64,000 nucleotides of DNA, taken from the NCBI RefSeq assembly GCF_002850745.1, contig NZ_KZ559466.1, forward strand, positions 556,825-620,824, given 5' to 3'. Shown piece by piece: positions 1 through 64,000 of this stretch (positions are counted from its first letter, which is position 1; each line of letters opens with the position of its first letter). This stretch comes from Nonomuraea indica. Its GTDB lineage: Bacteria > Actinomycetota > Actinomycetes > Streptosporangiales > Streptosporangiaceae. The position numbers were made by a program, and so were the translations under genes. The notes beneath the pieces were generated by a model, which was given only the letters and a program-made list of their open reading frames with translations, was not told where the DNA came from and did no database searches.

Positions 1-1343
1 CGGCCCAGCTCGAACTCGGTCACGTGGCGGCGGTACTCGCGCCACTCGGCCCGCTTGTTGCGCAGGAAGAAGTCGAAGACGTGCTCCCCCAGCGTCTCGG
101 CGACCAGCTCGCTCTGCTCCATGACGGCGATGGCCTCGTCGAGCGACTGCGGCAGCGGCCGGATGCCGAGGGCGCGGCGCTCGGCGCTGGTGAGGGTCCA
201 GACGTTGTCCTCGGCGGCGGGCGGGAGCTCGTAGCCCTGCTCGATGCCGCGCAGCCCCGCCGCGAGGACGAGCGCGAAGGCCAGGTAGGGGTTGCAGGCC
301 GAGTCGAGCGAGCGGAACTCGATGCGGGTCGAGCCCCCCTTGTGCGGCTTGTACATCGGGACCCGGACCAGGGCCGAGCGGTTGTTGTGGCCCCAGCAGA
401 TGTAGGAGGGCGCCTCGCCGCCCTGGCCGGCGATGGCCTCGGCCCCGCCCCACAGACGCTTGTAGGAGTTGACCCACTGGTTGGTGATCGCGGTGATCTC
501 GGCGGCGTGCCTGAGCAGCCCGGCGATGAACGACCGGCCGATCTTGGAGAGCTGGTATTCGGCGCCGGCCTCGTAGAAGGCGTTGCGGTCACCCTCGAAC
601 AGCGACATGTGGGTGTGCATGCCGGAGCCGGGGTGCTCGGTGAACGGCTTGGGCATGAACGAGGCCCAGATGCCCTGCTCCAGCGCGACCTCCTTCATGA
701 CCAGGCGGAAGGTCATGATGTTGTCGGCCGTGGTCAGCGCGTCGGCGTAGCGCAGGTCGATCTCCTGCTGGCCGGGGGCGCCCTCGTGGTGGCTGAACTC
801 CACCGAGATGCCCATCGACTCCAGCATCATGATCGCCTGGCGCCGGAAGTCGTGGCCGGCGCTGTGCGGGGTGTGGTCGAAGTAGCCGCCGGAGTCGATC
901 GGCTCGGGCCGCTGCCCCGGCTCGGGCCGCTGCTTCAGCAGGAAGAACTCGATCTCCGGGTGGGTGTAGAAGGTGAACCCCATGTCGGCGCACTTGGCCA
1001 GCGTGCGCTTGAGCACCCAGCGCGGGTCGGCGTGCGACGGAGAGCCGTCGGGCATGAGGATGTCGCAGAAGATGCGCCCCGCCCCCGGTGTCTCGCTGCG
1101 CCACGGCAGGATCTGGAACGTCGCGGGGTCGGGCTTGGCCAGCATGTCGGACTCGTAGACGCGGGCGAAGCCCTCGATGGCCGACCCGTCGAACCCGATG
1201 CCCTCGGCGAAGGCGCCCTCCAGCTCGGCCGGTGCGATGGCGACCGACTTGAGGAAGCCGAGCACGTCGGTGAACCACAGCCGGATGAACCGGATGTCGC
1301 GCTCCTCGAGCGTGCGGAGCACGAACTCCTGCTGGCGGTCCAA
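1..1343 (-). CDS. glnA2: GlnA2-type glutamine synthetase (3' end cut by window)
   Basis: ATP-dependent gamma-glutamyl ligase of the class I glutamine synthetase fold, cytosolic. The N-terminus DRQQEFVLRTLEERDIRFIR and the segment FDGSAIEGFARV match the actinobacterial GlnA2 branch. That branch is distinct from the main GlnA, and family members in Streptomyces are reported to glutamylate polyamines; this function is family knowledge, not visible here. Metal/ATP-site segments are present: EIEFFLL near residue 110, the NRSALVRVP loop and RIEFRSLDSACNPY near residue 330. The frame has no ATG at the conserved N-terminus. The start is a TTG at 1343 preceded by GAGGGG, which fits the family length. 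About 447 codons are seen, so only a few C-terminal residues should be missing. A GlnR-like box lies upstream. Confidence 0.9.
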   Translation of the reverse strand, partial: MDRQQEFVLRTLEERDIRFIRLWFTDVLGFLKSVAIAPAELEGAFAEGIGFDGSAIEGFARVYESDMLAKPDPATFQILPWRSETPGAGRIFCDILMPDGSPSHADPRWVLKRTLAKCADMGFTFYTHPEIEFFLLKQRPEPGQRPEPIDSGGYFDHTPHSAGHDFRRQAIMMLESMGISVEFSHHEGAPGQQEIDLRYADALTTADNIMTFRLVMKEVALEQGIWASFMPKPFTEHPGSGMHTHMSLFEGDRNAFYEAGAEYQLSKIGRSFIAGLLRHAAEITAITNQWVNSYKRLWGGAEAIAGQGGEAPSYICWGHNNRSALVRVPMYKPHKGGSTRIEFRSLDSACNPYLAFALVLAAGLRGIEQGYELPPAAEDNVWTLTSAERRALGIRPLPQSLDEAIAVMEQSELVAETLGEHVFDFFLRNKRAEWREYRRHVTEFELG

Positions 1344-1398
1344 GGCATCCCCTCGCGGAAGTACGGTACGGCTGTTGCTACCAGAATGCCGTGTCGTT

Positions 1399-1414
1399 GT
1401 TTCGCACAGGTTAC
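1399..1414 (-). promoter_or_regulatory. Candidate GlnR box upstream of glnA2
   Basis: On the minus strand the sequence reads GTAAC-N6-GAAAC, an exact fit to the actinobacterial GlnR consensus gTnAC-n6-GaAAC. It lies 56 bp upstream of the TTG start of glnA2. Nitrogen control by GlnR is inferred from this match alone. Confidence 0.55.
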
Positions 1415-1437
1415 GGCAGCCGCCGGTGCGAGCCTCG

Positions 1438-1466
1438 CTGACAAACAGTCCGCCCCCACCTACTGT
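1438..1466 (+). promoter_or_regulatory. Sigma-70-type promoter of the EF-hand/terpene synthase pair
   Basis: CTGACA (1438-1443), a 17-bp spacer and TACTGT (1461-1466) form a good housekeeping-sigma promoter. The predicted start is about 25-30 bp before the GTG at 1499. Confidence 0.45.
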
Positions 1467-1498
1467 GATCTTCGCAGTCAGTCTCGGGGGAGGCACGG

Positions 1499-2044
1499 GT
1501 GGCCATCGACCTGCTCAATCACAAGCTCGATCGAGCGTTCGACCACATCGACGCGGCCGGCCGGGAGGTCGTGGACCGCGAGGATCTGCTGGGGCTCGGC
1601 GCCCGCATCCTGGTCGGCTTCGGTGAGTCGCCGACCTCGCTCGCCGGCAACCGCCTGGTCGGCGGTCTCGGCGGGATCTGGGCGAGCCTGTCGGACGCGC
1701 TCGGCCGTGACGGCGACTGCCGGCTGACGCGGGAGGAGTTCCGTACGGCGATGACGAAGGCGTTCGTCGCCGGCGACGCCTACGAACCGGTGTTCCACCC
1801 GGCCGTCGTGGCCGTGGCGGAGATCTGCGACGGCGACGGGGACGGCCTGGTCGGGGCGCGGGAGTTCCGGACGCTGCTCAGCGCGTACGGCACCGCCTAC
1901 GACGACATGGACGCGGCGTTCGACCGGCTGGATCACACGGGCAGGGGCGTGCTGACCGTGGCGGAGCTCATGGTGGCGGCACGGCAGTACTACACGGGCA
2001 CCGACCCGGACGCGGCGGGCAACTGGCTCTTCGGGCCCCTGTGA
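1499..2044 (+). CDS. EF-hand calcium-binding protein, calerythrin-like
   Basis: A 181-residue soluble acidic protein with four EF-hand-like segments, the layout of calerythrin-type bacterial calcium sensors or buffers. The clearest loop is residues 111-122 (DGDGDGLVGARE), with Asp at positions 1, 3 and 5 and Glu at 12. Residues 145-156 (DHTGRGVLTVAE) also fit. The loops near 18-29 and 69-80 are degenerate. The GTG start follows a GGGGGAGG ribosome site. The stop lies only 7 bp before the GTG of the terpene synthase, so the two are probably co-transcribed. What calcium binding does for the pair is not evident from sequence. Confidence 0.85.
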   Translation: MAIDLLNHKLDRAFDHIDAAGREVVDREDLLGLGARILVGFGESPTSLAGNRLVGGLGGIWASLSDALGRDGDCRLTREEFRTAMTKAFVAGDAYEPVFHPAVVAVAEICDGDGDGLVGAREFRTLLSAYGTAYDDMDAAFDRLDHTGRGVLTVAELMVAARQYYTGTDPDAAGNWLFGPL

Positions 2045-2051
2045 GCCGGCT

Positions 2052-3056
2052 GTGAGCACCATGTCGAACGGCTCCGCGAACGACTCCGCGGGCGTGATGA
2101 CGACCGTCCGGACCGCGCTGCGGTCCGTGCTGCAGTGGCGGCCGCCCGCGCCGCGCCGGGGCGCCCCGGCCGCGCACGCGCTGCTGCGGCTGACCGAGCG
2201 GGTGCCGGCGCTGGCCACTCCGTGCCGCATGCATCCCGCCGTGTACGCCATCGAGGCCGCCGTGATCGACTGGGCTCGGCGCACCGGGCTGCGCGCCGAT
2301 CCGGGGGTGGGCTTCCACCGGATCGCCGGACGGGCGTTCGCCGAGTTCGACGCCGCGGCGGCGGCGCTGTTCGCGCAGTGGCTGACGTGGCTGTTCCATC
2401 TGGACGACGAGATGGACGAGGGCCCGGCCCGGCTGGAGATCTTCCACGGCATGCTCGCCGGCGGCGCGTCCCACCCGCTGGAGGCGGCCTTCGCCGACCT
2501 GTGGCGGGTGACGAGCGCCCGGATGAGCGACCAGTGGCGGGCCAGGTTCGCGGTCAACCTGCGCCGGCAGCTCGACGCCTGCCGGGTGGAGGCGGCCAAC
2601 CGGGCGGCGGGCCGCATCCCGTCGCTGGAGCAGTACCCGGCGCTGCGCAGGGGCACCGTCGGCCCGTACCTGTACGACCTGGTGGAGCCGTGCCTGCGGG
2701 TGGAGGCGCCGGCGTGGCTGCACGGCTGCGAGCCGTGGCGGGAGCTGGTGGACGCCTGCAACGACGTGACGGCCTGGTGCAACGACGTGGCGTCCCGGCC
2801 GAAGGAGCGCGGCGACGGCCACAACCTGGTCGTCGTCGCCATGCACGAGCTGCGCCTGGACGAGCGGCAGGCCGTGGGCTGGGTGCTGGACCGGATCGCC
2901 GAGCGCTGCGAGGACATGCGCCGGGCGGCCGGGCGGCTGCCGCTGGACGAGCTGGGGCCGCGCGCGGCCAGGGACGTCAGCAAGGTCGCGTGCGCCTACC
3001 TGGCGGCGCCGCGCGCCCACATCGACTGGCTGGTGGAATCGGCCCGGTACGCCTGA
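2052..3056 (+). CDS. Class I terpene synthase (cyclase)
   Basis: A 334-residue bacterial terpene synthase that would cyclise a prenyl diphosphate, probably farnesyl or geranyl diphosphate, in a Mg2+-dependent ionisation reaction. Key motifs are intact: the aspartate-rich DDEMD at 118-122, the NSE triad NDVASRPKE at 244-252, and an RY pair at the extreme C-terminus (332-333). Length is normal for single-domain cyclases. The product cannot be predicted from sequence. No cytochrome P450, prenyl synthase or methyltransferase is adjacent. The only partner is the EF-hand gene just upstream. The GTG at 2052 is taken as the start; ATG at 2061 is an alternative. Confidence 0.9.
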   Translation: MSTMSNGSANDSAGVMTTVRTALRSVLQWRPPAPRRGAPAAHALLRLTERVPALATPCRMHPAVYAIEAAVIDWARRTGLRADPGVGFHRIAGRAFAEFDAAAAALFAQWLTWLFHLDDEMDEGPARLEIFHGMLAGGASHPLEAAFADLWRVTSARMSDQWRARFAVNLRRQLDACRVEAANRAAGRIPSLEQYPALRRGTVGPYLYDLVEPCLRVEAPAWLHGCEPWRELVDACNDVTAWCNDVASRPKERGDGHNLVVVAMHELRLDERQAVGWVLDRIAERCEDMRRAAGRLPLDELGPRAARDVSKVACAYLAAPRAHIDWLVESARYA

Positions 3057-3118
3057 TCCCGTCACGGCGTACCGGATCCGCCGGTGCCTTCGTCCGGCCC
3101 CGGCGGGGCGCGCGCCCG

Positions 3119-4093
3119 CTACAGCCGGCCGGCCGGGCAGGCCAGCGCGTCGCCCGTGGGGGTGCGGCGGTAGACGACGTCCTTGCCCACGCGCATCCCC
3201 ACCGCCAGGCCGCTGCCCCGGAGCACGCCGAGGTGCTGGCTGACCGCGCCCGGGGTGAGCGCCATCCGGCGGGCCAGCGCCGAGGTGGTGCTCGGCTCGG
3301 CCAGCGCGAGCAGGATCTGCGCCCGGCTGCGGCCGATGAGGGCGGCCAGCGCGCCCGGCGCGGGCGGCGGCCCCTCCTCCCACAGCGTGCCGATCCCGCG
3401 CACGGGGTAGATGAGCGTCGACTGGTAAGGGGCCGACAGGACGGCCGTGGACGGCCAGTAGAAGGCGCTCGGCACCAGCAGCAGCCCGTCGCCGTGCAGC
3501 CCGTCGGCCGAGAACACGCAGGGCCGCTCGACGACGAGCCGCTCCCCCGTCCAGGCGACCGACGGGTCCAGGTCGGCGAACAGCTCCCGCGCCCCGCCCC
3601 GCGCGAGCTGCCGCGACCTGCGCAGCACGTCGCGCTCGAGCAGCGCGTACACGCGCGGCCAGAACTCGGCGAAGCACGCCTCCCAGTACGCCCGCAGCGC
3701 CCCGGCCACGCGGGCGACGCCGGCCGCCGGGTCGCGCCTGAACCGTTCGATGGCCGCCGGGTCCTCGCTGACCACCCGCCCGGCCTCCTCGCCGGCCAGG
3801 TCGGGCGGCGTGCACCGGACCCGGTCCAGCTCCTCGGCGAAGTCGGGCAGCGGCGTCTCGGGCGGCGGGGTGAGGAAGTCGGGCAGGTAGCCGGACGGCG
3901 GGACGAGCGCGAGCAGCTCGGCGAGGTCGAGGTCCGCCAGGCGGGGCCGGACGGCCTTGATCCACGGCAGGTGGACCGACTGCCTGGCCGGGTCGCGCAG
4001 CGTGCGCAGGCTGGCCACCAGCTCCCACATCGGCGAGAACGCGAACCTGATCCGCGCCACGTCCTCCGGCCTCATCACCCAGGTCACCGCCAC
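3119..4093 (-). CDS. DUF5937/ArsR-type HTH regulator
   Basis: A 324-residue transcription factor. The first 230 residues resemble the actinobacterial DUF5937 sensor region. The C-terminus (about 235-315) is an ArsR-like winged helix, with the recognition segment LTPGAVSQHLGVLRGSGL. No Cys or His metal-binding cluster of the ArsR/SmtB kind is visible, so a small-molecule ligand is more likely than a metal. It is divergent from an MFS exporter, and a perfect palindrome sits 5 bp upstream of its GTG start, suggesting autoregulation and exporter repression. A GC-rich palindrome at 3106-3117 may terminate it and the convergent terpene synthase. Confidence 0.8.
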   Translation of the reverse strand: MAVTWVMRPEDVARIRFAFSPMWELVASLRTLRDPARQSVHLPWIKAVRPRLADLDLAELLALVPPSGYLPDFLTPPPETPLPDFAEELDRVRCTPPDLAGEEAGRVVSEDPAAIERFRRDPAAGVARVAGALRAYWEACFAEFWPRVYALLERDVLRRSRQLARGGARELFADLDPSVAWTGERLVVERPCVFSADGLHGDGLLLVPSAFYWPSTAVLSAPYQSTLIYPVRGIGTLWEEGPPPAPGALAALIGRSRAQILLALAEPSTTSALARRMALTPGAVSQHLGVLRGSGLAVGMRVGKDVVYRRTPTGDALACPAGRL

Positions 4094-4097
4094 ACCT

Positions 4098-4113
4098 TTT
4101 AGTGTGCACTAAA
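4098..4113. promoter_or_regulatory. Palindromic operator between arsR-like gene and MFS exporter
   Basis: TTTAGTG-TG-CACTAAA is a perfect 7+7 bp inverted repeat with a 2-bp spacer, AT-rich in a very GC-rich setting. It is placed just before the regulator start and 41 bp before the exporter. It is the likely binding site of the adjacent HTH protein. Confidence 0.65.
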
Positions 4114-4153
4114 TGGATCGCCCGCCGCGCGACGGGTCGGCACGCTTGGGCGG

Positions 4154-5389
4154 GTGAGCATGCGATTCGTTGACAAGCCCGGCTTCCTGCGTTCCGCGAT
4201 GGGCGGGCTGCCCCGCCCGTTCTGGGCCCTGTGGAGCGGCACCCTGGTGAACCGCCTGGGCACCATGGTCATGCCGTTCACCGGCGTCTACCTGACCCAG
4301 GCGCGCGGCATGTCGGTGGCCACGGCCGGGCTGGTGATGGCGGTGTTCGGGGCCGGGTCGCTGCTCTCGCAACTGCTGGCGGGGGTGCTGGCCGACCGGA
4401 TCGGCCGCCGGGCGACGCTGGCCGGCAGCATGGTGGCCACGGCGGTGACGATGCTGGCGCTCGGCTACAGCACGTCGCTGCTCGCCGTCACCACGTCGAT
4501 GTTCGTGCTCGGCCTGGTGATCGACGCCTACCGGCCCGCGTCGAACGCGCTGGTCGCCGACCTGGTGTCGCCGTCGGAGCGGCCGCGCGCCTACGGGCTG
4601 CTGTTCTGGGCGATCAACCTCGGGTACGCGGTCGGCATGACGGCGGGCGGCTGGCTGGCCGGGATCGGGTTCCTCTGGCTGTTCTGGATCGACGCGGTCA
4701 GCTGCGTGGCCTTCGCGCTCCTCGTGTGGCGGGCGGTGCCGGAGACCCGGCCGGCCGGCCGCGAGTCGCAGGGTGGTTTCGGGGTGGTGCTGAGGGACCG
4801 GGTGATGATGGGCTTCACGCTGACCGCGCTCGGCAACGCCGTCATGTACATGCAGACCGTGACGATGCTGCCGGTCGCGATGACCGAGGTGGTGGGGCTT
4901 CCCACCGGCCAGTTCGGCCTGGTCATGGCGTTGAACGGGGTGCTGATCGTGCTCGTCCAGCCGCTGGTGTCGAGCCGGCTCGGCCGCTTCGACCCGTCCC
5001 GGTCGCTGGCCCTGGGCCTGGCCGTCATGGGGGCGGGCTTCGCGCTGACCGCGTTCGTCACCTCCGCCGCGGGGCTGGCGGCCACCATCGTGGTGTGGAC
5101 TGCCGGGGAGATCGTCACCGCGGGACTGGGGGGCGCCATCGTCGCCTCGCTCGCCCCTGCCCACCTGCGGGGCCGCTACTCGGGCATGTACGGCTTCGCC
5201 TGGTCGGCCGCCAGCGTGCTCGCGCCGCTGACCGGTGGCGTGCTGCTCCAGGCGGGGCCGGAGGCGCTGTGGTTCACCGTCGGCGGCGTGGGGGTCGTGT
5301 CCGCGGCGGGGATGCTCGTGCTCGGCCCGGCGATCAGGCGCCGCGCCGCCACGGGGCTGGGCGAGCCGGCCGCGCTCAGCGCCGCCTGA
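4154..5389 (+). CDS. MFS transporter, DHA1-type
   Basis: A 411-residue major-facilitator exporter with about 12 hydrophobic helices and the loop-2/3 signature GVLADRIGRRATL (about 77-89) typical of drug:H+ antiporters. The substrate is unknown. It is divergent from the DUF5937/ArsR regulator with a shared operator, the usual layout for an inducible efflux pump. The start is GTG 4154 or ATG 4160, which differ by two residues. The gene is intact at both ends. Confidence 0.85.
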   Translation: MSMRFVDKPGFLRSAMGGLPRPFWALWSGTLVNRLGTMVMPFTGVYLTQARGMSVATAGLVMAVFGAGSLLSQLLAGVLADRIGRRATLAGSMVATAVTMLALGYSTSLLAVTTSMFVLGLVIDAYRPASNALVADLVSPSERPRAYGLLFWAINLGYAVGMTAGGWLAGIGFLWLFWIDAVSCVAFALLVWRAVPETRPAGRESQGGFGVVLRDRVMMGFTLTALGNAVMYMQTVTMLPVAMTEVVGLPTGQFGLVMALNGVLIVLVQPLVSSRLGRFDPSRSLALGLAVMGAGFALTAFVTSAAGLAATIVVWTAGEIVTAGLGGAIVASLAPAHLRGRYSGMYGFAWSAASVLAPLTGGVLLQAGPEALWFTVGGVGVVSAAGMLVLGPAIRRRAATGLGEPAALSAA

Positions 5390-5484
5390 CGCGGCCGGCG
5401 GGGCGCCCGCGACGGCGGCCCGGCGGGCACTGTGCAGATCCGCCATATGCTCACGCGCCGTTCGGCCCTACGCTTACCCCTGCC

Positions 5485-6972
5485 ATGCTGACATTCACCG
5501 CACTAGGACCGTTCCAGGCCTGGACCGGCGACACCCCCCTCGACCTCGGCGGCCAGCGCCAGCGGGCGGTGCTCGCGCGCCTGCTCGTCGCCGGCGGCCG
5601 GGCCGTACCCGTGACCACCCTCATCGACGAGCTCTGGCCGGGCCGGCCGCCCGCCCAGGCGCTGTCCACCATCCAGGGGTACGTCTCCCGGCTGCGGCGC
5701 GCGCTCGAACCCGGGCGGGCTCCCCGGGAGGAGGCGGCCGTCCTGGTGTCGGCCGCGCCCGGCTACGCGCTGCGCGCCACGGTGGAGCAGGTGGACGCCT
5801 GGCGGTTCGAGGGCCTGGTCCGCGCCGACGGCGACCCGGCCGCGGTGTGGGCGGCCATGGACGCCGCGCTCGGGCTGTGGCGCGGGCCGGCGCTGGCCGA
5901 GTTCGCCGACCTGACCTGGGCGGTGACGGAGGCGGGGCGGCTGGAGGAGCTGCGGCTCGTCGCCGTGGAGCGGCGCGCGGACGCCGGGCTGGCGCTCGGC
6001 CGGGCGACCGCGCTGGTGGCCGACCTGGAGGCGCACGCGTCGGCGTATCCGCTGCGCGAGGAGGCGTGGCGGCTGCTGGCGCTGGCGCTCTACCGGACCG
6101 GGCGGCAGGGCGACGCGCTGGGCGCGCTGAGGCGGGCCCGGAAGGTGTGGCGGGACGAGCTGGGCCTGGACCTCACGAGCGGGCTGCGCCGGTTGGAGGG
6201 CGACATGCTGGCCCAGCGGCTGGAGGAGCCTCCGGCCCCGCCCGCGGCGCGCGCTTCGGGCGGCGCCGCGAGCGGCTCTTCGGGCGGCGCTTCCGGGGGC
6301 GCTTCGGGCGCGGCCCCGTTGCGGGTGCTGGTGGCCGACGACCAGGCGCTGGTGCGGGCCGGACTGCGGACCGTCCTGAGCGACGAGGACGGCATGGAAC
6401 CGGCCGGGGAGGCCGCCGACGGCGAGGAGGCCATCGCGGCCGTGCGCGCGAGCCGCCCCGACGTGGTGCTGCTCGACATCCAGATGCCGCGCCTGGACGG
6501 CCTGGCCGCCGCCCGGCGCATCCTGGCCGAGGACCGGCCGCCCAAGGTGATCGTGATGACCACCTTCGGCAGCGACGAGAACCTCTACGCGGCGCTGCGG
6601 GCCGGGGTGAGCGGGTTCGTGCTGAAGACCTCGCCGCCCGAGCAGCTCGTGGCCGCCGTCCGGGCCGCCGCGGCGGGCGACGCCCTGATCGACCCGGCCA
6701 TGACCACCCGGCTGATCGCGGGCTTCGCTGGCACGCCCGACCCGGCCGGCCCGCCGGGCCTGGCCGGGCTGTCCGACGGCCGGCTCGACGTGCTGAAGCT
6801 CGTCGCCCGCGGCCTGACGAACAAGCAGATCGCGCAGACCCTCTGCCTGCCTGAGCCGGTCGTCGCCGACGAGGTGGGGGCGCTGCTGGCGCACCTGGGG
6901 CTGCTCGACCGGGCGCAGCTCGTCGTGGCGGCGTACGAGTCCGGGCTGGTGACACCCGGGGCCGCGGTGTGA
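5485..6972 (+). CDS. SARP (winged helix-BTAD) fused to a NarL-type response regulator
   Basis: A 495-residue regulator with an unusual domain order. OmpR-like winged helix at 1-95 (TLIDELWPGRPP, STIQGYVSRLRRAL); bacterial transcriptional activator domain at 100-245; an Ala/Gly/Ser linker at 250-277; receiver domain at 279-400 with acidic pair D285-D286, phospho-acceptor D331 (LLDIQMPRLDG), T360 and K381; LuxR-like tail at 425-490. Compared with the orphan regulator at 55148-55804, the receiver is nearly identical in layout, but the tail has lost the TVKTHV recognition helix (VVADEV here). The SARP half probably does the DNA binding and the receiver gates it. ATG 5485 matches the SARP N-terminus. 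The frame is open further upstream, but that is a shadow of the MFS gene. Confidence 0.85.
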   Translation: MLTFTALGPFQAWTGDTPLDLGGQRQRAVLARLLVAGGRAVPVTTLIDELWPGRPPAQALSTIQGYVSRLRRALEPGRAPREEAAVLVSAAPGYALRATVEQVDAWRFEGLVRADGDPAAVWAAMDAALGLWRGPALAEFADLTWAVTEAGRLEELRLVAVERRADAGLALGRATALVADLEAHASAYPLREEAWRLLALALYRTGRQGDALGALRRARKVWRDELGLDLTSGLRRLEGDMLAQRLEEPPAPPAARASGGAASGSSGGASGGASGAAPLRVLVADDQALVRAGLRTVLSDEDGMEPAGEAADGEEAIAAVRASRPDVVLLDIQMPRLDGLAAARRILAEDRPPKVIVMTTFGSDENLYAALRAGVSGFVLKTSPPEQLVAAVRAAAAGDALIDPAMTTRLIAGFAGTPDPAGPPGLAGLSDGRLDVLKLVARGLTNKQIAQTLCLPEPVVADEVGALLAHLGLLDRAQLVVAAYESGLVTPGAAV

Positions 6973-6992
6973 AACACCCCACTTCTCGTCGT

Positions 6993-7020
6993 TTGGACGA
7001 TAAAAATCACCGCGTACTAG
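6993..7020 (+). promoter_or_regulatory. nadE promoter, near-leaderless
   Basis: TTGGAC (6993-6998), a 16-bp spacer and TACTAG (7015-7020) precede the nadE GTG (7030) by 9 bp. Transcription should start within a few bases of the start codon. No ribosome site is visible, consistent with a leaderless or near-leaderless mRNA. Confidence 0.45.
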
Positions 7021-7029
7021 TCTGGTCGG

Positions 7030-8799
7030 GTGGCACACCTCCGCATTGCCCTGGCCCAGACCAACCCGACCGTGGGCGACCTCGCCGGCAACGCCGCCAG
7101 GCTCGTCGCCTGGACGCGCGAGGCCGCCGGCCGCGGCGCGCATCTGGTGGTCTTCACCGAGATGTTCCTCACCGGCTATCCGGTGGAGGACCTCGTGCTG
7201 CGCACCTCGTTCGTGGACGCCAGCGTCAGGACCCTTGAGGAGACCGCGGTCCGGCTGCGCGAGGAGGGGCTCGGCGAGCTGCCGGTGGTCGTCGGCTACG
7301 TCGACCGGGCCGGCCTGGCGCCACGCGTCGGCCAGCCGAAGGGCGCCCCGCTCGACGCCGCCGCCGTGCTGTGGCGCGGGGAGGTGGTCACCCGGACGGC
7401 CAAGCACCACCTGCCCAACTACGGCGTGTTCGACGAGTACCGCTACTTCGTCCGCGGCGACCGGCTGCCGATCTTCCGGCTGCACGGGGTGGACGTCGCC
7501 GTCGCCGTCTGCGAGGACCTGTGGCAGGAGGGCGGTCCCGTGGCCGTCGTCGGGCAGGCCGGCGCCGGTCTGCTCGTGGTGCCGAACGCCTCGCCGTACG
7601 AGAAGGAGAAGGACGACGTCCGCCTGGAGCTGTGCGCGCGCCGGGCGCGCGAGGCCGGCTGCGCGCTCGTCTACGTCAACCAGGTCGGCGGGCAGGACGA
7701 GCTGGTGTTCGACGGCGACTCGATCGTGGTCGACGCCTCCGGCGAGCTGGTGGCGCGGGCCGGGCAGTTCCGCGAGGAGCTGCTGACCGTCGACCTCGAC
7801 CTGCCGGAGTCGGCCGCCGAGCCGGGCCGGTTCCCCTACGACGCGGGCGACGGCTCGACCATCACCGTGGACCGGATCGTGCTGTCGGACGAGCCCGTCC
7901 CGCCCTACCCGGCGCTGCCCGCCACCGTCGCCGACCGCCTCGACCTGCCCGCCGAGGTCTACTCGGCGCTGGTGCTGGCCGTGCGCGACTACGTGGCCAA
8001 GAACGGCTTCCGGTCGGTGATCCTCGGCCTGTCGGGCGGCATCGACTCGGCACTGACCGCCACCATCGCCGCCGACGCGATCGGGCCCGACCGTGTGCAC
8101 GTCGTGCTGATGCCGTCGCGCTACTCCTCCGACCACTCCGTCCACGACGCCGAGGAGCTCGTCCGCCGTCAGGGGCTCAACGCGCGGATCGCGCCGATCG
8201 CCGACATCGTCGACGCCTTCGAGAAGGAGATCGACCTGTCCGGCCTCGCGGCCGAGAACCTCCAGGCGCGCGTGCGCGGCATGATCCTCATGGGTCTGTC
8301 GAACGAGCACGGCCACCTCGTGCTGACCACGGGCAACAAGAGCGAGCTGGCCACCGGCTACTCCACCCTGTACGGCGACTCGGCCGGCGGCTTCGCCCCG
8401 ATCAAGGACGTGCCGAAGACGATGGTGTGGGAGCTGTCCCGGTGGCGCAACGCGCACACCGACCCGTCGTTCCTGCTGCGCGCCGAGCGGCCGATCCCCG
8501 AGAACTCGATCACCAAGGAGCCGAGCGCCGAGCTGCGGCCCGACCAGCGCGACACCGACTCCCTGCCGCCGTACGAGGTGCTCGACCGGCTGCTGGACGA
8601 CTACGTCGAGAAGGACATGGGCTCGCGGGAGCTGATCGCCGCCGGGCACGACCCGGACCTGGTGACGCGGATCATCCGGCTGGTGGACCTGGCCGAGTAC
8701 AAGCGCAGGCAGTATCCACCGGGCCCGAAGATCACGCCGAAGAACTTCGGCCGCGACCGGCGGCTGCCCATCACCAACCGGTGGCGCGAGAGCACCTGA
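7030..8799 (+). CDS. nadE: Glutamine-dependent NAD+ synthetase
   Basis: Cytosolic enzyme making NAD+ from deamido-NAD+, ATP and glutamine. The N-terminal nitrilase-type amidase domain (1-275) carries the Glu-Lys-Cys triad in TEMFLTGYP, KHHLPNYGVFDEYRYF and VAVCEDLW. The C-terminal synthetase domain (about 300-589) carries the ATP pyrophosphatase loop LSGGIDSALT. The 589-residue length is normal for the two-domain form. The GTG start gives MAHLRIALAQ, the expected N-terminus. A nadE gene near glnA2 is also seen in Streptomyces. Confidence 0.95.
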   Translation: MAHLRIALAQTNPTVGDLAGNAARLVAWTREAAGRGAHLVVFTEMFLTGYPVEDLVLRTSFVDASVRTLEETAVRLREEGLGELPVVVGYVDRAGLAPRVGQPKGAPLDAAAVLWRGEVVTRTAKHHLPNYGVFDEYRYFVRGDRLPIFRLHGVDVAVAVCEDLWQEGGPVAVVGQAGAGLLVVPNASPYEKEKDDVRLELCARRAREAGCALVYVNQVGGQDELVFDGDSIVVDASGELVARAGQFREELLTVDLDLPESAAEPGRFPYDAGDGSTITVDRIVLSDEPVPPYPALPATVADRLDLPAEVYSALVLAVRDYVAKNGFRSVILGLSGGIDSALTATIAADAIGPDRVHVVLMPSRYSSDHSVHDAEELVRRQGLNARIAPIADIVDAFEKEIDLSGLAAENLQARVRGMILMGLSNEHGHLVLTTGNKSELATGYSTLYGDSAGGFAPIKDVPKTMVWELSRWRNAHTDPSFLLRAERPIPENSITKEPSAELRPDQRDTDSLPPYEVLDRLLDDYVEKDMGSRELIAAGHDPDLVTRIIRLVDLAEYKRRQYPPGPKITPKNFGRDRRLPITNRWREST

Positions 8800-8877
8800 G
8801 CCCCGGCCCGGGCCCGGCCGGCGGCAGGGTGCCCGAGCATGGTGGCCGCCGGCCGGCGGTGCCCGAGACGCCGGCCC

Positions 8878-9090
8878 TCACGGGGGGAGGGCTGCGGCGA
8901 CCGCCTCGAGTCTCGTCCTGGGGCCGGCGATCGGCTCGCCGTGGCCGACGCAGGCGACGTTCGCGTCGATCTCCGCGAGCTTGCCGAACGAGCGCAGCGT
9001 CTCGGCCCGGTCGAGGGTGAACACCCCCGCTGCTGCCCGTGGCACCCCTGACGCCGCGTCCCCGGCCCGTGCGACCGTGGACGAAACCGG
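8878..9090 (-). pseudogene. Remnant of an MBL-fold metallohydrolase (C-terminus only)
   Basis: The only content I can support in the stretch between nadE and the gene at 9170. The minus strand encodes about 65 residues resembling the C-terminus of a metallo-beta-lactamase-fold hydrolase: GVFTLDRAETLRSFGKLAEI followed by ACVGHGEPI, where GHG supplies the last metal histidine. The N-terminal HxHxDH portion is absent upstream, where the plus-strand gene at 9170 begins. The stop codon and C-terminus are intact, so the 5' part was probably lost by deletion. The exact 5' limit is uncertain. Confidence 0.45.
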
Positions 9091-9169
9091 GCGGATCGTG
9101 AGGGATCTTTCAGCCGGAACGTGGCCACGGCGCCGCAGGAGTGGGACCATCCTGCCGAGGAGGTCCGCC

Positions 9170-9700
9170 GTGAGGAGCCGTTACCCGATCGTCCGGCACC
9201 GTGAGCTGCGGCCGTTCTTCCGGTACGGCGCCCTGCGCCAGCGCAGGCGTCCGCTGGCCGCCGGGCGGGACGAGGCCCTCGTGTACCGGATCGGCGCGCA
9301 GTGCACAGCGGGCGACGTCGACGCCGTGACGGCCAGGCGAGCCACCGCCGTGAGTGTGGTGGATCTCCGCCCCAACGTGATCGTCGCTGTCGGCCGGGAC
9401 GTGGCGGCAGCCGGCCACGTGCTGGACTTTCCCGTCACGGTGACCTTCGCCTGCACCGTCGTCGATCCCGTCGCCGTCGTCCACGCGCGTCACACCGAGG
9501 CCGTCGGCGACATGGAGCACTTCCTCGCCCAGGATCTCGTGTCCCTGCCGGACGGCGTCCATCCTCCCGGCGAGGGCGAGGAACTCCGCCGGGCTGTCAC
9601 CGCGTGGCTCCGACCACGGGCGGCCGAGTACTGGATCCCCGGGGTGGATGTCGTCTTCGCCGGCGTCGACGTGGGCCCCGCCTACATGCAGGAGGCGTGA
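9170..9700 (+). CDS. Hypothetical protein, possibly SPFH/band-7-like
   Basis: A 176-residue protein I do not recognise with confidence. The GTG at 9170 has a strong GAGGAGG site 7 bp upstream, and codon use is typical of coding sequence. The central segment (DFPVTVTFACTVVDPVAVVH) resembles the strand-rich core of band-7/SPFH domains, but no membrane anchor is visible. Its 3' end overlaps the convergent CDP-alcohol phosphotransferase by 19 bp. Function unknown. Confidence 0.6.
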   Translation: MRSRYPIVRHRELRPFFRYGALRQRRRPLAAGRDEALVYRIGAQCTAGDVDAVTARRATAVSVVDLRPNVIVAVGRDVAAAGHVLDFPVTVTFACTVVDPVAVVHARHTEAVGDMEHFLAQDLVSLPDGVHPPGEGEELRRAVTAWLRPRAAEYWIPGVDVVFAGVDVGPAYMQEA

Positions 9701-10602
9701 CCTCCGCGGCTCGGCGCGCTGCCGGCCCTCGGCGCCGCCGAGCGGATCCGCGCCAGCTCCCGGGTGAAGTCGCGGGACGACAGCCACAGCTTGAACATGA
9801 TCGCGGCCTCGAAGACCAGCAGCAGCGCGGCGGCGCCGAGCGTCACCGGGGCGACGGCCCCGGTGAGCGGGCCGACGACGAAGACGGCCATCTGGAACTC
9901 GATGCCGCTGACCAGGTGGGCGCGCACGCGGTGGTCGCGCAGCCAGTCGCGGACGCGGATGTACCAGGCGAACCGCGCGCGGAAGTTCTGCTGCAGGTCC
10001 ACCGCGTCGGCCGAGGGGACCCCGTCGGCCGCCGGGTGTTCGGCGCCGGTGGCGGCCGGGACGCCGGTGACCTCCTCGATCGCCTCGATCAGCCTGCGGC
10101 GCATCTGGCGGCGCACCTTGGCCACTTGCAGCGCGTCCACGTACCGCAGCATGTCGAGGAAGACGATCAGGACGCCGAGCAGCAGGTAGGACTCCTCGCC
10201 GGTGGCCTCGAACCGGCCCCAGGTGAGCGCCAGCGCGCAGGCGAGGACCCGGATCCGGTCGAAGACGTAGTCGAGCCAGCCGCCCATCACGGTGCCGGTC
10301 CCCTTGAGACGCGCGATCTTGCCGTCCACGCAGTCCAGCACGAAGCTCAGGTGGTAGAGGACGGCGCCGGCGAGCAGCCACTCCCAGCCGGCCATGAGGA
10401 AGCAGGCCGCCGAGCCCAGGCCGAGTGCGAACGCGCCCCAGGTGACCTGGTTGGGGGTGACGGAGGTGCGGTTGGCCAGCACGACCACCAGCCGGCCGGC
10501 GAGCGGATCCACCAGGAACACCGTCCACCAGGCGTCCCGCGGCTTGTAGGTGCGTGACCGCACCTCCTCCAGGGTGAATGCGGGCATGCCGAACAGAGCC
10601 AT
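9682..10602 (-). CDS. CDP-alcohol phosphatidyltransferase family membrane protein
   Basis: A 306-residue integral membrane enzyme of phospholipid-type head-group transfer. The signature DxxDGxxAR...GxxxDxxxD is intact (DCVDGKIAR about 88-96, then GGWLDYVFD), with about six hydrophobic helices. The donor is CDP-linked; the acceptor alcohol is unknown. A soluble loop of about 50 residues (AATGAEHPAADGVPSADAV region) lies between the helices. The ATG is preceded by GGGAG. No sugar nucleotidyltransferase or other lipid gene is adjacent, so the lipid product cannot be assigned. Confidence 0.85.
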   Translation of the reverse strand: MALFGMPAFTLEEVRSRTYKPRDAWWTVFLVDPLAGRLVVVLANRTSVTPNQVTWGAFALGLGSAACFLMAGWEWLLAGAVLYHLSFVLDCVDGKIARLKGTGTVMGGWLDYVFDRIRVLACALALTWGRFEATGEESYLLLGVLIVFLDMLRYVDALQVAKVRRQMRRRLIEAIEEVTGVPAATGAEHPAADGVPSADAVDLQQNFRARFAWYIRVRDWLRDHRVRAHLVSGIEFQMAVFVVGPLTGAVAPVTLGAAALLLVFEAAIMFKLWLSSRDFTRELARIRSAAPRAGSAPSRGGHASCM

Positions 10603-10688
10603 CGTCGAGCTCCCTGTCAGATCAGTCGGTACGGGTCAGTGAGTGCAGGCCGGTCAGTGCGGGCCGGGCGGTGCGGGCCAGTCGGCGG

Positions 10689-12164
10689 TCAGTCGGCGGG
10701 CCGGTCGTCGGTCCAGCCGATCTCCTGGTAGGCGGTGAAGGAGCCGACCTGGGCGTCTCCGCCGTCCGCGAGCCTGGCGGCGCTCCTGGACTCCACGGCC
10801 AGCGGCAGCCCGCTCGCCGGGTCGATCACCAGCCGCTCGTCGCTCGGCCGGCCGTCCTCGACCACCTGGTAGGTCAGCGCCTGGCCGGTGCGGCCGAGCG
10901 GGTCGGTGACCTCGCCCTGCGCCGTCATGCCGGGCAGCGAGGCCAGGATCCGGTACGCCGCGGCGCGCAGTTCGGGCGACACCGGCAGCCGGGAGATGAT
11001 CTCCATGCAGGTCTCGCGGAGTTCGGCCTCCATCTCCCGGCCCACGTACGCGCCGTTCTCCCGGGCGATGCGGGACACCAGGTAGGCGCGCAGGCGGGCG
11101 GGGTCGTCCGGGAGGCCGTCCAGGGCCGTCCAGCCGGTGAGCTGCTTGGTGAGGATGCCGTCCGCGTCCCGCCAGCCGACGCGGTGCGGCCCGCTCGCGG
11201 GGGCGCCGGGGGCGGCCTCCACCAGCGCCTCGGGGGCGACGCGGCCCAGACCGGCCACGTCGGCCGGGTACCGCCACGCGGACGGCGAGCCGGCCGCCCG
11301 CCAGGCGGCCTCGTCCCGCGGGGTCGCCGGTCCCGCGCCGAGGTACCGGCCGCTCCACCGGTCCCGCCCGCCCTCCCGCCCACCGTCCCGCCCGCCGTCC
11401 CGTCCGCCGTCCCGTCCGGCGAGCCAGGTCTCGCGGGTGGAACGCCGCAGGATGACGTAGCGCCGGTCCGGGGAGAGGAGGTACTGCCCGGTGACGACCC
11501 TGGTCCGCCAGTAGGCGCCGGCCGACGGCTCGGCGGTCGTGGCGGTCGCGGCGGCCAGCAGCACCTGCCTGGCGTCCGGCCGCTCCGACCCGGCCCCGTC
11601 GCGACCCGGTCCGTCGCGACCCGGTCCGTCGGGACCTGGCCGGGCGGGATCGCTCGCCGCCGGGCCGGGCGAGAGGTGGATCGGCGAGCCGGACGGCAGG
11701 GTCAGGGCGAGCGCCAGCGCGCAGGCCGCCGCCACACCGGCCAGCCCGCCCCGGACCTGCCCCCACCACCGGGCCCGGCCCCGTGCAACCGCCCGCCTCC
11801 CGCTCCCGACCCCGAACAGCAGTCCCCGGCCCGGCCTGGAGTTCAGCCCCGAGCCCGTCCCCGAGCTTGTCCCGGAGACCAGCTGGAGGCGAGGCCTGGA
11901 GCCCGTCCCGGAGTTCGGTCCGAAGTTCGGTCCGGAGCGGGGCCCCGGGCTCGGGTCGGGGCCCGGGCTCGGGTCGGGCCCCAGAGCGTGCGTCCGGGCG
12001 GCGGGTGTCGGCACCGTCACCTCGCCCGTCCGGGCGGTCTCGGCCATCTCGGCCAGCAGCCTCGCCCGGCCGGACGCGACCGCCTCCGGTGAGGGCCCGG
12101 GCCGGGAGAAGACGGCGCGTACGGCGTCCAGTTCGTCGGCGGGGTGGCCGTTCCGCTCATCCAT
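10689..12164 (-). CDS. CU044_5270-family membrane protein, partner of ECF sigma factor
   Basis: A 491-residue protein: a cytosolic N-terminal region starting MDERNGHPADELDAVRAVF, one transmembrane helix (about 145-170, LAGVAAACALALALTL) and a large extracytoplasmic domain. This family sits directly downstream of ECF sigma genes in many actinobacteria and is thought to act like an anti-sigma or sensor partner. Its ATG overlaps the sigma stop by 8 bp, indicating translational coupling. It holds three low-complexity runs: PSPGPDPSPG near residue 70, GPGRDGPGRD near 195 and a GRDG tandem near 255. Confidence 0.8.
   Translation of the reverse strand: MDERNGHPADELDAVRAVFSRPGPSPEAVASGRARLLAEMAETARTGEVTVPTPAARTHALGPDPSPGPDPSPGPRSGPNFGPNSGTGSRPRLQLVSGTSSGTGSGLNSRPGRGLLFGVGSGRRAVARGRARWWGQVRGGLAGVAAACALALALTLPSGSPIHLSPGPAASDPARPGPDGPGRDGPGRDGAGSERPDARQVLLAAATATTAEPSAGAYWRTRVVTGQYLLSPDRRYVILRRSTRETWLAGRDGGRDGGRDGGREGGRDRWSGRYLGAGPATPRDEAAWRAAGSPSAWRYPADVAGLGRVAPEALVEAAPGAPASGPHRVGWRDADGILTKQLTGWTALDGLPDDPARLRAYLVSRIARENGAYVGREMEAELRETCMEIISRLPVSPELRAAAYRILASLPGMTAQGEVTDPLGRTGQALTYQVVEDGRPSDERLVIDPASGLPLAVESRSAARLADGGDAQVGSFTAYQEIGWTDDRPAD
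11361..11420. repeat. 12-bp tandem repeat, five imperfect units
   Basis: Five imperfect copies of a GTCCCGCCCGCC-type unit inside the CU044_5270 gene. They encode a GRDG tandem on the minus strand. The unit length keeps the frame open. Confidence 0.8.
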
Positions 12165-12753
12165 CGGAGCCTCCGATCATGGGATTGACGCCGCCAAGCC
12201 CGCTACGGAGCTTCCTGCGCACCCGGTTGAGCCGGGAGCCGACGGTCCCGAACGGGATGCCGAGCGTCTGCGCGACCTCCTGGTAGCTGAGGTCGGCGAG
12301 CGCCACGAGGAACAGGACGTCACGATCGCCGGCGGACAGCCGCCTGATCGCGGCCGCGAGCCGCCCCTGTACGCTCGCGGCCGTCACCCGTGTCGCCACG
12401 CTGTCCTCGTGCCCGCCGTCGAACGCCTCTCCGGCGGGTGCCCGCCGCAGGGCCTCCAGCCCGCGCGTCTCCCTCCGCCGATGGTCGGCGAGCAGGTTGG
12501 TGGCGATCCCGTAGAGCCACGGTCGCACCGCGCCGCGGTCGGGGTCGAACGTCCGCCGCTTCCTGAACGCCACCAGGAACGTCTCGGCGGCCAGGTCGTC
12601 GGCGAGGTGGGTGCCGAGCCGGCCGGCGACGTAGCGGTGGATCTCGGCGAAGTATCGGTCGTAGAGCACGGCGAACGATTCCGGGTCGTGCCACGACCGC
12701 TCGACGAGTGCGGCGTCGTCTGCTGCCACCGGCGCGTCCGGAGGAGCGGCCAT
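12157..12753 (-). CDS. ECF-family RNA polymerase sigma factor
   Basis: A 198-residue extracytoplasmic-function sigma factor. Region 2 (about 15-85) has FAVLYDRYFAEIHRYV and the promoter-melting segment AAETFLVAFRKR. Region 4 (about 130-185) has LSYQEVAQTLGIPFGTVGSRLNRVRRKL. The ATG at 12753 (MAAPPDAP) is preferred because AAGGGA lies upstream; the frame runs 15 codons further to 12798. The downstream CU044_5270 gene overlaps it and is the probable regulator. Target promoters are not evident. Confidence 0.9.
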   Translation of the reverse strand: MAAPPDAPVAADDAALVERSWHDPESFAVLYDRYFAEIHRYVAGRLGTHLADDLAAETFLVAFRKRRTFDPDRGAVRPWLYGIATNLLADHRRRETRGLEALRRAPAGEAFDGGHEDSVATRVTAASVQGRLAAAIRRLSAGDRDVLFLVALADLSYQEVAQTLGIPFGTVGSRLNRVRRKLRSGLGGVNPMIGGSDG

Positions 12754-12824
12754 GCGCGAGATGTCCCTTCTGTGGGTTACATGACTATTCCGCCGCAACC
12801 CGCATCCCGCTTCACACTTTTTTC

Positions 12825-12858
12825 GCCCCAGGCCGGATCTCCCGGTCCGGCCTGGGGC
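12825..12858 (-). terminator. Strong hairpin terminator of the three-gene envelope operon
   Basis: A perfect 13-bp GC-rich stem (GCCCCAGGCCGGA and its complement) with an 8-nt loop abuts the stop codon of the gene ending at 12859. There is no U tract in the minus direction, which is common for actinobacterial terminators. Confidence 0.6.
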
Positions 12859-14079
12859 TCAGGCTGCGAACAGCAAGGTCAGACCACCGAGGGTGTAGGC
12901 CAGCATGAGCACGAACAGCGGGATCTGGCCCGCCACCGCCCGCGCCTCGGGCAGCAGCCGCACGGACCGGTCGTGGGCGGCCACCACACCTGCGACGTGC
13001 CCGGCCACGATGGCCAGCACCTGCACGATCGCGATCGTCTCCGGGGCGACGGCGTTCTGGTCCACCACGAGGTCGAGGCGCAGGGCCAGGACGAGGGTGC
13101 GCTGCCCCTCGATGACGAACAGCGAGAAGTAGTGGGCGACCAGGTAGCCGAGGGCGATCGGGACCAGCGTGTGGGCGAACCGGGGCGCCAGGCCACGGGT
13201 TCCGCCGATCAGCCCGGCCAGGCCGAGGCACCCGCCGTACAGCAGGGCCACCACGGCGACCGTCGCGAGCAGCCCGAGCGTGCCGAGGGCCGTGCGGCCG
13301 AGAGGGCCGGACTGCAGGGCGTCCACCCACGCGGGCGCGGTCGAGAAGCCGTCGTAGCCGGTGCTCCCCAGCAGCACGCACACCGTGGCGACCAGGCCGG
13401 GCGCGGGTTCGACGGCGTCCAGGCCGTCGAACGGGTTGCGCAGCACCCGTGTCCCGTCGGCCCGCCTGCCGAGCGGTGACAGCTGGCCGACCAGCGTCGA
13501 GTACGCCTCGAACGGGTCGCCGCGCTCCAGCCAGGCGTGCCCGTACACGCGGGTGCCGGCGAGCTGGACGGCGGCGTACCCGGCGCCGAAGACCAGCAGG
13601 GTCGGCGGGGCGGCGGGCTCCGGCGCGACGAGTTCCGTCCAGGTGAAAGCCAGCAGTCCTCCGGCGGCCGGCCAGTAGCCGAGCCGGGCGGGCAGCGCGC
13701 GCCGCGGCCGGTCCGGGAGCAGCCGGAACGGGCTCAGCGACCGCCACACCGGCCCGAACAGCAGCGACGCCGGCACCAGGCCGACCCAGAACAGCACGTA
13801 CACGAGGTGGGGTGCGGCGTTGTCCTCGACCGGCCCCAGCAGGAGCAGGCCCGTGGTGTGGAGCGCCAGCAGGAGCGTGACGATCCGCGCCGGCCGGCCC
13901 GGCAGGCGCAGCGGGACCACCCGTCCCGCGCGGTCGCCGCGGAACCGGGAGTCCGCCCACAGCAGCCCGAGTGCCAGGAACGACACCACGAGCGCCGCGA
14001 AGGCCCCGGCGTAGGCGTAGAACAGCGGGATCGGCAGGTCGCTCCGCTCCCCCACCCCGTGCGCCAGCGCCTCCGTCAT
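12859..14079 (-). CDS. Polytopic membrane protein, third gene of envelope operon
   Basis: A 406-residue integral membrane protein with about nine to ten hydrophobic helices and no catalytic signature I recognise. The ATG overlaps the stop of the lipoprotein gene (ATGA), and the lipoprotein in turn overlaps the beta-helix gene (GTGA), so the three proteins are made as a unit and probably act together at the membrane. Internal residues such as RNPFDGLDAVEPAPG look like a conserved loop. Function unknown; a channel or assembly role is conjecture. Confidence 0.75.
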   Translation of the reverse strand: MTEALAHGVGERSDLPIPLFYAYAGAFAALVVSFLALGLLWADSRFRGDRAGRVVPLRLPGRPARIVTLLLALHTTGLLLLGPVEDNAAPHLVYVLFWVGLVPASLLFGPVWRSLSPFRLLPDRPRRALPARLGYWPAAGGLLAFTWTELVAPEPAAPPTLLVFGAGYAAVQLAGTRVYGHAWLERGDPFEAYSTLVGQLSPLGRRADGTRVLRNPFDGLDAVEPAPGLVATVCVLLGSTGYDGFSTAPAWVDALQSGPLGRTALGTLGLLATVAVVALLYGGCLGLAGLIGGTRGLAPRFAHTLVPIALGYLVAHYFSLFVIEGQRTLVLALRLDLVVDQNAVAPETIAIVQVLAIVAGHVAGVVAAHDRSVRLLPEARAVAGQIPLFVLMLAYTLGGLTLLFAA

Positions 14080-14561
14080 CGCACGGCCAGCTGGGTCAGC
14101 ACGAGCCCGCTCCGGTGCGTCTCCACCTCGAACACGCCGGTCAGGTCGGCCCGGAACCGCACCGTCACCGGTTCCCCCGGCCTGAGCTCGGCCGTGCGGT
14201 CGTAGCCGTGGACGTGCAGCTCGTCCGGGACGTCGCTGGTGACCGTGATGGCGATCCGCTGGCCTCGCCGGGCCTCGACCCAGCCGGGCGGCGGGCTGAC
14301 CCGCCCCGCCCGTACGGTGATCTCAGCACGCGCCTCCCCGCCGGTGCTGCCCGGCGGAGCGGTGGCCACCTCGTGGCTGTTGCCCGGTTCGCGGTGCGTC
14401 TCGGACAGCGGACCGCAACCCGCCACCGTCCCCGCCAGCCAGGCCACGCCGGCCAGCCACACCATCCCGGCCCGCCAGACCATCCCGGCGAGCCAGGACG
14501 GCCGGGCCGTCCTGGCTCGCCGGTGCGGGGACGCCTCCTCCGCCCGCGCCCCGCCGCTCAC
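14076..14561 (-). CDS. Cupredoxin-like lipoprotein
   Basis: A 161-residue exported lipoprotein. The signal region is unusual: near-tandem hydrophobic blocks (AGMVW, AGMVW, AGVAW) end in the lipobox LAGTVAGC (Cys about 49). The C-terminal 90 residues fit the cupredoxin-like fold common in secreted actinobacterial proteins (VTSDVPDELHVHGYD, then VRFRADLTGVFEVETH). Two His near HVHGYD and one in VETHRSG are possible copper ligands, but the classical Cys ligand is not evident. The GTG start at 14561 overlaps the upstream stop. A 16-bp perfect hairpin lies inside the signal-peptide coding region. Confidence 0.75.
   Translation of the reverse strand: MSGGARAEEASPHRRARTARPSWLAGMVWRAGMVWLAGVAWLAGTVAGCGPLSETHREPGNSHEVATAPPGSTGGEARAEITVRAGRVSPPPGWVEARRGQRIAITVTSDVPDELHVHGYDRTAELRPGEPVTVRFRADLTGVFEVETHRSGLVLTQLAVR
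14487..14521 (-). other. Intragenic 16-bp perfect hairpin in lipoprotein 5' region
   Basis: GGCGAGCCAGGACGGC and its exact complement are separated by three bases. The hairpin begins about 40 nt after the GTG start. It lies between the first and second genes of the operon, where it could attenuate, stabilise or slow expression. The role is inference. Confidence 0.55.
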
Positions 14562-16720
14562 GCGGGTTCCTCCACCTGACCTGGGGACCTCTCCCCCGTA
14601 CGGCGGCGCCGTGGCGCGAGGACGACGACCGCCCACAGCACCCACACCCCGGTCAGCAGCCCGCGGACCCAGCCGGGACCCAGCGGGACGACGGGGATGA
14701 GCTGTACCGTCCGGTCGTAGGCGTCGGCGGCGGCCAGCACGCCGAGCGCGATCGTGAACCAGCCGAACACCGGCCGGTCCGGCCGCAGCGCCACTCCCAG
14801 CGACAGCCACCAGCCCGCCATGAGCAGCAGCGCCACGGCGGCCAGGAGCGTGCCGTCCACGGCCGCCGCCACCACGTCGAGCACCAGCCCCGCCAGACCC
14901 ACCGCGGTCCCGGCGACGACGAGCCGCCGCCCCCGCCGCGAATCCACCCCCCAGCCTGTCCCCGTTCCCGAACCCGGACCCGAACCCGGACCTGTCCCCG
15001 CTCCTGGAGCCGTTCCCGAGGCCGGACCCGTTACCGGACCCGAACCGGGACCCGAACCTGGTGGGCGGCGGGTGCGGAGCCAGAACAGCGCCGCCATCAG
15101 TCCCAGCACCGCCGAGCCACCCAGTGCGAGCTGGGCCTCCACCCTGCCGAGCCCCGACGCGCCGAACCAGTCGCAGCCCGCCGGCAGCCTCGCCTCCGAG
15201 GCGCTGAAGTCGGCGCACAGGTACAGCTTGACGACCTTGACCGGCTCGGCCAGCAACCGGCTCGCGCCGCCCGACAGCTCGGGCGCCCGCGCCGCGCAGA
15301 CCGGTAGGACGGCGGGCGTGGAGGCGACCGCGTCGGCCTGCCAGCAGTTGCCGGTGCCCTGACCGTCCCACCACACGTCGAGACCGTTCGGCCGATGCTC
15401 GCCGGTGGGGCTGACGCCGAGCCGGTTGCCCTCGAACCGGTTGAAGTCGGAGGTGTCGAACTGCCGGTCGAGGCGGTCCTCACCGCGTACGAAGGCGGGC
15501 ACGCCGAACAGGTGGAACGCCGCCCGCTCATGGCCCCAGACCTGGTTGTTCCGGAAGACGTTGTAGTTGCCTCCGGCGACGATCACGCCGGTGCCCGGCG
15601 GGACGCCCACCTGGGAGCAGACCACGCCACGCTCGTAGCCGCGCTGGGCGGGCGGCCTGGCGCAGGTGCCGTCGCGGGTGTGGTGGTAGTAGTCCTTGTT
15701 GTTGTCGTAGATCTTGTTGTTCTCGAACAGGGCGTGGTTCTGCGGCAGACCGGGGTGGCCGGGCCAGAGGCTGTCCATCGTGGCGCCGACCATGTTGTCG
15801 TAGAACTCGTTGTCGTGGACCCACATCGAGTCGCCGGCGGTGCCGGAGTAGCCGAGGGCGTTGTCGTGGCTCTTGCAGCGGCGGATCTCGATGGCGTAGC
15901 GGGGGACGTCGTGCCCGCGGCCGTCGTTGAGGTTGGAGGCGCTGCCCGGGTACAGGCCGCCGTCGCCGTTGCCGTACGCCTCGCAGTCGGTGTAGAGGCC
16001 GTGGTCGCTGGCGAAGGTGAGGAAGCCGTACTCGTCGTTCCAGCGGGTGAGGACCCGGTCGATGACGAAGCCGTCGGTCTCCAGGATGTACAGCGAGTTG
16101 AACGTGGTGCGCTGGGCGGTGAGGTTGCGGAAGTAGACGCCGTCCGCGCGGTCGGCCCGGATGGCGTTGAGCTTGCGGTACTCGGCGTCGACGATCACGT
16201 CGAGCGGGCCGGCTCCGGTGCCCTCGATCTGGAGGTCCTTCTTGCCGAGGACGGCCACCAGGTTCTGGTTGTGCGGGCACTGCCGCTGCTGTTCGTAGGA
16301 GAGGATCTGGTATCCCCACGTGGACCAGCGGGCCGGGAGGTTCGCGCAGGCGCCCGCGGGCGCGGCCTGGCTCGGCTCCTCGCGGTAGAGGCCGGGCAGG
16401 ATCGCGATCGTCATGCCGGGCTCGTCGACCTGGTCGACGGCTTCCTGGAGGTGCCTGTACCCCTTGTCCTGACATTTCCGGAAGAGGGCCAGATTTCGCT
16501 CTTTGAGGTCCGCCGGGAACGCGGCGACGCGCCGCTCGAAGTCGGCCGCGTCCCGCTTGCAGACCAGCAGGTCGGGTTCCTCGCTGCGCAGCACCGGCAC
16601 GCTGCCCGATCCGTCGGGGAACGTCACCGGCCGCTCCTCGTGGGCCAGGGCTGCTCCGGCCGGCAGCAGCAGTCCGAGGGTCAGGGCAAGCGCGATCGCG
16701 ATCCGGCGTAAGGGGGGCAT
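14558..16720 (-). CDS. Exported right-handed parallel beta-helix protein with C-terminal membrane domain
   Basis: A 720-residue protein. Signal peptide at 1-26 (ending AGAALAHEE). Then about 450 residues of NosD/pectate-lyase-like beta-helix repeats rich in Asn and Gly (for example FRNLTAQRTTFNSLYIL, HDNALGYSGTAGDSMW, FENNKIYDNNK). A transmembrane helix lies near 545, then a Gly/Ser/Pro/Thr linker and three further helices before the end. Beta-helix domains usually bind or cleave polysaccharide; no catalytic residues can be assigned. First gene of the three-gene operon with the lipoprotein and the polytopic membrane protein. A possible AGAAC-N9-GTTCT operator lies at 16733-16751. Confidence 0.8.
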   Translation of the reverse strand: MPPLRRIAIALALTLGLLLPAGAALAHEERPVTFPDGSGSVPVLRSEEPDLLVCKRDAADFERRVAAFPADLKERNLALFRKCQDKGYRHLQEAVDQVDEPGMTIAILPGLYREEPSQAAPAGACANLPARWSTWGYQILSYEQQRQCPHNQNLVAVLGKKDLQIEGTGAGPLDVIVDAEYRKLNAIRADRADGVYFRNLTAQRTTFNSLYILETDGFVIDRVLTRWNDEYGFLTFASDHGLYTDCEAYGNGDGGLYPGSASNLNDGRGHDVPRYAIEIRRCKSHDNALGYSGTAGDSMWVHDNEFYDNMVGATMDSLWPGHPGLPQNHALFENNKIYDNNKDYYHHTRDGTCARPPAQRGYERGVVCSQVGVPPGTGVIVAGGNYNVFRNNQVWGHERAAFHLFGVPAFVRGEDRLDRQFDTSDFNRFEGNRLGVSPTGEHRPNGLDVWWDGQGTGNCWQADAVASTPAVLPVCAARAPELSGGASRLLAEPVKVVKLYLCADFSASEARLPAGCDWFGASGLGRVEAQLALGGSAVLGLMAALFWLRTRRPPGSGPGSGPVTGPASGTAPGAGTGPGSGPGSGTGTGWGVDSRRGRRLVVAGTAVGLAGLVLDVVAAAVDGTLLAAVALLLMAGWWLSLGVALRPDRPVFGWFTIALGVLAAADAYDRTVQLIPVVPLGPGWVRGLLTGVWVLWAVVVLAPRRRRTGERSPGQVEEPA
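14957..15060. repeat. Imperfect tandem repeat encoding a Gly/Ser/Pro/Thr linker
   Basis: Degenerate repeats of a CCCGAACCCGGA-like unit inside the beta-helix gene. They encode a run such as GSGPVTGPASGTAPGAGTG just after a transmembrane helix. Confidence 0.65.
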
Positions 16721-16800
16721 GGCCGCGACAGTAGAACAGTGCTCACGTTCTGCCTAGGGCCCCTGTGGATCTTGCCCGGCGGCGGAGCGGTGGTGGCGTC

Positions 16801-16837
16801 CGCGCGCGGCGGCTCCCGGCGGGCGCCGCCGCGCGCG
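16801..16837 (-). terminator. Hairpin after tetR
   Basis: A 12-bp perfect stem CGCGCGCGGCGG with a 13-nt loop lies 24 bp beyond the tetR stop. It separates that operon from the downstream beta-helix operon on the same strand. Confidence 0.5.
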
Positions 16838-16860
16838 ATCGAGCAGAGCCGCTCCGAGCG

Positions 16861-17460
16861 TCAGGCGGCGAGGCCCGGCAGGACGTGGTCGACGATCCGC
16901 TCGGGAAGGTCCTCGGGGAGGTCTCCGGACGCCCACTTGGTGTACCAGATCATGGTGCCCGACAGGATGGCCATGCCCATCTCGACGTCCAGGTCGGCGC
17001 GCAGCTCACCGGTGCCGATGCCGCGCCGGAGCACCTCGCGCATGGCCTCCTTGCGCGGCTCGATCGCCACCTTCCGGAAGCGCTCCATGAGCGCCGGGTA
17101 GCGGTCGGCGTCGCTCATCATGACGTTCATGACGCAGCGCGTCCGGGACCGGTCCTTGTCCTCCCGCATCGCGTTCAGCAAGCTGATCAGGTCGTCACGG
17201 ACCGACACCCCGGCGAGCGGCGGGAGCGGCGCCTTGAGCGTGGCGAGCGCGTCGGCGACCAGCTCCTCCTTGTTGGACCAGCGCCGGTAGATGGTGGTCT
17301 TGCCGACGCCGGCCCTCGACGCGATCGCCTCGATGGACAGCTCGGCGACGCCCATGCCGTCGCCGATGAGGTCGAGGGTCGCCTCGATGATCGCCTTCTC
17401 GGCCTTCTCGCTGCGGGGACGGCCCGCCGGGCGGGCCGTGACCGGTTCCTGGATCGTCAT
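16861..17460 (-). CDS. TetR-family repressor
   Basis: A 199-residue repressor. The N-terminal TetR helix-turn-helix spans about 20-65 (IEAIASRAGVGKTTIYRRWSNKEELV), followed by a ligand-binding helical domain. It lies 7 bp downstream of the MFS exporter gene and is co-transcribed with it, so it most likely represses its own operon through the repeats at 19036-19086. The inducer is unknown, probably an exporter substrate. Confidence 0.9.
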   Translation of the reverse strand: MTIQEPVTARPAGRPRSEKAEKAIIEATLDLIGDGMGVAELSIEAIASRAGVGKTTIYRRWSNKEELVADALATLKAPLPPLAGVSVRDDLISLLNAMREDKDRSRTRCVMNVMMSDADRYPALMERFRKVAIEPRKEAMREVLRRGIGTGELRADLDVEMGMAILSGTMIWYTKWASGDLPEDLPERIVDHVLPGLAA

Positions 17461-17467
17461 CGCGGCC

Positions 17468-19018
17468 TCACACTACCGCCGGTTCCTTCACATCCACGTG
17501 CTGGACGGGCCTGGGCTTGCCCGGCATCCACTTCGCGACCACGGCGACGCCGGCCAGCGCGATCACCGCGGAGACCAGGGCCGTGACGTGCATGCCGTCG
17601 ATGAAGGCGGCGAACGCCGGCTTGAGGATGGCCTGGCCCTGCGCGCCGAGGCTCTCGGCCGCGCCGACCGTCGCCATGATCGACTCACCGGCGGCGTGCT
17701 GGGCGTCCGCGGGCAGCGCGGACAGCGCGGGGGCGACCTCGCCGCGGTAGGTGGACGACAGCACCGAGCCGAGCACGGCGACGCCGAGGGCTCCGGCGAC
17801 CTGGCGGACGGTGTTGCTCATGGCCGAGCCGACACCGGCCTTCTCCCGGGGCAGCGACTCCATGATCGCGGTCGTGGCGGGCGGCATGATGTTGGCCATC
17901 GCGGCGCCCTGGACGAAGAAGACGACCTCGATGAGCAGGATCGGGGTGTTCGCGTCGAAGAGCGCGTAGCTGGCCAGCACCAGGGCGATCACCGTCATGC
18001 TGACCGTGGAGGCCAGCTTGGCCCCGAACCGCTGGTTCACCCGCTGGCTGAGCGGCGCGAAGATGAGCTGCGCCGCGGCGAACGGGATCATCAGGGCTCC
18101 CGCCTCGATCGGGCTGAAGCCCAGCACGATCTGCAGGTAGAAGGTCAGGAAGAACATCCCGCCCATCATCGCGAAGAAGACGATGCCCATCATGCCGATG
18201 GCCGAGGAGAAGCGGACGTTGGCGAAGCTGCGCACGTCGAAGATCGGGTGGTCGATGCGCCGCTCCCACCAGACGAACAGGCCCAGCACCGCCACGCCGA
18301 CGAGCGCCGGGACGTACACCTCGGGGCTGGTCACGGTCGCCAGCTCGCCGCCGCGGATGATGCCGTAGACCACGGCCACGAGACCGATGATCGACAGCAG
18401 CACGCCGACGGGGTCGAGCCGGGACGGCTTCGGGTCACGCGACTCGGGCACGATCGTGGCGATGAGCACCATGCTGATCAGCACGATCGGCACGTTGATC
18501 AGGAAGACGGAGCCCCACCAGAAGTTCTCGATCAGCAGGCCGCCGGTGACCGGGCCGATCGCCACGGCCAGGCCGACGCCACCCGCCCAGATGCCGATCG
18601 CCTTGCCGCGCTCGGTGGGCGGGAAGATGTTGGAGATGATCGCCAGCGTGGCGGGCATGATCGCCGCGCCGCCGATGCCCATCGCCGCCCTGGCCAGGAT
18701 CAGCTGGGTCGGGTCCTGGGCGTAGGCGCTGGCCAGCGACGACAGTCCGAACAACGCCATGCCGACGAAGAGCATGCGCTTGCGGCCCGTGCGGTCGCCG
18801 ACCACCCCGAAGGTGAACAACAGGCCGGCGAACACCAGCGTGTAGGAGTTGATCGCCCACTCCAGCTCGCTCTGGGTCGCGCCCAAGCCCTGCACGGGGT
18901 CGGCGATGGTCTTCATCGCCACGTTGAGGATGGTGTTGTCGAGGACGACCGCCAGCAGGCTGAAGACCAGCACGCCGAGGATCGTCCACCGGCGTGGGTG
19001 GCCTGTGTCCGTGTTCAT
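17468..19018 (-). CDS. DHA2 (EmrB/QacA) family MFS drug exporter
   Basis: A 516-residue, 14-helix proton-driven exporter. Motif A GVVGDRTGRKRML and motif C-like GPVTGGLLIENFWW identify the DHA2 branch. The ATG at 19018 (MNTDTGHPRRW) is chosen because GAAGGG lies upstream; the open frame to 19204 is not supported. It forms an operon with tetR. Upstream is a cluster of CGATACG/CGTATCG elements that probably binds TetR. Confidence 0.9.
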   Translation of the reverse strand: MNTDTGHPRRWTILGVLVFSLLAVVLDNTILNVAMKTIADPVQGLGATQSELEWAINSYTLVFAGLLFTFGVVGDRTGRKRMLFVGMALFGLSSLASAYAQDPTQLILARAAMGIGGAAIMPATLAIISNIFPPTERGKAIGIWAGGVGLAVAIGPVTGGLLIENFWWGSVFLINVPIVLISMVLIATIVPESRDPKPSRLDPVGVLLSIIGLVAVVYGIIRGGELATVTSPEVYVPALVGVAVLGLFVWWERRIDHPIFDVRSFANVRFSSAIGMMGIVFFAMMGGMFFLTFYLQIVLGFSPIEAGALMIPFAAAQLIFAPLSQRVNQRFGAKLASTVSMTVIALVLASYALFDANTPILLIEVVFFVQGAAMANIMPPATTAIMESLPREKAGVGSAMSNTVRQVAGALGVAVLGSVLSSTYRGEVAPALSALPADAQHAAGESIMATVGAAESLGAQGQAILKPAFAAFIDGMHVTALVSAVIALAGVAVVAKWMPGKPRPVQHVDVKEPAVV

Positions 19019-19035
19019 GAGGGACCCTTCAATTT

Positions 19036-19086
19036 CGATACGACAAAGTTTCGCAACAGGACCGTATCGCATCATATTCCGATACG
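19036..19086. promoter_or_regulatory. Probable TetR operator region
   Basis: CGATACG at 19036-19042, CGTATCG at 19063-19069 and CGATACG at 19080-19086. The last two form a perfect 7-bp inverted repeat with a 10-bp spacer. The whole patch is AT-rich against its surroundings and lies 18-68 bp before the exporter ATG. Confidence 0.55.
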
Positions 19087-19206
19087 CAACAGTGCCGTTT
19101 CGGAATCCCGGGCCCCTGCCGCACCCCACCCGTCCGCGCGCCTCGTCCGTCCGCCGGGGACGGCATGCCTCCGCCCGTCCGCCTTCCACCCACCCGGCCG
19201 CCATCC

Positions 19207-19227
19207 GGCCGTCCGCCGGGGACGGCC
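19207..19227. terminator. Hairpin 3' of the MFS gene at 19277
   Basis: GGCCGTCC-N5-GGACGGCC, an 8-bp perfect stem. A shorter copy of the same hairpin (CCGTCC-N5-GGACGG) occurs at about 19147-19163. They lie between the exporter stop and the next promoter on the same strand. Confidence 0.4.
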
Positions 19228-19276
19228 CGTGTTCGCCCGGGCGGATGCGGGCCGTCCCCGCAGCCGCCCGGCGGGA

Positions 19277-20494
19277 CTATCCCGCCGCCACCTTCTCCTG
19301 CGCCTCGGCGGGCACGGGGCGCTGCGCGGGGCGGGGACGCCGCCGCCAGAACGGCAGCGCCACCACCGCCACGGCCACGCTGACCGCCCCCGCCACCGCG
19401 AACGCCCACCCCGGCCCGTGGGAGTCGATGATCAGCCCGGCGAGGGGCGCGGACGCCGCCCCGCCGACGAGCAGGGCCGTGCCGTGGAACCCCATCGCCT
19501 CGCCCCGGGCCGCCGCGGGCACCCAGCGGCTCACCGCGTCGACCGTGGACGACAGCGCCGGGGCGCACAGCACCCCGGCGGGCAGCAGCGCCAGCACCAG
19601 CCACCGCCAGTCGCCGCCGGCCAGGCCCACCGGCACGGTCAGCAGCCCCATCGACGCGATGAGGACGAGCGGCGAGGCACCTCGGCTCAGCCCGCCGTAC
19701 ACGAACCCGCCGAGCAGGGAGTAGGCGCACCAGATGCCCACGGCGAGCCCCACCCACTCGGTCTCCCCGGCCTGCTTCATGGTGCCGACCAGCGCCAGCT
19801 CGCTCGCGGTGAGCACGAACGTGGCCGACGCGGCGATGCCCAGGAGCGCGACGAAGCCGGGCGTCAGCCACTGGCGGCGCGGCACCCGCGCCACCGGCTC
19901 CTCGCGCTCCGCCGCGGAGCGGACCGGAGGGTTCAGCACGATCAGCGTGAGCCCCGCCACGGTGAGACCGGCCGCCAGGAAGCCCAGCGTCGGGCCGCTG
20001 CCCAGCGTGGTCATCCCGGCCACGGCCAGTGCCGGCCCGGCCATGTAGGACAGCTCGACGAGCATCGAGTCGAGGGAGAAGCCCAGGCGGCGCTGCTCCA
20101 GCGGCACCATGGCGGCCAGGCACTGCCTGATCACGCTGAACACCGGAAGCGCCAGCAGGCCGGCGACCGCCCCCGCGACGACGAGCACCGGATAGGGCAG
20201 CGCCCAGGCGCACGACCAGAAGACGGCCTGCGCGGCTGTCGTGACGGCGAGCACGGGTCGCAGCCCGTGACGGTCGACGAACCTTCCCGACAGCGGTGAG
20301 CCCACCGCCATGCCGACGGTGCACGCGGCGGTGGCGAGCCCGGCCCTGCCGAACCCCAGCCCCAGGCCGTGGACGACGTGCAGCGTGAGCGCCATCCCCA
20401 TCGCGGTGGACGGCACGCGCGCCAGCAGCCCCACGAGCAGCAGCGTCCGGAGACCGGGCAGCCTGAGCAGCCGCCGGTAAGGTTCAATGGACAT
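19277..20494 (-). CDS. MFS transporter, DHA1-like
   Basis: A 405-residue 12-helix permease with the motif A-like loop GRFVDRHGLRPVL (about 70-82). The substrate is unknown; the family contains sugar-efflux and drug-efflux members. It is divergent from panB with a 134-bp spacer, and no dedicated regulator is adjacent. The ATG start at 20494 gives MSIEPYRRLLRLPG, a typical short cytosolic N-terminus. Confidence 0.8.
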   Translation of the reverse strand: MSIEPYRRLLRLPGLRTLLLVGLLARVPSTAMGMALTLHVVHGLGLGFGRAGLATAACTVGMAVGSPLSGRFVDRHGLRPVLAVTTAAQAVFWSCAWALPYPVLVVAGAVAGLLALPVFSVIRQCLAAMVPLEQRRLGFSLDSMLVELSYMAGPALAVAGMTTLGSGPTLGFLAAGLTVAGLTLIVLNPPVRSAAEREEPVARVPRRQWLTPGFVALLGIAASATFVLTASELALVGTMKQAGETEWVGLAVGIWCAYSLLGGFVYGGLSRGASPLVLIASMGLLTVPVGLAGGDWRWLVLALLPAGVLCAPALSSTVDAVSRWVPAAARGEAMGFHGTALLVGGAASAPLAGLIIDSHGPGWAFAVAGAVSVAVAVVALPFWRRRPRPAQRPVPAEAQEKVAAG

Positions 20495-20628
20495 GTTGGT
20501 TGATTACCTCCCTGCCTATTGTGGCAAGAGGTACCGACAGTTTCGCCACCGAGTTTCGCGATGGCATCATCGGAGGAGTCCGGGGACGCCACTGGGGCGC
20601 CTCGAGACCGTTTCCCGGAGGGTCGATC

Positions 20629-21477
20629 ATGTCCTCTTCCACCATCCCCCCGAACACGGGCGCGCTCTACGGCGGCATCGCGGGTCGCAGGGTGACCGTC
20701 CGCGACATCGCGGCCGCCAAGGAGCGCCACGAGAAGTGGCCCGTGCTCACGGCCTACGACGCGATGACGGCCCGGGTGTTCGACGAGGCGGGCATCCCCG
20801 TCCTGCTCGTCGGCGACTCCGCGGCCATGGTCGTGTACGGCTACGACTCCACGGTGCCCGTCACCGTCGACGACCTGCTGCCGCTGACCGCCGCGGTCGT
20901 CCGGGGCTCCTCACGCGCCCTCGTCGTGGCCGACCTGCCGTTCGGCTCCTACCAGGCGTCGCCGGAACAGGCGCTGGAGTCGTCCGTACGCTTCCTGAAG
21001 GAGGCCGGCGCGCACGCGGTCAAGCTGGAAGGCGGGCGCAGGGTCCTGCCCCAGGTGGAGACCCTGGTGTCGGCCGGCATCCCCGTCATGGGCCACCTCG
21101 GCCTCACGCCGCAGTCGGTGAACGTCCTCGGCGGCTACCGCGTCCAGGGGCGCGGCGAGTCGGGCGAGGAGCTCATGAAGGACGCCAAGGACCTGGAACG
21201 GGCCGGCGCCTTCGCGGTGGTGCTCGAATGCGTGCCCGCCGACCTGGCCGAACGGGTGACGACGTCGCTGTCCATCCCGACGATCGGCATCGGCGCCGGG
21301 CCGGGCACGGACGCGCAGGTCCTGGTCTGGCAGGACTTCATGGGTCTCACGCCCCGCCCGGCCAGGTTCGTCAAGCGCTACGGCGACCTCGCCGCCGACC
21401 TGGACCGCGCCGCCCGAGCCTTCGCCGCCGACGTCGCCGACGGCGCCTTCCCGGCCCCGGAACACACCTACACCTGA
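20629..21477 (+). CDS. panB: 3-methyl-2-oxobutanoate hydroxymethyltransferase
   Basis: First committed step of pantothenate and CoA synthesis: transfers a one-carbon unit from methylene-tetrahydrofolate to alpha-ketoisovalerate, making ketopantoate. A 282-residue TIM barrel. Metal- and substrate-site segments LLVGDSAAMVVYGYDS, ADLPFGSYQ, VKLEGG, GHLGLTPQSV and VVLECVP (catalytic Glu) are all present. The ATG 20629 is preceded by GGAGGG; the open frame upstream to 20500 is not supported. No panC or panD is in the window. Confidence 0.95.
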   Translation: MSSSTIPPNTGALYGGIAGRRVTVRDIAAAKERHEKWPVLTAYDAMTARVFDEAGIPVLLVGDSAAMVVYGYDSTVPVTVDDLLPLTAAVVRGSSRALVVADLPFGSYQASPEQALESSVRFLKEAGAHAVKLEGGRRVLPQVETLVSAGIPVMGHLGLTPQSVNVLGGYRVQGRGESGEELMKDAKDLERAGAFAVVLECVPADLAERVTTSLSIPTIGIGAGPGTDAQVLVWQDFMGLTPRPARFVKRYGDLAADLDRAARAFAADVADGAFPAPEHTYT

Positions 21478-21523
21478 CCCGGCACGTCCCACCCGCGTCT
21501 GTCGGACACGCGTGGCCGTCCTC

Positions 21524-21578
21524 GGAGGGCGCCACGCGGGTGCCCTTGGAGGGCGCCACGCGGGTGCCCTTGGAGGGC
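21524..21578 (+). terminator. Tandem 24-bp hairpin repeat between convergent genes
   Basis: Two exact 24-bp units (21524-21547 and 21548-21571) plus the start of a third. Each unit contains GGGCGCC-ACGCG-GGTGCCC, a 7-bp stem with one G-U pair. They sit between panB and the convergent dehydratase and probably terminate both. The rest of the 225-bp gap shows nothing else. Confidence 0.5.
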
Positions 21579-21702
21579 GGCCGCGTGGCGCCGCGCCGGT
21601 CGGGGACCGTACGTGGCGCGCGTGTCGGCGCGTGGAGGCGTGACCGTCCTGAAGCGGGCGGCCACCCGCGCGGGAGGCTCCGGGCAGCGCCCCCGGGGGC
21701 GG

Positions 21703-22761
21703 TCAGGCCAGGGTGAGGGTGGCAGGGTCGGTGTTGGAGCCGCAGACCACGACCGCGACCCGCTCCCCCGGCCCGGGGACGTAGGCGCCCGACAGCAGCG
21801 CCGCGTACGCGGTGGCGCCCGCGTGCTCGGCCACCACGCGGTGCCGCTCCCAGAGGGTTCGCCGGGCCGCGACGATGGCGTCGTCCGTCACGAGGACGCT
21901 GTGCACCCCGGCGCGCGAGCAGATGTCGTAGGCCGTCCGGCCGAGCCTGGTGGCGCCGAGCGCGTCGGCCGCCACCCCGCCGACCTCCACGGGCACCGGT
22001 TCGCCCGCCTTCAGGGCCGCGTGCAGCGTGGGGATGCGCTCAGGCTCGACGGCGACGATCCGCGGCACGGACCCGGGCTTGCGTGCGGGGCCGGGCCCGG
22101 GTGCGGGTCCCGGTCCGGGCCTGAGCGCGGGTGCGGGTTCGAGTCCCGGCCAGGCTTCGGGTACGGGTTCGGGGGCCGGGAGTGCCGGTGGGGTGGAGGG
22201 GGGCGGGGCGCCGGTGCCGACGGTGATGCCGGCGACGAGGCCGCCGCCGCCCACCGCCACCAGGACCGTGTCCACCCCGCCGGTCTGGGCGACGATCTCC
22301 AGGCCGATGGTGCCCTGACCGGCGATCACCTCGGGCTGGTCGTAGGCGTGCACCTGCAGCGCCCCGGTGGTGACCGCGCGCTCGGCCGCCGCGTGTGCCG
22401 CCTCCGCGTAGATCGCCCCCGTCTGACGGATCTCGGCGCCGAGGGCGCGCAGCCCGGCGACCTTCACCGGGCTCGTCACCTCCGGCACGAAGATCTCGGC
22501 CCGGACGCCGAGGGCGCGGGCCGCGTAGGCGACGGCGAGCCCGTGGTTGCCGCCGCTGGCGGCGATCACACCGCTGTCGGGCAGCCGTCCCGCCGACAGT
22601 ATCCGGTTGAACGCCCCGCGCGCCTTGAACGACCCCGAGTGCTGCAACTGCTCCAGCTTGAGGACCAGCCCCGGCGAGATCTCGAGCACCGGCGTGCGCA
22701 ACACGTGGCCGGCGATCCGCCGGGCCGCGCCCACCACGTCCTCGTAGGTCACCGTCTCCAT
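21703..22761 (-). CDS. Threonine/serine dehydratase-like PLP enzyme with internal insertion
   Basis: Fold-type II PLP enzyme, probably eliminating water and ammonia from threonine or serine. The Schiff-base lysine is in SGSFKARGAFN, the Asn loop is ASGGNHGLAVA and the phosphate loop is GGGGLVAGI. Between that loop and IVAVEPE, where homologues have about 10-15 residues, about 50 Pro/Gly/Ala-rich residues are inserted. ATG 22761 (METVTYEDVVGAARRIAG) matches homologous N-termini. An ATG at 22830, one base after the upstream stop, would add 23 residues. It lies downstream of the trans-sulfuration gene on the same strand. Confidence 0.8.
   Translation of the reverse strand: METVTYEDVVGAARRIAGHVLRTPVLEISPGLVLKLEQLQHSGSFKARGAFNRILSAGRLPDSGVIAASGGNHGLAVAYAARALGVRAEIFVPEVTSPVKVAGLRALGAEIRQTGAIYAEAAHAAAERAVTTGALQVHAYDQPEVIAGQGTIGLEIVAQTGGVDTVLVAVGGGGLVAGITVGTGAPPPSTPPALPAPEPVPEAWPGLEPAPALRPGPGPAPGPGPARKPGSVPRIVAVEPERIPTLHAALKAGEPVPVEVGGVAADALGATRLGRTAYDICSRAGVHSVLVTDDAIVAARRTLWERHRVVAEHAGATAYAALLSGAYVPGPGERVAVVVCGSNTDPATLTLA
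22070..22215. repeat. Low-complexity insertion in dehydratase gene
   Basis: Degenerate repeats of GGTCCGGG/GGTGCGGG type, encoding on the minus strand runs such as ALRPGPGPAPGPGPARKPG. It interrupts the conserved PLP core between the glycine loop and the VEPE strand. Confidence 0.7.
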
Positions 22762-22831
22762 GCCCGCCCCCGCGTCGTCCGCCCTGCCCTGCTCCACCCG
22801 GTTCGCCCGAGTCCTGCTGAGGGCTTGCATG

Positions 22832-24004
22832 CTATGCCAACGCCTGCTCGATGTCGGCCCAGAGGTCCTCCGGATGCTCGATGCCCACGGCGACGCGGAC
22901 GGTGCCCTCGCCGATGCCGTGCCTGGCGAGTTCCTCGGCGCCGAGGGAACGGTGCGAGGTGGTCGCCGGGTGCAGCGTGAGCGTCTCGACGCCGCCGAGC
23001 GAGGGGGCCAGCAGCGCCAGCCGTACCGAGCGCATGAACCTCTCCCCTGCGGCGCGCCCGCCCTTCAGGTCGAACGAGAAGACGCCGCCGAAGTCCGGCA
23101 GCAGCTTGCCGGCGATCTCGTACGACGGGTGCGACGGCAGCCCGGGCCAGTGCACGGCGGCGACCGCCGGGTGCTCGGCGAGCCGGGTGGCGAGCAGGCG
23201 GGCGTTGGAGCAGTGGCGCTCCATCCGCAGCGCGAGCGTCTGCATGCCGCGCAGCGTGAGCCAGGCGGCGAACGGGTCGGCCGAGGCGCCCAGCTCGATC
23301 GCGTGGTGCCACACCTTCCTGTACAGCTCGTCGGTGGCGGCCACGGCGAGCCCGCCGACCACGTCGGTGTGCCCGGACAGGTACTTGGTCGTCGAGTGGA
23401 CGACGATGTCGGCGCCGTGCTCGATGGGGCGGCAGAGCAGGGGCGAGGCGAAGGTGTTGTCCACCACCGAGACCAGTCCCAGCTCGCGCGCCACCGCGCA
23501 CATGGCGGGCAGGTCGGCGACCAGCACCATCGGGTTGGAGATGGTCTCCAGGTAGAGGAGTTTCGTCTCGGGCCGGACGGCGGCGCGCAGCGCGCCGGGG
23601 TCGTTCTCGGGCACGTGGGTCACGGTGACGCCGAACCTGGCGGCCAGGTCGTTGAGCACCGCCGCCGTGCCGCCGTACAGGGACTTCTGGGCGATGAGGT
23701 GGTCGCCGGGCCGGAGCAGGCCGAGCAGCACGGTGTTGATGGCGCCCATGCCCGAGCCGGTGGCGACGGCCCCGGCGCCGCCCTCCAGATCCGACACCGC
23801 CTGCTCCAGGGAGCGCACGGTGGGATTGGTGTAGCGGCCGTACACGTACGGCCCGTCGGGCCGTCCCATCGCGTCCGCCATCACCGCGGGGTCGTCGAAG
23901 ACGAATCCCGACGTCTGGTAGAGCGGCATGGTGATCGGGCGGCTCTGTTCGACCGGCGGCTGGGGCAGGTGGACGGTCCGGGTTTCGGGACGGAGTGGGG
24001 TCAT
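22832..24004 (-). CDS. Trans-sulfuration PLP enzyme (cystathionine gamma-synthase/gamma-lyase type)
   Basis: A 390-residue Cys/Met metabolism enzyme. The PLP lysine is in STTKYLSGHTDVVGG (about 205). YGRYTNPT and GSGMGAINT, near 55-90, are the phosphate- and substrate-site segments. Sequence alone does not separate synthase from lyase or methionine gamma-lyase. It is divergent from a MocR-type regulator with CCAAT/ATTGG half sites between them, which suggests MocR control. The next gene downstream is a dehydratase, so 2-oxobutanoate formation is a plausible shared theme. Confidence 0.85.
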   Translation of the reverse strand: MTPLRPETRTVHLPQPPVEQSRPITMPLYQTSGFVFDDPAVMADAMGRPDGPYVYGRYTNPTVRSLEQAVSDLEGGAGAVATGSGMGAINTVLLGLLRPGDHLIAQKSLYGGTAAVLNDLAARFGVTVTHVPENDPGALRAAVRPETKLLYLETISNPMVLVADLPAMCAVARELGLVSVVDNTFASPLLCRPIEHGADIVVHSTTKYLSGHTDVVGGLAVAATDELYRKVWHHAIELGASADPFAAWLTLRGMQTLALRMERHCSNARLLATRLAEHPAVAAVHWPGLPSHPSYEIAGKLLPDFGGVFSFDLKGGRAAGERFMRSVRLALLAPSLGGVETLTLHPATTSHRSLGAEELARHGIGEGTVRVAVGIEHPEDLWADIEQALA

Positions 24005-24043
24005 GCCTTCCAGGATGTCCGGTGAAGGCGCGGGATGTCAGAT

Positions 24044-24079
24044 CCAATGACGCATAATTGGTCCATGAATGGGGCCAAT
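24044..24079. promoter_or_regulatory. MocR operator and leaderless promoter
   Basis: Three half sites: CCAAT (24044-24048), ATTGG (24057-24061) and CCAAT (24075-24079). ATTGGTCC and GGGCCAAT form an 8-bp near-perfect inverted repeat. The -10-like CATAAT (24053-24058) lies 7 bp before the ATG at 24065, so the regulator mRNA is probably leaderless and its start codon lies inside the operator. Confidence 0.5.
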
Positions 24080-25522
24080 ATGGACGACCTGGTCGATCTG
24101 CTGGGGCGGTGGGCGTCCGGGCGCGGGCCGCTGTACCTGCTGCTGGCGGCCCGGCTCCGGGCCCTGATCGACGACGGGGTGCTGGCACAGGACACCCTGC
24201 TGCCGCCCGACCGGACGCTGGCGCGGCGGCTGGCCGTGGGCCGGGGGACGGTGGTGGCGGCGTACGAGCTGCTGCAGCAGGAGGGCCGGGTCACGCGGCG
24301 CCAGGGCAGCGGCACGAGGGTGGCTCCGATGGAGCTGCCAGCGACGAGGACGGCCGACGGCGTGGCGACCAACCCGCTGCTCCAGCACATCCTGCCCCCG
24401 CCGGACGGCGTGCGGCTGCTCACCTGCGCGGCGCCGGACGGTCCTCCGGCGGAGCTGCTGGAGGCCTACCAGGAGGCCGCCCGGCGGATGGCGTCCGTCC
24501 GCGATCTGGGCTACCACCCGGCCGGCCGCGCGGAACTGCGCGAGCAGCTGGCCGCGTACTACCGCGGCCGGGGACTGCCCACGACCGCGTCGGAGATCCT
24601 GGTCACGACGGGGGCGCAGCAGGCGCTCACCCTGCTGACCGGGCTGCTGGTGTCGCCCGGCGACACGGTGCTCACGGAGTCTCCGACGTATCCGGGGGCG
24701 CTGGAGGTGTTCCGGCACGCCGCCGCGGTGGTGCGGCCGATCTCCCTGGCCGGCCCCGCCGGTCCCGGCGAGGCGGCCTCGGGCGCGGACCTGGCGCGGG
24801 AGCGGCCCGCGCTGGTCTACGCGGTGCCGACGGCGAGCAACCCCGCCGGCTCCGTCATGGCGGCCGGCGACCGCAGGCGGCTGGCACGGCTGGCCGCCGA
24901 GCACGACGTCCCGCTGGTCGACGACGAGGTGTGCGCCGAACTGTGCTTCTCCGGCGAGACCCCGCCGCCGGTGGCCTCCTACGCGACCGGGGAGCAGGTG
25001 ATCACCATCGGGTCGATGAGCAAGCTCGTGTGGGGCGGGCTGCGGATCGGCTGGATCCGCGCCTCCGCCCCGCTGATCTCCCGGCTGGCGCGGCTGCGAG
25101 CCGTGCACGACCTGGGCGGCGAGGCGCTGAGCCAGCTCGCCGCCACGGCGCTGCTGCGGCGGCTGGAGGAGATCCGGCCGGAGCGGGTGCGGGCGCTGCG
25201 CGAGGGACACGACCACCTGTGCGCGCTGCTGCGCGAGCACCTTCCGTCGTGGTCGTTCGAGCCGGCGCTCGGGGGCCAGACGCTGTGGGTACGGATCCCG
25301 CGCGGCGACGTGGACTCCTTCTCCCAGGTGGCGCTGCGGCACGGGGTCGCGGTGCCGCCCGGCCGGGCGTTCGATCCGCTCGGCGGGCACGCCGACCACA
25401 TGCGGCTGCACTTCCTGTTCGGTCGTGAGGAGCTGTCGGCGGCGGTGCGCGACCTGGCCGCCGCCTGGCACGCCTACGACGGCACCAGGCGGGCGGCGTC
25501 ACGGCACGCCCTCATCGTCTGA
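24065..25522 (+). CDS. MocR-type regulator (GntR winged helix fused to aminotransferase domain)
   Basis: About 485 residues. A GntR-type winged helix at about 15-85 (LLPPDRTLARRLAVGRGTVVAAYELLQQEG) is joined to a fold-type I aminotransferase-like domain (110-480) with the PLP lysine in IGSMSKLVWGGLRIGW. MocR proteins sense PLP or amino compounds; the domain is usually not an active transaminase. It is divergent from the trans-sulfuration gene and presumably regulates it. Start: ATG 24065 fits a leaderless transcript. GTG or ATG codons at 24035 and 24080 are alternatives. Confidence 0.85.
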   Translation: MNGANMDDLVDLLGRWASGRGPLYLLLAARLRALIDDGVLAQDTLLPPDRTLARRLAVGRGTVVAAYELLQQEGRVTRRQGSGTRVAPMELPATRTADGVATNPLLQHILPPPDGVRLLTCAAPDGPPAELLEAYQEAARRMASVRDLGYHPAGRAELREQLAAYYRGRGLPTTASEILVTTGAQQALTLLTGLLVSPGDTVLTESPTYPGALEVFRHAAAVVRPISLAGPAGPGEAASGADLARERPALVYAVPTASNPAGSVMAAGDRRRLARLAAEHDVPLVDDEVCAELCFSGETPPPVASYATGEQVITIGSMSKLVWGGLRIGWIRASAPLISRLARLRAVHDLGGEALSQLAATALLRRLEEIRPERVRALREGHDHLCALLREHLPSWSFEPALGGQTLWVRIPRGDVDSFSQVALRHGVAVPPGRAFDPLGGHADHMRLHFLFGREELSAAVRDLAAAWHAYDGTRRAASRHALIV

Positions 25523-25590
25523 CGCCCTCGTCGGTCCGCCCTGAGCTGACACGGCCGCCGGCGTCCCCGGGGTTGCGCCAGCCTTGGGGC

Positions 25591-26337
25591 ATGACGACGA
25601 CTTTCCTGCTCGTGCACAGCCCGGCCGTGGGGCCCTCGACCTGGGCGCCGGTCGCGGCCGCGCTGGAGCGCCGGGGGCACGCGGCCGTGGTGCCCGACCT
25701 GACGGGTGTGACGGCCGGCGGCCCGCCCTACTGGCCGCGCGTGGTGGAGGCCGTGCGAGCGGCGGCGCAGACGCCCCACCACACGCAGTCCGACATGCCG
25801 GCGGGGACACGGCCGGCGGGGACACGGCCGGCGAGGCCGGTCGTGCTGGTCGTCCACAGCAACGCGGGGCTGTTCGCCCCGGTGGTCAAGGAGGGTCTCG
25901 GCGACCGGGTGGTGGCGTGCGTGTTCGCCGAGGCCCGCTTGCCGCCCCGGGCCGGTCTGGTGCCGGCGGCCGAGGAGGATTTCCTGCCGTTCCTGCGTGA
26001 CCTGGCCGGGCAGAGCGGGCTGCTGCCCCGGTGGACCGACTGGTGGAGCGAGGCGGACGTCGCGGCCCTGCTGCCCGACCCCGCCGTGCGGGCCGCGGTG
26101 GTGGCCGAGCAGCCGCGACTGCCGCTCACCTACTACACCCAGCCGGTTCCGGTGCCGGCGGGCTGGGACGATGTGCGGTGTTCGTTCCTGTGGTACGGCC
26201 CGCCGTACGAGGAGGTGGCGCGGGAGGCCGGCCGGCGCGGCTGGCCCGTGAGGCGGGTGCCCGGCGCCCACCTGCACCAGGTCGTCGATCCGGAAGCGGT
26301 CGCCGAGGCGCTGCTCATCCTGTCGCGCAGGTCGTGA
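25591..26337 (+). CDS. Alpha/beta hydrolase
   Basis: A 248-residue alpha/beta hydrolase-like protein. It begins MTTTFLLVHSPAVGPSTW, the HG-type oxyanion region and first strand. The usual GxSxG nucleophile elbow is replaced by VVHSNAG (about 89-95), and the C-terminal His is in GAHLHQVVDPEAVAE. The substrate is unknown. ATG 25591 is preferred over the TTG/GTG extension. A short duplicated segment AGTRPAGTRPA near residue 80 is a two-copy 15-bp repeat just before the elbow strand. Confidence 0.7.
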   Translation: MTTTFLLVHSPAVGPSTWAPVAAALERRGHAAVVPDLTGVTAGGPPYWPRVVEAVRAAAQTPHHTQSDMPAGTRPAGTRPARPVVLVVHSNAGLFAPVVKEGLGDRVVACVFAEARLPPRAGLVPAAEEDFLPFLRDLAGQSGLLPRWTDWWSEADVAALLPDPAVRAAVVAEQPRLPLTYYTQPVPVPAGWDDVRCSFLWYGPPYEEVAREAGRRGWPVRRVPGAHLHQVVDPEAVAEALLILSRRS

Positions 26338-26382
26338 ATTCCTCACTGTCGGCCGCCGCCGCGTCCCGGCAGAGTCGTGGGC

Positions 26383-27067
26383 ATGACAGCGATCCAGGTG
26401 GACGGGCTCAGGAAGAGCCATGGCGGGTTCGAGGCGGTGCGCGGCATCTCGTTCGAGGTGGCCGCCGGGGAGATCTTCGCCCTGCTGGGCCGCAACGGCG
26501 CGGGCAAGACCACGACGGTCGAGGTGCTGGCGGGCCTCCAACGGCCGGACGCGGGCACCGTCCGGGTGCTCGGACTCGACCCGGTGGCCGACCGCGCGGC
26601 CGTGCGGCAGCATCTCGGCGTCATGGTGCAGGAGGCGGGGTTCTTCCCCGACCTGACGGTCGCGCAGACCGTCGACACCTGGCGTGACTTCACCGCGGCT
26701 GCCCGGCCCCGCGGGGAGGCCCTGGAGCTGGCCGGTCTCGCGGCGAAGGCGGGCACCAGGGTCCGCCAGCTGTCGGGAGGCGAGAAGCGGCGGCTCGACC
26801 TGGCGCTGGCGCTGCTGGGCAGGCCCGACGTGCTGTTCCTGGACGAGCCGACCTCCGGGATGGACCCGCAGGCGCGCCGTGACACGTGGGAGGTGGTGCG
26901 CGGCCTGGCCGGCCAGGGCACGGCGGTCCTGCTGACCACCCACTACCTCGACGAGGCGCAGCGGTTGGCGTCCACCATGGCGATCATGGAGGCGGGCGAG
27001 ATCGTCGCCGCCGGCGGGATGGCCGAGACCCTGGCCGCGCGCAGCGGCCGCGTCGCCTTCCGGCTCG
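26383..27067 (+). pseudogene. Truncated ABC transporter ATPase (5' part of a deletion fusion)
   Basis: About 228 residues of a DrrA/CcmA-type exporter ATPase: Walker A GRNGAGKTTT (about 40-49), signature LSGGEKRRLDLALALLGRP, Walker B VLFLDEPTSGMDP and switch TTHYLDEAQRL are intact. After SGRVAFRLG the frame loses all similarity and runs as Arg/Gly-rich nonsense to 27528 across the next gene. The expected last 60-80 residues and the permease gene are missing. The nucleotide-binding domain itself could still be made, but no permease is nearby. Confidence 0.75.
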
Positions 27068-27385
27068 GGCATCGAGGCGTTCCTGGTGAAGGACGCGCCG
27101 GGCGAGCGGCTCACCGAGGCCGTCAGGCGGACCGCCGCGGGGCTGCGGGTGCTGGACGGCAAGCTGGTGTCCGCCGCCCTGGAGTACGGCGAGAGCCCGC
27201 TGACCCCGCGCGAGACGACGGTCCTGCGGGAGGCGGCGCGCGGCGCCTCGGCCGAGGAGATCGCCGGCCGCCTCCACCTGTCGGCCGGCACCGTGCGCAA
27301 CTACCTCACGAATGCGATCACCAGGACCGGCGCCCGCAACAAGCTGGACGCCGTCCGGATCGCCGAGGACGCCGGCTGGCTCTGA
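27068..27385 (+). pseudogene. C-terminal half of a NarL/DesR-type response regulator
   Basis: In a different frame from the ATPase, starting abruptly at GIEAFLVKDAPGERL, which is the alpha4-beta5 region of a receiver domain. It continues through a complete LuxR-type HTH (LTPRETTVLREAARGASAEEI, AGTVRNYLTNAI) to a normal stop. The N-terminal receiver with the phospho-Asp is absent. A GTG at 27086 could express a 99-residue HTH-only protein. In related clusters the order is ATPase, permease, histidine kinase, regulator, so one deletion explains both fragments. Confidence 0.75.
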
Positions 27386-27416
27386 CCTCCCCCGGCCGCC
27401 CCTCGCAGCGGCGAGG

Positions 27417-28070
27417 TCAGATGTCGGTGACGCGGATGCCGGCGTGCGCCTTGTACCGGCGGTTGATCGAGATGATGTTGGCGGTCAGCGCCTCCACCTG
27501 GAAGGCGTTGCGCAGCCGCCCGCCGTAGACGCCCCGCACGCCCGGGATGACCGACGCCAGGGCCTGCACCAGGTCGGTCGCCTCCCGGTCGTCACCCAGC
27601 ACCAGCACGTCCAGGTCCACCTTGTCCACCGACGGGTCCATGAGCACCACGGCCGACACGTGGTGGAACGCCGCCACCACCCGGCTGCCGGGCAGCACGG
27701 CGGCGGCCTGCTGCGCGGCGCTGCCCTCCTCGACGGGCAGCGCGTAGGCGCCCTGCCTGTCGAAGCCGAGCGGGTTCACGCAGTCGACGACGATCTTCCC
27801 GGCCAGTTCGGCGCGCAGCGACTCCAGCAGCGCCTTGTGTCCCTCGTACGGCACGGCGACGATCACGACGTCGGCCTCGGCGGCGACCTCGGCGTTGGCC
27901 GCCCCCCGCGCGCCGGACCCGACGGAGTCGGCCGCCTCCTGGGCCCGCTGGGCGTTGCGCGACCCGATCAGGACGGGGTGGCCGGCCATCGCGAACCGCC
28001 TCGCCAGCCCCTTGCCCTGGTCCCCGGTGCCGCCGAGGATGCCGATGGAAAGCCCGTTTACGTCAGTCAT
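27417..28070 (-). CDS. npdG: NADPH:F420 reductase
   Basis: A 217-residue reductase transferring hydride between NADPH and cofactor F420. Rossmann motif GILGGTGDQGKGLA is at 9-22, the NADPH phosphate site is GSRNAQRA, and the F420-side segments VNPLGFD and AFHHVSA are as in Fno/NpdG. It supplies reduced F420 to F420-dependent oxidoreductases and supports the actinobacterial assignment. ATG 28070 is the start. It stands alone between the fusion scar and the lipase. Confidence 0.9.
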   Translation of the reverse strand: MTDVNGLSIGILGGTGDQGKGLARRFAMAGHPVLIGSRNAQRAQEAADSVGSGARGAANAEVAAEADVVIVAVPYEGHKALLESLRAELAGKIVVDCVNPLGFDRQGAYALPVEEGSAAQQAAAVLPGSRVVAAFHHVSAVVLMDPSVDKVDLDVLVLGDDREATDLVQALASVIPGVRGVYGGRLRNAFQVEALTANIISINRRYKAHAGIRVTDI

Positions 28071-28125
28071 ATCCCCGATGATGCCAGTCGCCCGCCCCGG
28101 CGTTCACCGCAGGGACGCCGGGGGC

Positions 28126-28167
28126 GGCGCGCCGGGCGAGGCGATGGTGACCCCGGCCCGGCGCGCC
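28126..28167 (-). terminator. Hairpin after the lipase gene
   Basis: An 11-bp perfect stem GGCGCGCCGGG / CCCGGCGCGCC with a 20-nt loop. It lies 11 bp beyond the lipase stop in the minus direction. Confidence 0.5.
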
Positions 28168-28177
28168 GCGCGGCGGC

Positions 28178-29332
28178 TCAGCAGTTGCCGAACGCCGGCA
28201 GGCCGAGCAGGCGCAACGTCAGCCACTCGACGGCCAGCGGCCCGCCCTCCACCGCGCCCGTCACGTGGTCGGGCGCCGGCAGCGACACCCAGCGGGTGTT
28301 GACGCCGGCCCGGCAGTACTCCGAGCGGAGCGTCTGCCCGACCGCGTACGGGATGATCTGGTCGCCCCGCGCGTGGTAGAGGAACATCGGGACCCGCGGC
28401 GGCAGCGCGCCGAGCCGGTTCGCGGTCAGCCGCGCCTCCCACTTCGGCTGGTTGAGCAGGTCAACCGGGCTCAGGTCGGAGAAGCGCAGTCCGGCGAGCT
28501 TGTCGAGGTCTCCCACGCAGTCGTCGGCGGCGTCCGCCATGAGAGCGCGGCCCCGCTCGTTCAGGTCGGCCTCCAGGTCCAGCTCGGGATAGGCCGCGTC
28601 GAACCCGACACCGGCCGCGGCGGCCAGGCCGAAGTCGGGCCCGCCCTCCAGGTGGGTCGCGACGGCGCGCAGGTCGGCGGGCACGCCGCCGGCGGCCGCG
28701 CCCTTGAGCCGGAGGTCGGGCGCGTACGAGGGCTGGAGCTGCGCCGCCCAGCCGGCCGACGCGCCGCCCTGCGAGTAGCCCATGACGGCGACGGGCGCCG
28801 ACGCGGACAGGCCCGAGCCGGGGACGCGGACGGCGGCCCTGATGGAATCGAGCACGGCGTGGCCCTGCGAGATGCCGGCCATGTAGGTGTGGGTGCCGGG
28901 CGTCCCGAGGCCCTCGTAGTCGGTGACCACCACCGCGAAGCCCTTGAGCAGCAGGAGGCTCACGAACGCCAGCTCCGCCTCGCGGCCCTCCCGCATGCTG
29001 GCCGACGGGGCGCACTGGTCGCCGAGGCCGTGGGTCCCGGTGGCGTAGCCGACGATGGGCCGCCTGCCGAGGGCGTAGGACGCCTTGGGCACGAGCAGGG
29101 TGCCCGACACCGCGTTCGGCGCTCCGGTGGCGGAGGTGGAGCGGTAGAGCACGTGCCAGGTGTTGACCGGGACCTCCAGCAGCTTGCCGGGCAGGAGGTA
29201 GACCGTGGTGGGCTGGGCGGAGATCACGTCACCCGCCACCGCCGCGCGGGCCGGCGTCGCGCCGGCGGACACGGCGAGCGACGCGAGGAGCAGGAGGATC
29301 GAGAACATGCTGACGCGGACACGAAGAGTCAT
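28178..29332 (-). CDS. Secreted lipase (LIP family)
   Basis: About 384 residues. The Sec signal peptide ends ATPARA-AV (about residue 31). It is an alpha/beta hydrolase of the secretory LIP family: nucleophile elbow GYSQGG, acid/base region YHARGDQIIPY, and a late His in PAPDHVTGA. C150/C343-type cysteines suggest disulfides. Substrates are probably esters or triacylglycerols outside the cell. ATG 29332 has an AGGGGCGG site upstream; the frame extends to 29443 without support. No foldase is adjacent. Confidence 0.85.
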   Translation of the reverse strand: MTLRVRVSMFSILLLLASLAVSAGATPARAAVAGDVISAQPTTVYLLPGKLLEVPVNTWHVLYRSTSATGAPNAVSGTLLVPKASYALGRRPIVGYATGTHGLGDQCAPSASMREGREAELAFVSLLLLKGFAVVVTDYEGLGTPGTHTYMAGISQGHAVLDSIRAAVRVPGSGLSASAPVAVMGYSQGGASAGWAAQLQPSYAPDLRLKGAAAGGVPADLRAVATHLEGGPDFGLAAAAGVGFDAAYPELDLEADLNERGRALMADAADDCVGDLDKLAGLRFSDLSPVDLLNQPKWEARLTANRLGALPPRVPMFLYHARGDQIIPYAVGQTLRSEYCRAGVNTRWVSLPAPDHVTGAVEGGPLAVEWLTLRLLGLPAFGNC

Positions 29333-29550
29333 GTGCCGCCCCTCTCCGGGGGATCGCTCTGTGGGGGGAGGCGGCGCCGCGCCCCGATCGTTACCCGGCG
29401 GTAACCCGCTGTCAAGGCCCGGAATGACAGCGAACCCGGCCACGGGTCAGGCGAACGGGCGAAAACGGCACCGGAGCGGTGCCGATCGTGCACCATGGGT
29501 TCGTGGCTCCCTCCGGCCAGGGGTAGGCCGGTCGACGCAGGAGGTTGCCG

Positions 29551-30129
29551 ATGGACGCCGGCTCGGTCGCCCTTCTTCGCGAGGTCCTCGCCGAGACGGG
29601 ATGGCTCGACCGCACCCGCGAGCTGGGCCGGGCACTGCGGGCCACCCGGTCCCCCGGCGGGCTGCTGGTGGTGGGCACGCCCGACGACGAGCCGTGGCAT
29701 CTGGCCGCGCACCTCGGCGACGAGGCCCGGCTGTCCGGCCTGCCGCAGCTCGCCCCCACGCTGGTCCGCTGGCGGCCGCCCCGTGACGCGCCCGCGCACC
29801 TGCGTGTCGGGCTGGACCGCGTCCAGCGGGCGGGGCGCGGCGAGACGCTGTTCGTGGTGGCCGAGCGGCAGGCGCCGGTGCCGCTGCTCGAACGGGTGGA
29901 CGACGCCCGCCGCACCGGTGCGACGATCCTGGCGCTGGAGGGGTCCGAGGCGGAGCTGGCGGGGCTGGCGCACGACGCCATCGCCGTGCCGCCCGGTTCG
30001 CCGGTCACCTTCGACGGCGCCCAGCACCTGGTCAGCGCCGCCGCCGGGGAGCTGCCCCGGCAGCCGGGTCTGCGTGAGCGGCTCGCCGTCCTCCTGGAAC
30101 GGCTGACCGGCCCCCGCGTGCACGACTGA
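29551..30129 (+). CDS. SIS-like hypothetical protein
   Basis: A 192-residue soluble protein. Its second half (RGETLFVVAERQ, then RTGATILALEGSEAELAGLAHDAIAVP) follows the strand-helix pattern of SIS sugar-isomerase domains, but the Ser/Thr phosphosugar-binding loop is not clear. The start ATG 29551 has a perfect CAGGAGG site. It is convergent with a LysR gene. Its role is unknown; a regulatory sugar-phosphate sensor is only a guess. Confidence 0.6.
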   Translation: MDAGSVALLREVLAETGWLDRTRELGRALRATRSPGGLLVVGTPDDEPWHLAAHLGDEARLSGLPQLAPTLVRWRPPRDAPAHLRVGLDRVQRAGRGETLFVVAERQAPVPLLERVDDARRTGATILALEGSEAELAGLAHDAIAVPPGSPVTFDGAQHLVSAAAGELPRQPGLRERLAVLLERLTGPRVHD

Positions 30130-30158
30130 CCGCGCGGACCGGCCGCCGCGCCCCCCCG

Positions 30159-31100
30159 TCAAGCGGGTTGGAGGTGGCCCTTCAGGGAGGCTTCCAGTGC
30201 GGCGGTGGCGTCCTCGATCGCGCCGATCACGACCGCCTGCACCGGGTCGGGCTCGCCCGACCGGGTGCGGCTGACGCGGGTCACGGCATCGAGGCGGCGC
30301 GCCCCCACGTCGCGCAGCTCGCTCACCCGCACCTCGCCCTCCGGCACGTCGAGCAGGGCCAGCGTCGGCACGATCGCCACCCCGTGCCCGGCCGCCACCA
30401 GCGCCAGCGTCGGGCCGAACTCCGTGATGACGTGCACCTTGCGCGGCTCGAAGCCGTGCAGCGCGGCGAGCCGGTCCAGCGCCTGGCCGCATGCCTGGTC
30501 GGGCTCGCTCGCCACCCAGGGCACGTCGGCCAGGTCGGCCACCGAGCGGGGCGGGTCGGGCCACTCGGGGGGCACCACGACGCGGTACTCGTCCACGTAC
30601 AGCGGGCGGGTGGCCAGCGACGGCTGGGCCAGTACGGGCAGGCTCATGTCGCGCTCGGTGATGAGCACGTCCACGGCGCCGAGCCGCAGCTCCTGCAGGG
30701 CGGGCTGGCCGTACACCTCGTGGATGACAGGGACGATCTTCGGGTGCCGGGTGGCGAGGTCGCGCAGCGCGGGCACCAGCATGTGCCTGATCACCGTGGG
30801 GAACGCCGCGATCCGCACGGGGCCGGCCAGCCGCTCGGTGAACCGGGTGAGCTCGCGACGGGCCTCGTCCAGCTCCTCCTCGACCCGTTCGGCGTAGCCC
30901 GCCAGGACCCGGCCCGCCGGAGTGAGGGAGACCCGGCGCTGGGAACGGTCGATGAGGGCCAGCCCGACCTCGCGCTCCAGCTGGGCGAGCTGCTGGGACA
31001 CGGCGGAGGGGGTCAGGAACAGGGCCTCGGCCGCGCGCATGACCCCGCCGCGACGGGCGACCTCGTGCAGCACCCGCAGCCGCCGGGGATCGATGTCCAT
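30159..31100 (-). CDS. LysR-family transcriptional regulator
   Basis: A 313-residue regulator. The N-terminal LysR helix-turn-helix spans 1-60 (LRVLHEVARRGGVMRAAEAL, TPSAVSQQLAQLEREVG). A periplasmic-binding-like effector domain runs from 90 to 300. It is divergent from the small membrane protein/cyclase pair. The 72-bp spacer has repeated TTTAATT and CTTTA elements (31132-31158) that are candidate binding sites. ATG 31100 matches family N-termini; the longer frame to 31328 is a shadow. Confidence 0.85.
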   Translation of the reverse strand: MDIDPRRLRVLHEVARRGGVMRAAEALFLTPSAVSQQLAQLEREVGLALIDRSQRRVSLTPAGRVLAGYAERVEEELDEARRELTRFTERLAGPVRIAAFPTVIRHMLVPALRDLATRHPKIVPVIHEVYGQPALQELRLGAVDVLITERDMSLPVLAQPSLATRPLYVDEYRVVVPPEWPDPPRSVADLADVPWVASEPDQACGQALDRLAALHGFEPRKVHVITEFGPTLALVAAGHGVAIVPTLALLDVPEGEVRVSELRDVGARRLDAVTRVSRTRSGEPDPVQAVVIGAIEDATAALEASLKGHLQPA

Positions 31101-31136
31101 ACAGATGAGCTTACGCCATGGTTTAGATGTCTTTAA

Positions 31137-31166
31137 TTGCGCTTTAGGGCATTTAATTCGGACAAT
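31137..31166 (+). promoter_or_regulatory. Promoter of small membrane protein gene, leaderless
   Basis: TTGCGC (31137-31142), an 18-bp spacer and GACAAT (31161-31166) place the transcription start at or next to the ATG at 31173. TTTAATT elements at about 31132 and 31152 overlap it and may be LysR sites. Confidence 0.4.
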
Positions 31167-31172
31167 AGGTGC

Positions 31173-31424
31173 ATGGATCTCCTCCTCGACGCCGTCGGCT
31201 GGATCGGCGCGGGTCTGCTTCTCTTCGGGTACGGCATGGTCTCCACCGGGCGCATGTCCGGCGACAGCGCGTCCTACCAGGTCGCCAACTTCGCCGGGTC
31301 GGTCGCCCTCATGCTCAACAGCGCCCACAACGACGCCTGGCCGTCGGCGGGGCTCAACCTGATCTGGGCCGGCATCGGGGCCATGTCGCTGGTGAAGCTG
31401 GTCCGGCTGGGAGCCACCCGGTGA
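31173..31424 (+). CDS. CBU_0592-family small membrane protein
   Basis: An 83-residue protein with three hydrophobic helices (WIGAGLLLFGYGMVSTG, YQVANFAGSVALMLNSA, SAGLNLIWAGIGAMSLVKLV). It matches the small CBU_0592 membrane family of unknown function. Its stop overlaps the GTG of the cyclase gene (GTGA), so the two are coupled, and it is probably controlled by the divergent LysR protein. Confidence 0.75.
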   Translation: MDLLLDAVGWIGAGLLLFGYGMVSTGRMSGDSASYQVANFAGSVALMLNSAHNDAWPSAGLNLIWAGIGAMSLVKLVRLGATR

Positions 31425-32068
31425 TCGTGGAACTGAGCCACCGCATCGTGGCGGGGATGGTCACCTACCCCGGCGTGCCGGGGCCCGTGCTGGGCACGCA
31501 CCTGAGCCGGGAGGAGTCACGGCAGGTGTACGCGCCGGGCACGGAGTTCGAGATCGGCACGATCACCCTGGCGGCCAACACCGGCACCTACCTGGACACG
31601 CCCCACCACCGCTACGCGGGCGGCGCCGACCTGTCGCAGGTGCCGATCGACCGGCTCGCCGACCTGCCCGGCCTCGTGGTGCGGGCCACCCGCCGCGACG
31701 GCAGGCGGGTGCTGGTCGACGACCGGCTCGACGTGCGGGGCCGGGCCGTGCTGATCCACACCGGATGGGACCGCCACTTCGGCACCGAGGACTACCTGCG
31801 CGACCATCCCTACCTCGCGCCCGAGTCGGCCCGGCTGCTGGCCGAACTCGGCGCGGCGCTCGTCGGCATCGACTCGCTGAACATCGACGACACGCCGCCG
31901 CGCGGCGAGCGGCCCGCGCACACGATCCTGCTCGCCGCCGGCATCCCGCTGGTCGAGCACCTGACGGGGCTGGCCGCGCTGCCCGACGAGGGCTTCAGGT
32001 TTCACGCCGCCCCGCCGATGGTGGCGGGCATGGGCACCTTCCCCGTGCGGGCGTACGCGGTCGTCTGA
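31421..32068 (+). CDS. Cyclase-family (kynurenine formamidase-like) hydrolase with altered metal motif
   Basis: A 215-residue protein of the cyclase family (PF04199-like), usually metal-dependent amide or lactone hydrolases. The signature HxGTHxDxPxH appears as N53-TGT-Y57-L-D59-TPH-H63: the first two His are Asn and Tyr, while Asp59 and His63 remain. ALVGIDSLNIDD and a C-terminal GMGTFPVRAYAVV are as in the family. It either uses a different metal set or has lost activity; related NTGTYLD variants may be a subfamily. Translation is coupled to the small membrane protein. Confidence 0.8.
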   Translation: MIVELSHRIVAGMVTYPGVPGPVLGTHLSREESRQVYAPGTEFEIGTITLAANTGTYLDTPHHRYAGGADLSQVPIDRLADLPGLVVRATRRDGRRVLVDDRLDVRGRAVLIHTGWDRHFGTEDYLRDHPYLAPESARLLAELGAALVGIDSLNIDDTPPRGERPAHTILLAAGIPLVEHLTGLAALPDEGFRFHAAPPMVAGMGTFPVRAYAVV

Positions 32069-32097
32069 CACCCGCCTCCGGGGATGGTCCTCGAAGG

Positions 32098-32274
32098 TCA
32101 GTCGTCGTCGAGGTCGGCCTCCTCCCACGCCTTGTTGCGCTCGGCCGCCCGCTGCAGGGCGCCGGCGGCCTCCTGCTCGGTCGCATAGGGGCCCATGCGG
32201 TCCTTGTTGGGGCAGCCCTGCTCGGGCTCGACGCGCATGTGCTTGAGGCAGAACCACCACTGGCCATCGCTCAC
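32098..32274 (-). CDS. Conserved 58-residue acidic protein
   Basis: A short intact gene, GTG to TGA, encoding 58 residues: [20 protein letters not shown], then [20 protein letters not shown], ending EEADLDDD. It has one Cys-x11-His-like arrangement and a SPOR-like aromatic pattern (WWFCLKH, GPYAT). Similar small proteins occur widely in actinobacteria without a known role. The -10-like CAGAAT on the minus strand ends 7 bp before the GTG, so it is probably leaderless. It is divergent from map with 32 bp between the starts. Confidence 0.65.
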
Positions 32275-32306
32275 GGGGGCTATTCTGCCCCGTACACTCG
32301 TGTTTC

Positions 32307-33155
32307 ATGACGACACTGCTCCAGCCAGGGCGAGTCTCGCCCATGCGCAAGGTCCCCGCCCACATCGAGCGGCCGGAGTACGTCGGGAAGAAGCGCCCCA
32401 GGACGGGCGAGTCCGACGTCAAGACCCCGGAGACCATCGAGCGGATGCGCGTCGCGGGCAGGATCGCCGGGCAGGCCCTGGAAGAGGTCGGCAGGCACGT
32501 CCGGCCGGGGGTCACCACCGACGAGCTCGACCGGATCGGCCACGAGTTCCTCCTCGACCACGGCGCCTACCCCAGCACGCTGGGCTACAAGGGCTACCCC
32601 AAGTCGCTGTGCACCTCGATCAACGAGGTCATCTGTCACGGCATCCCCGACGACACGGTGCTGCGCGACGGCGACATCGTCAACGTCGACATCACCGCCT
32701 ACATCGGCGGGGTGCACGGCGACACCGACGCGACCTTCCTGGTCGGCGAGGTGGACGAGGAGTCACGGCTGCTGGTGGAGCGCACCCGCGAGGCCATGAT
32801 GCGGGCCATCAAGGCGGTCGCGCCGGGCCGGCAGCTCAACGTGGTGGGCCGGGTCATCGAGGCCTACGCCAAGCGCTTCGGCTACGGGGTGGTGCGCGAC
32901 TTCACCGGGCACGGCATCGGCACAACCTTCCACTCGGGGCTGATGGTGCCGCACTACGACGACCCGTCGCTGGTGGTGGAGCTGGTGCCGGGCATGACGT
33001 TCACGATCGAGCCGATGCTGACGCTCGGCACGATCGAGTACGAGATCTGGCCCGACAGCTGGACGGCCGTCACCAAGGACCGCAAGCGCACCGCCCAGTT
33101 CGAGCACACGATCGTGGTGACCGAGACCGGCAGTGAGATCCTCACCCTGCCGTAG
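32307..33155 (+). CDS. map: Methionine aminopeptidase, type I
   Basis: Removes the initiator methionine from nascent proteins. A 282-residue pita-bread fold with an N-terminal extension of about 40 residues bearing the SH3-partner-like segment PEYVGKK. Metal and catalytic residues are visible: His in NEVICHGIP, Asp in NVDITAY and HGDTDATF, His in [11 protein letters not shown], Glu in FTIEPM and Glu in QFEHTIVV. Length and N-terminal tail fit the actinobacterial MapB-like form. The gene is intact. Confidence 0.95.
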
Positions 33156-33175
33156 GCGTCACCCCCGGCCGGTCA

Positions 33176-33562
33176 TCACCGCCTGGGCACCACTCCGGTC
33201 ACGGTGGTGCCCTCGCCGAGCACACTGTTGACGGACAGGCTGCCGCCGGCTGCGGCGAAGGCGGTCCGCATCCGCTCGATGCCCGGCCCCGTCCGGGCCG
33301 GGTCGAACCCGCGGCCGTGGTCGCTCACCGTCATGCGCAGCCCGCCGCGGCCGACGGTCACCGCGATCGACACGATGCTCGCGCCGCTGTGGTGCTCGAC
33401 GTTGGCCAGGGCCTCGTCCAGCGCGGCGAGCACGGCCCGGGCGATGGGCGCCGGCGCGTCGGAGGAGGGCAACGCCCAGATCTCGACGCGGACACCGGTG
33501 CGCCGCGACCACTCGGCGAGCCTGCTCTCGAGCGTCTCGGCGAGGCTTCCCCCCTCGCGCAT
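33176..33562 (-). CDS. Stand-alone GHKL ATPase domain (histidine-kinase C-terminus)
   Basis: About 128 residues carrying only a HATPase_c domain. The N-box is LDEALANVEHHSG, the G1 box VSDHGRGFD, the G2-like region GPGIERMRTAFAAAGG, and the tail GEGTTVTGVVP. It lacks the DHp domain with phospho-His, any sensor, and a partner regulator, so it cannot act as a normal kinase alone. ATG 33562 has a GGAAGAG site; a TTG at 33580 would add six residues. It could be a conserved orphan ATP-binding regulator or the remains of a NarX-like kinase. Confidence 0.7.
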   Translation of the reverse strand: MREGGSLAETLESRLAEWSRRTGVRVEIWALPSSDAPAPIARAVLAALDEALANVEHHSGASIVSIAVTVGRGGLRMTVSDHGRGFDPARTGPGIERMRTAFAAAGGSLSVNSVLGEGTTVTGVVPRR

Positions 33563-33645
33563 GCGGGTCTCTTCCGCCAACTGATCTCGCCTTTCCGGGC
33601 ACCACGGATCTCCGTCGGCTCCCCCCGCCGGCGGTCCCCGCCCGA

Positions 33646-33680
33646 GGTGCGCGCGACCCCCCTACGGTCCTGCGCGCACC
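33646..33680 (-). terminator. Hairpin downstream of the copper operon
   Basis: GGTGCGCGC (33646-33654) pairs with GCGCGCACC (33672-33680), a 9-bp perfect stem. It lies about 93 bp beyond the copD-ctaG stop in the minus direction. Nothing else is recognisable in the 210-bp gap. Confidence 0.4.
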
Positions 33681-33772
33681 ACTGCGGAGGTGATGCCCTT
33701 CTCCCCTTGCGGCAAGGCTACCCGTCCGGTTCGGGCCATGCTGCGAGAAGATAGATTGCCGTGGCCTGACAG

Positions 33773-35788
33773 CTACTCGCCCTTGTCGGCGGCCCTGTCA
33801 ACGCCTCTGTCGGCGCCTCTGTCGGCGCGGTCCAGCCGGGCCAGGTAGGCGTTGTAGCTGTCCAGCTCGCTGTCGCCCCCGCCGCCGCGATCGGCCTTGC
33901 GGTCGTCGCGCCGGGCCTTGCGGTCCTCGTCCTGGTACCACTGCACGGCGATGGCCAGCAGCACCATCAGCGTCGGGATCTCACCGAATCCCCAGGCGAT
34001 CGCGCCGCCGTTCTGCTGCTCCTCCAGCAGCGGGCCGCCCCAGGTGCGGCCGAGCTGGTCGTAGTACACGGAGGCGATGACGCTGCCGGTCATCATGAGC
34101 GCGACGCCGAAGAAGGCGTGGAACGGCATGGTGACGAAAAGGGTCAGCAGTTTGCCCACGTACGGCAGGCGGTGCGGTGCCGGGTCCACTCCGATGATCA
34201 CCCAGAAGAACAGCGTGCCGCTGATGAGGAAGTGCAACGTCATCCAGATGTGGCCGAGGTGCTCCTGCATGGCCTCGGCGTACAGCGGTGTGAAGTACAG
34301 CGCGTACGTCGACGAGATGAAGATCGCGGTCGCGATGGCGGGATGGCCGACGATCCGGGCGAACCGGCTGTGCAGGATGGTCGTCAGCCACTCACGCGGC
34401 CCGCGGTCGCCGCGCCGGGCCGCGGGCTTCAGCGCGCGCAGCGCGAGGGTGACCGGGCCGCCCAGCACCAGCAGGATCGGAACGACCATGGACAAGGTCA
34501 TGTGCTCGATCATGTGGACGTCGAACATGACCTTCGCGTAGCGGGCAAGGCCGCTCTGCGTGGCGAAGACGAGGATGACCACGCCGGCGAACCAGGAGGC
34601 GGTGCGACCCCACGACCAGGCGTCGCCACGGCGCCTGAGTCTGACCACCCCGGCCCCGTAGAGGCCGCCGAGCAGGACGGCGACGACCGCGAAGAACAGG
34701 TCGAGCCACCACAGGGAGAAGATGTTGGCCAGCGAGATCGGCGGCGGCATCGGGTAGCCGAGCAACTCGAAGGCACGGTCGGCGGGGATGCTGGAGGGCG
34801 GCGGCTCCGTGCGCGACAGCGCGACGGCCAGGCCGACGGTGGCGACCATGAGCAGCGCCTCACCGCCCGCCAGCCGGGCGAACGAGCCCGGCGAGCCCTT
34901 CGCCAGGGCGCCGATCGTGCGCTCGCGGTGCCACCAGCCGGCGTAGCCGAGCAGCACGAAGGCGATGATCTTGGCCACGACGAGCACGCCGTAGGCCGAC
35001 GTCCACAGGTCGGAGAACGAGGTCAGCCTGGCCAGCACGCTGAACACGCCCGAGGCGCCCACTCCCACATAGCACCACAGGGCGAGGCGGGAGAAGCGGG
35101 CGGCGGCGATGTCGAGCTGCGGCGCGCCGCGTACGGCGTGCAGCGCCAGCACGACGAGCCCGCCGACCCACAGGGCCAGCGTCACCACGTGCAGCGACAC
35201 GGCGTCGGTGGCGAGCCCGTGGTTGGGCGAGGAGGAGGCGTGCCCGGTCAAGGTGGGCGGCAGCAGCGTCACCACGGAGAACCCCAGCAGCCCGAGCGCC
35301 GCGCCCGCCGTGATGGCGCCGCGTGCGAACAGCGCGATCGCCAGGCCGAACAGGACCACGAGCGTCAGGGCGATGCCCTGCTCGGTCTGCGTGGCATAGC
35401 TGTTGAGGTAGGCGCCGTTGAGCAGCACCTCGGTGACCGGGACGGCGACGGTGTCGGCCACACCGAAGATCAACGTCGCGAACGCCGCGACCGACCAGGC
35501 GAGGGCCGTCCAGGACGCCGCCCGGACGTAGCCGGTCGCGCTCTTGCCGAGCACGCCCTTGTCCCCGGGCAGCAGGATGGCGGCCGTGGTCAGCAGGCCG
35601 ACGGTGAGCATGCCGGCCATGTTCATGCCGAGCCTGGACAGCGGCAGGCCCCAGCGGGTCACCACGCCGGCGTCGGGCAGTCCGGGGATGATGCGGGGGA
35701 AGGCCGCGCCACCGGCGATCATGGCGAGGACCAGGCCGGCGATCGCGGCTCCGGCCGCGGCGAGCGCCAGACGCGCGGCCCTCGTCAC
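33773..35788 (-). CDS. CopD-CtaG fusion: copper import/cytochrome oxidase assembly membrane protein
   Basis: A 671-residue protein with about 14 helices. Residues 1-320 resemble CopD/YcnJ copper-uptake permeases (HASSSPNHGLATDAVSLHVV, ALWVGGLVVLALHAV). Residues 335-625 are a CtaG/caa3-type oxidase assembly domain (FDVHMIEHMTLSMVVPILLVLGG, LHFLISGTLFFW). The charged tail is low-complexity (RADRGADRGVDRAADKGE). The fusion is common in actinobacteria. It is coupled to copC by GTGA overlap, indicating delivery of copper to the respiratory oxidase. Confidence 0.9.
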   Translation of the reverse strand: MTRAARLALAAAGAAIAGLVLAMIAGGAAFPRIIPGLPDAGVVTRWGLPLSRLGMNMAGMLTVGLLTTAAILLPGDKGVLGKSATGYVRAASWTALAWSVAAFATLIFGVADTVAVPVTEVLLNGAYLNSYATQTEQGIALTLVVLFGLAIALFARGAITAGAALGLLGFSVVTLLPPTLTGHASSSPNHGLATDAVSLHVVTLALWVGGLVVLALHAVRGAPQLDIAAARFSRLALWCYVGVGASGVFSVLARLTSFSDLWTSAYGVLVVAKIIAFVLLGYAGWWHRERTIGALAKGSPGSFARLAGGEALLMVATVGLAVALSRTEPPPSSIPADRAFELLGYPMPPPISLANIFSLWWLDLFFAVVAVLLGGLYGAGVVRLRRRGDAWSWGRTASWFAGVVILVFATQSGLARYAKVMFDVHMIEHMTLSMVVPILLVLGGPVTLALRALKPAARRGDRGPREWLTTILHSRFARIVGHPAIATAIFISSTYALYFTPLYAEAMQEHLGHIWMTLHFLISGTLFFWVIIGVDPAPHRLPYVGKLLTLFVTMPFHAFFGVALMMTGSVIASVYYDQLGRTWGGPLLEEQQNGGAIAWGFGEIPTLMVLLAIAVQWYQDEDRKARRDDRKADRGGGGDSELDSYNAYLARLDRADRGADRGVDRAADKGE

Positions 35789-36393
35789 GTACGCTTCTTT
35801 CGCACGCTGAGCACGAGGCCGATGCCGATGCCCGCCAGGGCGCCGACGACCACGAGCAGCCAGACGGGGAAACTCGCTCCGGCGCCCGACTCCTGCGCCG
35901 CCGGTGCCGTCGCGGCGGCCGTACCACCCTGCGCAGCCGGCTCGCCGGTGGCGGGTTCGCCGGTGGGCTCAGGGCTGGGCGGCGCGCTGTCCACGGCGGA
36001 CGAGGTTTCCGACGGAGCCGCGGACGGGGTGGCGCCCTTGACGGTGAACGGGATCTCGCCCTCGATCGGGTGACCGTCGGAGGAGACGACCCGGTAGGCG
36101 ATGGTGTACCTGCCGTCGGGCAGCGCGCCCTTGAGCTCCTGCGTCACCTCACGCTCGTCGAGCTCCGGCTTGCCGAGCTGGTGCTGCTCGTCTCCGGGGC
36201 CGTGCACGACCACGACCGGCATGCGGACCCGGGAGGTGAACTCCAGGGTCACCTTCTCCACGGTCTTGACGGTGGAGCCCTTGGCCGGGTCGCTGCTCTT
36301 GAGCGAGTCGTGTGCGAGGGCCGGCCCGGCCGTGCCGAGCAGGAACAGGGCGGCGAGGATCGCGGTGATCGCCGCGAGAGGGGATCTCTTCAT
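35785..36393 (-). CDS. copC: CopC-type extracellular copper-binding protein
   Basis: 202 residues: signal peptide ending GPALA-H (about 27), so the mature protein begins with the conserved copper-ligand His. An immunoglobulin-like CopC domain spans 28-125 (LKSSDPAKGSTVKTVEKVTLEF, SSDGHPIEGEIPFTV). A Pro/Ser/Thr/Ala-rich stalk follows, then a C-terminal membrane anchor (VWLLVVVGALAGIGIGLVLSV) and an RKKRT tail. It hands copper to CopD-CtaG, with which it overlaps by 4 bp. ATG 36393. Confidence 0.9.
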   Translation of the reverse strand: MKRSPLAAITAILAALFLLGTAGPALAHDSLKSSDPAKGSTVKTVEKVTLEFTSRVRMPVVVVHGPGDEQHQLGKPELDEREVTQELKGALPDGRYTIAYRVVSSDGHPIEGEIPFTVKGATPSAAPSETSSAVDSAPPSPEPTGEPATGEPAAQGGTAAATAPAAQESGAGASFPVWLLVVVGALAGIGIGLVLSVRKKRT

Positions 36394-36437
36394 GACACCC
36401 TCAAGGCTACCCACGCCACCGCCCGGTCCCTCCCCCG

Positions 36438-37721
36438 CTACAGCCCCACGCAGGCGAGCGCGCGCTGGTAGGCCTCCGCGGCGCCGTGGGCGTCGCCGAG
36501 CTGCTCCATCGTCTCGGCCGCGGCGTACCAGGTGCCGGCGACGCGGCGGGAGTCGGGCAGCGGGGCCAGCCAGTCGCGTACGGCGGCGAGCTCGTTCTCG
36601 GCCTCGGCCGTCCTGCCGAGACCGCCGTAGGCGCGGCTCAGCAGCAGGTGGGCCTCGGCCTCCAAGGCGCGGGCGGTGGTGGGCAGCATCGCCTGGCCGG
36701 CTCGGCCGTGGGCGACGGCCTGCTCCAGGTTTCCGGCGGTGATCTCGGCGCGGGCCAGTTCGACCTGCGTGTTGGCCCGGTCGAGCGTGCTCGCGGAGGT
36801 CTGCGCGAGCTCCTCGTCGGCGCGCAGCAGCAGGCCGCGCACCTCGTCGACGGCGTCGGAGCGGATGCGCAGCTTCAGCGTGGCGTACGCCACGCGGGTG
36901 CGGGCCAGGCTGCGGGGCGTGCCGGTCTCGGACTGGATGGCCAGGGCGCGCTGGGCGAAGGCCAGCGACTCCTCGCCGTGACCGGTGCTCTCGGCCACGA
37001 TCGCGGCGTTCCAGCAGGCGGCGACGATGGCGCGGGGTGTGCCGAGCATGTCGGCGGCGTTGAGCAGCTCGGCGGCGAACTGGCGGGCGCGCAGCAGGTC
37101 GCCGCTGTGGAGGTAGGCCGTCAGCAGGGTGGCGCCCAGCTCGACCATGCCGTCGTTCCAGGCGGGGCGGGCCGATTCGCCGAGGACCGCCTCGCCCACC
37201 TGGATGGCCTCGCTCAGCCGGTCGCTCTGCCGGTAGACCCGGCACAGCACGATGGCGATCTCGATGCGGCGGTCGAGGCTCACCTCCTCGTCCTGCAGCC
37301 GGCGGAGCATGGAGATCGCCTGGTCGAGCTCTCCGCACGCCTCCAGAGCCAGCGCGAGCCCGTACTGCGTGTCCTGACGCAGCGAGGTGAGACCTGCCAG
37401 GTTGTGGTTGGCCAGCAGCTCGGCGAACCGGGTGCGAGCCTCCTGCACCTCACCGTTCTCGAGGGCCATCCTCGCGTAGCCGAGCGAGAGCTCGATGTCC
37501 TCCATCTGCTCGGCCGTCACACCGTTGAGGAGGTAGGACAGCGAGCAGTCGAGCTTCTGCGCCAGAAGTTCGAGAACGGCCGGAGTCGGGGTACGCTTAC
37601 CACTCTCGATCAAGGAGACGTAGCTGTCCGACAGCTCCGGGTGCGCGAGTTGTGCCTGCGACAGGCCCCGTTGCCGCCGCACGGTCTTGATGCGGAGTCC
37701 GATCAGGTCAGATGTGGTCAC
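36438..37721 (-). CDS. XRE-TPR regulator, candidate peptide-pheromone receptor
   Basis: A 427-residue cytosolic regulator. An XRE helix-turn-helix spans about 5-65 (LRIKTVRRQRGLSQAQLA, SDSYVSLIESGKRTPTPAVL). The remainder is about eight TPR-like helical pairs (for example LALALEACGELDQAISMLRR, DRLSEAIQVGEAVLGE, TAEAENELAAVRDWL). This is the architecture of RRNPP-type receptors that bind re-imported signal peptides, though many actinobacterial XRE-TPR proteins have no known ligand. The GTG start at 37721 follows GGGAGCGGGA. A 49-codon secreted-peptide gene lies 57 bp away on the opposite strand. Confidence 0.8.
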   Translation of the reverse strand: MTTSDLIGLRIKTVRRQRGLSQAQLAHPELSDSYVSLIESGKRTPTPAVLELLAQKLDCSLSYLLNGVTAEQMEDIELSLGYARMALENGEVQEARTRFAELLANHNLAGLTSLRQDTQYGLALALEACGELDQAISMLRRLQDEEVSLDRRIEIAIVLCRVYRQSDRLSEAIQVGEAVLGESARPAWNDGMVELGATLLTAYLHSGDLLRARQFAAELLNAADMLGTPRAIVAACWNAAIVAESTGHGEESLAFAQRALAIQSETGTPRSLARTRVAYATLKLRIRSDAVDEVRGLLLRADEELAQTSASTLDRANTQVELARAEITAGNLEQAVAHGRAGQAMLPTTARALEAEAHLLLSRAYGGLGRTAEAENELAAVRDWLAPLPDSRRVAGTWYAAAETMEQLGDAHGAAEAYQRALACVGL

Positions 37722-37778
37722 AGGTCCCGCTCCCTGAGATGATGATGGCCGAGCAACCCATAGGCGAGGGAGAACCCC

Positions 37779-37928
37779 ATGCGCACGCGCATTGCCCTGT
37801 CCGTACTCGTGGCGTTGGTGACGGCAGGTGTCACCGTCGCAGGCAATGCTACGGCGGCAGCAGCCGACTCGTCTGCATCCGCGTCGAATGTCATCATGGC
37901 CACCTACGAGGTTCCCAGCTGCTGCTGA
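37779..37928 (+). CDS. Small secreted peptide, candidate signal for the XRE-TPR regulator
   Basis: 49 codons, ATG to TGA, with an excellent GAGGGAGA site 5-6 bp upstream. It starts MRTRIALSVLVALVTAGV, a basic N-region and hydrophobic core, and continues through GNATAAAA, a probable signal-peptidase region near residue 28. The mature part is about 20 residues ending VIMATYEVPSCC, with a terminal Cys-Cys. Codons are richer in A/T at third positions (GCA, GTA, TCT, GCT, GTT) than in neighbours. It is divergent from the XRE-TPR gene, as in pheromone/receptor cassettes. No homologue is recognised. It is shorter than usual gene-calling limits. Confidence 0.65.
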   Translation: MRTRIALSVLVALVTAGVTVAGNATAAAADSSASASNVIMATYEVPSCC

Positions 37929-38007
37929 CCGTCGTTCCCGGGCCGGTGCCGCCTTCCGCACACCACGGCGGCATCGGCGCGTGAGCTCGTGGCACGGCCA
38001 TCTCCCC

Positions 38008-39807
38008 TCACCCGGCCCGCAGGGCCAGGAAGAAGTCGACCCGGTCCGCCATGGCCGACAGGTCGCGGCCGGTCAGCTCCTCGACCCGCCTGATCCGATA
38101 GCGCACCGTGTTGACGTGCACGTGCAGCAGCGCCGCGCAGGTGTTCCACGAGCCCGCGCAGTCGAGATACGTGGCCAGTGTCCGCACCAGGTCCGACTGG
38201 TGGCGCCGGTCGTAGTCGAGCAGCGGCTCCAGCGTCCGACCGGCGAACGAGCGGCGCACGTCGCCGGGCACCGTGGCGAGCAGCAGCGCGTGCGTGTAGA
38301 TCTCGTCGCTGGTGACCACCAGCTCCGCACCGCCCGGCCCGCCCGCCGCCGTCACGCCGCCCGCGCTTCCCGAACCGCCCGCCGCCGTCACGCCGCCCGC
38401 CCCGCCCGCGCTCGCCGGCCTGCCCGCCGCCGTCACGCCGTCCACCCCGCCCGCGCTTCCCGGCCTGCTCGCCGCGTCGGCGCGGGCCTCGGCCAGCCGC
38501 CTGGCGTGGCCGGCCTCCTCGATCCCGCCCCTGAGCGCGGCCGCTCCGGTCAGCGCGCCGCTGAGCCCGGCGAGCAGCCGCGTGCCCGGCAGTGCCGCCA
38601 GCGTCCCGGCTCCCCGCCGCAACCGCCGGGCGAGTTCCCCCACGGTCTGCCCGCGCAGCGGCACCAGCGCCACCGCGGCGTCCGCGCGCGCCGCCGCCAC
38701 GACCTCGCGGTCCAGCAGCTCCTCCAGCACCTGCCCGCCCACCGTCGCCAGGTCGCCCACCGCCGCGAGGTCCGCCCCGCTTGTCGCGGAGGCACCCGGC
38801 CGGACACCGCCCGGCCCGCTCGTCGCGGGGGCACCCCACCCGATGGCGCCCGGCCCGACACCGTCCGGCCCGGTGGCGCCCGGGGCGGCGGCCGGTCCCG
38901 GGGCGGCGGGCCCGCGCGCCTGCGGGGACCCCGACAGGGTGGCGCTCACGACCGCGTACGGCTCGGCGGCGTCGATGCCGCAGGTGCGCAGCCGGGCGTT
39001 CAGCTCGGCCGGGTCGGTGTCCGCGAGCGCGGCCGTGACGAGCTCGCCCGCCAGCCGCCGCTCCACCCGGCGGCCCTCCTCCATCCGGCTGCGTTCGAGC
39101 GTCACGCAGGCGGCCAGCTCGTAGCCGAGGTCGGCCCGGTCCATCAGGTCGCCGTCGCAGGCCAGCACCCAGCCGGCGGCGCGGGGGCCGCGGCCGACGC
39201 CGAACAGCGTGTGCCGGCCGGCCCGGCAGGGCAGCCGGGCGGCGGTCAGGTAGGCGCGGGCCAGCCGTTCGGGCTCGTCGGCCGAGCCCGCGATCATCCG
39301 GCCGGTGGCCGACAGCACCGCGCCCGTGACGCCCAGCTCGGCGGCGGTCGTCGCGAAGAGTTCCGGCAGGCCGCCGCCCTCGGCGACCGCGGCGACGAGC
39401 CGGCGGTGGCGGCCGAGCGCGTCGCGGACGTCGCCCGGCAGGCGTCCGGCCGGGCCGCGGGCGGCCAGGTCGGCGAGCGTGCGGAAGGACACCTCGGTGG
39501 GCACCTCCAGCAGGGTGATCCCGGCGCCGGCGCAGGCGGCCACCAGGTCGTCGGGGACGTGCCCGAGCCAGGCCTGGCCGGCGCCGAGGGCGGACACGCC
39601 GGCCGCGGCGAGCGCGGCGACGAAGGCGGCCGAGTCGGCGGGCCCGTGCCACCACAGCAGCCCGGTCAGCACCAGTTCGCCGCCTGACAGGTAGCGTCCG
39701 GGGTCGGGCAGGTCGGTGATGTGGACGGTGTCGAACTCCCGGCCGGGGTCGCCGCCGAGCAGCCGCAGGCCGAGTTCGCCGACGGCCAGCAGGTCACTGA
39801 TGCGCAC
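38008..39807 (-). CDS. PucR-family transcriptional regulator
   Basis: A 599-residue activator-type regulator of purine or related catabolism. N-terminal PucR domain at 1-120 (RISDLLAVGELGLRLLGG, LTGLLWWHGPADSAAF), a CdaR-like GGDEF-related middle, and a C-terminal HTH (NTCAALLHVHVNTVRYRIRRVEELTG). Two low-complexity insertions split the middle: about 325-380 (Gly/Pro/Ala) and about 445-495 (AGGVTAAGG repeats). The GTG at 39807 follows TATATT by 7 bp, suggesting a leaderless mRNA. It is divergent from the xanthine dehydrogenase subunit gene, its likely target. Confidence 0.85.
   Translation of the reverse strand: MRISDLLAVGELGLRLLGGDPGREFDTVHITDLPDPGRYLSGGELVLTGLLWWHGPADSAAFVAALAAAGVSALGAGQAWLGHVPDDLVAACAGAGITLLEVPTEVSFRTLADLAARGPAGRLPGDVRDALGRHRRLVAAVAEGGGLPELFATTAAELGVTGAVLSATGRMIAGSADEPERLARAYLTAARLPCRAGRHTLFGVGRGPRAAGWVLACDGDLMDRADLGYELAACVTLERSRMEEGRRVERRLAGELVTAALADTDPAELNARLRTCGIDAAEPYAVVSATLSGSPQARGPAAPGPAAAPGATGPDGVGPGAIGWGAPATSGPGGVRPGASATSGADLAAVGDLATVGGQVLEELLDREVVAAARADAAVALVPLRGQTVGELARRLRRGAGTLAALPGTRLLAGLSGALTGAAALRGGIEEAGHARRLAEARADAASRPGSAGGVDGVTAAGRPASAGGAGGVTAAGGSGSAGGVTAAGGPGGAELVVTSDEIYTHALLLATVPGDVRRSFAGRTLEPLLDYDRRHQSDLVRTLATYLDCAGSWNTCAALLHVHVNTVRYRIRRVEELTGRDLSAMADRVDFFLALRAG
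38337..38470. repeat. Tandem repeat in pucR
   Basis: Three to four imperfect copies of a unit containing CGCCGCCGTCACGCC, encoding GGVTAAGG blocks on the minus strand. It lies in frame between the GGDEF-like middle and the C-terminal HTH. Confidence 0.7.
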
Positions 39808-39814
39808 TTGGAGG

Positions 39815-39820
39815 AATATA
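39815..39820 (-). promoter_or_regulatory. -10 element of leaderless pucR transcript
   Basis: TATATT on the minus strand, ending 7 bp before the GTG at 39807. There is no ribosome site in the intervening bases. Confidence 0.45.
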
Positions 39821-39900
39821 CAAGTTCGTAGGTGGACTGCGGACGGTGATTTCACTTCTCGCGCATAGGAGGGCTCCGGCGGCGGTGCTCTACTCGAAGG

Positions 39901-42084
39901 ATGACGGAGACGGCGGGCAGGACGGCGCGCGAGACCCGGCCGCCCGGGGTGCTGGGCGTCGGGGAGAGCGCGCAGCGCCCCGACGCGACGCTGAAGGTGA
40001 CGGGCGAGTTCGCCTACGCCTCCGACCTGTGGCTCGACGGCATGGTGTGGGGCGTGACGCTGCGCAGCCCGCACCCGTCGGCGTGGATCAGGTCGATCGA
40101 CGTGGGGCCGGCCCTGGCGGTGCCGGGGGTGCGGGCCGTGCTGACGCACGAGGACGTGCCCGGCGAGAAGTACTACGGACTGGAGCTGAAGGACCAGCCG
40201 GTGCTCGCCGTGGACGAGGTGCGCTACCAGGGTGAGCCGGTGGCGCTGGTGGCGGCCGACCATCCGGAGACGGCGCGCAGGGCGGCGGCGGCGATCGTGG
40301 TGGACTACGAGCCACGCGAGCCGGTGACCGACCCCCGCAGATCCCGAAATATCGTCAGGTATCAGCCGGTGCGGGTGGGTGACACGTTCGAGGCCGACGT
40401 CGTCGTGACCGGCGAGTACGAGGTCGGCATGCAGGACCAGGCGTTCCTCGGGCCGGAGTCGGGGCTGGCGGTCCCGGCCGAGGACGGCGGCGTCGACCTG
40501 TTCATCGCCACCCAGTGGCTGCACGTGGACCGCGACCAGCTCGCGCCCTGCCTCGGACTGCCGCCGGAGAAGGTGCGGCTGACGCTGTCCGGGGTGGGCG
40601 GCGCGTTCGGCGCCCGCGAGGACCTGTCGATGCAGGTGCACGCCTGCATGCTGGCGCTGCGCCTGAACCGCCCCGTCAAGATCGTCTACGGCCGCGAGGA
40701 GTCGTTCTTCGGCCACGTGCACCGGCACCCGGCGTGGATGCGCTACGAGCACGGCGCCACCCGCGACGGGCGGCTGGTCTACGTCAAGGCCGACATCCTG
40801 CTCGACGGCGGCGCCTACTGCTCCTCCTCCCCCGCCGTCGTGGGCAACGCGGCCTCGCTCGGCGTCGGCCCGTACGTGGTGCCGAACGTGCGGGTGGACG
40901 CGACCGGCGTCTACACCAACAACCCGCCGTGCGGGGCGATGCGCGGGTTCGGGGCGGTGCAGGCGTGCTACGCGTACGAGTCGCAGATGGACCGGCTGGC
41001 CGCGGCCTGCGGCCTGTCGCCCGTGGAGATCCGCGCCCGCAACGCCGTCTCGCAGGGCTCGGCCCTCATCACCGGCCAGGTCATCGACTCGCCCGCGCCT
41101 CTCGCCGAGATGCTGCGCGAGCTGGAGGCCATGCCGCTGCCACCGCCCCGCTCGGGAGCCGACCTGCGGTCGCTGCCCGGCGGGGTGTCGCAGACCACCC
41201 ACGGTGAGGGGGTGCGGCGCGGTGTCGGCTACGGCGTCGGCATCAAGAACATCTGCTTCTCCGAGGGCTTCGACGACTACTCGACGGCCCGGGTCCGCGC
41301 CGAGCTGGTCGCCGGCCGGCCGCACGTCACCGTGCACACCGCGGCGGCCGAGGTGGGCCAGGGCCTGGTGACCGTGCAGGCGCAGATCGCCAGGACCGAG
41401 CTGGGCGTCGAGCACGTGACCGTGGCGACGGCCGACACCTCGGTCGGATCGGCGGGCTCGTCGTCGGCCTCGCGCCAGTCGTACGTCACGGGCGGCGCGG
41501 TGCGGGCCGCCTGCCAGGCCGTCCGCGCCCGCTTCGAGGGGATGCCGGCGCGGGAGGCGCTGGAGAAGTTCGGGCCGATCGAGGAGACGCGCGAGTACCG
41601 GCACCGGCCCACCCACCCGATGCACCCCGAGACCGGGCAGGGCGACTCGCACACCCAGCTGGCCCTGTGCGTGCACCGGGCCGTGGTGGACGTGGACGTG
41701 GAGCTGGGCCTGGTCAAGGTGGTCGAGCTGGCGGCCGTCCAGGACGTCGGCCGCATCCTGAACCCGCAGCAGCTCGAAGGGCAGATCCACGGCGGCTCGG
41801 CACAGGGGCTCGGGCTGGCGCTGATGGAGAAGATCCAGGTGCGCGACGGCCGGGTGCTGAACCCGTCGTTCACCGACTACCTGATCCCCACCGTCCTGGA
41901 CATGCCGCCCATGACACTGAAGATCCTGGAGAACCCCGACCCGGCGGCCCCGTACGGGCTGCGTGGCGCGGGCGAGCCGCCCACGCTGTCGTCGACGCCC
42001 GCCATCGCCGCGGCGGTGCGGGCGGCGACCGGCCGCGAGTTGACGCGCGTTCCGATCAGACCAGAAGATATCGCCTTGGCGTGA
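39901..42084 (+). CDS. Xanthine dehydrogenase family molybdopterin-binding subunit
   Basis: A 727-residue large subunit of a xanthine oxidase-type molybdenum hydroxylase (PucD/XdhB-like). It starts with GVGESAQRPDATLKVTGEFAYASDLWLDGMVWG. Cofactor and active-site segments are VGGAFGAREDLSMQVHAC, GAMRGFGAVQACYAYE (catalytic Arg region), AAAEVGQGLVTVQAQIA and LRGAGEPP (the Glu base). It needs 2Fe-2S and FAD subunits, which are not in this window. Divergent PucR suggests induction by purines or allantoin. The GAAGG site lies immediately before the ATG. Confidence 0.9.
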   Translation: MTETAGRTARETRPPGVLGVGESAQRPDATLKVTGEFAYASDLWLDGMVWGVTLRSPHPSAWIRSIDVGPALAVPGVRAVLTHEDVPGEKYYGLELKDQPVLAVDEVRYQGEPVALVAADHPETARRAAAAIVVDYEPREPVTDPRRSRNIVRYQPVRVGDTFEADVVVTGEYEVGMQDQAFLGPESGLAVPAEDGGVDLFIATQWLHVDRDQLAPCLGLPPEKVRLTLSGVGGAFGAREDLSMQVHACMLALRLNRPVKIVYGREESFFGHVHRHPAWMRYEHGATRDGRLVYVKADILLDGGAYCSSSPAVVGNAASLGVGPYVVPNVRVDATGVYTNNPPCGAMRGFGAVQACYAYESQMDRLAAACGLSPVEIRARNAVSQGSALITGQVIDSPAPLAEMLRELEAMPLPPPRSGADLRSLPGGVSQTTHGEGVRRGVGYGVGIKNICFSEGFDDYSTARVRAELVAGRPHVTVHTAAAEVGQGLVTVQAQIARTELGVEHVTVATADTSVGSAGSSSASRQSYVTGGAVRAACQAVRARFEGMPAREALEKFGPIEETREYRHRPTHPMHPETGQGDSHTQLALCVHRAVVDVDVELGLVKVVELAAVQDVGRILNPQQLEGQIHGGSAQGLGLALMEKIQVRDGRVLNPSFTDYLIPTVLDMPPMTLKILENPDPAAPYGLRGAGEPPTLSSTPAIAAAVRAATGRELTRVPIRPEDIALA

Positions 42085-42220
42085 CACGCCCGGTTAGGCC
42101 GGAGCCTGCGCGCCCGACACCGACCAGACCCGCCCGACGATCCGCGTACCGGATCGCGGGCGAGGGGCGAGCGGGCCGGGGAGCCCGGTCCGGCGAGCCC
42201 GCGACCAGGGGGAGGCACCG

Positions 42221-42454
42221 ATGACGGACGCACGCGAAGCGGCCAAGGCGGAGTTCGAGCGGTACGACAGCGACGGCGACGGGCTGCTGTCCGCGGCCGA
42301 GATCAGGCAGGTGAACCAGGCTCTCGGCGGCCAGGGCGTGACGGACGCGGAGATCGAGGCGTTCATCGCGGCCGCCGACAGCGACGGCGACGGCAGGATC
42401 GGGCTGGACGAGTTCGTCGCCCTGGTGGGTGGCGGCAAGCACGAACGCGGCTGA
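42221..42454 (+). CDS. Small two-EF-hand calcium-binding protein
   Basis: A 77-residue protein with two canonical loops, DSDGDGLLSAAE (about 16-27) and DSDGDGRIGLDE (about 53-64), joined by a helix. It resembles the small Streptomyces calcium-buffer/sensor proteins of the CabB/CabC kind. The ATG has a GGGGGAGG site. It is convergent with an Excalibur-domain protein that also carries a calcium-type motif. Confidence 0.9.
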   Translation: MTDAREAAKAEFERYDSDGDGLLSAAEIRQVNQALGGQGVTDAEIEAFIAAADSDGDGRIGLDEFVALVGGGKHERG

Positions 42455-42461
42455 GCCGGCT

Positions 42462-42486
42462 CCCGCCGCCCGGACCGGGCGGCGGG
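42462..42486. terminator. Bidirectional terminator
   Basis: A 12-bp GC-rich inverted repeat (CCCGCCGCCCGG and complement) around a single central base, filling the gap between the convergent EF-hand and Excalibur genes. Confidence 0.6.
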
Positions 42487-43482
42487 TCACCGGATGTCGG
42501 CGGTGTTGCAGGCGACGCCGTTGCCGTCGAGATCCTGGTACCAGGCGTACTCGGCGTGGCGTCCCCGGGTGTACGGGCCGAGACCTGCGGCCACGGCCTC
42601 CTTGCACGAGGCGAACCTCCGGTCGCCGCCCGTCGCGGCGCCCGGCCCGCCGGAGGCGGGCGTCGTGCCGCCCGGCTGGCCCGTGGCCGGCTGCCCGGTC
42701 CCCGGCTGGCCCGTGCCCGGCTGCCCCGTGCCTGGCTGGCCCGTGCCCGGCTGGCCCGTGGGGTCGAGCGGGTTGGGAGCGCCGGTCGGGGAGAGCGGGT
42801 CGGGGGCGCCGGTGCTCGCGCCGCCCGTGCCGGTGTCGCCGGTGGCGGGGCCGGTCGGCGCGGGGTCGCCGGTCGGCCCGCCGGTGCCGGGCGCCGCGCC
42901 CAGCAGCCGGGCGACGAGCGCCTCGGCGTCCTGCCGGGTGAAGCCCGCGATGCTGAGGCTGTCGCCGTCCATGCTCTGGGTGACGACCGGTGTGGCGATC
43001 ACGGTCTTGGGCACCAGGACGACCGCGAGCTGCCGCTGGTCCTGCACCATCTCGTCGATGAGCTGCACGACCTTGTCCTTGAACGCCGGCGCGATGGCGA
43101 TGCGCACGGAGTAGGTGCCGTCCTTCTCGCGCACGGGCTCGATCCGTTGCACGGCGCCGACCGTGACCCCGTCCTCCAGCAGGTAGCAGGTGGACTGCCG
43201 CTCGTCGAGCACGGCCTCGGCTCCGGGGCAGGGGGCGGGCAGGCTTTCCCTGACCGGGGCGAAGTGCACGGCCGTGGGCAGCCGCTGCGGCGGCGCCGCG
43301 CCGAGCAAGGGGGTGTCGGGGCTGCGGGTCATCAGGACGGCGATGGCGCCGAGGACGCCGGCCACGACGACCACCAGGACCAGCGAGACGACCAGCACGA
43401 CGGTGGTGAGCCTGCTGGCGCGGGGCCTCCCCGGCGGGCCAGGGGGCTGCTCCTCCGGCTTGTCCATCCTTGACGATCCCAT
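42487..43482 (-). CDS. Membrane-anchored Excalibur protein with SecD P1-like domain
   Basis: About 331 residues. A cytosolic proline-rich start and one transmembrane helix (TTVVLVVSLVLVVVVAGVLG, about 25-45). A segment at about 90-190 resembles the SecD periplasmic P1 head (FKDKVVQLIDEMVQ, VVLVPKTVIATPVV, SLSIAGFTRQDAEALVARLL). Then a Pro/Gly/Thr linker with GQPGT repeats, and a C-terminal Excalibur motif (FASCKEAVAAGLGPYTRG, DLDGNGVACN). The combination is unusual. Start: ATG 43482 or ATG 43467. It is probably an extracytoplasmic calcium-responsive protein; function unknown. Confidence 0.75.
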   Translation of the reverse strand: MGSSRMDKPEEQPPGPPGRPRASRLTTVVLVVSLVLVVVVAGVLGAIAVLMTRSPDTPLLGAAPPQRLPTAVHFAPVRESLPAPCPGAEAVLDERQSTCYLLEDGVTVGAVQRIEPVREKDGTYSVRIAIAPAFKDKVVQLIDEMVQDQRQLAVVLVPKTVIATPVVTQSMDGDSLSIAGFTRQDAEALVARLLGAAPGTGGPTGDPAPTGPATGDTGTGGASTGAPDPLSPTGAPNPLDPTGQPGTGQPGTGQPGTGQPGTGQPATGQPGGTTPASGGPGAATGGDRRFASCKEAVAAGLGPYTRGRHAEYAWYQDLDGNGVACNTADIR

Positions 43483-43637
43483 CCTGACGTTCGGGCTGCC
43501 GGTGAGCTTATCGAGGACGGGGCTTGGCGAGGTAATCAGCCGAATAATCCTCACCTTCGCGCGATACAAGCGCAGGATGGGAGGAAGGAGGACGGGAGGA
43601 CAACAGTCCCATCCGCCCGTCGAACCGGGAGTAGATC

Positions 43638-44762
43638 ATGAAAGTCGGCGTTCCTCGCGAGGTCAAGGACAACGAGTATCGGGTGGCGCTCACCCCGGCG
43701 GGCGTCCTCGAACTGGTGCGCCACGGCCACCAGGTCTTCGTCGAACGGGACGCGGGCACCGGCTCGTCCATCCCGGACCACGACTTCCAGGCCGCCGGCG
43801 CCGTCATCCTCGACGAAGCGGACGAGGTCTGGGGCACCGGCGACCTGATCCTCAAGGTGAAGGAGCCGGTGGCGGAGGAGTACCACCGGATGCGCAAGGG
43901 GCAGGTGCTGTTCACCTACCTGCACCTGGCCGCCTCCCGGCCGTGCACCGCGGCCATGCTCGACTCCGGGGTCACCGGGATCGCCTACGAGACCGTCCAG
44001 ACGGCCGACGGCGCGCTGCCGCTGCTCGCGCCCATGTCGGAGGTCGCCGGCCGGCTCGCGCCGCAGGTGGGCGCGTACCACCTGATGCGGACCGGCGGGG
44101 GCCGGGGCGTGCTGATGGGCGGCGTGTCCGGCGTGCGGGCCGCGAACGTGGTGGTGATCGGCGCGGGCGTGTCCGGGATGAACGCGGCGGCCATCGCGCT
44201 CGGCATGCAGGCCGAGGTGCTGCTGCTCGACCGCAACATCGACAAGCTGCGCCAGGCGGACGTCGTCTACCAGGGGCACTGCCAGACGCTCGCCTCCAAC
44301 ACGCTGGAGATCGAGCGCGCGGTGCTGGAGGCCGACCTCGTCATCGGCGCGGTGCTGGTGCCGGGCGCGCGGGCGCCGAAGCTGGTGACCAACGACCTGG
44401 TGAGCCGGATGAAGCCGGGCTCGGTGCTGGTGGACGTCTCCATCGACCAGGGCGGCTGCTTCGAGGACTCCCGGCCCACCACGCACGCCGAGCCGACCTA
44501 CCGGGTGCACGAGTCGGTGTTCTACTGCGTGGCCAACATGCCCGGCGCCGTGCCGCACACCTCGACGTACGCGCTGACGAACGTCACGCTGCCGTACGCG
44601 CTCGCCATCGCCGACCTCGGCTGGCGGCGGGCGCTGGCCGAGGACACGGCGCTGGCGCGCGGGCTGAGCACGCACGAGGGGCACCTGACGAGCCGGCCGG
44701 TCGCCGAGGCGCACAGCCTGGAGTGGGTGCCGATCGAGGAGGTGCTCGCCCGCGCCGCCTGA
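43638..44762 (+). CDS. ald: Alanine dehydrogenase
   Basis: NAD-dependent reversible deamination of L-alanine to pyruvate and ammonia, cytosolic. 374 residues. The N-terminus MKVGVPREVKDNEYRVALTP and catalytic Lys in ILKVKEP and His in FTYLHLAASR are present. The NAD loop is VVVIGAGVSGMNAA (about 170-183). The C-terminal segment VANMPGAVPHTSTYALTN is typical. Convergent and almost abutting (4 bp) with the DUF3105 gene, without an obvious terminator. Confidence 0.95.
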   Translation: MKVGVPREVKDNEYRVALTPAGVLELVRHGHQVFVERDAGTGSSIPDHDFQAAGAVILDEADEVWGTGDLILKVKEPVAEEYHRMRKGQVLFTYLHLAASRPCTAAMLDSGVTGIAYETVQTADGALPLLAPMSEVAGRLAPQVGAYHLMRTGGGRGVLMGGVSGVRAANVVVIGAGVSGMNAAAIALGMQAEVLLLDRNIDKLRQADVVYQGHCQTLASNTLEIERAVLEADLVIGAVLVPGARAPKLVTNDLVSRMKPGSVLVDVSIDQGGCFEDSRPTTHAEPTYRVHESVFYCVANMPGAVPHTSTYALTNVTLPYALAIADLGWRRALAEDTALARGLSTHEGHLTSRPVAEAHSLEWVPIEEVLARAA

Positions 44763-44766
44763 CGGG

Positions 44767-45468
44767 CTACTGCTGCGACTGGCTGGGCGCCGGGGTGGCC
44801 GACTCCATCGGCTGCTGGCCGGTCGGCTCCGGCGGGAGCGGCGCCTGGTCGGCCGTGGTGACGATGGCGTCATTGCCGCCGCAGGTGGCGCCGGGCTCGG
44901 GGGTGTCCTTGCCGTTCTGGTACTTCTTGATAAAGGCGGTCAGCTTGGGGTCCTCGGGGTTGTCGAGCTTGAGCTGGTGCCCCCACGAGGAGACCACGAT
45001 GGGCGAGGACAGGCCGGGGAACGGGCTCACCAGCATGTAGTCCTGCTGGCCGGTCGAGCCGGCCACCTTCTTCAGCGCGTCGACCTGCGCCTTGGGCAGG
45101 TCGGGCCGGTAGGTGATCCAGATGGCGCCGTGCTCCAGCGAGTGCACCGCGTGCTCGCTGTGGATGGGCTTGTCGTAGACGGCGCACTGCTGCCAGTAGT
45201 TGTTGTGCTCGCCGCCGACGGGCGGCGCCTCCTTGTACGAGACCTTGCTCCAGACGTGCTGGCCGGCCTCGTAGGAGTAGTTGGACACGGCGTCGAGAGA
45301 GGTCTCGCGGGACTGCTTGACCAGGTAGAACCCGACCACCCCGACGAGCAGCACGATGACGAGGCCGCCGGCCCCCCACATGAGGAACGCCATGCGGCGC
45401 TCCTTGCGCTTCTGCTCGGCGCGCATCTTCTGCAGGTGCTCGCGCCGCGCCTGCGCCTTCTCCTTCAT
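44767..45468 (-). CDS. DUF3105 membrane-anchored protein
   Basis: A 233-residue protein. A highly basic cytosolic start (KEKAQARREHLQKMRAEQKR) and one helix (FLMWGAGGLVIVLLVGVVGF) lead into an extracytoplasmic DUF3105 domain with HVWSKVSYKEAPPVGGEHNN, QCAVYDKP and HSLEHGAIWITYRPD. Conserved His and Cys suggest metal binding. The C-terminus is Pro/Gln/Ser-rich. It is divergent from a DUF305 gene; this pairing recurs in actinobacteria and may relate to copper or envelope stress. No function is proven. Confidence 0.85.
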   Translation of the reverse strand: MKEKAQARREHLQKMRAEQKRKERRMAFLMWGAGGLVIVLLVGVVGFYLVKQSRETSLDAVSNYSYEAGQHVWSKVSYKEAPPVGGEHNNYWQQCAVYDKPIHSEHAVHSLEHGAIWITYRPDLPKAQVDALKKVAGSTGQQDYMLVSPFPGLSSPIVVSSWGHQLKLDNPEDPKLTAFIKKYQNGKDTPEPGATCGGNDAIVTTADQAPLPPEPTGQQPMESATPAPSQSQQ

Positions 45469-45598
45469 CGTTCCTCCATCGGCGGTCCCACTGCGGCAAC
45501 CCTATGCCCTCCGGTCGTATGCGGAGAATAAGACCTCAAACCCGAAAGATCACGGCTTCGCATGGGATCGGCGCGGGGATGGGTACGCTGGAGACGCC

Positions 45599-46231
45599 AT
45601 GGAGAACCCCGGAAAGTCCGCCAAGCTGTTCGCCGCTGCGGCCGTCGTGGTCGTCGTCGCCGCGGCGCTCTTCCTCGTCCTCGGCCGTGGCGGCACGCCG
45701 GGCGACGCCTCGCCGGAGGCGGGGTTCGCCCGTGACATGGCCACGCACCACGCCCAGGCCGTCGAGATGGCGTTCGTCATCAGGGACAAGAGCGAGTCGC
45801 GGGAGATCCGCAGCCTGGCGTTCGACATCATCAACACGCAGGCCAACCAGCGCGGCATGTTCCTCGGCTGGCTGCAGCAGTGGGGGCTCAACCCCGTGGG
45901 CGAGCAGCGGCCGATGGCCTGGATGGCCGGGCACGGCCATGACGGCGCCTCCGCCGCGCCGGGCGCGATGCCCGGCATGGCGACGGCCGCCGAGCTGGAC
46001 AGGCTCGGCGAGCTGCGCGGGACCCAGGCCGAGGTGCTGTTCCTGCAGCTGATGACCCGTCACCACGAGGGCGGCGTGCAGATGGCCGAGGGCCTGCTGA
46101 AGCTGTCCGACCGCGAGGAGGTGGCCGGCATGGCTCGCAAGATCGTCACCGGCCAGGCGGGGGAGATCAAGCTGATGACCGACATGCTGCGGCACCGGAA
46201 CGCCCAGCCGTTCCCGTCACTGCTCAAGTGA
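45599..46231 (+). CDS. DUF305 membrane-anchored His-rich protein
   Basis: A 210-residue ferritin-like four-helix protein. N-terminal anchor (LFAAAAVVVVVAAALFLVL), then two DUF305 half repeats with paired histidines: ARDMATHHAQAVEMA (about 46-60) and LQLMTRHHEGGVQMAEG (about 151-167). A Met/His-rich loop (MAWMAGHGHDGASAAPGAMP) lies between them. The His and Met pattern is suited to copper binding outside the membrane. ATG 45599 follows a GGAG site. Divergent partner of the DUF3105 gene. Confidence 0.85.
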   Translation: MENPGKSAKLFAAAAVVVVVAAALFLVLGRGGTPGDASPEAGFARDMATHHAQAVEMAFVIRDKSESREIRSLAFDIINTQANQRGMFLGWLQQWGLNPVGEQRPMAWMAGHGHDGASAAPGAMPGMATAAELDRLGELRGTQAEVLFLQLMTRHHEGGVQMAEGLLKLSDREEVAGMARKIVTGQAGEIKLMTDMLRHRNAQPFPSLLK

Positions 46232-46335
46232 GCGCTCGGGACGGGGCTCACGTGAGGGGTCCGATGAGCGCTCGGGGCGGGGCTCGGGTGAGCGCTCGGG
46301 GCGGGGCTCGGGGCGGGGCTCGGGTGAAGGCTCGA
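46229..46335. repeat. 24-bp tandem repeat spanning the stop/start junction
   Basis: One degenerate copy from 46229, two exact copies (46265-46288 and 46289-46312) and a half copy (46313-46324) of a unit beginning TGAGCGCTCGGGGC. The first copy contains the DUF305 stop codon. The repeats contain GTGAGCGC, the same string that begins the flavoprotein gene at 46341. Confidence 0.85.
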
Positions 46336-46340
46336 TCGAG

Positions 46341-47771
46341 GTGAGCGCCGACGCGGTGGTCGTCGGGTCGGGTCCGAACGGGCTCGTCGCGGCGGTCCTG
46401 CTGGCCGAGGCCGGGCTGCGGGTGACGCTGCTGGAGGCTGGCGACGGGTTCGGCGGCGGGCTGCGCTCGGCGGAGCTGACGCTGCCCGGCCGGGTGCACG
46501 ACCTGGGCGCGACCGTGATGGCGCTGGCCCTGGCCTCGCCGGCGTTCCGCGAGCTGGGCGTCGAGCGGCTGGTCGAGTTCGCGCATCCGGCCGTGCCCGC
46601 CGCGCATCCGCTCGACGACCGGCCCGCCGTGCTCGTCCACCGCGACCCGGCCCGCACCGCCGCGGGGCTGGGCGCGGACGGCGCGGCGTGGCTGGCCGGG
46701 CCGGGGGCGACGGCCCGTGCCGGCTCCCCGCTGACGGACCTGTTGCTGAAGCCGCTCGGCCCGTGGGAGGCCGACCCGCGCGCGTTCGCCGCGGCCGCCC
46801 GGTTCGGGCTGGGCGGCGCGCTGCCCGCCACCGCCTACGCCAGGCTGGTGTTCCGCACGGTGGAGGGCCGCGCGGTGTTCGCCGGCATGGCCGCGCACTC
46901 GCTGCTCGACCTGCGCTCCCCCATCACCGCCGGGTACGGCCTGCTGCTGTCGGCCCTCGCGCACCAGGTGGGCTGGCCGCTGGTCAGGGGCGGCTCCCAG
47001 GTGCTGGCCGACGCCCTGGTGGCCAGGCTGCGGGCGCTGGGCGGCGAGGCGGTGAGCGGTCACCGGGTGCGCGACCTGAAGGAGCTCGACGCCCCGACCG
47101 TGGTTCTCGACGTGACGCCGCGGCAGTTCCTGGAGCTGGCGGAGCTGCCGCCGGGCTACCGCGACCGGCTGCGGCGCTTCCGCTACGGGCCCGGGGTGTT
47201 CAAGGTGGACTGGGCGCTCGACGGGCCGGTGCCGTGGCGCGATCCCGCCGTGGCCGCCGCCGGGACCGTGCACCTCGGCGGCACGCTGGAGGAGATCGCG
47301 CTCAGCGAGGCGGAGACGGCCCGGGGCTGGCATTCGCCCCGCCCGTACGTGCTGGCAGTGCAGCCGTACGCGGCGGACCCGTCGCGCGGCGGGCACACCC
47401 TGTGGGCCTACTGCCACGTCCCGAACGGCTCCCGCGTGGACATGACGGGGGCGATCGAGGACCAGATCGAACGGTACGCGCCGGGGTTCCGCGACCGCGT
47501 GCTGGCCCGGCACGTGATGGGGCCGGCCGCCTTGGAGGCGGTCAACCCCAACCTGGTGGGGGGCGACATCGGGGGCGGGCTGGCCGCTCTGTCGCAGTTC
47601 GTGCGGCGGCCGGTGTGGTCGACCGCCCCGTGGCGCACGCCGCTGCCGGGCGTCTTCCTGTGCTCGGCGTCCACCCCGCCGGGAGCGGGCGCGCACGGCA
47701 TGGGCGGCTGGCAGGCCGCCCGCCTCGCCCTGTCCGCCGTCGGAGCCTCCCGAGGAGGCCGTCGCCGCTAG
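46341..47771 (+). CDS. FAD-dependent oxidoreductase, phytoene dehydrogenase-like
   Basis: A 476-residue flavoprotein. The Rossmann FAD loop ADAVVVGSGPNGLVAAVLLA is at the N-terminus, followed by LLEAGDGFGGGLRS. The C-terminal FAD segment is VFLCSASTPPGAGAHGMGGW. It belongs to the NAD(P)/FAD amine-oxidase/CrtI superfamily, but no carotenoid genes are adjacent, so the substrate is unknown. The GTG at 46341 is the only start compatible with the FAD loop. Upstream repeats offer copies of the same start-codon context. Confidence 0.85.
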   Translation: MSADAVVVGSGPNGLVAAVLLAEAGLRVTLLEAGDGFGGGLRSAELTLPGRVHDLGATVMALALASPAFRELGVERLVEFAHPAVPAAHPLDDRPAVLVHRDPARTAAGLGADGAAWLAGPGATARAGSPLTDLLLKPLGPWEADPRAFAAAARFGLGGALPATAYARLVFRTVEGRAVFAGMAAHSLLDLRSPITAGYGLLLSALAHQVGWPLVRGGSQVLADALVARLRALGGEAVSGHRVRDLKELDAPTVVLDVTPRQFLELAELPPGYRDRLRRFRYGPGVFKVDWALDGPVPWRDPAVAAAGTVHLGGTLEEIALSEAETARGWHSPRPYVLAVQPYAADPSRGGHTLWAYCHVPNGSRVDMTGAIEDQIERYAPGFRDRVLARHVMGPAALEAVNPNLVGGDIGGGLAALSQFVRRPVWSTAPWRTPLPGVFLCSASTPPGAGAHGMGGWQAARLALSAVGASRGGRRR

Positions 47772-47776
47772 CGACA

Positions 47777-47802
47777 GGTGGGCCCACCAGGCCGGGCCCA
47801 CC
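47777..47802. terminator. Bidirectional terminator
   Basis: GGTGGGCCC-N8-GGGCCCACC, a perfect 9-bp stem between the stops of the convergent flavoprotein and beta-galactosidase genes. Confidence 0.6.
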
Positions 47803-47816
47803 CGGGGCGAGCCGGA

Positions 47817-49878
47817 TCAGGTGTGCGCCGCGGGGGTCGTGGCGCGCAGGACGGTGACGCCCCACGGCGGGAGGGTGACGGTGCGGACCGGGCCGTCCGC
47901 GGGCTCCAGGGCGGCCGTCCAGTCGCCGTCGAGCGTCACGTCCTGCTTGCCGTCGGTGTGGTTGAGCAGGATGAGGAAGGCGCGCCCGGCGCCGGTGCGC
48001 AGGCTCGCCTGCACGCCGGCCGGCAGCCCCGCGACGACCGGCCGCACCCCGGCCTCGGCGAGCGCCCGGCCGAGGACGGCCCGCATGGTCGCCTCGTCCA
48101 CCCGGGTCGGCAGGTAGCGCGCGACACCCTCGCCGAAGGCGTGCCGGGTGAGCGCGGGCCGCCCCTCCCAGCCGGGGGCGTCGAAGACCAGCTCGGCCTC
48201 GGCCCCGGCCAGCCGCAGGTCCTCCCGCCACAGGTCGGCGGTCCCGGCCGGCCCGTCGAGGACGCCGCTGCCCCGTACCGGGAACGTCTCCCCCTCGGCG
48301 GCCGGCCAGAACTCCTCGGTCCGCACCCCGAGGACCTCGCGCAGCGGGCCCGGGTAGCCGCCCAGGTGGACCCGGTCGTGCTCGTCCACGATGCCGCTGA
48401 AGAACGAGACGACCAGCGCGCCGCCGCCGCGCACGTACGCGGTGAGCCGCTCGGCGTCCTCCTCGCCCAGGAGGTACAGGTTGGGCGCGACGACCAGGGC
48501 GTAACCGGTCAGGTCGGCCGACGGCGGCACCACGTCCACGCCCACGCCGAGGTCGGACAGCGGGCCGTAGTGGTCGAGCAGCCGGTCCCTGCTGCCGCAC
48601 CGCGTCGGAGGGGCGGGAGTCGAGCTCCAGCGCCCACCAGCTGTTCCAGTCGAGGAGCAGCGCCACCTGGTTGCGCACCCGGGTGCCGGGCAGGTCGGGC
48701 AGCGCGGCGAGTTCCCGGCCGAGCGCGGCGATCTCGCGGTGCACCCGGGTGTCGGTGCCTGCGTGCGGCACCATGCCGGAGTGGAACTTCTCCGCGCCGC
48801 CGCGTGACTGCCGCCACTGGAAGTACAGGACGGCGTCGGCTCCGTGGGCCACCGCCTGCCAGCTCCACAGCCGCATCCGGCCCGGTTCCTTGACGGCGTT
48901 CCTGGACCGCCAGTTGACGGCGCTGGGGGCCTGCTCCATGAGGATCCACGGGTCGCCGCCGCGGGCGCCGCGCATGGTGTCGTACACGAGGCCGGGGAGC
49001 AGGTGGGGGCGCTCGTCGAGCGGGTCGGGGTAGGAGTCGACCGAGACGACGTCCAGCCGGGGCGCCCAGTCGAAGACGTCCACGGCCTTGAGACCGAGCA
49101 GGAAGTTCGTGGTGACCGGGACCTCGGGCGTGACCCGGCGCAGGACGGCGGCCTCGGTCTCGAAGCAGGCGCGCAGCGCCTCGTTGCTGAAGCGCAGGTA
49201 GTCGAGCTGCTGGGCGGGGTTGGGGTAGGTGGGGGCGACGCGGGGCGGGCGGATGTGGTCGAAGGTGGCGTAGCGCTGCGACCAGAAGTCGGTGGACCAG
49301 GCGTCGTTGAGCGCGTCGACGTCGTCCGCGTACCGCTCGCGCAGCCAGCGCCGGAAGTCGGCGGCGGAGGTGTCGCAGTAGCAGGCGGGGATGTGGCAGC
49401 CGTACTCGTTGCCGACGTGCCACAGCCCGAGCGCCGGATGGCCGCGGTAGTGGGTGGCGAGCCGTTCGACCAGGGCCGCGGCGCGGTCCCGATAGACCGG
49501 GCTGGACGGGCAGAAGTGCTGGCGGCCGCCTGGACCGAGCACGGTGCCGTCGGCGGTGACCGGCAGGATCTCGGGATGCTCGTGGGCGAGCCACGGCGGC
49601 GGTGACGCGGTCATGGTGGCGAGGTCGGCGGTGATCCCGTGGGCGTGCAGGTCGTCCATGACGCGGTCGAAGAAGGAGAAGTCGTAGGCGTCGCGCGCCG
49701 GTTCCACGCGGGCCCAGGCGAAGACGCCGATGGTGACGAGGTTGACGCCGGTCTCGCCCATGAGGCGCAGGTCCTCGGCGCGGGTCTCGGCGGGCCACTG
49801 CTCGGGGTTGTAGTCGCCGCCGAAGGCCACGCCGCCGAGCCGGCGCCAGAGCCTGTCCACCGGCCGGCCGCCGGCCAC
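47817..49878 (-). pseudogene. GH42 beta-galactosidase, frameshifted
   Basis: Glycoside hydrolase 42, hydrolysing beta-galactosides. The first 430 residues are intact: FGGDYNPEQWP, acid/base Glu158 in GLWHVGNEYG, nucleophile Glu315 in WILMEQAPSAVNW. After DSRPSDAVRQQ the frame shifts: a CCC run at 48587-48589 (GGG on the coding strand) holds one base too many. The trimerisation and C-terminal domains continue in the next frame (GVDVVPPSADLTGYALVVAP to the stop at 47817). Without the extra base the protein would be about 686 residues, normal for the family. Either a recent mutation or a sequencing error. The GTG start at 49878 is tentative. Confidence 0.8.
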
Positions 49879-49904
49879 GCGGCCACCGGAGGCACCGTCG
49901 TGGT

Positions 49905-49979
49905 GACATGGTCGTGGGAGACATGGTCGTGGGGGGCGCGGTCGTGGAGGGCGCGGTCGTGGAGGGCGCGGTCGTGGGG
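49905..49979. repeat. Five-copy 15-bp tandem repeat upstream of GH42
   Basis: Five consecutive 15-bp units (GACATGGTCGTGGGA to GGCGCGGTCGTGGGG) in the 222-bp gap between lacI and the beta-galactosidase gene. On the minus strand they would encode a His-Asp-Arg/His repeat in a frame that does not join GH42. No terminator or promoter is obvious in the rest of the gap. Confidence 0.85.
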
Positions 49980-50100
49980 GGTGGGGCTGTGGGGTGCGGG
50001 GTTCATCGTCGGCGCGGCGGGCCCGGGGCGTGCGCGGGCGCGCCGCTCCTCCTTTCGCTGGGCCTGCGGGACGGGGCGGGACGGGGCGGGGCGGGGCTGG

Positions 50101-51156
50101 TCAGCGCGGCGGCGTGCCGGTGCTCTCCCGGACGACGAGCCGCGGCGGCAGGAGGACGGCGGAGCCCGGCGCGGCGCCCGTCGCGATCTGGTCGATCAGG
50201 AGGGAGACGATGCGCTCCGCCACCACGTCGAAGTCCTGGCGGACGGTGGTCAGCGGCGGGGAGAGGAACGCGGCCTCGTCGAGCCCGTCGAACCCGGCGA
50301 CGCTGACGTCCCCGGGGACGCGCCGCCCTGCCTCGGCCAGCGCGCGCAGCACGCCGATGGCCATCTGGTCGTTGGCGGCGAAGATCGCGGTCACGCCGGG
50401 CCGCCGGGCCAGATGACGGCCGGCCTCGTGGCCGCCCGCGGCGCTCCAGTCGCCGTACAGCACGGGCGGCACGGCGGCCCCGGCTTCCTTGAGCGTGGCG
50501 TGCCAGGACGCGGCGCGGTGTCGGGCGGCGTAGGAGTCCTCGGGGCCGGAGACGTGCCAGACGGTCTCGTGGCCGAGGTCGAGCAGGTGCCGGGTGACGA
50601 GCCGGGCGCCGAGGGCCTGGTCGGTGTCGACCATGGCGTGGTGGTGGCCCGCGTCGCCGCCGGCCACCACCACGGGGACGCCGGGGGGCAGGCGCAGCGC
50701 CGGGGTGTCGAGGATCTGCGCCTCGATGAGCACGATGCCGTCGACCGCCTGCATGGTGAGCCGGCCGAACGCCTCGTGCACGGCCCGCTCGGTTCGCGTC
50801 TCGACGGCGACCATGTTGACCGTGTAGCCGGCGCGCTGGGCCGCTCGGGTGACGGCCTCGACGGTGCGGGCGTTGCCGAAGGTGCCGAGAGTGGAGCTGA
50901 TCAGGCCGAGGGTGCGGAACTGGCCGGTGACCAGGGCGCGGGCGGCGGTGTTGGGCCGGTAGCCGAGCACGCGCATGGCCGACAGGACCCGCTGCCGGGT
51001 CTCCTCCTCGACGTTGCTGCGGTTGTTGGCCACGCGGGAGACGGTCTGGTTGGAGACGCCCGCCAGCGCCGCGACGTCGGCCATGGAGGGCCGTCTGGGT
51101 GAGCGCCGCGCGCGGGCGGATGGCGTCCCGTCTGCTGTCACCCGATCGATGTTCAC
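50101..51156 (-). CDS. LacI-family repressor
   Basis: About 351 residues. The LacI helix-turn-helix is near 25-75 (SMADVAALAGVSNQTVSRVANNR, hinge YRPNTAARALVTGQ), followed by a sugar-binding domain (GVTAIFAANDQMAIGVLRAL, VAGFDGLDEAAFLSPPLTTVRQD). It lies directly upstream of the GH42 gene and probably represses it and itself in response to a galactoside. The start is GTG 51156, within the operator, or GTG 51141. ATG 51084 begins the HTH itself and is too short. Confidence 0.85.
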   Translation of the reverse strand: MNIDRVTADGTPSARARRSPRRPSMADVAALAGVSNQTVSRVANNRSNVEEETRQRVLSAMRVLGYRPNTAARALVTGQFRTLGLISSTLGTFGNARTVEAVTRAAQRAGYTVNMVAVETRTERAVHEAFGRLTMQAVDGIVLIEAQILDTPALRLPPGVPVVVAGGDAGHHHAMVDTDQALGARLVTRHLLDLGHETVWHVSGPEDSYAARHRAASWHATLKEAGAAVPPVLYGDWSAAGGHEAGRHLARRPGVTAIFAANDQMAIGVLRALAEAGRRVPGDVSVAGFDGLDEAAFLSPPLTTVRQDFDVVAERIVSLLIDQIATGAAPGSAVLLPPRLVVRESTGTPPR

Positions 51157-51164
51157 GTAAACAT
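51149..51164. promoter_or_regulatory. LacI operator O1
   Basis: ATGTTCACGTAAACAT, a near-perfect 16-bp palindrome with one mismatched pair and the central CG typical of LacI sites. It overlaps the first possible start codon of the repressor gene. Confidence 0.6.
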
Positions 51165-51239
51165 GGCCGATCGTCCGCACATCCACCCGGTTTGGCGGCA
51201 TTTATGGTGGTTCGGTCATCGCAATCTCATCCACCTGAC

Positions 51240-51255
51240 GAGGTCACGTGAACAT
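51240..51255. promoter_or_regulatory. Second LacI-like site O2
   Basis: GAGGTCACGTGAACAT keeps the ACGTGAACAT half of O1, centred 91 bp upstream of it, a distance compatible with looping. Confidence 0.35.
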
Positions 51256-51272
51256 CGGACAGCCGGAAACGC

Positions 51273-51316
51273 CGGAGCGGCCGGCCCGGGGCACTGTCCC
51301 CGGGCCGGCCGCTCCG
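51273..51316 (-). terminator. 19-bp perfect hairpin terminator of the DUF6421 operon
   Basis: CGGAGCGGCCGGCCCGGGG pairs perfectly with its complement across a 6-nt loop. It lies 8 bp beyond the threonine aldolase stop and separates that operon from lacI on the same strand. It is the strongest intergenic hairpin seen in the window. Confidence 0.75.
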
Positions 51317-51324
51317 CACACGGT

Positions 51325-52371
51325 CTAGGCCAGCTCCTCCGCGACGGCGGCGGCGAAGGCGTCGACGTCGTCCTCGGTGGTGTCGAAGGCGCACATCCAG
51401 CGCACCTCGCCGGTCGCCTCGTTCCAGGTGTAGAAGCGGAAGCGCTTCTGCAGCCGCTCGGTCACGTCGCGGGGCAGGATCGCGAAGACCGCGTTGGCCT
51501 GCACCGGGCGCGGCACCTCGACGCCGGGCAGGCCGCGCACCGCCTCGGCCAGCCGGCGGCCCATGGCGTTGGCCTGGCGGGCGTTGCGCAACCACAGGTC
51601 GCCCGACAGCAGCGCCTCGAACTGGGCCGAGACGAACCGCATCTTCGACGACAACTGCATGAACGTCTTGCGCAGGTAGTCGACGCCGGTCGCCGCCTCC
51701 GGGTTGAGCACCACGACCGCCTCGCCGTACAGCATGCCGATCTTGGTGCCGCCGAACGAGAGCACGTCCACGCCCGCGTCCGTGCTCAGCGCCCGCATCG
51801 GCACGTCGAGGGCGGCGGCGGCGTTCGTCAGCCGCGAGCCGTCGAGGTGGACCAGCAGGCCCAGGCCGTGGGCGTGGGCGCAGATGGCGGCCACCTCGTC
51901 CGGCGTGTAGACGGTGCCCAGCTCGGTGGTGTTGGAGATGGACACCACGCGCGGCTGGGCGCGGTGCACGTCGCCGAACCCCCACGCCTGGCGGTCGATC
52001 AGCTCCGGGGTGAGCTTGCCGTCGGGCGTGGGCACGGTCAGCAGCTTGATGCCGCCCGTCACCTCGGGGGCGCCGCCCTCGTCGGTGTTGATGTGGGCGG
52101 TCTCGGCGCAGATGACCGCTTCCCAGTGCGCGGTCATGGCCCGCAGCGAGACGACGTTGGCGGCGGTGCCGTTGAACACCGGCCAGGCGTGCGCCCGCTC
52201 GCCGAAGTGCCGCCGGAAGACGTCCTGCAACGCCTCGGTGTAGACGTCGTCGCCGTAGGCGATCTGGTGGCCGCCGTTGGCCTCGGCGATGGCGGCCAGG
52301 ATCTCGGGGTGCACGCCCGCGTAGTTGTCGCTGGCGAACGCCTTGAGGGCTGGGTCGTGCCGGAGGGTCAC
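51325..52371 (-). CDS. Low-specificity threonine aldolase-like PLP enzyme
   Basis: A 348-residue beta-eliminating lyase/threonine aldolase family enzyme. The PLP lysine is in LSFGGTKIGMLYG. FASDNYAGVHPEIL, GTAANVVSLRAM and LLVHLDGSRLTNAAAAL are the cofactor and substrate sites. It would cleave beta-hydroxy-amino acids such as threonine to glycine and an aldehyde. The GTG start overlaps the SDR stop (GTGA). Last gene of a tightly coupled trio with SDR and DUF6421, so its real substrate may be pathway-specific. Confidence 0.9.
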   Translation of the reverse strand: MTLRHDPALKAFASDNYAGVHPEILAAIAEANGGHQIAYGDDVYTEALQDVFRRHFGERAHAWPVFNGTAANVVSLRAMTAHWEAVICAETAHINTDEGGAPEVTGGIKLLTVPTPDGKLTPELIDRQAWGFGDVHRAQPRVVSISNTTELGTVYTPDEVAAICAHAHGLGLLVHLDGSRLTNAAAALDVPMRALSTDAGVDVLSFGGTKIGMLYGEAVVVLNPEAATGVDYLRKTFMQLSSKMRFVSAQFEALLSGDLWLRNARQANAMGRRLAEAVRGLPGVEVPRPVQANAVFAILPRDVTERLQKRFRFYTWNEATGEVRWMCAFDTTEDDVDAFAAAVAEELA

Positions 52372-52997
52372 CGCGTGAGGTCCCATCGGATGCCGTTGAC
52401 GTCGTCGGCCGGCCGCTCGTACAGCTCCCCGACCGCCCGCGCGAGGTCGCGCACGTCGGTGAACCCGGGGAAGCGCCCCTCGGGGTTCGCCGCCCGCATG
52501 GCGTCGTTGACCAGGGCCTTGACGACGAGGATCGTGGCGGCGCTGCCGGTGCCGCGCAGGGCGTCGGCCAGCGACAGCGTCCACGCCTCGGCGGCGGCCT
52601 TGGCGGCGGAGTAGGCCGCCCCGCCCGCCGTGGGCCGCTCGGCGGCCTTGGCGGAGACGATCACGAAGCGGCCGTTGGGGCTGCGCCGCAGCTGCGGCTC
52701 GAAGGCCAGCGAGACGTGCTGGAGCGTACGGATCAGCAGGTCGTGCAGCAGGTCCCAGTCGCCGAGGTCGGTGTCGGCGAACGACTTGCCGCCGCGCCAG
52801 CCGCCGACCAGGTGCACCACGCCGTCGACGCCGCCGTGCTCCTTCTCGATCCGCGCGGCGAGCTCCTGGACGGCCGCGCGGTCCAGCAGGTCCACCTCGT
52901 CCTTGTCGACGGCGATGACCGTGTGGCCCTGCTCGCGGAAGTAGCCGGACACGGCCTGGCCGGTGGGGCCGCCGCCACCCGTCACCAGAATGATCAT
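52368..52997 (-). CDS. Short-chain dehydrogenase/reductase
   Basis: A 209-residue Rossmann enzyme. Cofactor loop TGGGGPTGQAV is at 6-16, followed by Asp-rich VDKDEVDL, which favours NAD(H). The catalytic region VIVSAKAAERPTAGGAAYSAAKAAAEAW has Ser, Tyr and Lys (YxxxK present as YSAAK). Substrate unknown. It overlaps both neighbours by 4 bp (ATGA with DUF6421, GTGA with the aldolase), so all three are translated as a unit. Confidence 0.9.
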   Translation of the reverse strand: MIILVTGGGGPTGQAVSGYFREQGHTVIAVDKDEVDLLDRAAVQELAARIEKEHGGVDGVVHLVGGWRGGKSFADTDLGDWDLLHDLLIRTLQHVSLAFEPQLRRSPNGRFVIVSAKAAERPTAGGAAYSAAKAAAEAWTLSLADALRGTGSAATILVVKALVNDAMRAANPEGRFPGFTDVRDLARAVGELYERPADDVNGIRWDLTR

Positions 52998-55060
52998 CCG
53001 CGGATCCCCCTCGTCGACTCGACCACGTCGGCCAGCTTACGACGCAGCGCCTCGTAGAACATGCTCAGGGGGAACTCGTCCGGCAGGACCGCGTCCACCT
53101 TGGCCTTCTGCTCCTCCGGCAGGGCCTCGACGCCCTTGGCCCAGGTGGAGGCCGGGTGCGGCTCGACGTAGGCGCTGACCAGCTCGTAGGCGGCCAGCCA
53201 GTGGGCCAGCTTGGAGCGGTCGATGCTGTCGCGGTAGAGCTTCTCGACCTCGCCGCGCAGGTCGGCCACGCCGTCCGCGACCCGCTCCCAGTCGATGCTG
53301 AGCCGGTTGTCGGTCCAGCGGACGATGTCGTTGCGGTGCAGGTAGGCGAACAGCAGCTGCCCGCCGAGCCCGTCGTAGTTGCGCACCCGCTCACCGGTGA
53401 TGGGGAAGCGGAACAGCCGGTCGAACAGGATCGCGTGCTGGACGTGACGGGCGTACGGCACGCCCTGCTCCTCCAGCTTCACGGCCTCGCCGAACGCGGT
53501 CAGGTCGCAGCGCAGCTCCTCCAGGGAGTACAGCCAGTACGGCATCCGCTGCTTGATCATGAACGGGTCGAACGGCAGGTCGCCGTGGCTGTGGGTGCGG
53601 TCGTGCACCAGGTCCCACAGCACGAAGGTGTCCTGGGCGAGCTGCTGCGACTCCAGCAGCCGGGCGGCGTCCGGCGGCAGGTCGAGCCGGAGGGTGGCCG
53701 TGGCGGCCTTGGAGACGGTCCGGAACCTGGCGGCCTCGCGGTCGGCGAAGATGCCGCCCCAGGTGAAGCGTTCGGGGGTCTTGCGCACGGCGACGGTCTC
53801 GGGGAACAGCACGGCCGAGTGGGTGTCGTAGCCGGAGGTGAAGTCCACAAACGAGATCGGCACGAACATGGGGTTGTCGTAGCCGCCGGCCTCCACCCGG
53901 GCCAGCCACTCGGGCCAGATGGTGCGCAGCCAGACCGCCTCCAGGTTGCGGCCGGGGTTGCCGTTCTGGGTGTACATGGCGAACACCACGAGGTGCTCCA
54001 GGCCGTCGACGCGCTGGGTGTCGGGGTGGAAGAGGTTCAGCGAGTCGAGGAAGTCGGGGACGTCGAGGTCGCGGCCGGCCCACGCGGCGAGGTCGGCGCG
54101 CACGGCCTCCAGGTAGGCGGCGTCGTGCGGGAAGTACGGCGCCAGCTCGCCCACCTTGGCGGCGATCACGCCGACGAGCTCCTTGGCCCGCTCCTTGCCC
54201 TCGGGCACGGACCCGTCCTTGGCCTGCAGCGGGCGCAGCTCCTCGACGGCCGCCTTGAGCTCGCCGAACAACGCGGCCTTGGCGTCGCCGTCGGAGCCCG
54301 GTGCGGTGGCGGCCTGGGCGGGGACGCGGGCGGCCCAGGTGACGACGTTGCCCCAGAGCGTGCGGTGGTCGTGGTCGTCGAGGGAGTCGTCGCCGAACAG
54401 GTCGGAGTCGGCGAAGACGACGACGCGGCCCGCGCCGTGGCGCAGGGCGACGGCCAGCGGGGCGTTCGCCGGGGCGGCGGCCGGCCCGGTGGCGAACAGG
54501 ACGGTCGCGTCCGCGCCGGGAACCAGCGCGCCGGAGCGGTAGAAGCAGGCGCTCTTGACGCCGGCCAGCAGCCCGTCGGTGGTGGCCGGCCGGGCGACGA
54601 CCCAGGTGGCGACGTCGCGGTGGGCGTTGCGGGGGTCGCGGACGGTGGTGTGCAGCACGCCGACGCCGAACGCGGCGAGCAGCTCGGCCACGTTGTTGCC
54701 GTACTTGTCCTGCTCCTCCTCGGCCAGCACGACGAGCCCGCCGCCCCCGGCGACGAAGTCGCGGACGGCGGCGATCTCGGAGGCGGAGAAGACGGGCTCG
54801 CCGAGGCCGGTGGTGCGCTCCCAGCGCTCTCCCGACGGGTGCGCGATGACCAGCACGTCCTGCTCGGCGAGTGTCTCCGCGGTGAGCGGGCCGCCGGTGT
54901 GGGCGGTCACCGTGTGTCCCAGGTGCCGCAGCAGCGCGGCGGCACGGGCGTAGCTGTTGTCGTCGGGGTGGGCGGGGTTGATGGCCTCGGCCACCTCGCG
55001 CCGGATCGTCCACGACTCGCTGTGCGCCTCGTCGAACAGGACCCTCGGGAAAGCCTGCAT
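52994..55060 (-). CDS. DUF6421-family protein
   Basis: A 688-residue protein of unknown function. Residues 1-225 look like a class I glutamine amidotransferase/ThuA-type flavodoxin-like domain (VLFDEAHSESWTIRREVAEAI, VLVIAHPSGERWE, GGLVVLAEEEQDKYGNNV). Residues 260-688 are the DUF6421 region with conserved His/Asp clusters (WDLVHDRTHSHGDLPFDP, RMPYWLYSLEELRCDL) that could bind metal. ATG 55060 follows CAGGAG. First gene of the operon with SDR and threonine aldolase. I know of no assigned reaction. Confidence 0.85.
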   Translation of the reverse strand: MQAFPRVLFDEAHSESWTIRREVAEAINPAHPDDNSYARAAALLRHLGHTVTAHTGGPLTAETLAEQDVLVIAHPSGERWERTTGLGEPVFSASEIAAVRDFVAGGGGLVVLAEEEQDKYGNNVAELLAAFGVGVLHTTVRDPRNAHRDVATWVVARPATTDGLLAGVKSACFYRSGALVPGADATVLFATGPAAAPANAPLAVALRHGAGRVVVFADSDLFGDDSLDDHDHRTLWGNVVTWAARVPAQAATAPGSDGDAKAALFGELKAAVEELRPLQAKDGSVPEGKERAKELVGVIAAKVGELAPYFPHDAAYLEAVRADLAAWAGRDLDVPDFLDSLNLFHPDTQRVDGLEHLVVFAMYTQNGNPGRNLEAVWLRTIWPEWLARVEAGGYDNPMFVPISFVDFTSGYDTHSAVLFPETVAVRKTPERFTWGGIFADREAARFRTVSKAATATLRLDLPPDAARLLESQQLAQDTFVLWDLVHDRTHSHGDLPFDPFMIKQRMPYWLYSLEELRCDLTAFGEAVKLEEQGVPYARHVQHAILFDRLFRFPITGERVRNYDGLGGQLLFAYLHRNDIVRWTDNRLSIDWERVADGVADLRGEVEKLYRDSIDRSKLAHWLAAYELVSAYVEPHPASTWAKGVEALPEEQKAKVDAVLPDEFPLSMFYEALRRKLADVVESTRGIRG

Positions 55061-55095
55061 GAAAGATCTCCTGTAACTCCGCCGTTCTCCCGGAA

Positions 55096-55101
55096 AATAT
55101 A
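55096..55101 (-). promoter_or_regulatory. -10 element of the DUF6421 operon
   Basis: TATATT on the minus strand, 35 bp before the ATG, in a short AT-rich patch (GAAAATATACACAC on the plus strand). Confidence 0.4.
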
Positions 55102-55147
55102 CACACAGGCCGCCCGAAACCCCCAAAAAGGGTCCACAGGATGAGAC

Positions 55148-55804
55148 TCAGGTCACTCCGGGCCGCACCACCCCCGTCTCGTAGGCGAAGACGACGGCCT
55201 GCGCCCGGTCGCGCAGGCCGAGCTTCATCAGCACCCGGGCCACGTGCGTCTTGACCGTGGCCTCGCCGACGTACAGCTCGGCCGCGATCTCGGCGTTGGT
55301 GATGCCGCGCGCCAGCAGCCGCAGCACCTCCAGCTCGCGCGGCGTCAGCTCGGCCAGCAGGGGCGAGGGCGCCGGCTCGCGCCGGCCGGCGAAGGTGGCG
55401 ATCACCCGGCTGGTCACGGCCGGGTCGAGCAGCGCGTCGCCCGCGTGCACCACCCTGATCGCCTCGATGAGCTGCTCCGGTGGCGACACCTTCAGCAGGA
55501 AGCCGCTGGTGCCGGCCTGCAGCGCCGCGTAGAGGTTCTCGTCGCTGTCGAACGTGGTCAGCGTGATCACCTTCGGCGGCGACGGGGTGTCGAGCAGTTC
55601 CCTGGCCGCCGAGAGCCCGTCGAGGCGCGGCATCGAGATGTCCATGAGCACGATGTCCGGCCGGGTGCGCCGGGCCACCACGATCGCCTCACGCCCGTCG
55701 GCGGCCTCACCGACCACCTCCATGCCGGGCTCGGTCTCGACGATCATCCGTAGCCCGGCTCTGATCATCGCCTGGTCGTCCACGATGACGATGCGTATTC
55801 CCAC
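55148..55804 (-). CDS. Orphan NarL/FixJ-type response regulator
   Basis: A 218-residue regulator. The receiver has acidic pair VDDQAM, phospho-Asp in IVLMDISMPRLDG, Thr in TLTTFDSDE and Lys in FLLKVSPPEQL. A C-terminal LuxR HTH follows (LTPRELEVLRLLARGITNAE, GEATVKTHVARVLMKLGL). No histidine kinase is adjacent. The Ser/Thr kinase lies 86 bp upstream on the same strand. GTG 55804 gives GIRIVIVDDQ, the normal receiver start. Its receiver is a close paralogue of the one in the SARP fusion at 5485. Confidence 0.9.
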   Translation of the reverse strand: MGIRIVIVDDQAMIRAGLRMIVETEPGMEVVGEAADGREAIVVARRTRPDIVLMDISMPRLDGLSAARELLDTPSPPKVITLTTFDSDENLYAALQAGTSGFLLKVSPPEQLIEAIRVVHAGDALLDPAVTSRVIATFAGRREPAPSPLLAELTPRELEVLRLLARGITNAEIAAELYVGEATVKTHVARVLMKLGLRDRAQAVVFAYETGVVRPGVT

Positions 55805-55890
55805 AGGCGGAGCGTAGACAACGCCGGGGGCCTTGAACACCCAGGTCAAGCCGTACGCAAGTCACTCACAAGAGCGTCGGCGGCCGCCGG

Positions 55891-57396
55891 TCACGACAGC
55901 CGCACGCTCTGCCGGACCCGGGCCTGCGTGGCGTCGTCGCAGGTGTTCCTGGCGCAGAAGTACAGCAGCAGCAGGGGCTTGGGCTCGCGCTCCACCACGT
56001 AACCGACGAAGCCCAGCCGGGCGCCGCTCTCGCGGTCGGTCAGCGAGCCGAGGTAGCGCGTGGCCGGGGCGTCGCCGGCCTGCTCGGGCACCGGGCCGCT
56101 CACGTCGATCCGGCCGGGGAGCAGCCCTTCGAGCATCGCCTTCATCTGGACGTCGGTGGCGGTGGTGCTGAGCGTGTCGGACACCTGCACGTAGACGCCC
56201 GTGGCGGAGTCGGGCTCGTCGGTGATGATCGGCACCACGTTCGTCCAGTCGGCTCCGGCGCCCGAGACGAACAGCGACTCGAAGTCCGCGGCCCGCGGCG
56301 AGGCCAGCGCGAACAGGTCCTCGTGGGTGCGCACGGTCCAGCCGGCCGGGTGCTCGAAGCTGAGCGGCGCCGCCGGGGTGCTCTGGTAGCGGGTCCACGA
56401 CTCGCCGCGCTGGCTGACCACCACCAGGACCACCAGGACGAGCGCCGCGAGGGCGGCGGTGATCGTGGCGGCGATGGCCGCCGGCCGGCCGGTGCGGCGC
56501 GCGCGGCCGGCGCGGCGGGCCGGGAAGGCCGCCGCTACGGGGACGTCCTCGGGCAGCCCGCCGCCGATCGCCTCGCGCAGCGCGGCGACGAACGCCGAGC
56601 AGCTCGGGTAGCGCCGCTCGGGCGACTTGGCCAGCGCCCTGGCCATGACGTCGTCGACCTCGGGCGGCAGCTCCGGCCGCATCTGCGACAGCGGCGTGGG
56701 CTGCTCGGCCAGGTGCGCCCAGAGCAGCGCGATGTCGTTGTCGCGCTGGAAGGGCAGCCTCCCGGCCAGCGCCTCGTAGACGACGCAGGCCAGGGCGTAC
56801 TGGTCGGCCCGGCCGTCGATGTGCTCCTTGTTGATCTGCTCGGGCGACATGTAGCGGGGCGTGCCGATGAACTGGTCGGTCTGCGTCAGCCCCGAGATGG
56901 ACGTGCGGTGCTTGGTGATGCCGAAGTCGGTGAGGTAGACGTGGTCGCCGGCCAGCAGGATGTTGGCCGGTTTGACGTCGCGGTGGATCAGGTCGTGCGC
57001 GTGGGCGGCGTCGAGCGCGGCGGCCACCTGGGCGAAGATCTGGTTGGCCTGGCCGAGCGGCAGCGGGCCGCGGTCGTAGATGAGACGGCGCAGGTCGAGC
57101 CCGTCGACGTAGCGCATCGCGATGTAGAGGACGCCGTCGGCGTCGGTGTTGGCCTCGTAGATGGGGATGATGTTGGGGTGCTCGATGCTGGCGACCGTCC
57201 TGGACTCCAGGATGAACCGCTGCCGGAAGCGGTCGTCGACGCTGAGCACCGGGTTGAGGATCTTCAGGGCGACGCGGCGGCTGAGCCGGGGGTCGAGCGC
57301 CAGGTAGACGACGGCCATGCCGCCCTTGCCGACGATGTCCTCGATGAAGTAACCGGCCACCTCCTGGCCGACGAGCGATCTGTCGTTCGCGTGCAT
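55891..57396 (-). CDS. Transmembrane Ser/Thr protein kinase (PknB-like)
   Basis: A 501-residue eukaryotic-type kinase. Catalytic domain at 10-275: P-loop VGKGGMAVVY, Lys in VALKIL, HRDVKPANIL, DFGITKH, activation-loop Thr-rich TSISGLTQTDQFIGTPRYMSPEQ. A basic juxtamembrane stretch leads to one helix (about 310-332, ATITAALAALVLVVLVVV). The extracellular sensor of about 165 residues has two Cys near the end (YFCARNTCDD); it resembles lipoprotein LpqN/PknD-type sensors only weakly. Its start overlaps the stop of the upstream protease-like gene (TGATG). Confidence 0.9.
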   Translation of the reverse strand: MHANDRSLVGQEVAGYFIEDIVGKGGMAVVYLALDPRLSRRVALKILNPVLSVDDRFRQRFILESRTVASIEHPNIIPIYEANTDADGVLYIAMRYVDGLDLRRLIYDRGPLPLGQANQIFAQVAAALDAAHAHDLIHRDVKPANILLAGDHVYLTDFGITKHRTSISGLTQTDQFIGTPRYMSPEQINKEHIDGRADQYALACVVYEALAGRLPFQRDNDIALLWAHLAEQPTPLSQMRPELPPEVDDVMARALAKSPERRYPSCSAFVAALREAIGGGLPEDVPVAAAFPARRAGRARRTGRPAAIAATITAALAALVLVVLVVVSQRGESWTRYQSTPAAPLSFEHPAGWTVRTHEDLFALASPRAADFESLFVSGAGADWTNVVPIITDEPDSATGVYVQVSDTLSTTATDVQMKAMLEGLLPGRIDVSGPVPEQAGDAPATRYLGSLTDRESGARLGFVGYVVEREPKPLLLLYFCARNTCDDATQARVRQSVRLS

Positions 57397-58910
57397 CACG
57401 TCTCGCTGGGGTGACCGCAGTAGCCGCAGAACCGGTGGGCCGGGCCCAGCCGCATCCCGCACGCGGTGCAGTACGCGACCGAGCCCACCGGGGGCGCGCC
57501 GGGGGCGGCCGGCGCCGCGTCGGCGGCGGTGGGCGCCGGCTTCTGCTGCGGGATCACCGCGAACGGGTGGGAGCGGCGCACGACCACCGTCTGGCCGGCG
57601 TCCTCGTCGAGCGGCACGCCGACCGGCGACGGTTGCGTGGCAGGCGGTGGCGGCGCTGCCGGTTCCGGCTCCGCCGCGCGGCCCCGCCGCCAGAGCAGGA
57701 ACGCCCCGAGAGCCGCCGCCACGAACAGCACCGCGGCGGCCACGATGAACGGCCACAGCGACGTCGACCCGCCGGCCGGCGCGACGGCCCGCCGGGCGCC
57801 CAGGTCCGCGGGGCCGCCGCGCTTGGCCAGCGACTCCTTCAGCAGCGCGGCGGCGACCACGTTGCCCGGGTAGAGCTCCAGGACCCGCTGGAAGCCGGGC
57901 GCGGCCTCGGTGTAGTACTTGGTGTGGTAGCGGGTCAGCGCGGCCTCGAACGCCGCGTCGATAGCCCCCCGGCGGGGGGCGATCCCGGCCTTGGCCAGGG
58001 CGCCGGTGACCTCACGGATGCCGATCATCCTGGCGTCCTTGCCGCCGCCGATGAGCATGCCGACGACGTGGCCGTCCTTGTCGCCGATGACAGGAGCGCC
58101 GCGCATGCCGCGGTCGGCCAGCCCGCCCAGCTTGACGGGCTCGTCCACCTTCTTCTCGGGGTCGGCGAACGGCCTGCCGGTCTCGCCCGACCCGCCGCCC
58201 CTGCCCAGGTGGGCGATCTCCACCGTGTAGGGCACGTCGGGTCCGGGCCGGCCGAGGAACCCGGCCACTCCGGCCGGCGCGCCCTCCGCCTCGGGCACCT
58301 TGTCGGCGAGCGGCGCGGTGGGCAGCCCGACGCTGCCGACGACGCGGCTCGACGTCATGAGCACGGCCGGGCTGTCGGGCCGCGGCCCCGCTCTGACCAG
58401 GTCGGCCTTGAGCCCCTTGGGGTCGGCGGGCGAGACGTTGGGGAACACCGTGATGTCGGTGGTGACGTCGATGATGCAGGTGGCCCGCGACGACAGGGGC
58501 GGATAGCACTGCTTGAGGTGCCGGTCGAGCACGTCGTCCTTGAGCGAGTGGCGCTCGAAGTCGGCCGGGATCTTCACGTCGTGGTGCTCGGCGAAGATCC
58601 TGTTGGCGGCGTGGACCGCGACGTCCCGCTCGCTCCTGACGACCCCGGTGAGGGTGACGATCGCGCCTTCGGGGCTCACCACGGTGCCCGTGCCGACGCC
58701 GATGGGCACGTCGTAGGAGCGCTCCACGTGGACCAGGTCGCCGATGTGGTCGAGGAGGGTGATGTCGACGCGCGCCTTGGCCTCGACGCGCACCACGGCG
58801 GGGGTCACCAGGTCGGTGATGCCGCTCGGGTGCTCGTGCGCCACCACGGGCAGGGCGACCAGGGTCAGGGCGAGCGCCGCTCCGCCGGCCAGAGCTGTGA
58901 GACGCGCCAT
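57396..58910 (-). CDS. Membrane trypsin-like protein lacking catalytic residues, with zinc ribbon
   Basis: 504 residues. Signal peptide at 1-24; extracellular trypsin/HtrA-like domain at about 35-300; one helix (FIVAAAVLFVAAALGAFLLW, about 395-414); cytosolic tail with a zinc ribbon (YCTACGMRLGPAHRFCGYCG). The usual TNxHVV catalytic His is replaced by VTLTGVV (about 85-91), and the GNSGGP serine loop reads DRGMRGAPVI, so it should be proteolytically dead. The acidic-Thr tail segment DEDAGQTVVVRR could be a kinase substrate or FHA-binding site. Coupled to the Ser/Thr kinase. Confidence 0.8.
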   Translation of the reverse strand: MARLTALAGGAALALTLVALPVVAHEHPSGITDLVTPAVVRVEAKARVDITLLDHIGDLVHVERSYDVPIGVGTGTVVSPEGAIVTLTGVVRSERDVAVHAANRIFAEHHDVKIPADFERHSLKDDVLDRHLKQCYPPLSSRATCIIDVTTDITVFPNVSPADPKGLKADLVRAGPRPDSPAVLMTSSRVVGSVGLPTAPLADKVPEAEGAPAGVAGFLGRPGPDVPYTVEIAHLGRGGGSGETGRPFADPEKKVDEPVKLGGLADRGMRGAPVIGDKDGHVVGMLIGGGKDARMIGIREVTGALAKAGIAPRRGAIDAAFEAALTRYHTKYYTEAAPGFQRVLELYPGNVVAAALLKESLAKRGGPADLGARRAVAPAGGSTSLWPFIVAAAVLFVAAALGAFLLWRRGRAAEPEPAAPPPPATQPSPVGVPLDEDAGQTVVVRRSHPFAVIPQQKPAPTAADAAPAAPGAPPVGSVAYCTACGMRLGPAHRFCGYCGHPSET

Positions 58911-58985
58911 CGCCGCTCCCGGTTTCGCAAGGGATATCACAAGGGTCCCAATCACGTGGCGTAAGTCAAGAGACGGTAATGTAGA

Positions 58986-58995
58986 CAAGCGCTTG
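58986..58995. promoter_or_regulatory. Palindrome upstream of the hydantoinase operon
   Basis: CAAGCGCTTG, a perfect 10-bp palindrome 22 bp before the ATG at 59018, in the 107-bp divergent gap. It is a candidate operator for an unidentified regulator. Confidence 0.35.
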
Positions 58996-59017
58996 CTCAA
59001 CTGCCTAACGTACGCAG

Positions 59018-61153
59018 ATGGGGTACGCGATCGGCGTCGACGTCGGCGGCACCTTCACGGACGTGGTCCTGCGCCACCCTTCGGGCGCGGTCACCGTGGC
59101 CAAGTGTCTGAGCACCCACGACGACCCCATCGCGGGGATCGTGGCGGGCGTTACGCGGGTGCTCGGCGGCCTCGACCCGGCACTCGTCACCCGGGTCGTG
59201 CACGCGACCACGCTGGCCACCAACGCGGTGCTCGAACGCCGCGGCGTGCGGGTCGCCTTCGTCACCACCCGCGGGTTCCGGTCGATCGTCCCGCTGGGCC
59301 GCCACGCCCGGGTCGAGGAGGAGCGCTACGACCTGCGCTTCACGCCGCCGCCCCCGCCGGTGGACCCCGCCGACTGCTTCGAGGTGGTCGAACGGGTCTC
59401 GGCGCGCGGCGAGGTCCTGACCCCCCTCGACCTGCCGTCGGTACGGCGGGCGGCCCGCGAGATCGCCCGGCGCGGCATCACCTCGGCGGCCGTCTGCCTG
59501 CTGCACTCCTACGCCAACCCCGCGCACGAACGCCGGGTGGCGGCGGTCCTGCGCGCGTCGGTGCCGGACGTCGTCGTCTCGTCGGAGGTGTGGCCGGAGA
59601 TCCGCGAGTACGAGCGGGCCACCACGACCATCATGTCCGCCTACGTCGGACCGCTCATGGCCGCGTACCTGTCACGGCTGCGCGACCGGCTCGCCGAGCT
59701 GGGGGTGCGGGCTCCGGTGCACGTCATGGAGTCCGGCGGCGGCGTCGTCTCGGCCGAGCTGGCCGCCCGCCGGGCGGTGGCGACGATCGAGTCGGGGCCC
59801 GCCGCGGGGGTGCTGGCGGCGGCGGGCATCGGCCTGCCGGACGTGATCTCGTTCGACATGGGCGGCACCACGGCCAAGGCGTGCGTGGTGCGCGGCGGCC
59901 GGCCGGAGATCACCCACGAGTTCCACGTGGGCGGCAAGGGCAGCTTCGGCGGCCGCCGGGCCGGGACGGGGGTGCCGATCAGGACGCCCGCCATCGACCT
60001 GGCGGAGGTGGGCGCGGGCGGCGGCAGCATCGCCTGGCTGGACGCGGCCGGGACGCTGCGGGTGGGCCCGCGCTCGGCCGGCTCCTCCCCCGGGCCGGCC
60101 TGCTACGGCCTCGGCGGCGCCGAGCCGACCGTCACCGACGCGAACCTCGTGCTCGGCTACCTCGGCTCGGCGTCCCTGCCGCTGTCGCCGCCGCTCGCCG
60201 AGAAGGCCCTGGACCGGCTGGCCGGGCCGCTCGGCGTCCCACGGGCGGAGGCGGCGCTCGCCGTGCACACGATCGTCAGCGCCGCGATGGCCTCTGCCGT
60301 GCACGTGGTGACGGTGCAGCGCGGGATCGACCCGCGGGGGTTCGCGCTGGTGGCGTTCGGCGGGGCGGGACCGATGCACGCGGCGCGGGTGGCCGGACGG
60401 TTCGGCATCGGGCGGGTCGTGGTGCCGGCGTACTGCGGAGTCGCGTCGGCGGCGGGGCTGCTGACGGGGGCGCTGTCGGCCGACCGGGTGCTGTCACGGC
60501 TCGGCGCCGCCGACCCGGCCGGGCTCCTGGACGCGCTGGCGCGGGAGGCGGCCGGCGACCTGGGGGTGTCACCGGACGACACCGGGGTGCGGGTGGAGCG
60601 GTCGGTGGACGTCCGGTTCCGCGGGCAGGCGCACGAGCTGACCGTGCCGTGGAGCGCCTCCCCGGACGTCCTGCGGGGGCGGTTCTTCGCCCGGTACGCC
60701 CAGGTGTACGGGATCGAGCAGCGGGGCGAGGTGGAGCTCGTCGGCTACCGCGTCCGCGTCACCCTGCCACCACCCGCGAGCCCCCCGGAACCACCGGCGG
60801 CCCGGCAGCCGGGCACCGCGGGACCGGACCCGCGCGCGGCGGACCCGCGCGCGGCGGGCACCCGAGCGGACCCACGGACGGACACACGGACGGGCACGCG
60901 GGCGGACACGCGGACCGGCACACGGACGGGCACACGGACCGGCACGCGGGCGGCGTACTTCCCGGAGCTGGGCGGCTACACCGACGTCCCGCTGCACACG
61001 CGCGCCACCCTGGCGGCCCTGCCCGGCGTCCTGCCCGGCCCGGCCGTCGTCGAGGACCCGGAGTCCACGATCGTCGTGCCGCCCGGCTGGACCGCCGCGC
61101 CCGGCCCGGCGGGCGCCGTCCACCTGCTGCGCGAGGAGGCCGCCGGTGCGTGA
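59018..61153 (+). CDS. hyuA: Hydantoinase/oxoprolinase subunit A
   Basis: A 711-residue ATP-dependent hydantoinase/5-oxoprolinase A subunit of the ASKHA type. Phosphate-1 loop IGVDVGGTFTDVVL is at the start, TTLATNAVLERRG near 70, MESGGGVVSAE and SFDMGGTTAKACVV for phosphate-2, and SSPGPACYGLGG. Near 610-650 a Thr-Arg repeat (GTRADTRTGTRTGTRTGTRA) is inserted just before the conserved C-terminal segment. It opens a cyclic amide together with subunit B. The substrate (hydantoin, oxoproline or similar) is undetermined. Confidence 0.9.
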   Translation: MGYAIGVDVGGTFTDVVLRHPSGAVTVAKCLSTHDDPIAGIVAGVTRVLGGLDPALVTRVVHATTLATNAVLERRGVRVAFVTTRGFRSIVPLGRHARVEEERYDLRFTPPPPPVDPADCFEVVERVSARGEVLTPLDLPSVRRAAREIARRGITSAAVCLLHSYANPAHERRVAAVLRASVPDVVVSSEVWPEIREYERATTTIMSAYVGPLMAAYLSRLRDRLAELGVRAPVHVMESGGGVVSAELAARRAVATIESGPAAGVLAAAGIGLPDVISFDMGGTTAKACVVRGGRPEITHEFHVGGKGSFGGRRAGTGVPIRTPAIDLAEVGAGGGSIAWLDAAGTLRVGPRSAGSSPGPACYGLGGAEPTVTDANLVLGYLGSASLPLSPPLAEKALDRLAGPLGVPRAEAALAVHTIVSAAMASAVHVVTVQRGIDPRGFALVAFGGAGPMHAARVAGRFGIGRVVVPAYCGVASAAGLLTGALSADRVLSRLGAADPAGLLDALAREAAGDLGVSPDDTGVRVERSVDVRFRGQAHELTVPWSASPDVLRGRFFARYAQVYGIEQRGEVELVGYRVRVTLPPPASPPEPPAARQPGTAGPDPRAADPRAAGTRADPRTDTRTGTRADTRTGTRTGTRTGTRAAYFPELGGYTDVPLHTRATLAALPGVLPGPAVVEDPESTIVVPPGWTAAPGPAGAVHLLREEAAGA
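60868..60952. repeat. 12-bp tandem repeat in hyuA
   Basis: About seven imperfect 12-bp units of the ACACGGACGGGC type. They encode Asp/Gly-Thr-Arg-Thr repeats in frame within subunit A. Confidence 0.8.
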
Positions 61154-62837
61154 CCCGCTGACCGCCGAGGTGCTGCGCAACGCGCTCCTGGTCGCCGCGG
61201 AGGAGGCCGGCATCGTCGTGGTCCGCTCGGCCTACTCCACGTTCATCGTCGAGGGCTCCGACGCCTCCGCCGCCATCCTGGACGCGCGCGGGCGGCTGGT
61301 CGCGCAGTCCGTGGCGACCACGCTCATGAACAGCATGGCGCTGCGCGCCGCCCTGCCCGAGCTGCTGGCGGACGTGCCGCCCGGCACGATGCGGCCCGGC
61401 GAGGTGTACGTGCTCAACGACGCCTACCGCGGCGGCGTGCACACCAACGACCTGCTGGTCTACCGGCCCGTGTTCGTCGGCGGCGCCCCGGCGTACTTCA
61501 CCGCCACCATGATCCACGTATCGGATCTGGGCGGGCTGTCCGCGGGCGGCATGGCGCCGCTGGCCACGGATGTCTTCCTCGAAGGGCTCCAGCTCCCGCC
61601 GGTCCGCCTGGCCACCGCCGCCGGGCTGGAACCCGCCGTCGAGGCGATCCTGCGCGCCAACAGCCGCACCCCGGACAAGGTCATGGGCGACGTGCGGGCG
61701 CTGGTCGCCGGGACGGCCGTGGCCGCCGCCCGGCTGGGCGCGCTCCTCGGCGAGTACGGCGAGGCGGGCCTGGCCGCCGGGATCGAGGACTACCTCGACC
61801 ACACCGAGGCGATGACCCGGGCCGCGCTGGCCGAGCTGCCCCGGGGCCGGTTCGAGGCGGCGTACCCGATCGACGACGACGGCATCACGCCGGGCGTCGC
61901 GCACCACGTGCGGGTCGCGGTGACGGTCGGCGACGGCGGCGTGGTGGTGGACTTCGCCGGGACCGGCCCGCAGGTGCCGGCGGCGATCAACGCCTCGGCG
62001 TCCCAGTCGCTGGCGGCGGCCGTGTTCGCGGTGCGCTGCTTCCTCGACCCGGCGCTGCCCATGAACGACGGCTGCCTGCGCGCCCTCGACGTGCGACTGC
62101 CGGAGGGGTCGCTGCTCGACGCCCGCTCCCCCCACCCGTGCGGCGGCCGGTACGTGCCCATCTACGCGGCCATGGAGGCCGTCTTCCAGGCGTTGTCGGA
62201 CGCCGTGCCGGAGCGGGCCATCGCGGCCAGCGGCATCCTGCAGCCGTTCTCGATCGCCGCCGTGGGCGCGCCGTACTGGATCCACCTGGCCTACGACTTC
62301 GGCGGCGTGGGGGCGCGGCGCGGGCTCGACGGGCCGGACGCGACGGGCGTGCACTTCGGCGTCGGCCGCAACTCGGTCCCGCAGGCCGAGCCGGTGGAGA
62401 GCCGATGCCCGCTCGTGGTGGAGTCGGTCGGGACGATCCCCGACTCTGGCGGCCCCGGCCGGTGGCGGGGCGGGCTCGGCTCGCGCACGGTCTACCGGTT
62501 CCTGGCCGACTGCCACGTCACCACGCGGGGCGACCGGCTGCGCCTGGCTCCGCCGGGCCGCGACGGCGGGCTGCCGGGGCGGGTGGGCGGCTTCCTGCGA
62601 CGTGACCGGGACGGGCGGCTGGAACGGCTCGCGTCCAAGGTGAACAACGTCCGCTTCGCGGCGGGTGAGGGGTTCGTGGTGGAGACGACGGGCGGCGGCG
62701 GCATCGGCCCGCCCGGGGAGCGCGATCTCGGGGCGGTGGCGGCCGACCTCGCGGCGGGCCGCGTCACCCGGCGAGGCGCGGAGGAGGACTACGGCGTCCG
62801 GGTGGCAGAGGACGGCTCGCTCAGCCGCGACGGCTGA
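61146..62837 (+). CDS. hyuB: Hydantoinase/oxoprolinase subunit B
   Basis: A 563-residue B subunit, partner of HyuA for ATP-dependent cyclic amide opening. It starts RDPLTAEVLRNALLVAAEEA. It contains VVRSAYSTFIVEGSDASAAIL, LNDAYRGGVHTNDLL, HVSDLGGLSAGGMAP and PHPCGGRYVPIYAAMEAVFQAL as in the family. The GTG start overlaps the hyuA stop by 8 bp. Its 3' end overlaps the convergent Uma2 gene by 17 bp. It lacks an adjacent transporter or dedicated regulator. Confidence 0.9.
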   Translation: MRDPLTAEVLRNALLVAAEEAGIVVVRSAYSTFIVEGSDASAAILDARGRLVAQSVATTLMNSMALRAALPELLADVPPGTMRPGEVYVLNDAYRGGVHTNDLLVYRPVFVGGAPAYFTATMIHVSDLGGLSAGGMAPLATDVFLEGLQLPPVRLATAAGLEPAVEAILRANSRTPDKVMGDVRALVAGTAVAAARLGALLGEYGEAGLAAGIEDYLDHTEAMTRAALAELPRGRFEAAYPIDDDGITPGVAHHVRVAVTVGDGGVVVDFAGTGPQVPAAINASASQSLAAAVFAVRCFLDPALPMNDGCLRALDVRLPEGSLLDARSPHPCGGRYVPIYAAMEAVFQALSDAVPERAIAASGILQPFSIAAVGAPYWIHLAYDFGGVGARRGLDGPDATGVHFGVGRNSVPQAEPVESRCPLVVESVGTIPDSGGPGRWRGGLGSRTVYRFLADCHVTTRGDRLRLAPPGRDGGLPGRVGGFLRRDRDGRLERLASKVNNVRFAAGEGFVVETTGGGGIGPPGERDLGAVAADLAAGRVTRRGAEEDYGVRVAEDGSLSRDG

Positions 62838-63405
62838 GCAGGACGGCCGGGTCGAAGCTGACGGGATATGGCTTCTGGAGAGCCGCGACGGTGCCGGCCT
62901 TGTGCGCGACCGGCGGCCCGTAGGCCTTGCCGTCGAGCTCGTAGACGTAGACGGTGGGGCCTTCGTCCATCTCGACCCGCCAGTACACAGGGATGCCCGC
63001 CTCCGCATAGGCTCCTGTCTTGAAGCCTCGGTCACGCCCCTGAGTGCTGGGGCTGACCACCTCCACAGCGAGGTGGACATCGCGAGGCGCGAACATCAGG
63101 GGCACCGCCTCCGTTCGCTCAGCCGGCACGACGACCAGGTCGGGGATGTAGTAGTCCACATCGCTCACCCGCAGGTTGACGGTCCCCAAAGGCTCCAGCT
63201 CCAGCGGAGCCGCGTCTTCCAGAATGCGCTCAAGCCGGCGGATCGCACGCTGGTGCAGGGGGGCGGGGGAAGGGCTCACCAGAAGGCTCCCGTTGAAGAG
63301 CTCATAGCGGTTCCCGTCGTCCGGGAACTTGAGCAGGTCGTCGACAGTGAAGGGTGGCACGCCGGGAAGGACCGTGCGCCCGGTGGTCGGTTCGGTCGTC
63401 GCCAT
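62821..63405 (-). CDS. Uma2-family (DUF820) putative endonuclease
   Basis: A 194-residue protein of the PD-(D/E)xK-fold Uma2 family, abundant in actinobacteria and cyanobacteria; function is generally unproven. Motif residues are in YYIPDLVVV (Asp) and VEVVSPSTQGRDRGFKTGAY (Glu and Lys). The RYELFNGSLLVSPSPAPLHQ segment is the typical Uma2 start. The ATG 63405 has an AGGTGA site upstream; GTG 63447 would add 14 residues. Confidence 0.8.
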   Translation of the reverse strand: MATTEPTTGRTVLPGVPPFTVDDLLKFPDDGNRYELFNGSLLVSPSPAPLHQRAIRRLERILEDAAPLELEPLGTVNLRVSDVDYYIPDLVVVPAERTEAVPLMFAPRDVHLAVEVVSPSTQGRDRGFKTGAYAEAGIPVYWRVEMDEGPTVYVYELDGKAYGPPVAHKAGTVAALQKPYPVSFDPAVLLSRRG

Positions 63406-63474
63406 CGCGGTCACCTGCTCATTGTCGCGGATCTCGCCTTCGCCCACATGCTACTTCCCCGTTCTCCATGACCG

Positions 63475-64000
63475 TCAGTCACGGACTAGCCACTCCTCGG
63501 CGCCACGGCGCACGGCCGCGTGGACGGCGCGGGCGAGACGGGCGCCCCACGTCGAGCGGGGCCCGGCGAACGGCTCCTGGGGCCCGTCCGCGCGCACCGC
63601 GACGCAGACGGCGTCCGAGGCGGTGCCCGTGCCCGGATAGCCGACCTCCATCAGCGCCTGGGTCTTGGCCTCCGTCACCGTCATGACGGCGTTGACGAGG
63701 GCCGCGTCGGTCATCGCGACCGGTAAGGCGGCGACGATGTTGATGGTGCCGGGCCGGGGCGGCGCCGACAGCATGGGGTGGAGCTCCGGGTCGGCGGCGC
63801 CCTCGGGGGCGGCGGCCCAGGTGGGGACGCGCAGGCCGACCGTCGCCACCGCCCTCGCCCCGTGGTCCTCCGCCGTGACATGGCGGCCGACCTCGGCGGC
63901 CGTCATCATGCCCACGCCCGGCCCGGCGGGCGCCAGGGACGCGAGGTGGTCGGCCGGGTCCATCCGCGCGTAGCCGGCCACGACCTGGGCGTTCAGCACC
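63475..64000 (-). CDS. cbiZ: Adenosylcobinamide amidohydrolase (partial, 5' end outside window)
   Basis: About 175 C-terminal residues of a CbiZ-type enzyme, which removes the aminopropanol tail of adenosylcobinamide for cobamide salvage. LNAQVVAGYARMDPADHLASL, GVGMMTAAEVGRH, PGTINIVAALPVAMTDAALVNAVMTVTEAKTQAL (given in parts) and GTGTASDAVCVAV match the family core. The frame is open to the window edge, so the start lies beyond 64000. No other cobalamin gene is visible here. Confidence 0.8.
   Translation of the reverse strand, partial: VLNAQVVAGYARMDPADHLASLAPAGPGVGMMTAAEVGRHVTAEDHGARAVATVGLRVPTWAAAPEGAADPELHPMLSAPPRPGTINIVAALPVAMTDAALVNAVMTVTEAKTQALMEVGYPGTGTASDAVCVAVRADGPQEPFAGPRSTWGARLARAVHAAVRRGAEEWLVRD

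Follow-up and report, generated by a model that had tools for sequence, protein, structure and literature searches.

Whether an actinomycete can encode both halves of a peptide-signalling system, an intracellular receptor and the precursor of a secreted peptide, is the question raised by a short divergent gene pair of Nonomuraea indica. We analysed this pair within a stretch of 64,000 nucleotides of contig NZ_KZ559466.1 (hereafter the window), for which the original prediction, made from the DNA letters, had proposed an actinobacterial analogue of the RRNPP systems of Bacillota. Signals of Actinomycetota are typically enzyme-made small molecules and peptide signals belong to Bacillota according to the available part of a survey that covered Firmicutes and viruses only (PMC10075063, 2023). 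The portion of PMC9765709 at hand treats RRNPPA as a Firmicutes family and contains none of the actinobacterial terms looked for, and an excerpt of a 2026 review names butyrolactones for Streptomyces (PMC13220807). Among the open-access papers listed in our literature searches, we found no description of XRE-TPR receptors with secreted peptides in Actinomycetota.

A regulator gene facing a small open reading frame

The start codons of the two genes point away from each other across 57 bp (Table 1). As originally predicted, the regulator starts with GTG and encodes a protein, here of 427 aa, with an N-terminal XRE-type HTH (Pfam HTH_3, E 3.6e-11) and matches to several TPR families, and the opposite strand holds an ATG–TGA frame of 49 codons (MRTRIALSVLVALVTAGVTVAGNATAAAADSSASASNVIMATYEVPSCC) behind a strong Shine-Dalgarno site, which reads CGAGGGAG in most Nonomuraea loci and GGAG or near forms in other genera. 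The remark that the codons of the peptide are A/T-richer holds because both GC and GC3 of the small ORF (63.3% and 72%) lie below those of the receptor gene (71.8% and 93%). Searches of Pfam and NCBIfam at E up to 1 gave no match for the peptide. Its leader combines a basic N-terminus, a hydrophobic core and a permissive AxA-type site, the last 5–8 residues of the predicted tail are likely the pheromone, and the region between the genes is a probable site of autoregulation.

Table 1. Features of the receptor–peptide locus, in coordinates of the window
Feature	Position	Strand	Evidence
XRE-HTH + TPR regulator, probable intracellular peptide receptor	36438..37721	-	Pfam, AlphaFold2 model, Foldseek
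Shared promoter region of 57 bp with conserved block, in the window CTCCCTGAGATGATG	37722..37778	.	Intergenic alignment, tier-1 loci
Shine-Dalgarno GAGGGAGA of the precursor gene	37766..37773	+	Conserved across loci
Candidate pheromone precursor gene, 49 codons	37779..37928	+	Present beside 111/111 tier-1 receptors; coding-type selection
Signal-peptide-like leader, residues 1–29	37779..37865	+	Sequence, hydrophobicity, charge; cleavage inferred
Predicted exported tail DSSASASNVIMATYEVPSCC	37866..37925	+	pN/pS 0.83 in tail versus 0.49 in leader
Cys-Cys codons preceding the stop	37920..37925	+	pN/pS 0.09; 89/111 tier-1 precursors

The small frame accompanies the receptor in close relatives

When 59 relatives were searched with the 49-aa frame, a receptor of 58–100% identity adjoined it in each of the 30 best matches. 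A scan of a genome collection, from which the best 80 of 121 relatives were kept (genera of Streptosporangiaceae; three MAGs, one named only as Actinobacteria), showed the small frame next to the receptor in all 80 loci, with Cys-Cys directly before the stop codon in 75. The other five, all from Streptosporangium or Planomonospora, keep the leader and end without Cys-Cys in GWNHPG, GWNHPD (two), SWSYPD or LNNAE. Most of these 80 loci also share CopC, CopD/CtaG and genes resembling those of methionine aminopeptidase and xanthine dehydrogenase as neighbours; because of this family synteny, the pair looks vertically inherited in the family of the window.

For quantitative comparisons we defined as tier 1 the 111 distinct receptors scoring above 600 bits against the first profile, and looked beside them for a divergent, hydrophobic frame of 38–100 aa starting 30–80 nt away. 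Such a frame is present in 111 of 111 cases, 89 with and 22 without Cys-Cys, the latter share being biased because Streptosporangium relatives were fetched on purpose; these 22 peptides contain no cysteine whatsoever. The first seven residues carry a net charge of at least +1 in 110 of the 111 precursors. The far end of the peptide is variable, with 97 distinct last heptamers among the 111 precursors and 16 different residues preceding Cys-Cys among the 89.

The association is specific to the receptor. Among 4,422 ORFs of 30–110 aa in the 80 loci, 78 end in Cys-Cys, 72 of them adjacent to the receptor, one part of a second receptor–peptide pair (locus L081) and five unrelated. A Cys-Cys ORF with a hydrophobic leader lies within 400 nt of 149 of the 238 distinct receptors assembled in the wider searches described below, three of them sharing the ORF with a neighbouring receptor, compared with none, in any orientation, of 253 control ORFs of at least 400 aa from the 80 loci, which are mechanical ORFs and in part not genes. 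Conservation beside orthologous regulators had been set beforehand as a test that could refute the prediction; start, Shine-Dalgarno site, leader and C-terminus are all conserved beside close receptors, and the proposal stands. The pair is real, conserved and far more widespread than the window alone shows.

Selection acts differently on leader, tail and terminal cysteines

Selection was estimated from Nei-Gojobori counts in 36 disjoint pairs of close receptors (80–99% identity). The pN/pS ratio was 0.49 in the leader, 0.83 in the tail and 0.09 in the last two codons, and the receptor gave 0.02 in the HTH and 0.29 in the TPR part. In the 29 pairs with Cys-Cys, the last two codons have synonymous changes only and zero nonsynonymous ones; the few nonsynonymous changes at these codons all come from seven Streptosporangium-type pairs. 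Changes in precursor length amount to whole codons. Judged by these counts, the small frame is under coding-type selection, and the pattern is that expected of a pheromone precursor, in which the tail appears to diversify between species as the DNA-binding half of the receptor stays fixed. Diversified tails would give species-specific signals.

Some precursors of the Streptosporangium type carry repeats in the tail. One (L286) contains four WNGPD copies and another (L287) the related units GWTYPE and AWTYAE. Such repeats suggest that a peptide of about six residues is released and processed. RRNPP precursors, too, can carry repeated pheromone units, according to the part of PMC11343458 consulted.

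Predicted fold of the receptor

The AlphaFold2 model of the receptor (mean pLDDT 92, built from 62 sequences) shows the HTH followed by about nine TPR-like helix pairs, whose A and B labels are our own assignment from the helix list of the model. In structure comparison the model matches many TPR proteins, the best ones being eukaryotic or designed; its bacterial matches include NprR (5dbk, Z 23.1), Rap (4gyo, Z 23.0) and MalT (Z 22.5), and PlcR is absent from the 50 matches of that comparison. With Foldseek, PlcR bound to peptide and DNA (3u3w) ranked second (E 3.3e-7). A sequence-profile search of the PDB likewise returned PlcR as the best HTH-TPR match, with E values of 1.1e-7 and 1.6e-15 for profiles A1 and A3, respectively, the match covering mainly the HTH and the first TPRs; designed TPR proteins outscored PlcR with both profiles, and LGN did so with A1. 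The lists of fold matches are full of unrelated TPR proteins. The receptor is thus modelled as a TPR superhelix of the peptide-binding kind, a statement about fold and not about function, because unrelated TPR proteins score equally well. TPR domains bind many things.

No NCBIfam family exceeded its cut-off for the receptor of the window. The NsdA family (NF053720) scored 19.2 of 75 bits, below the curated cut-off, and the FxSxx-COOH TPR protein family (NF040586) was not among the 15 NCBIfam families listed at E up to 1. Similarity to these two families is weak and confined to the TPR level, the receptors studied here reaching at most 38.5 of 75 bits and 26.7 of 300 bits, respectively, the latter value coming from a receptor of presumably Actinomadura-like origin.

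Distant relatives across Actinomycetota

More distant receptors were sought in genomes of the order (200), the class (296 + 394) and the phylum (198 + 396), groups that overlap, with loci from two of these searches restricted to the best matches. The resulting 238 distinct receptors come from regions chosen by hand from match lists and form a non-random sample. They comprise 89 tier-1 receptors with Cys-Cys peptides, 49 with Cys-Cys below tier 1, 22 of tier 1 without Cys-Cys, 8 with aromatic-Pro peptides and 70 for which no candidate was seen; nine of these 70 were later shown to have a convergent Cys-Cys ORF, so that 61 of the 238 had no candidate peptide after the convergent scan. Only two of the 70 have less than 400 nt of upstream sequence.

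Receptors down to 29% identity were found in the diverse alignment (29–37% for other families that have the pair), and in these other families the gene order is divergent or convergent. Divergent Cys-Cys ORFs adjoin many of the distant receptors, with tails that include PNWPTMCC, ASPGDFCC, DHPPTCC, GTWCC, GPPFCC, GPTWCC, NWPKCC and GGIWCC in other families and RVHCC within the window's own family. In other classes of the phylum (30 best loci), 15 of the 22 receptors outside family f20 face a divergent hydrophobic ORF with a terminal aromatic-Pro motif, ending for instance in PWPPCC, PWPHCC, PFPGCCG, GYPWPK, GFPWPK, KWPWG or NWPHH and in some cases including Cys-Cys, compared with 4 of 1,025 control ORFs in a similar, non-identical scan. 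Many of these loci had already come up in an earlier search. Among the eight f20 receptors of the same 30 loci, neither Cys-Cys nor the aromatic-Pro motif was found (0/8); several in this family have divergent hydrophobic ORFs without Cys-Cys that carry an AAN-x-GP-like block.

Annotated examples occur in Streptomyces. On plasmid pSMg1-1, a 71-aa hypothetical protein ending in KDIPLCC (WP_008741297.1) is encoded behind receptor WP_008741298.1 in the same orientation, and pADI95-16a has the same arrangement (WP_123083198.1). In Streptomyces sp. NBC_01707, the annotated WP_331750220.1, ending in GDLPLCC, lies about 1.9 kb downstream of the receptor. The ORF scan found no Cys-Cys ORF within about 4 kb on plasmids NBC_00334 and NBC_01387, whose receptors lack T198 and A234, and none in NBC_01176, where the signature residues discussed below are present; these negatives are soft because the scan missed the annotated pSMg1-1 peptide, whose leader starts late. 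Of the Streptomyces records in the plasmid collection, we examined six of 14.

Other receptors had no recognisable partner in these scans. A paralogue in the N. indica genome itself (G000:C7:269688, E 1.5e-56) has no Cys-Cys ORF beside it, nor do its relatives, the MPSQG/MPGPG group (8 of the 70), and for a group with an N-terminus like MDRETLGQRIRALRI (22 of the 70), which we take to be Actinomadura-like, no candidate peptide was found. In our searches, which covered the phylum and the named collections, all matches were to Actinomycetota except one unverified phage-labelled scaffold. This scaffold and 16 plasmid-collection records, one of them 11.85 Mb long, are the extent of the mobile-element signature, and a phage or plasmid origin of the pair is unsupported.

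Receptor residues that change with the peptide

The Streptosporangium/Planomonospora receptors whose peptides lack Cys-Cys form one clade of the tier-1 tree. In the tier-1 receptors with Cys-Cys peptides, 159 columns are at least 90% conserved. Seven of them (176, 194, 198, 230, 233, 234 and 238) are kept by at most 35% of this clade, and six of the seven fall in helices A4/A5, which contain 17 of the 159 columns (hypergeometric P 4e-6, treating columns as independent). The 35% limit was set after seeing the tree result; with the 15% limit chosen first, the lost columns are 176, 198, 234 and 238, three of the four in A4/A5. Clades that keep Cys-Cys lose residues scattered over the HTH, inner and outer helices and loops, and these losses include inner-helix residues, two of them in A5, with at most one A5 loss per clade. 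A-helices of TPRs line the inner face of the superhelix.

The combination of T198, A/S234 and N238 is present in 114 of the 138 receptors with Cys-Cys peptides, in none of the 30 with other peptides and in 11 of the 70 without a candidate. At least one of the three residues is missing from the remaining 24 Cys-Cys receptors; six Nonomuraea receptors with M or I at 238 still have Cys-Cys peptides, and so do four f27 receptors from small genomes that lack T198, A/S234 and N238. Among the 70, a convergent Cys-Cys ORF accompanies 8 of 17 receptors with W237 and N238 versus 1 of 53 without. By the time of this comparison of signature with peptide, other rows had already yielded the signature, and three receptors among the 53 that have only the ORF of a neighbouring receptor beside them are counted as misses. 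The convergent cases fall in few families. Taken at the level of sequence, the fast-evolving C-terminal signal appears to covary with the receptor, the lost residues clustering in A4/A5 in one main event; the covariation rests on few independent cases because the absence of Cys-Cys in Streptosporangium and Planomonospora is a single event in the tree.

Alternative explanations

The strongest competitor of a pheromone is a small membrane protein that undergoes neither export nor re-import, acting either as an anchor with a tail that tethers or inhibits the regulator or as a nascent peptide sensed in the producing cell. Deep-branching relatives lend it some weight: their peptides, only about 22–36 aa long, combine a hydrophobic stretch with a very short tail, so that cleavage is not obvious. 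By the positive-inside rule, however, the basic N-terminus puts the tail outside, and the tandem pheromone-like repeats of the tail fit a released, processed peptide. Permissive AxA-type sites in 111 of 111 tier-1 precursors argue in the same direction, weakly so because the leaders are rich in alanine, and altogether we regard the membrane-protein account as unlikely. Far less probable, and hardly tenable, is that the small frame is a conserved untranslated or regulatory stretch, such as a 5′ leader or an operator overlap, an idea compatible with the short intergenic distance and the conserved promoter block. It is contradicted by the segment-specific, codon-type selection, the synonymous changes in the Cys codons and the length changes by whole codons, and in other families such a frame also lies convergent to or downstream of the receptor.

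Two further readings start from the cysteines. A secreted Cys-Cys peptide could bind copper or report redox state, with the XRE-TPR protein controlling adjacent copper genes; in the window, CopC and CopD/CtaG indeed come after the receptor and share its strand, almost all of the best 80 of 121 loci have them next to the receptor, and Cys-Cys can bind soft metals. Against such metal or redox sensing, which we consider improbable, a CopD/CtaG match occurs in only 4 of 16 distant loci (4.6 to 20 kb), all four from the window's own family, the neighbours seen in five loci of other families are different, and Streptosporangium loci L098, L099 and L107 keep CopC and CtaG beside the cysteine-free type of peptide. 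As operon partners the copper genes were rejected, being family synteny not found in the other families sampled. A small precursor with a leader and a Cys-rich end is also what a modified antimicrobial or metal-binding RiPP would look like, its regulator adjacent by chance, yet no neighbour is common to the families examined (16 distant loci, and five loci with ORFs judged by eye), the tail varies almost freely apart from the final two codons, and changes in the receptor accompany those of the tail, which makes a RiPP very improbable.

A proposed peptide signal working like RRNPP systems

The reading that we favour, with a rough probability of 0.75, is that the pair constitutes a secreted, processed and re-imported peptide read by the groove of a TPR receptor, working like RRNPP systems of the PlcR–PapR kind with a Cys-Cys code. 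The small gene would make a precursor with an export leader, a sequence feature that suggests export, and trimming of the exported tail would leave a short peptide from its C-terminus, with Cys-Cys at the end in this case. Oligopeptide permeases would take the peptide back up; 18 matches to the peptide-binding family SBP_bac_5 occur in the genome. Inside the cell, the peptide would bind the inner face of the TPR superhelix around helices A4–A5, where residues change with the peptide, and binding would alter DNA contacts of the XRE domain at the shared promoter and at further targets. The two cysteines may function in the thiol form, pair into a vicinal disulfide outside the cell or make up a metal site; of the two modifications originally considered for them, a disulfide is possible and lipid modification found no support.

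Several traits are shared with RRNPP/RRNPPA systems such as PlcR–PapR and Rgg–SHP, namely a receptor with XRE-type HTH and TPR superhelix, an adjacent small gene and a leader-bearing precursor with a fast-changing C-terminal end. Rgg–SHP genes are divergent, as in the window. RRNPP peptide codes are linear; the peptides described here end in Cys-Cys or aromatic-Pro motifs, and the receptors differ further in belonging to another phylum, in being mostly 427–470 aa long with a profile of their own, and in their conserved chromosomal context in Streptosporangiaceae. Rap has no HTH. As far as the available part of the source goes, precursor repeats recall Phr peptides, and Rap–Phr resembles the pair in having a TPR receptor for a secreted, re-imported short peptide (PMC11343458), as does arbitrium AimR–AimP in partly consulted sources; in contrast to both, the pair shows little sign of mobile elements. 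The analogy originally proposed is supported by conservation, distant recurrence, the selection pattern and the inner-helix changes, with secretion, maturation, re-import and binding as predicted steps. As far as sequence tells, the pair works like RRNPP, and we could assign it to no described subfamily; the former statement stands and a known subfamily is not claimed, because occurrence in Bacillota is a matter of distribution, not of mechanism. A C-terminal Cys-Cys code is not known to us from other such systems.

A broader and more tentative reading, which we hold possible and somewhat doubtful, is that of an old, phylum-wide peptide language of Actinomycetota with a C-terminal code of aromatic-Pro, Cys-Cys or both, in which the receptor would read vicinal cysteines (as thiols, an eight-membered vicinal disulfide or a metal site) and signal identity would depend on the redox state between outside and inside. 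It would then be, to our knowledge, the first family of cytoplasmic peptide pheromones outside Bacillota. A comparable case may be the BldK signal of Streptomyces coelicolor, to which we know of no assigned gene. The oligopeptide permease BldK imports this extracellular signal, which controls development, according to the portions of PMC11303876 and PMC10067837 consulted.

The small peptide and its regulator suggest that a bacterial group known for making antibiotics uses peptide signals besides small molecules. If the pair works as proposed, quorum sensing of the PlcR–PapR kind would be widespread in this phylum, and the pair yields synthetic peptides for testing together with a route to the genes that are switched, perhaps those of development and silent antibiotic clusters. 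If the phylum-wide reading is true, the peptides would be candidates for the type of signal whose import by actinobacterial oligopeptide permeases controls development and antibiotic production.

Gene neighbourhood of the receptor

The copper genes that follow the XRE-TPR receptor, encoding CopC and a fused CopD/CtaG protein, keep the same position in almost every one of the 80 loci analyzed, which are the best 80 of 121 relatives. Two Streptomyces plasmids, pSMg1-1 and pADI95-16a, each encode another small annotated protein, which has the Cys-Cys peptide on one side and a BTAD-domain regulator on the other.

Coordinates of genes near the receptor or the Cys-Cys peptide
Feature	Locus	Positions	Strand	Context	Character
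CopC + fused CopD/CtaG protein	window	33773-36393	-	after receptor	
Second small annotated protein	L337	5851-6063		plasmid pSMg1-1	hydrophobic leader; end FDPREKM
Second small annotated protein	L343	5831-6043		plasmid pADI95-16a	hydrophobic leader; end FDPREKM

Variation in receptors and precursors

Spongiactinospora sp. TRM90649 (L081) has two neighbouring receptor-peptide pairs with unlike Cys-Cys tails, KDIFCC and DAPRCC. In Streptosporangium-type genomes (L143, L144, L145 and L147), receptor paralogues occur with divergent precursors ending in GGGLCCYE or SGGKCCYE, and in L143, L145 and L147 the precursor is flanked by two of the paralogues. Repeats were found in the precursor tail at L286 (G221:C1:4972500-4976800), which contains WNGPD four times, and the precursor at L287 carries the related units GWTYPE and AWTYAE.

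Receptor-peptide pairs also occur in very small genomes of 1.6-2.2 Mb (family f27, L308-L311), where three of the four peptides have 1-5 extra residues after Cys-Cys. A truncated receptor, its N-terminus resembling family f28 receptors, lies on a fecal scaffold with the unverified label 'Bacteriophage sp.' (L342, MT836207.1); the scaffold sequence is probably bacterial. The deep-branch receptors of family f20 (L276, L277, L313-L315, L365-L367, L369 and L370) are accompanied by a divergent hydrophobic small ORF without Cys-Cys, frequently containing an AAN-x-GP-like block, and these ORFs may represent a further variant of the signal.
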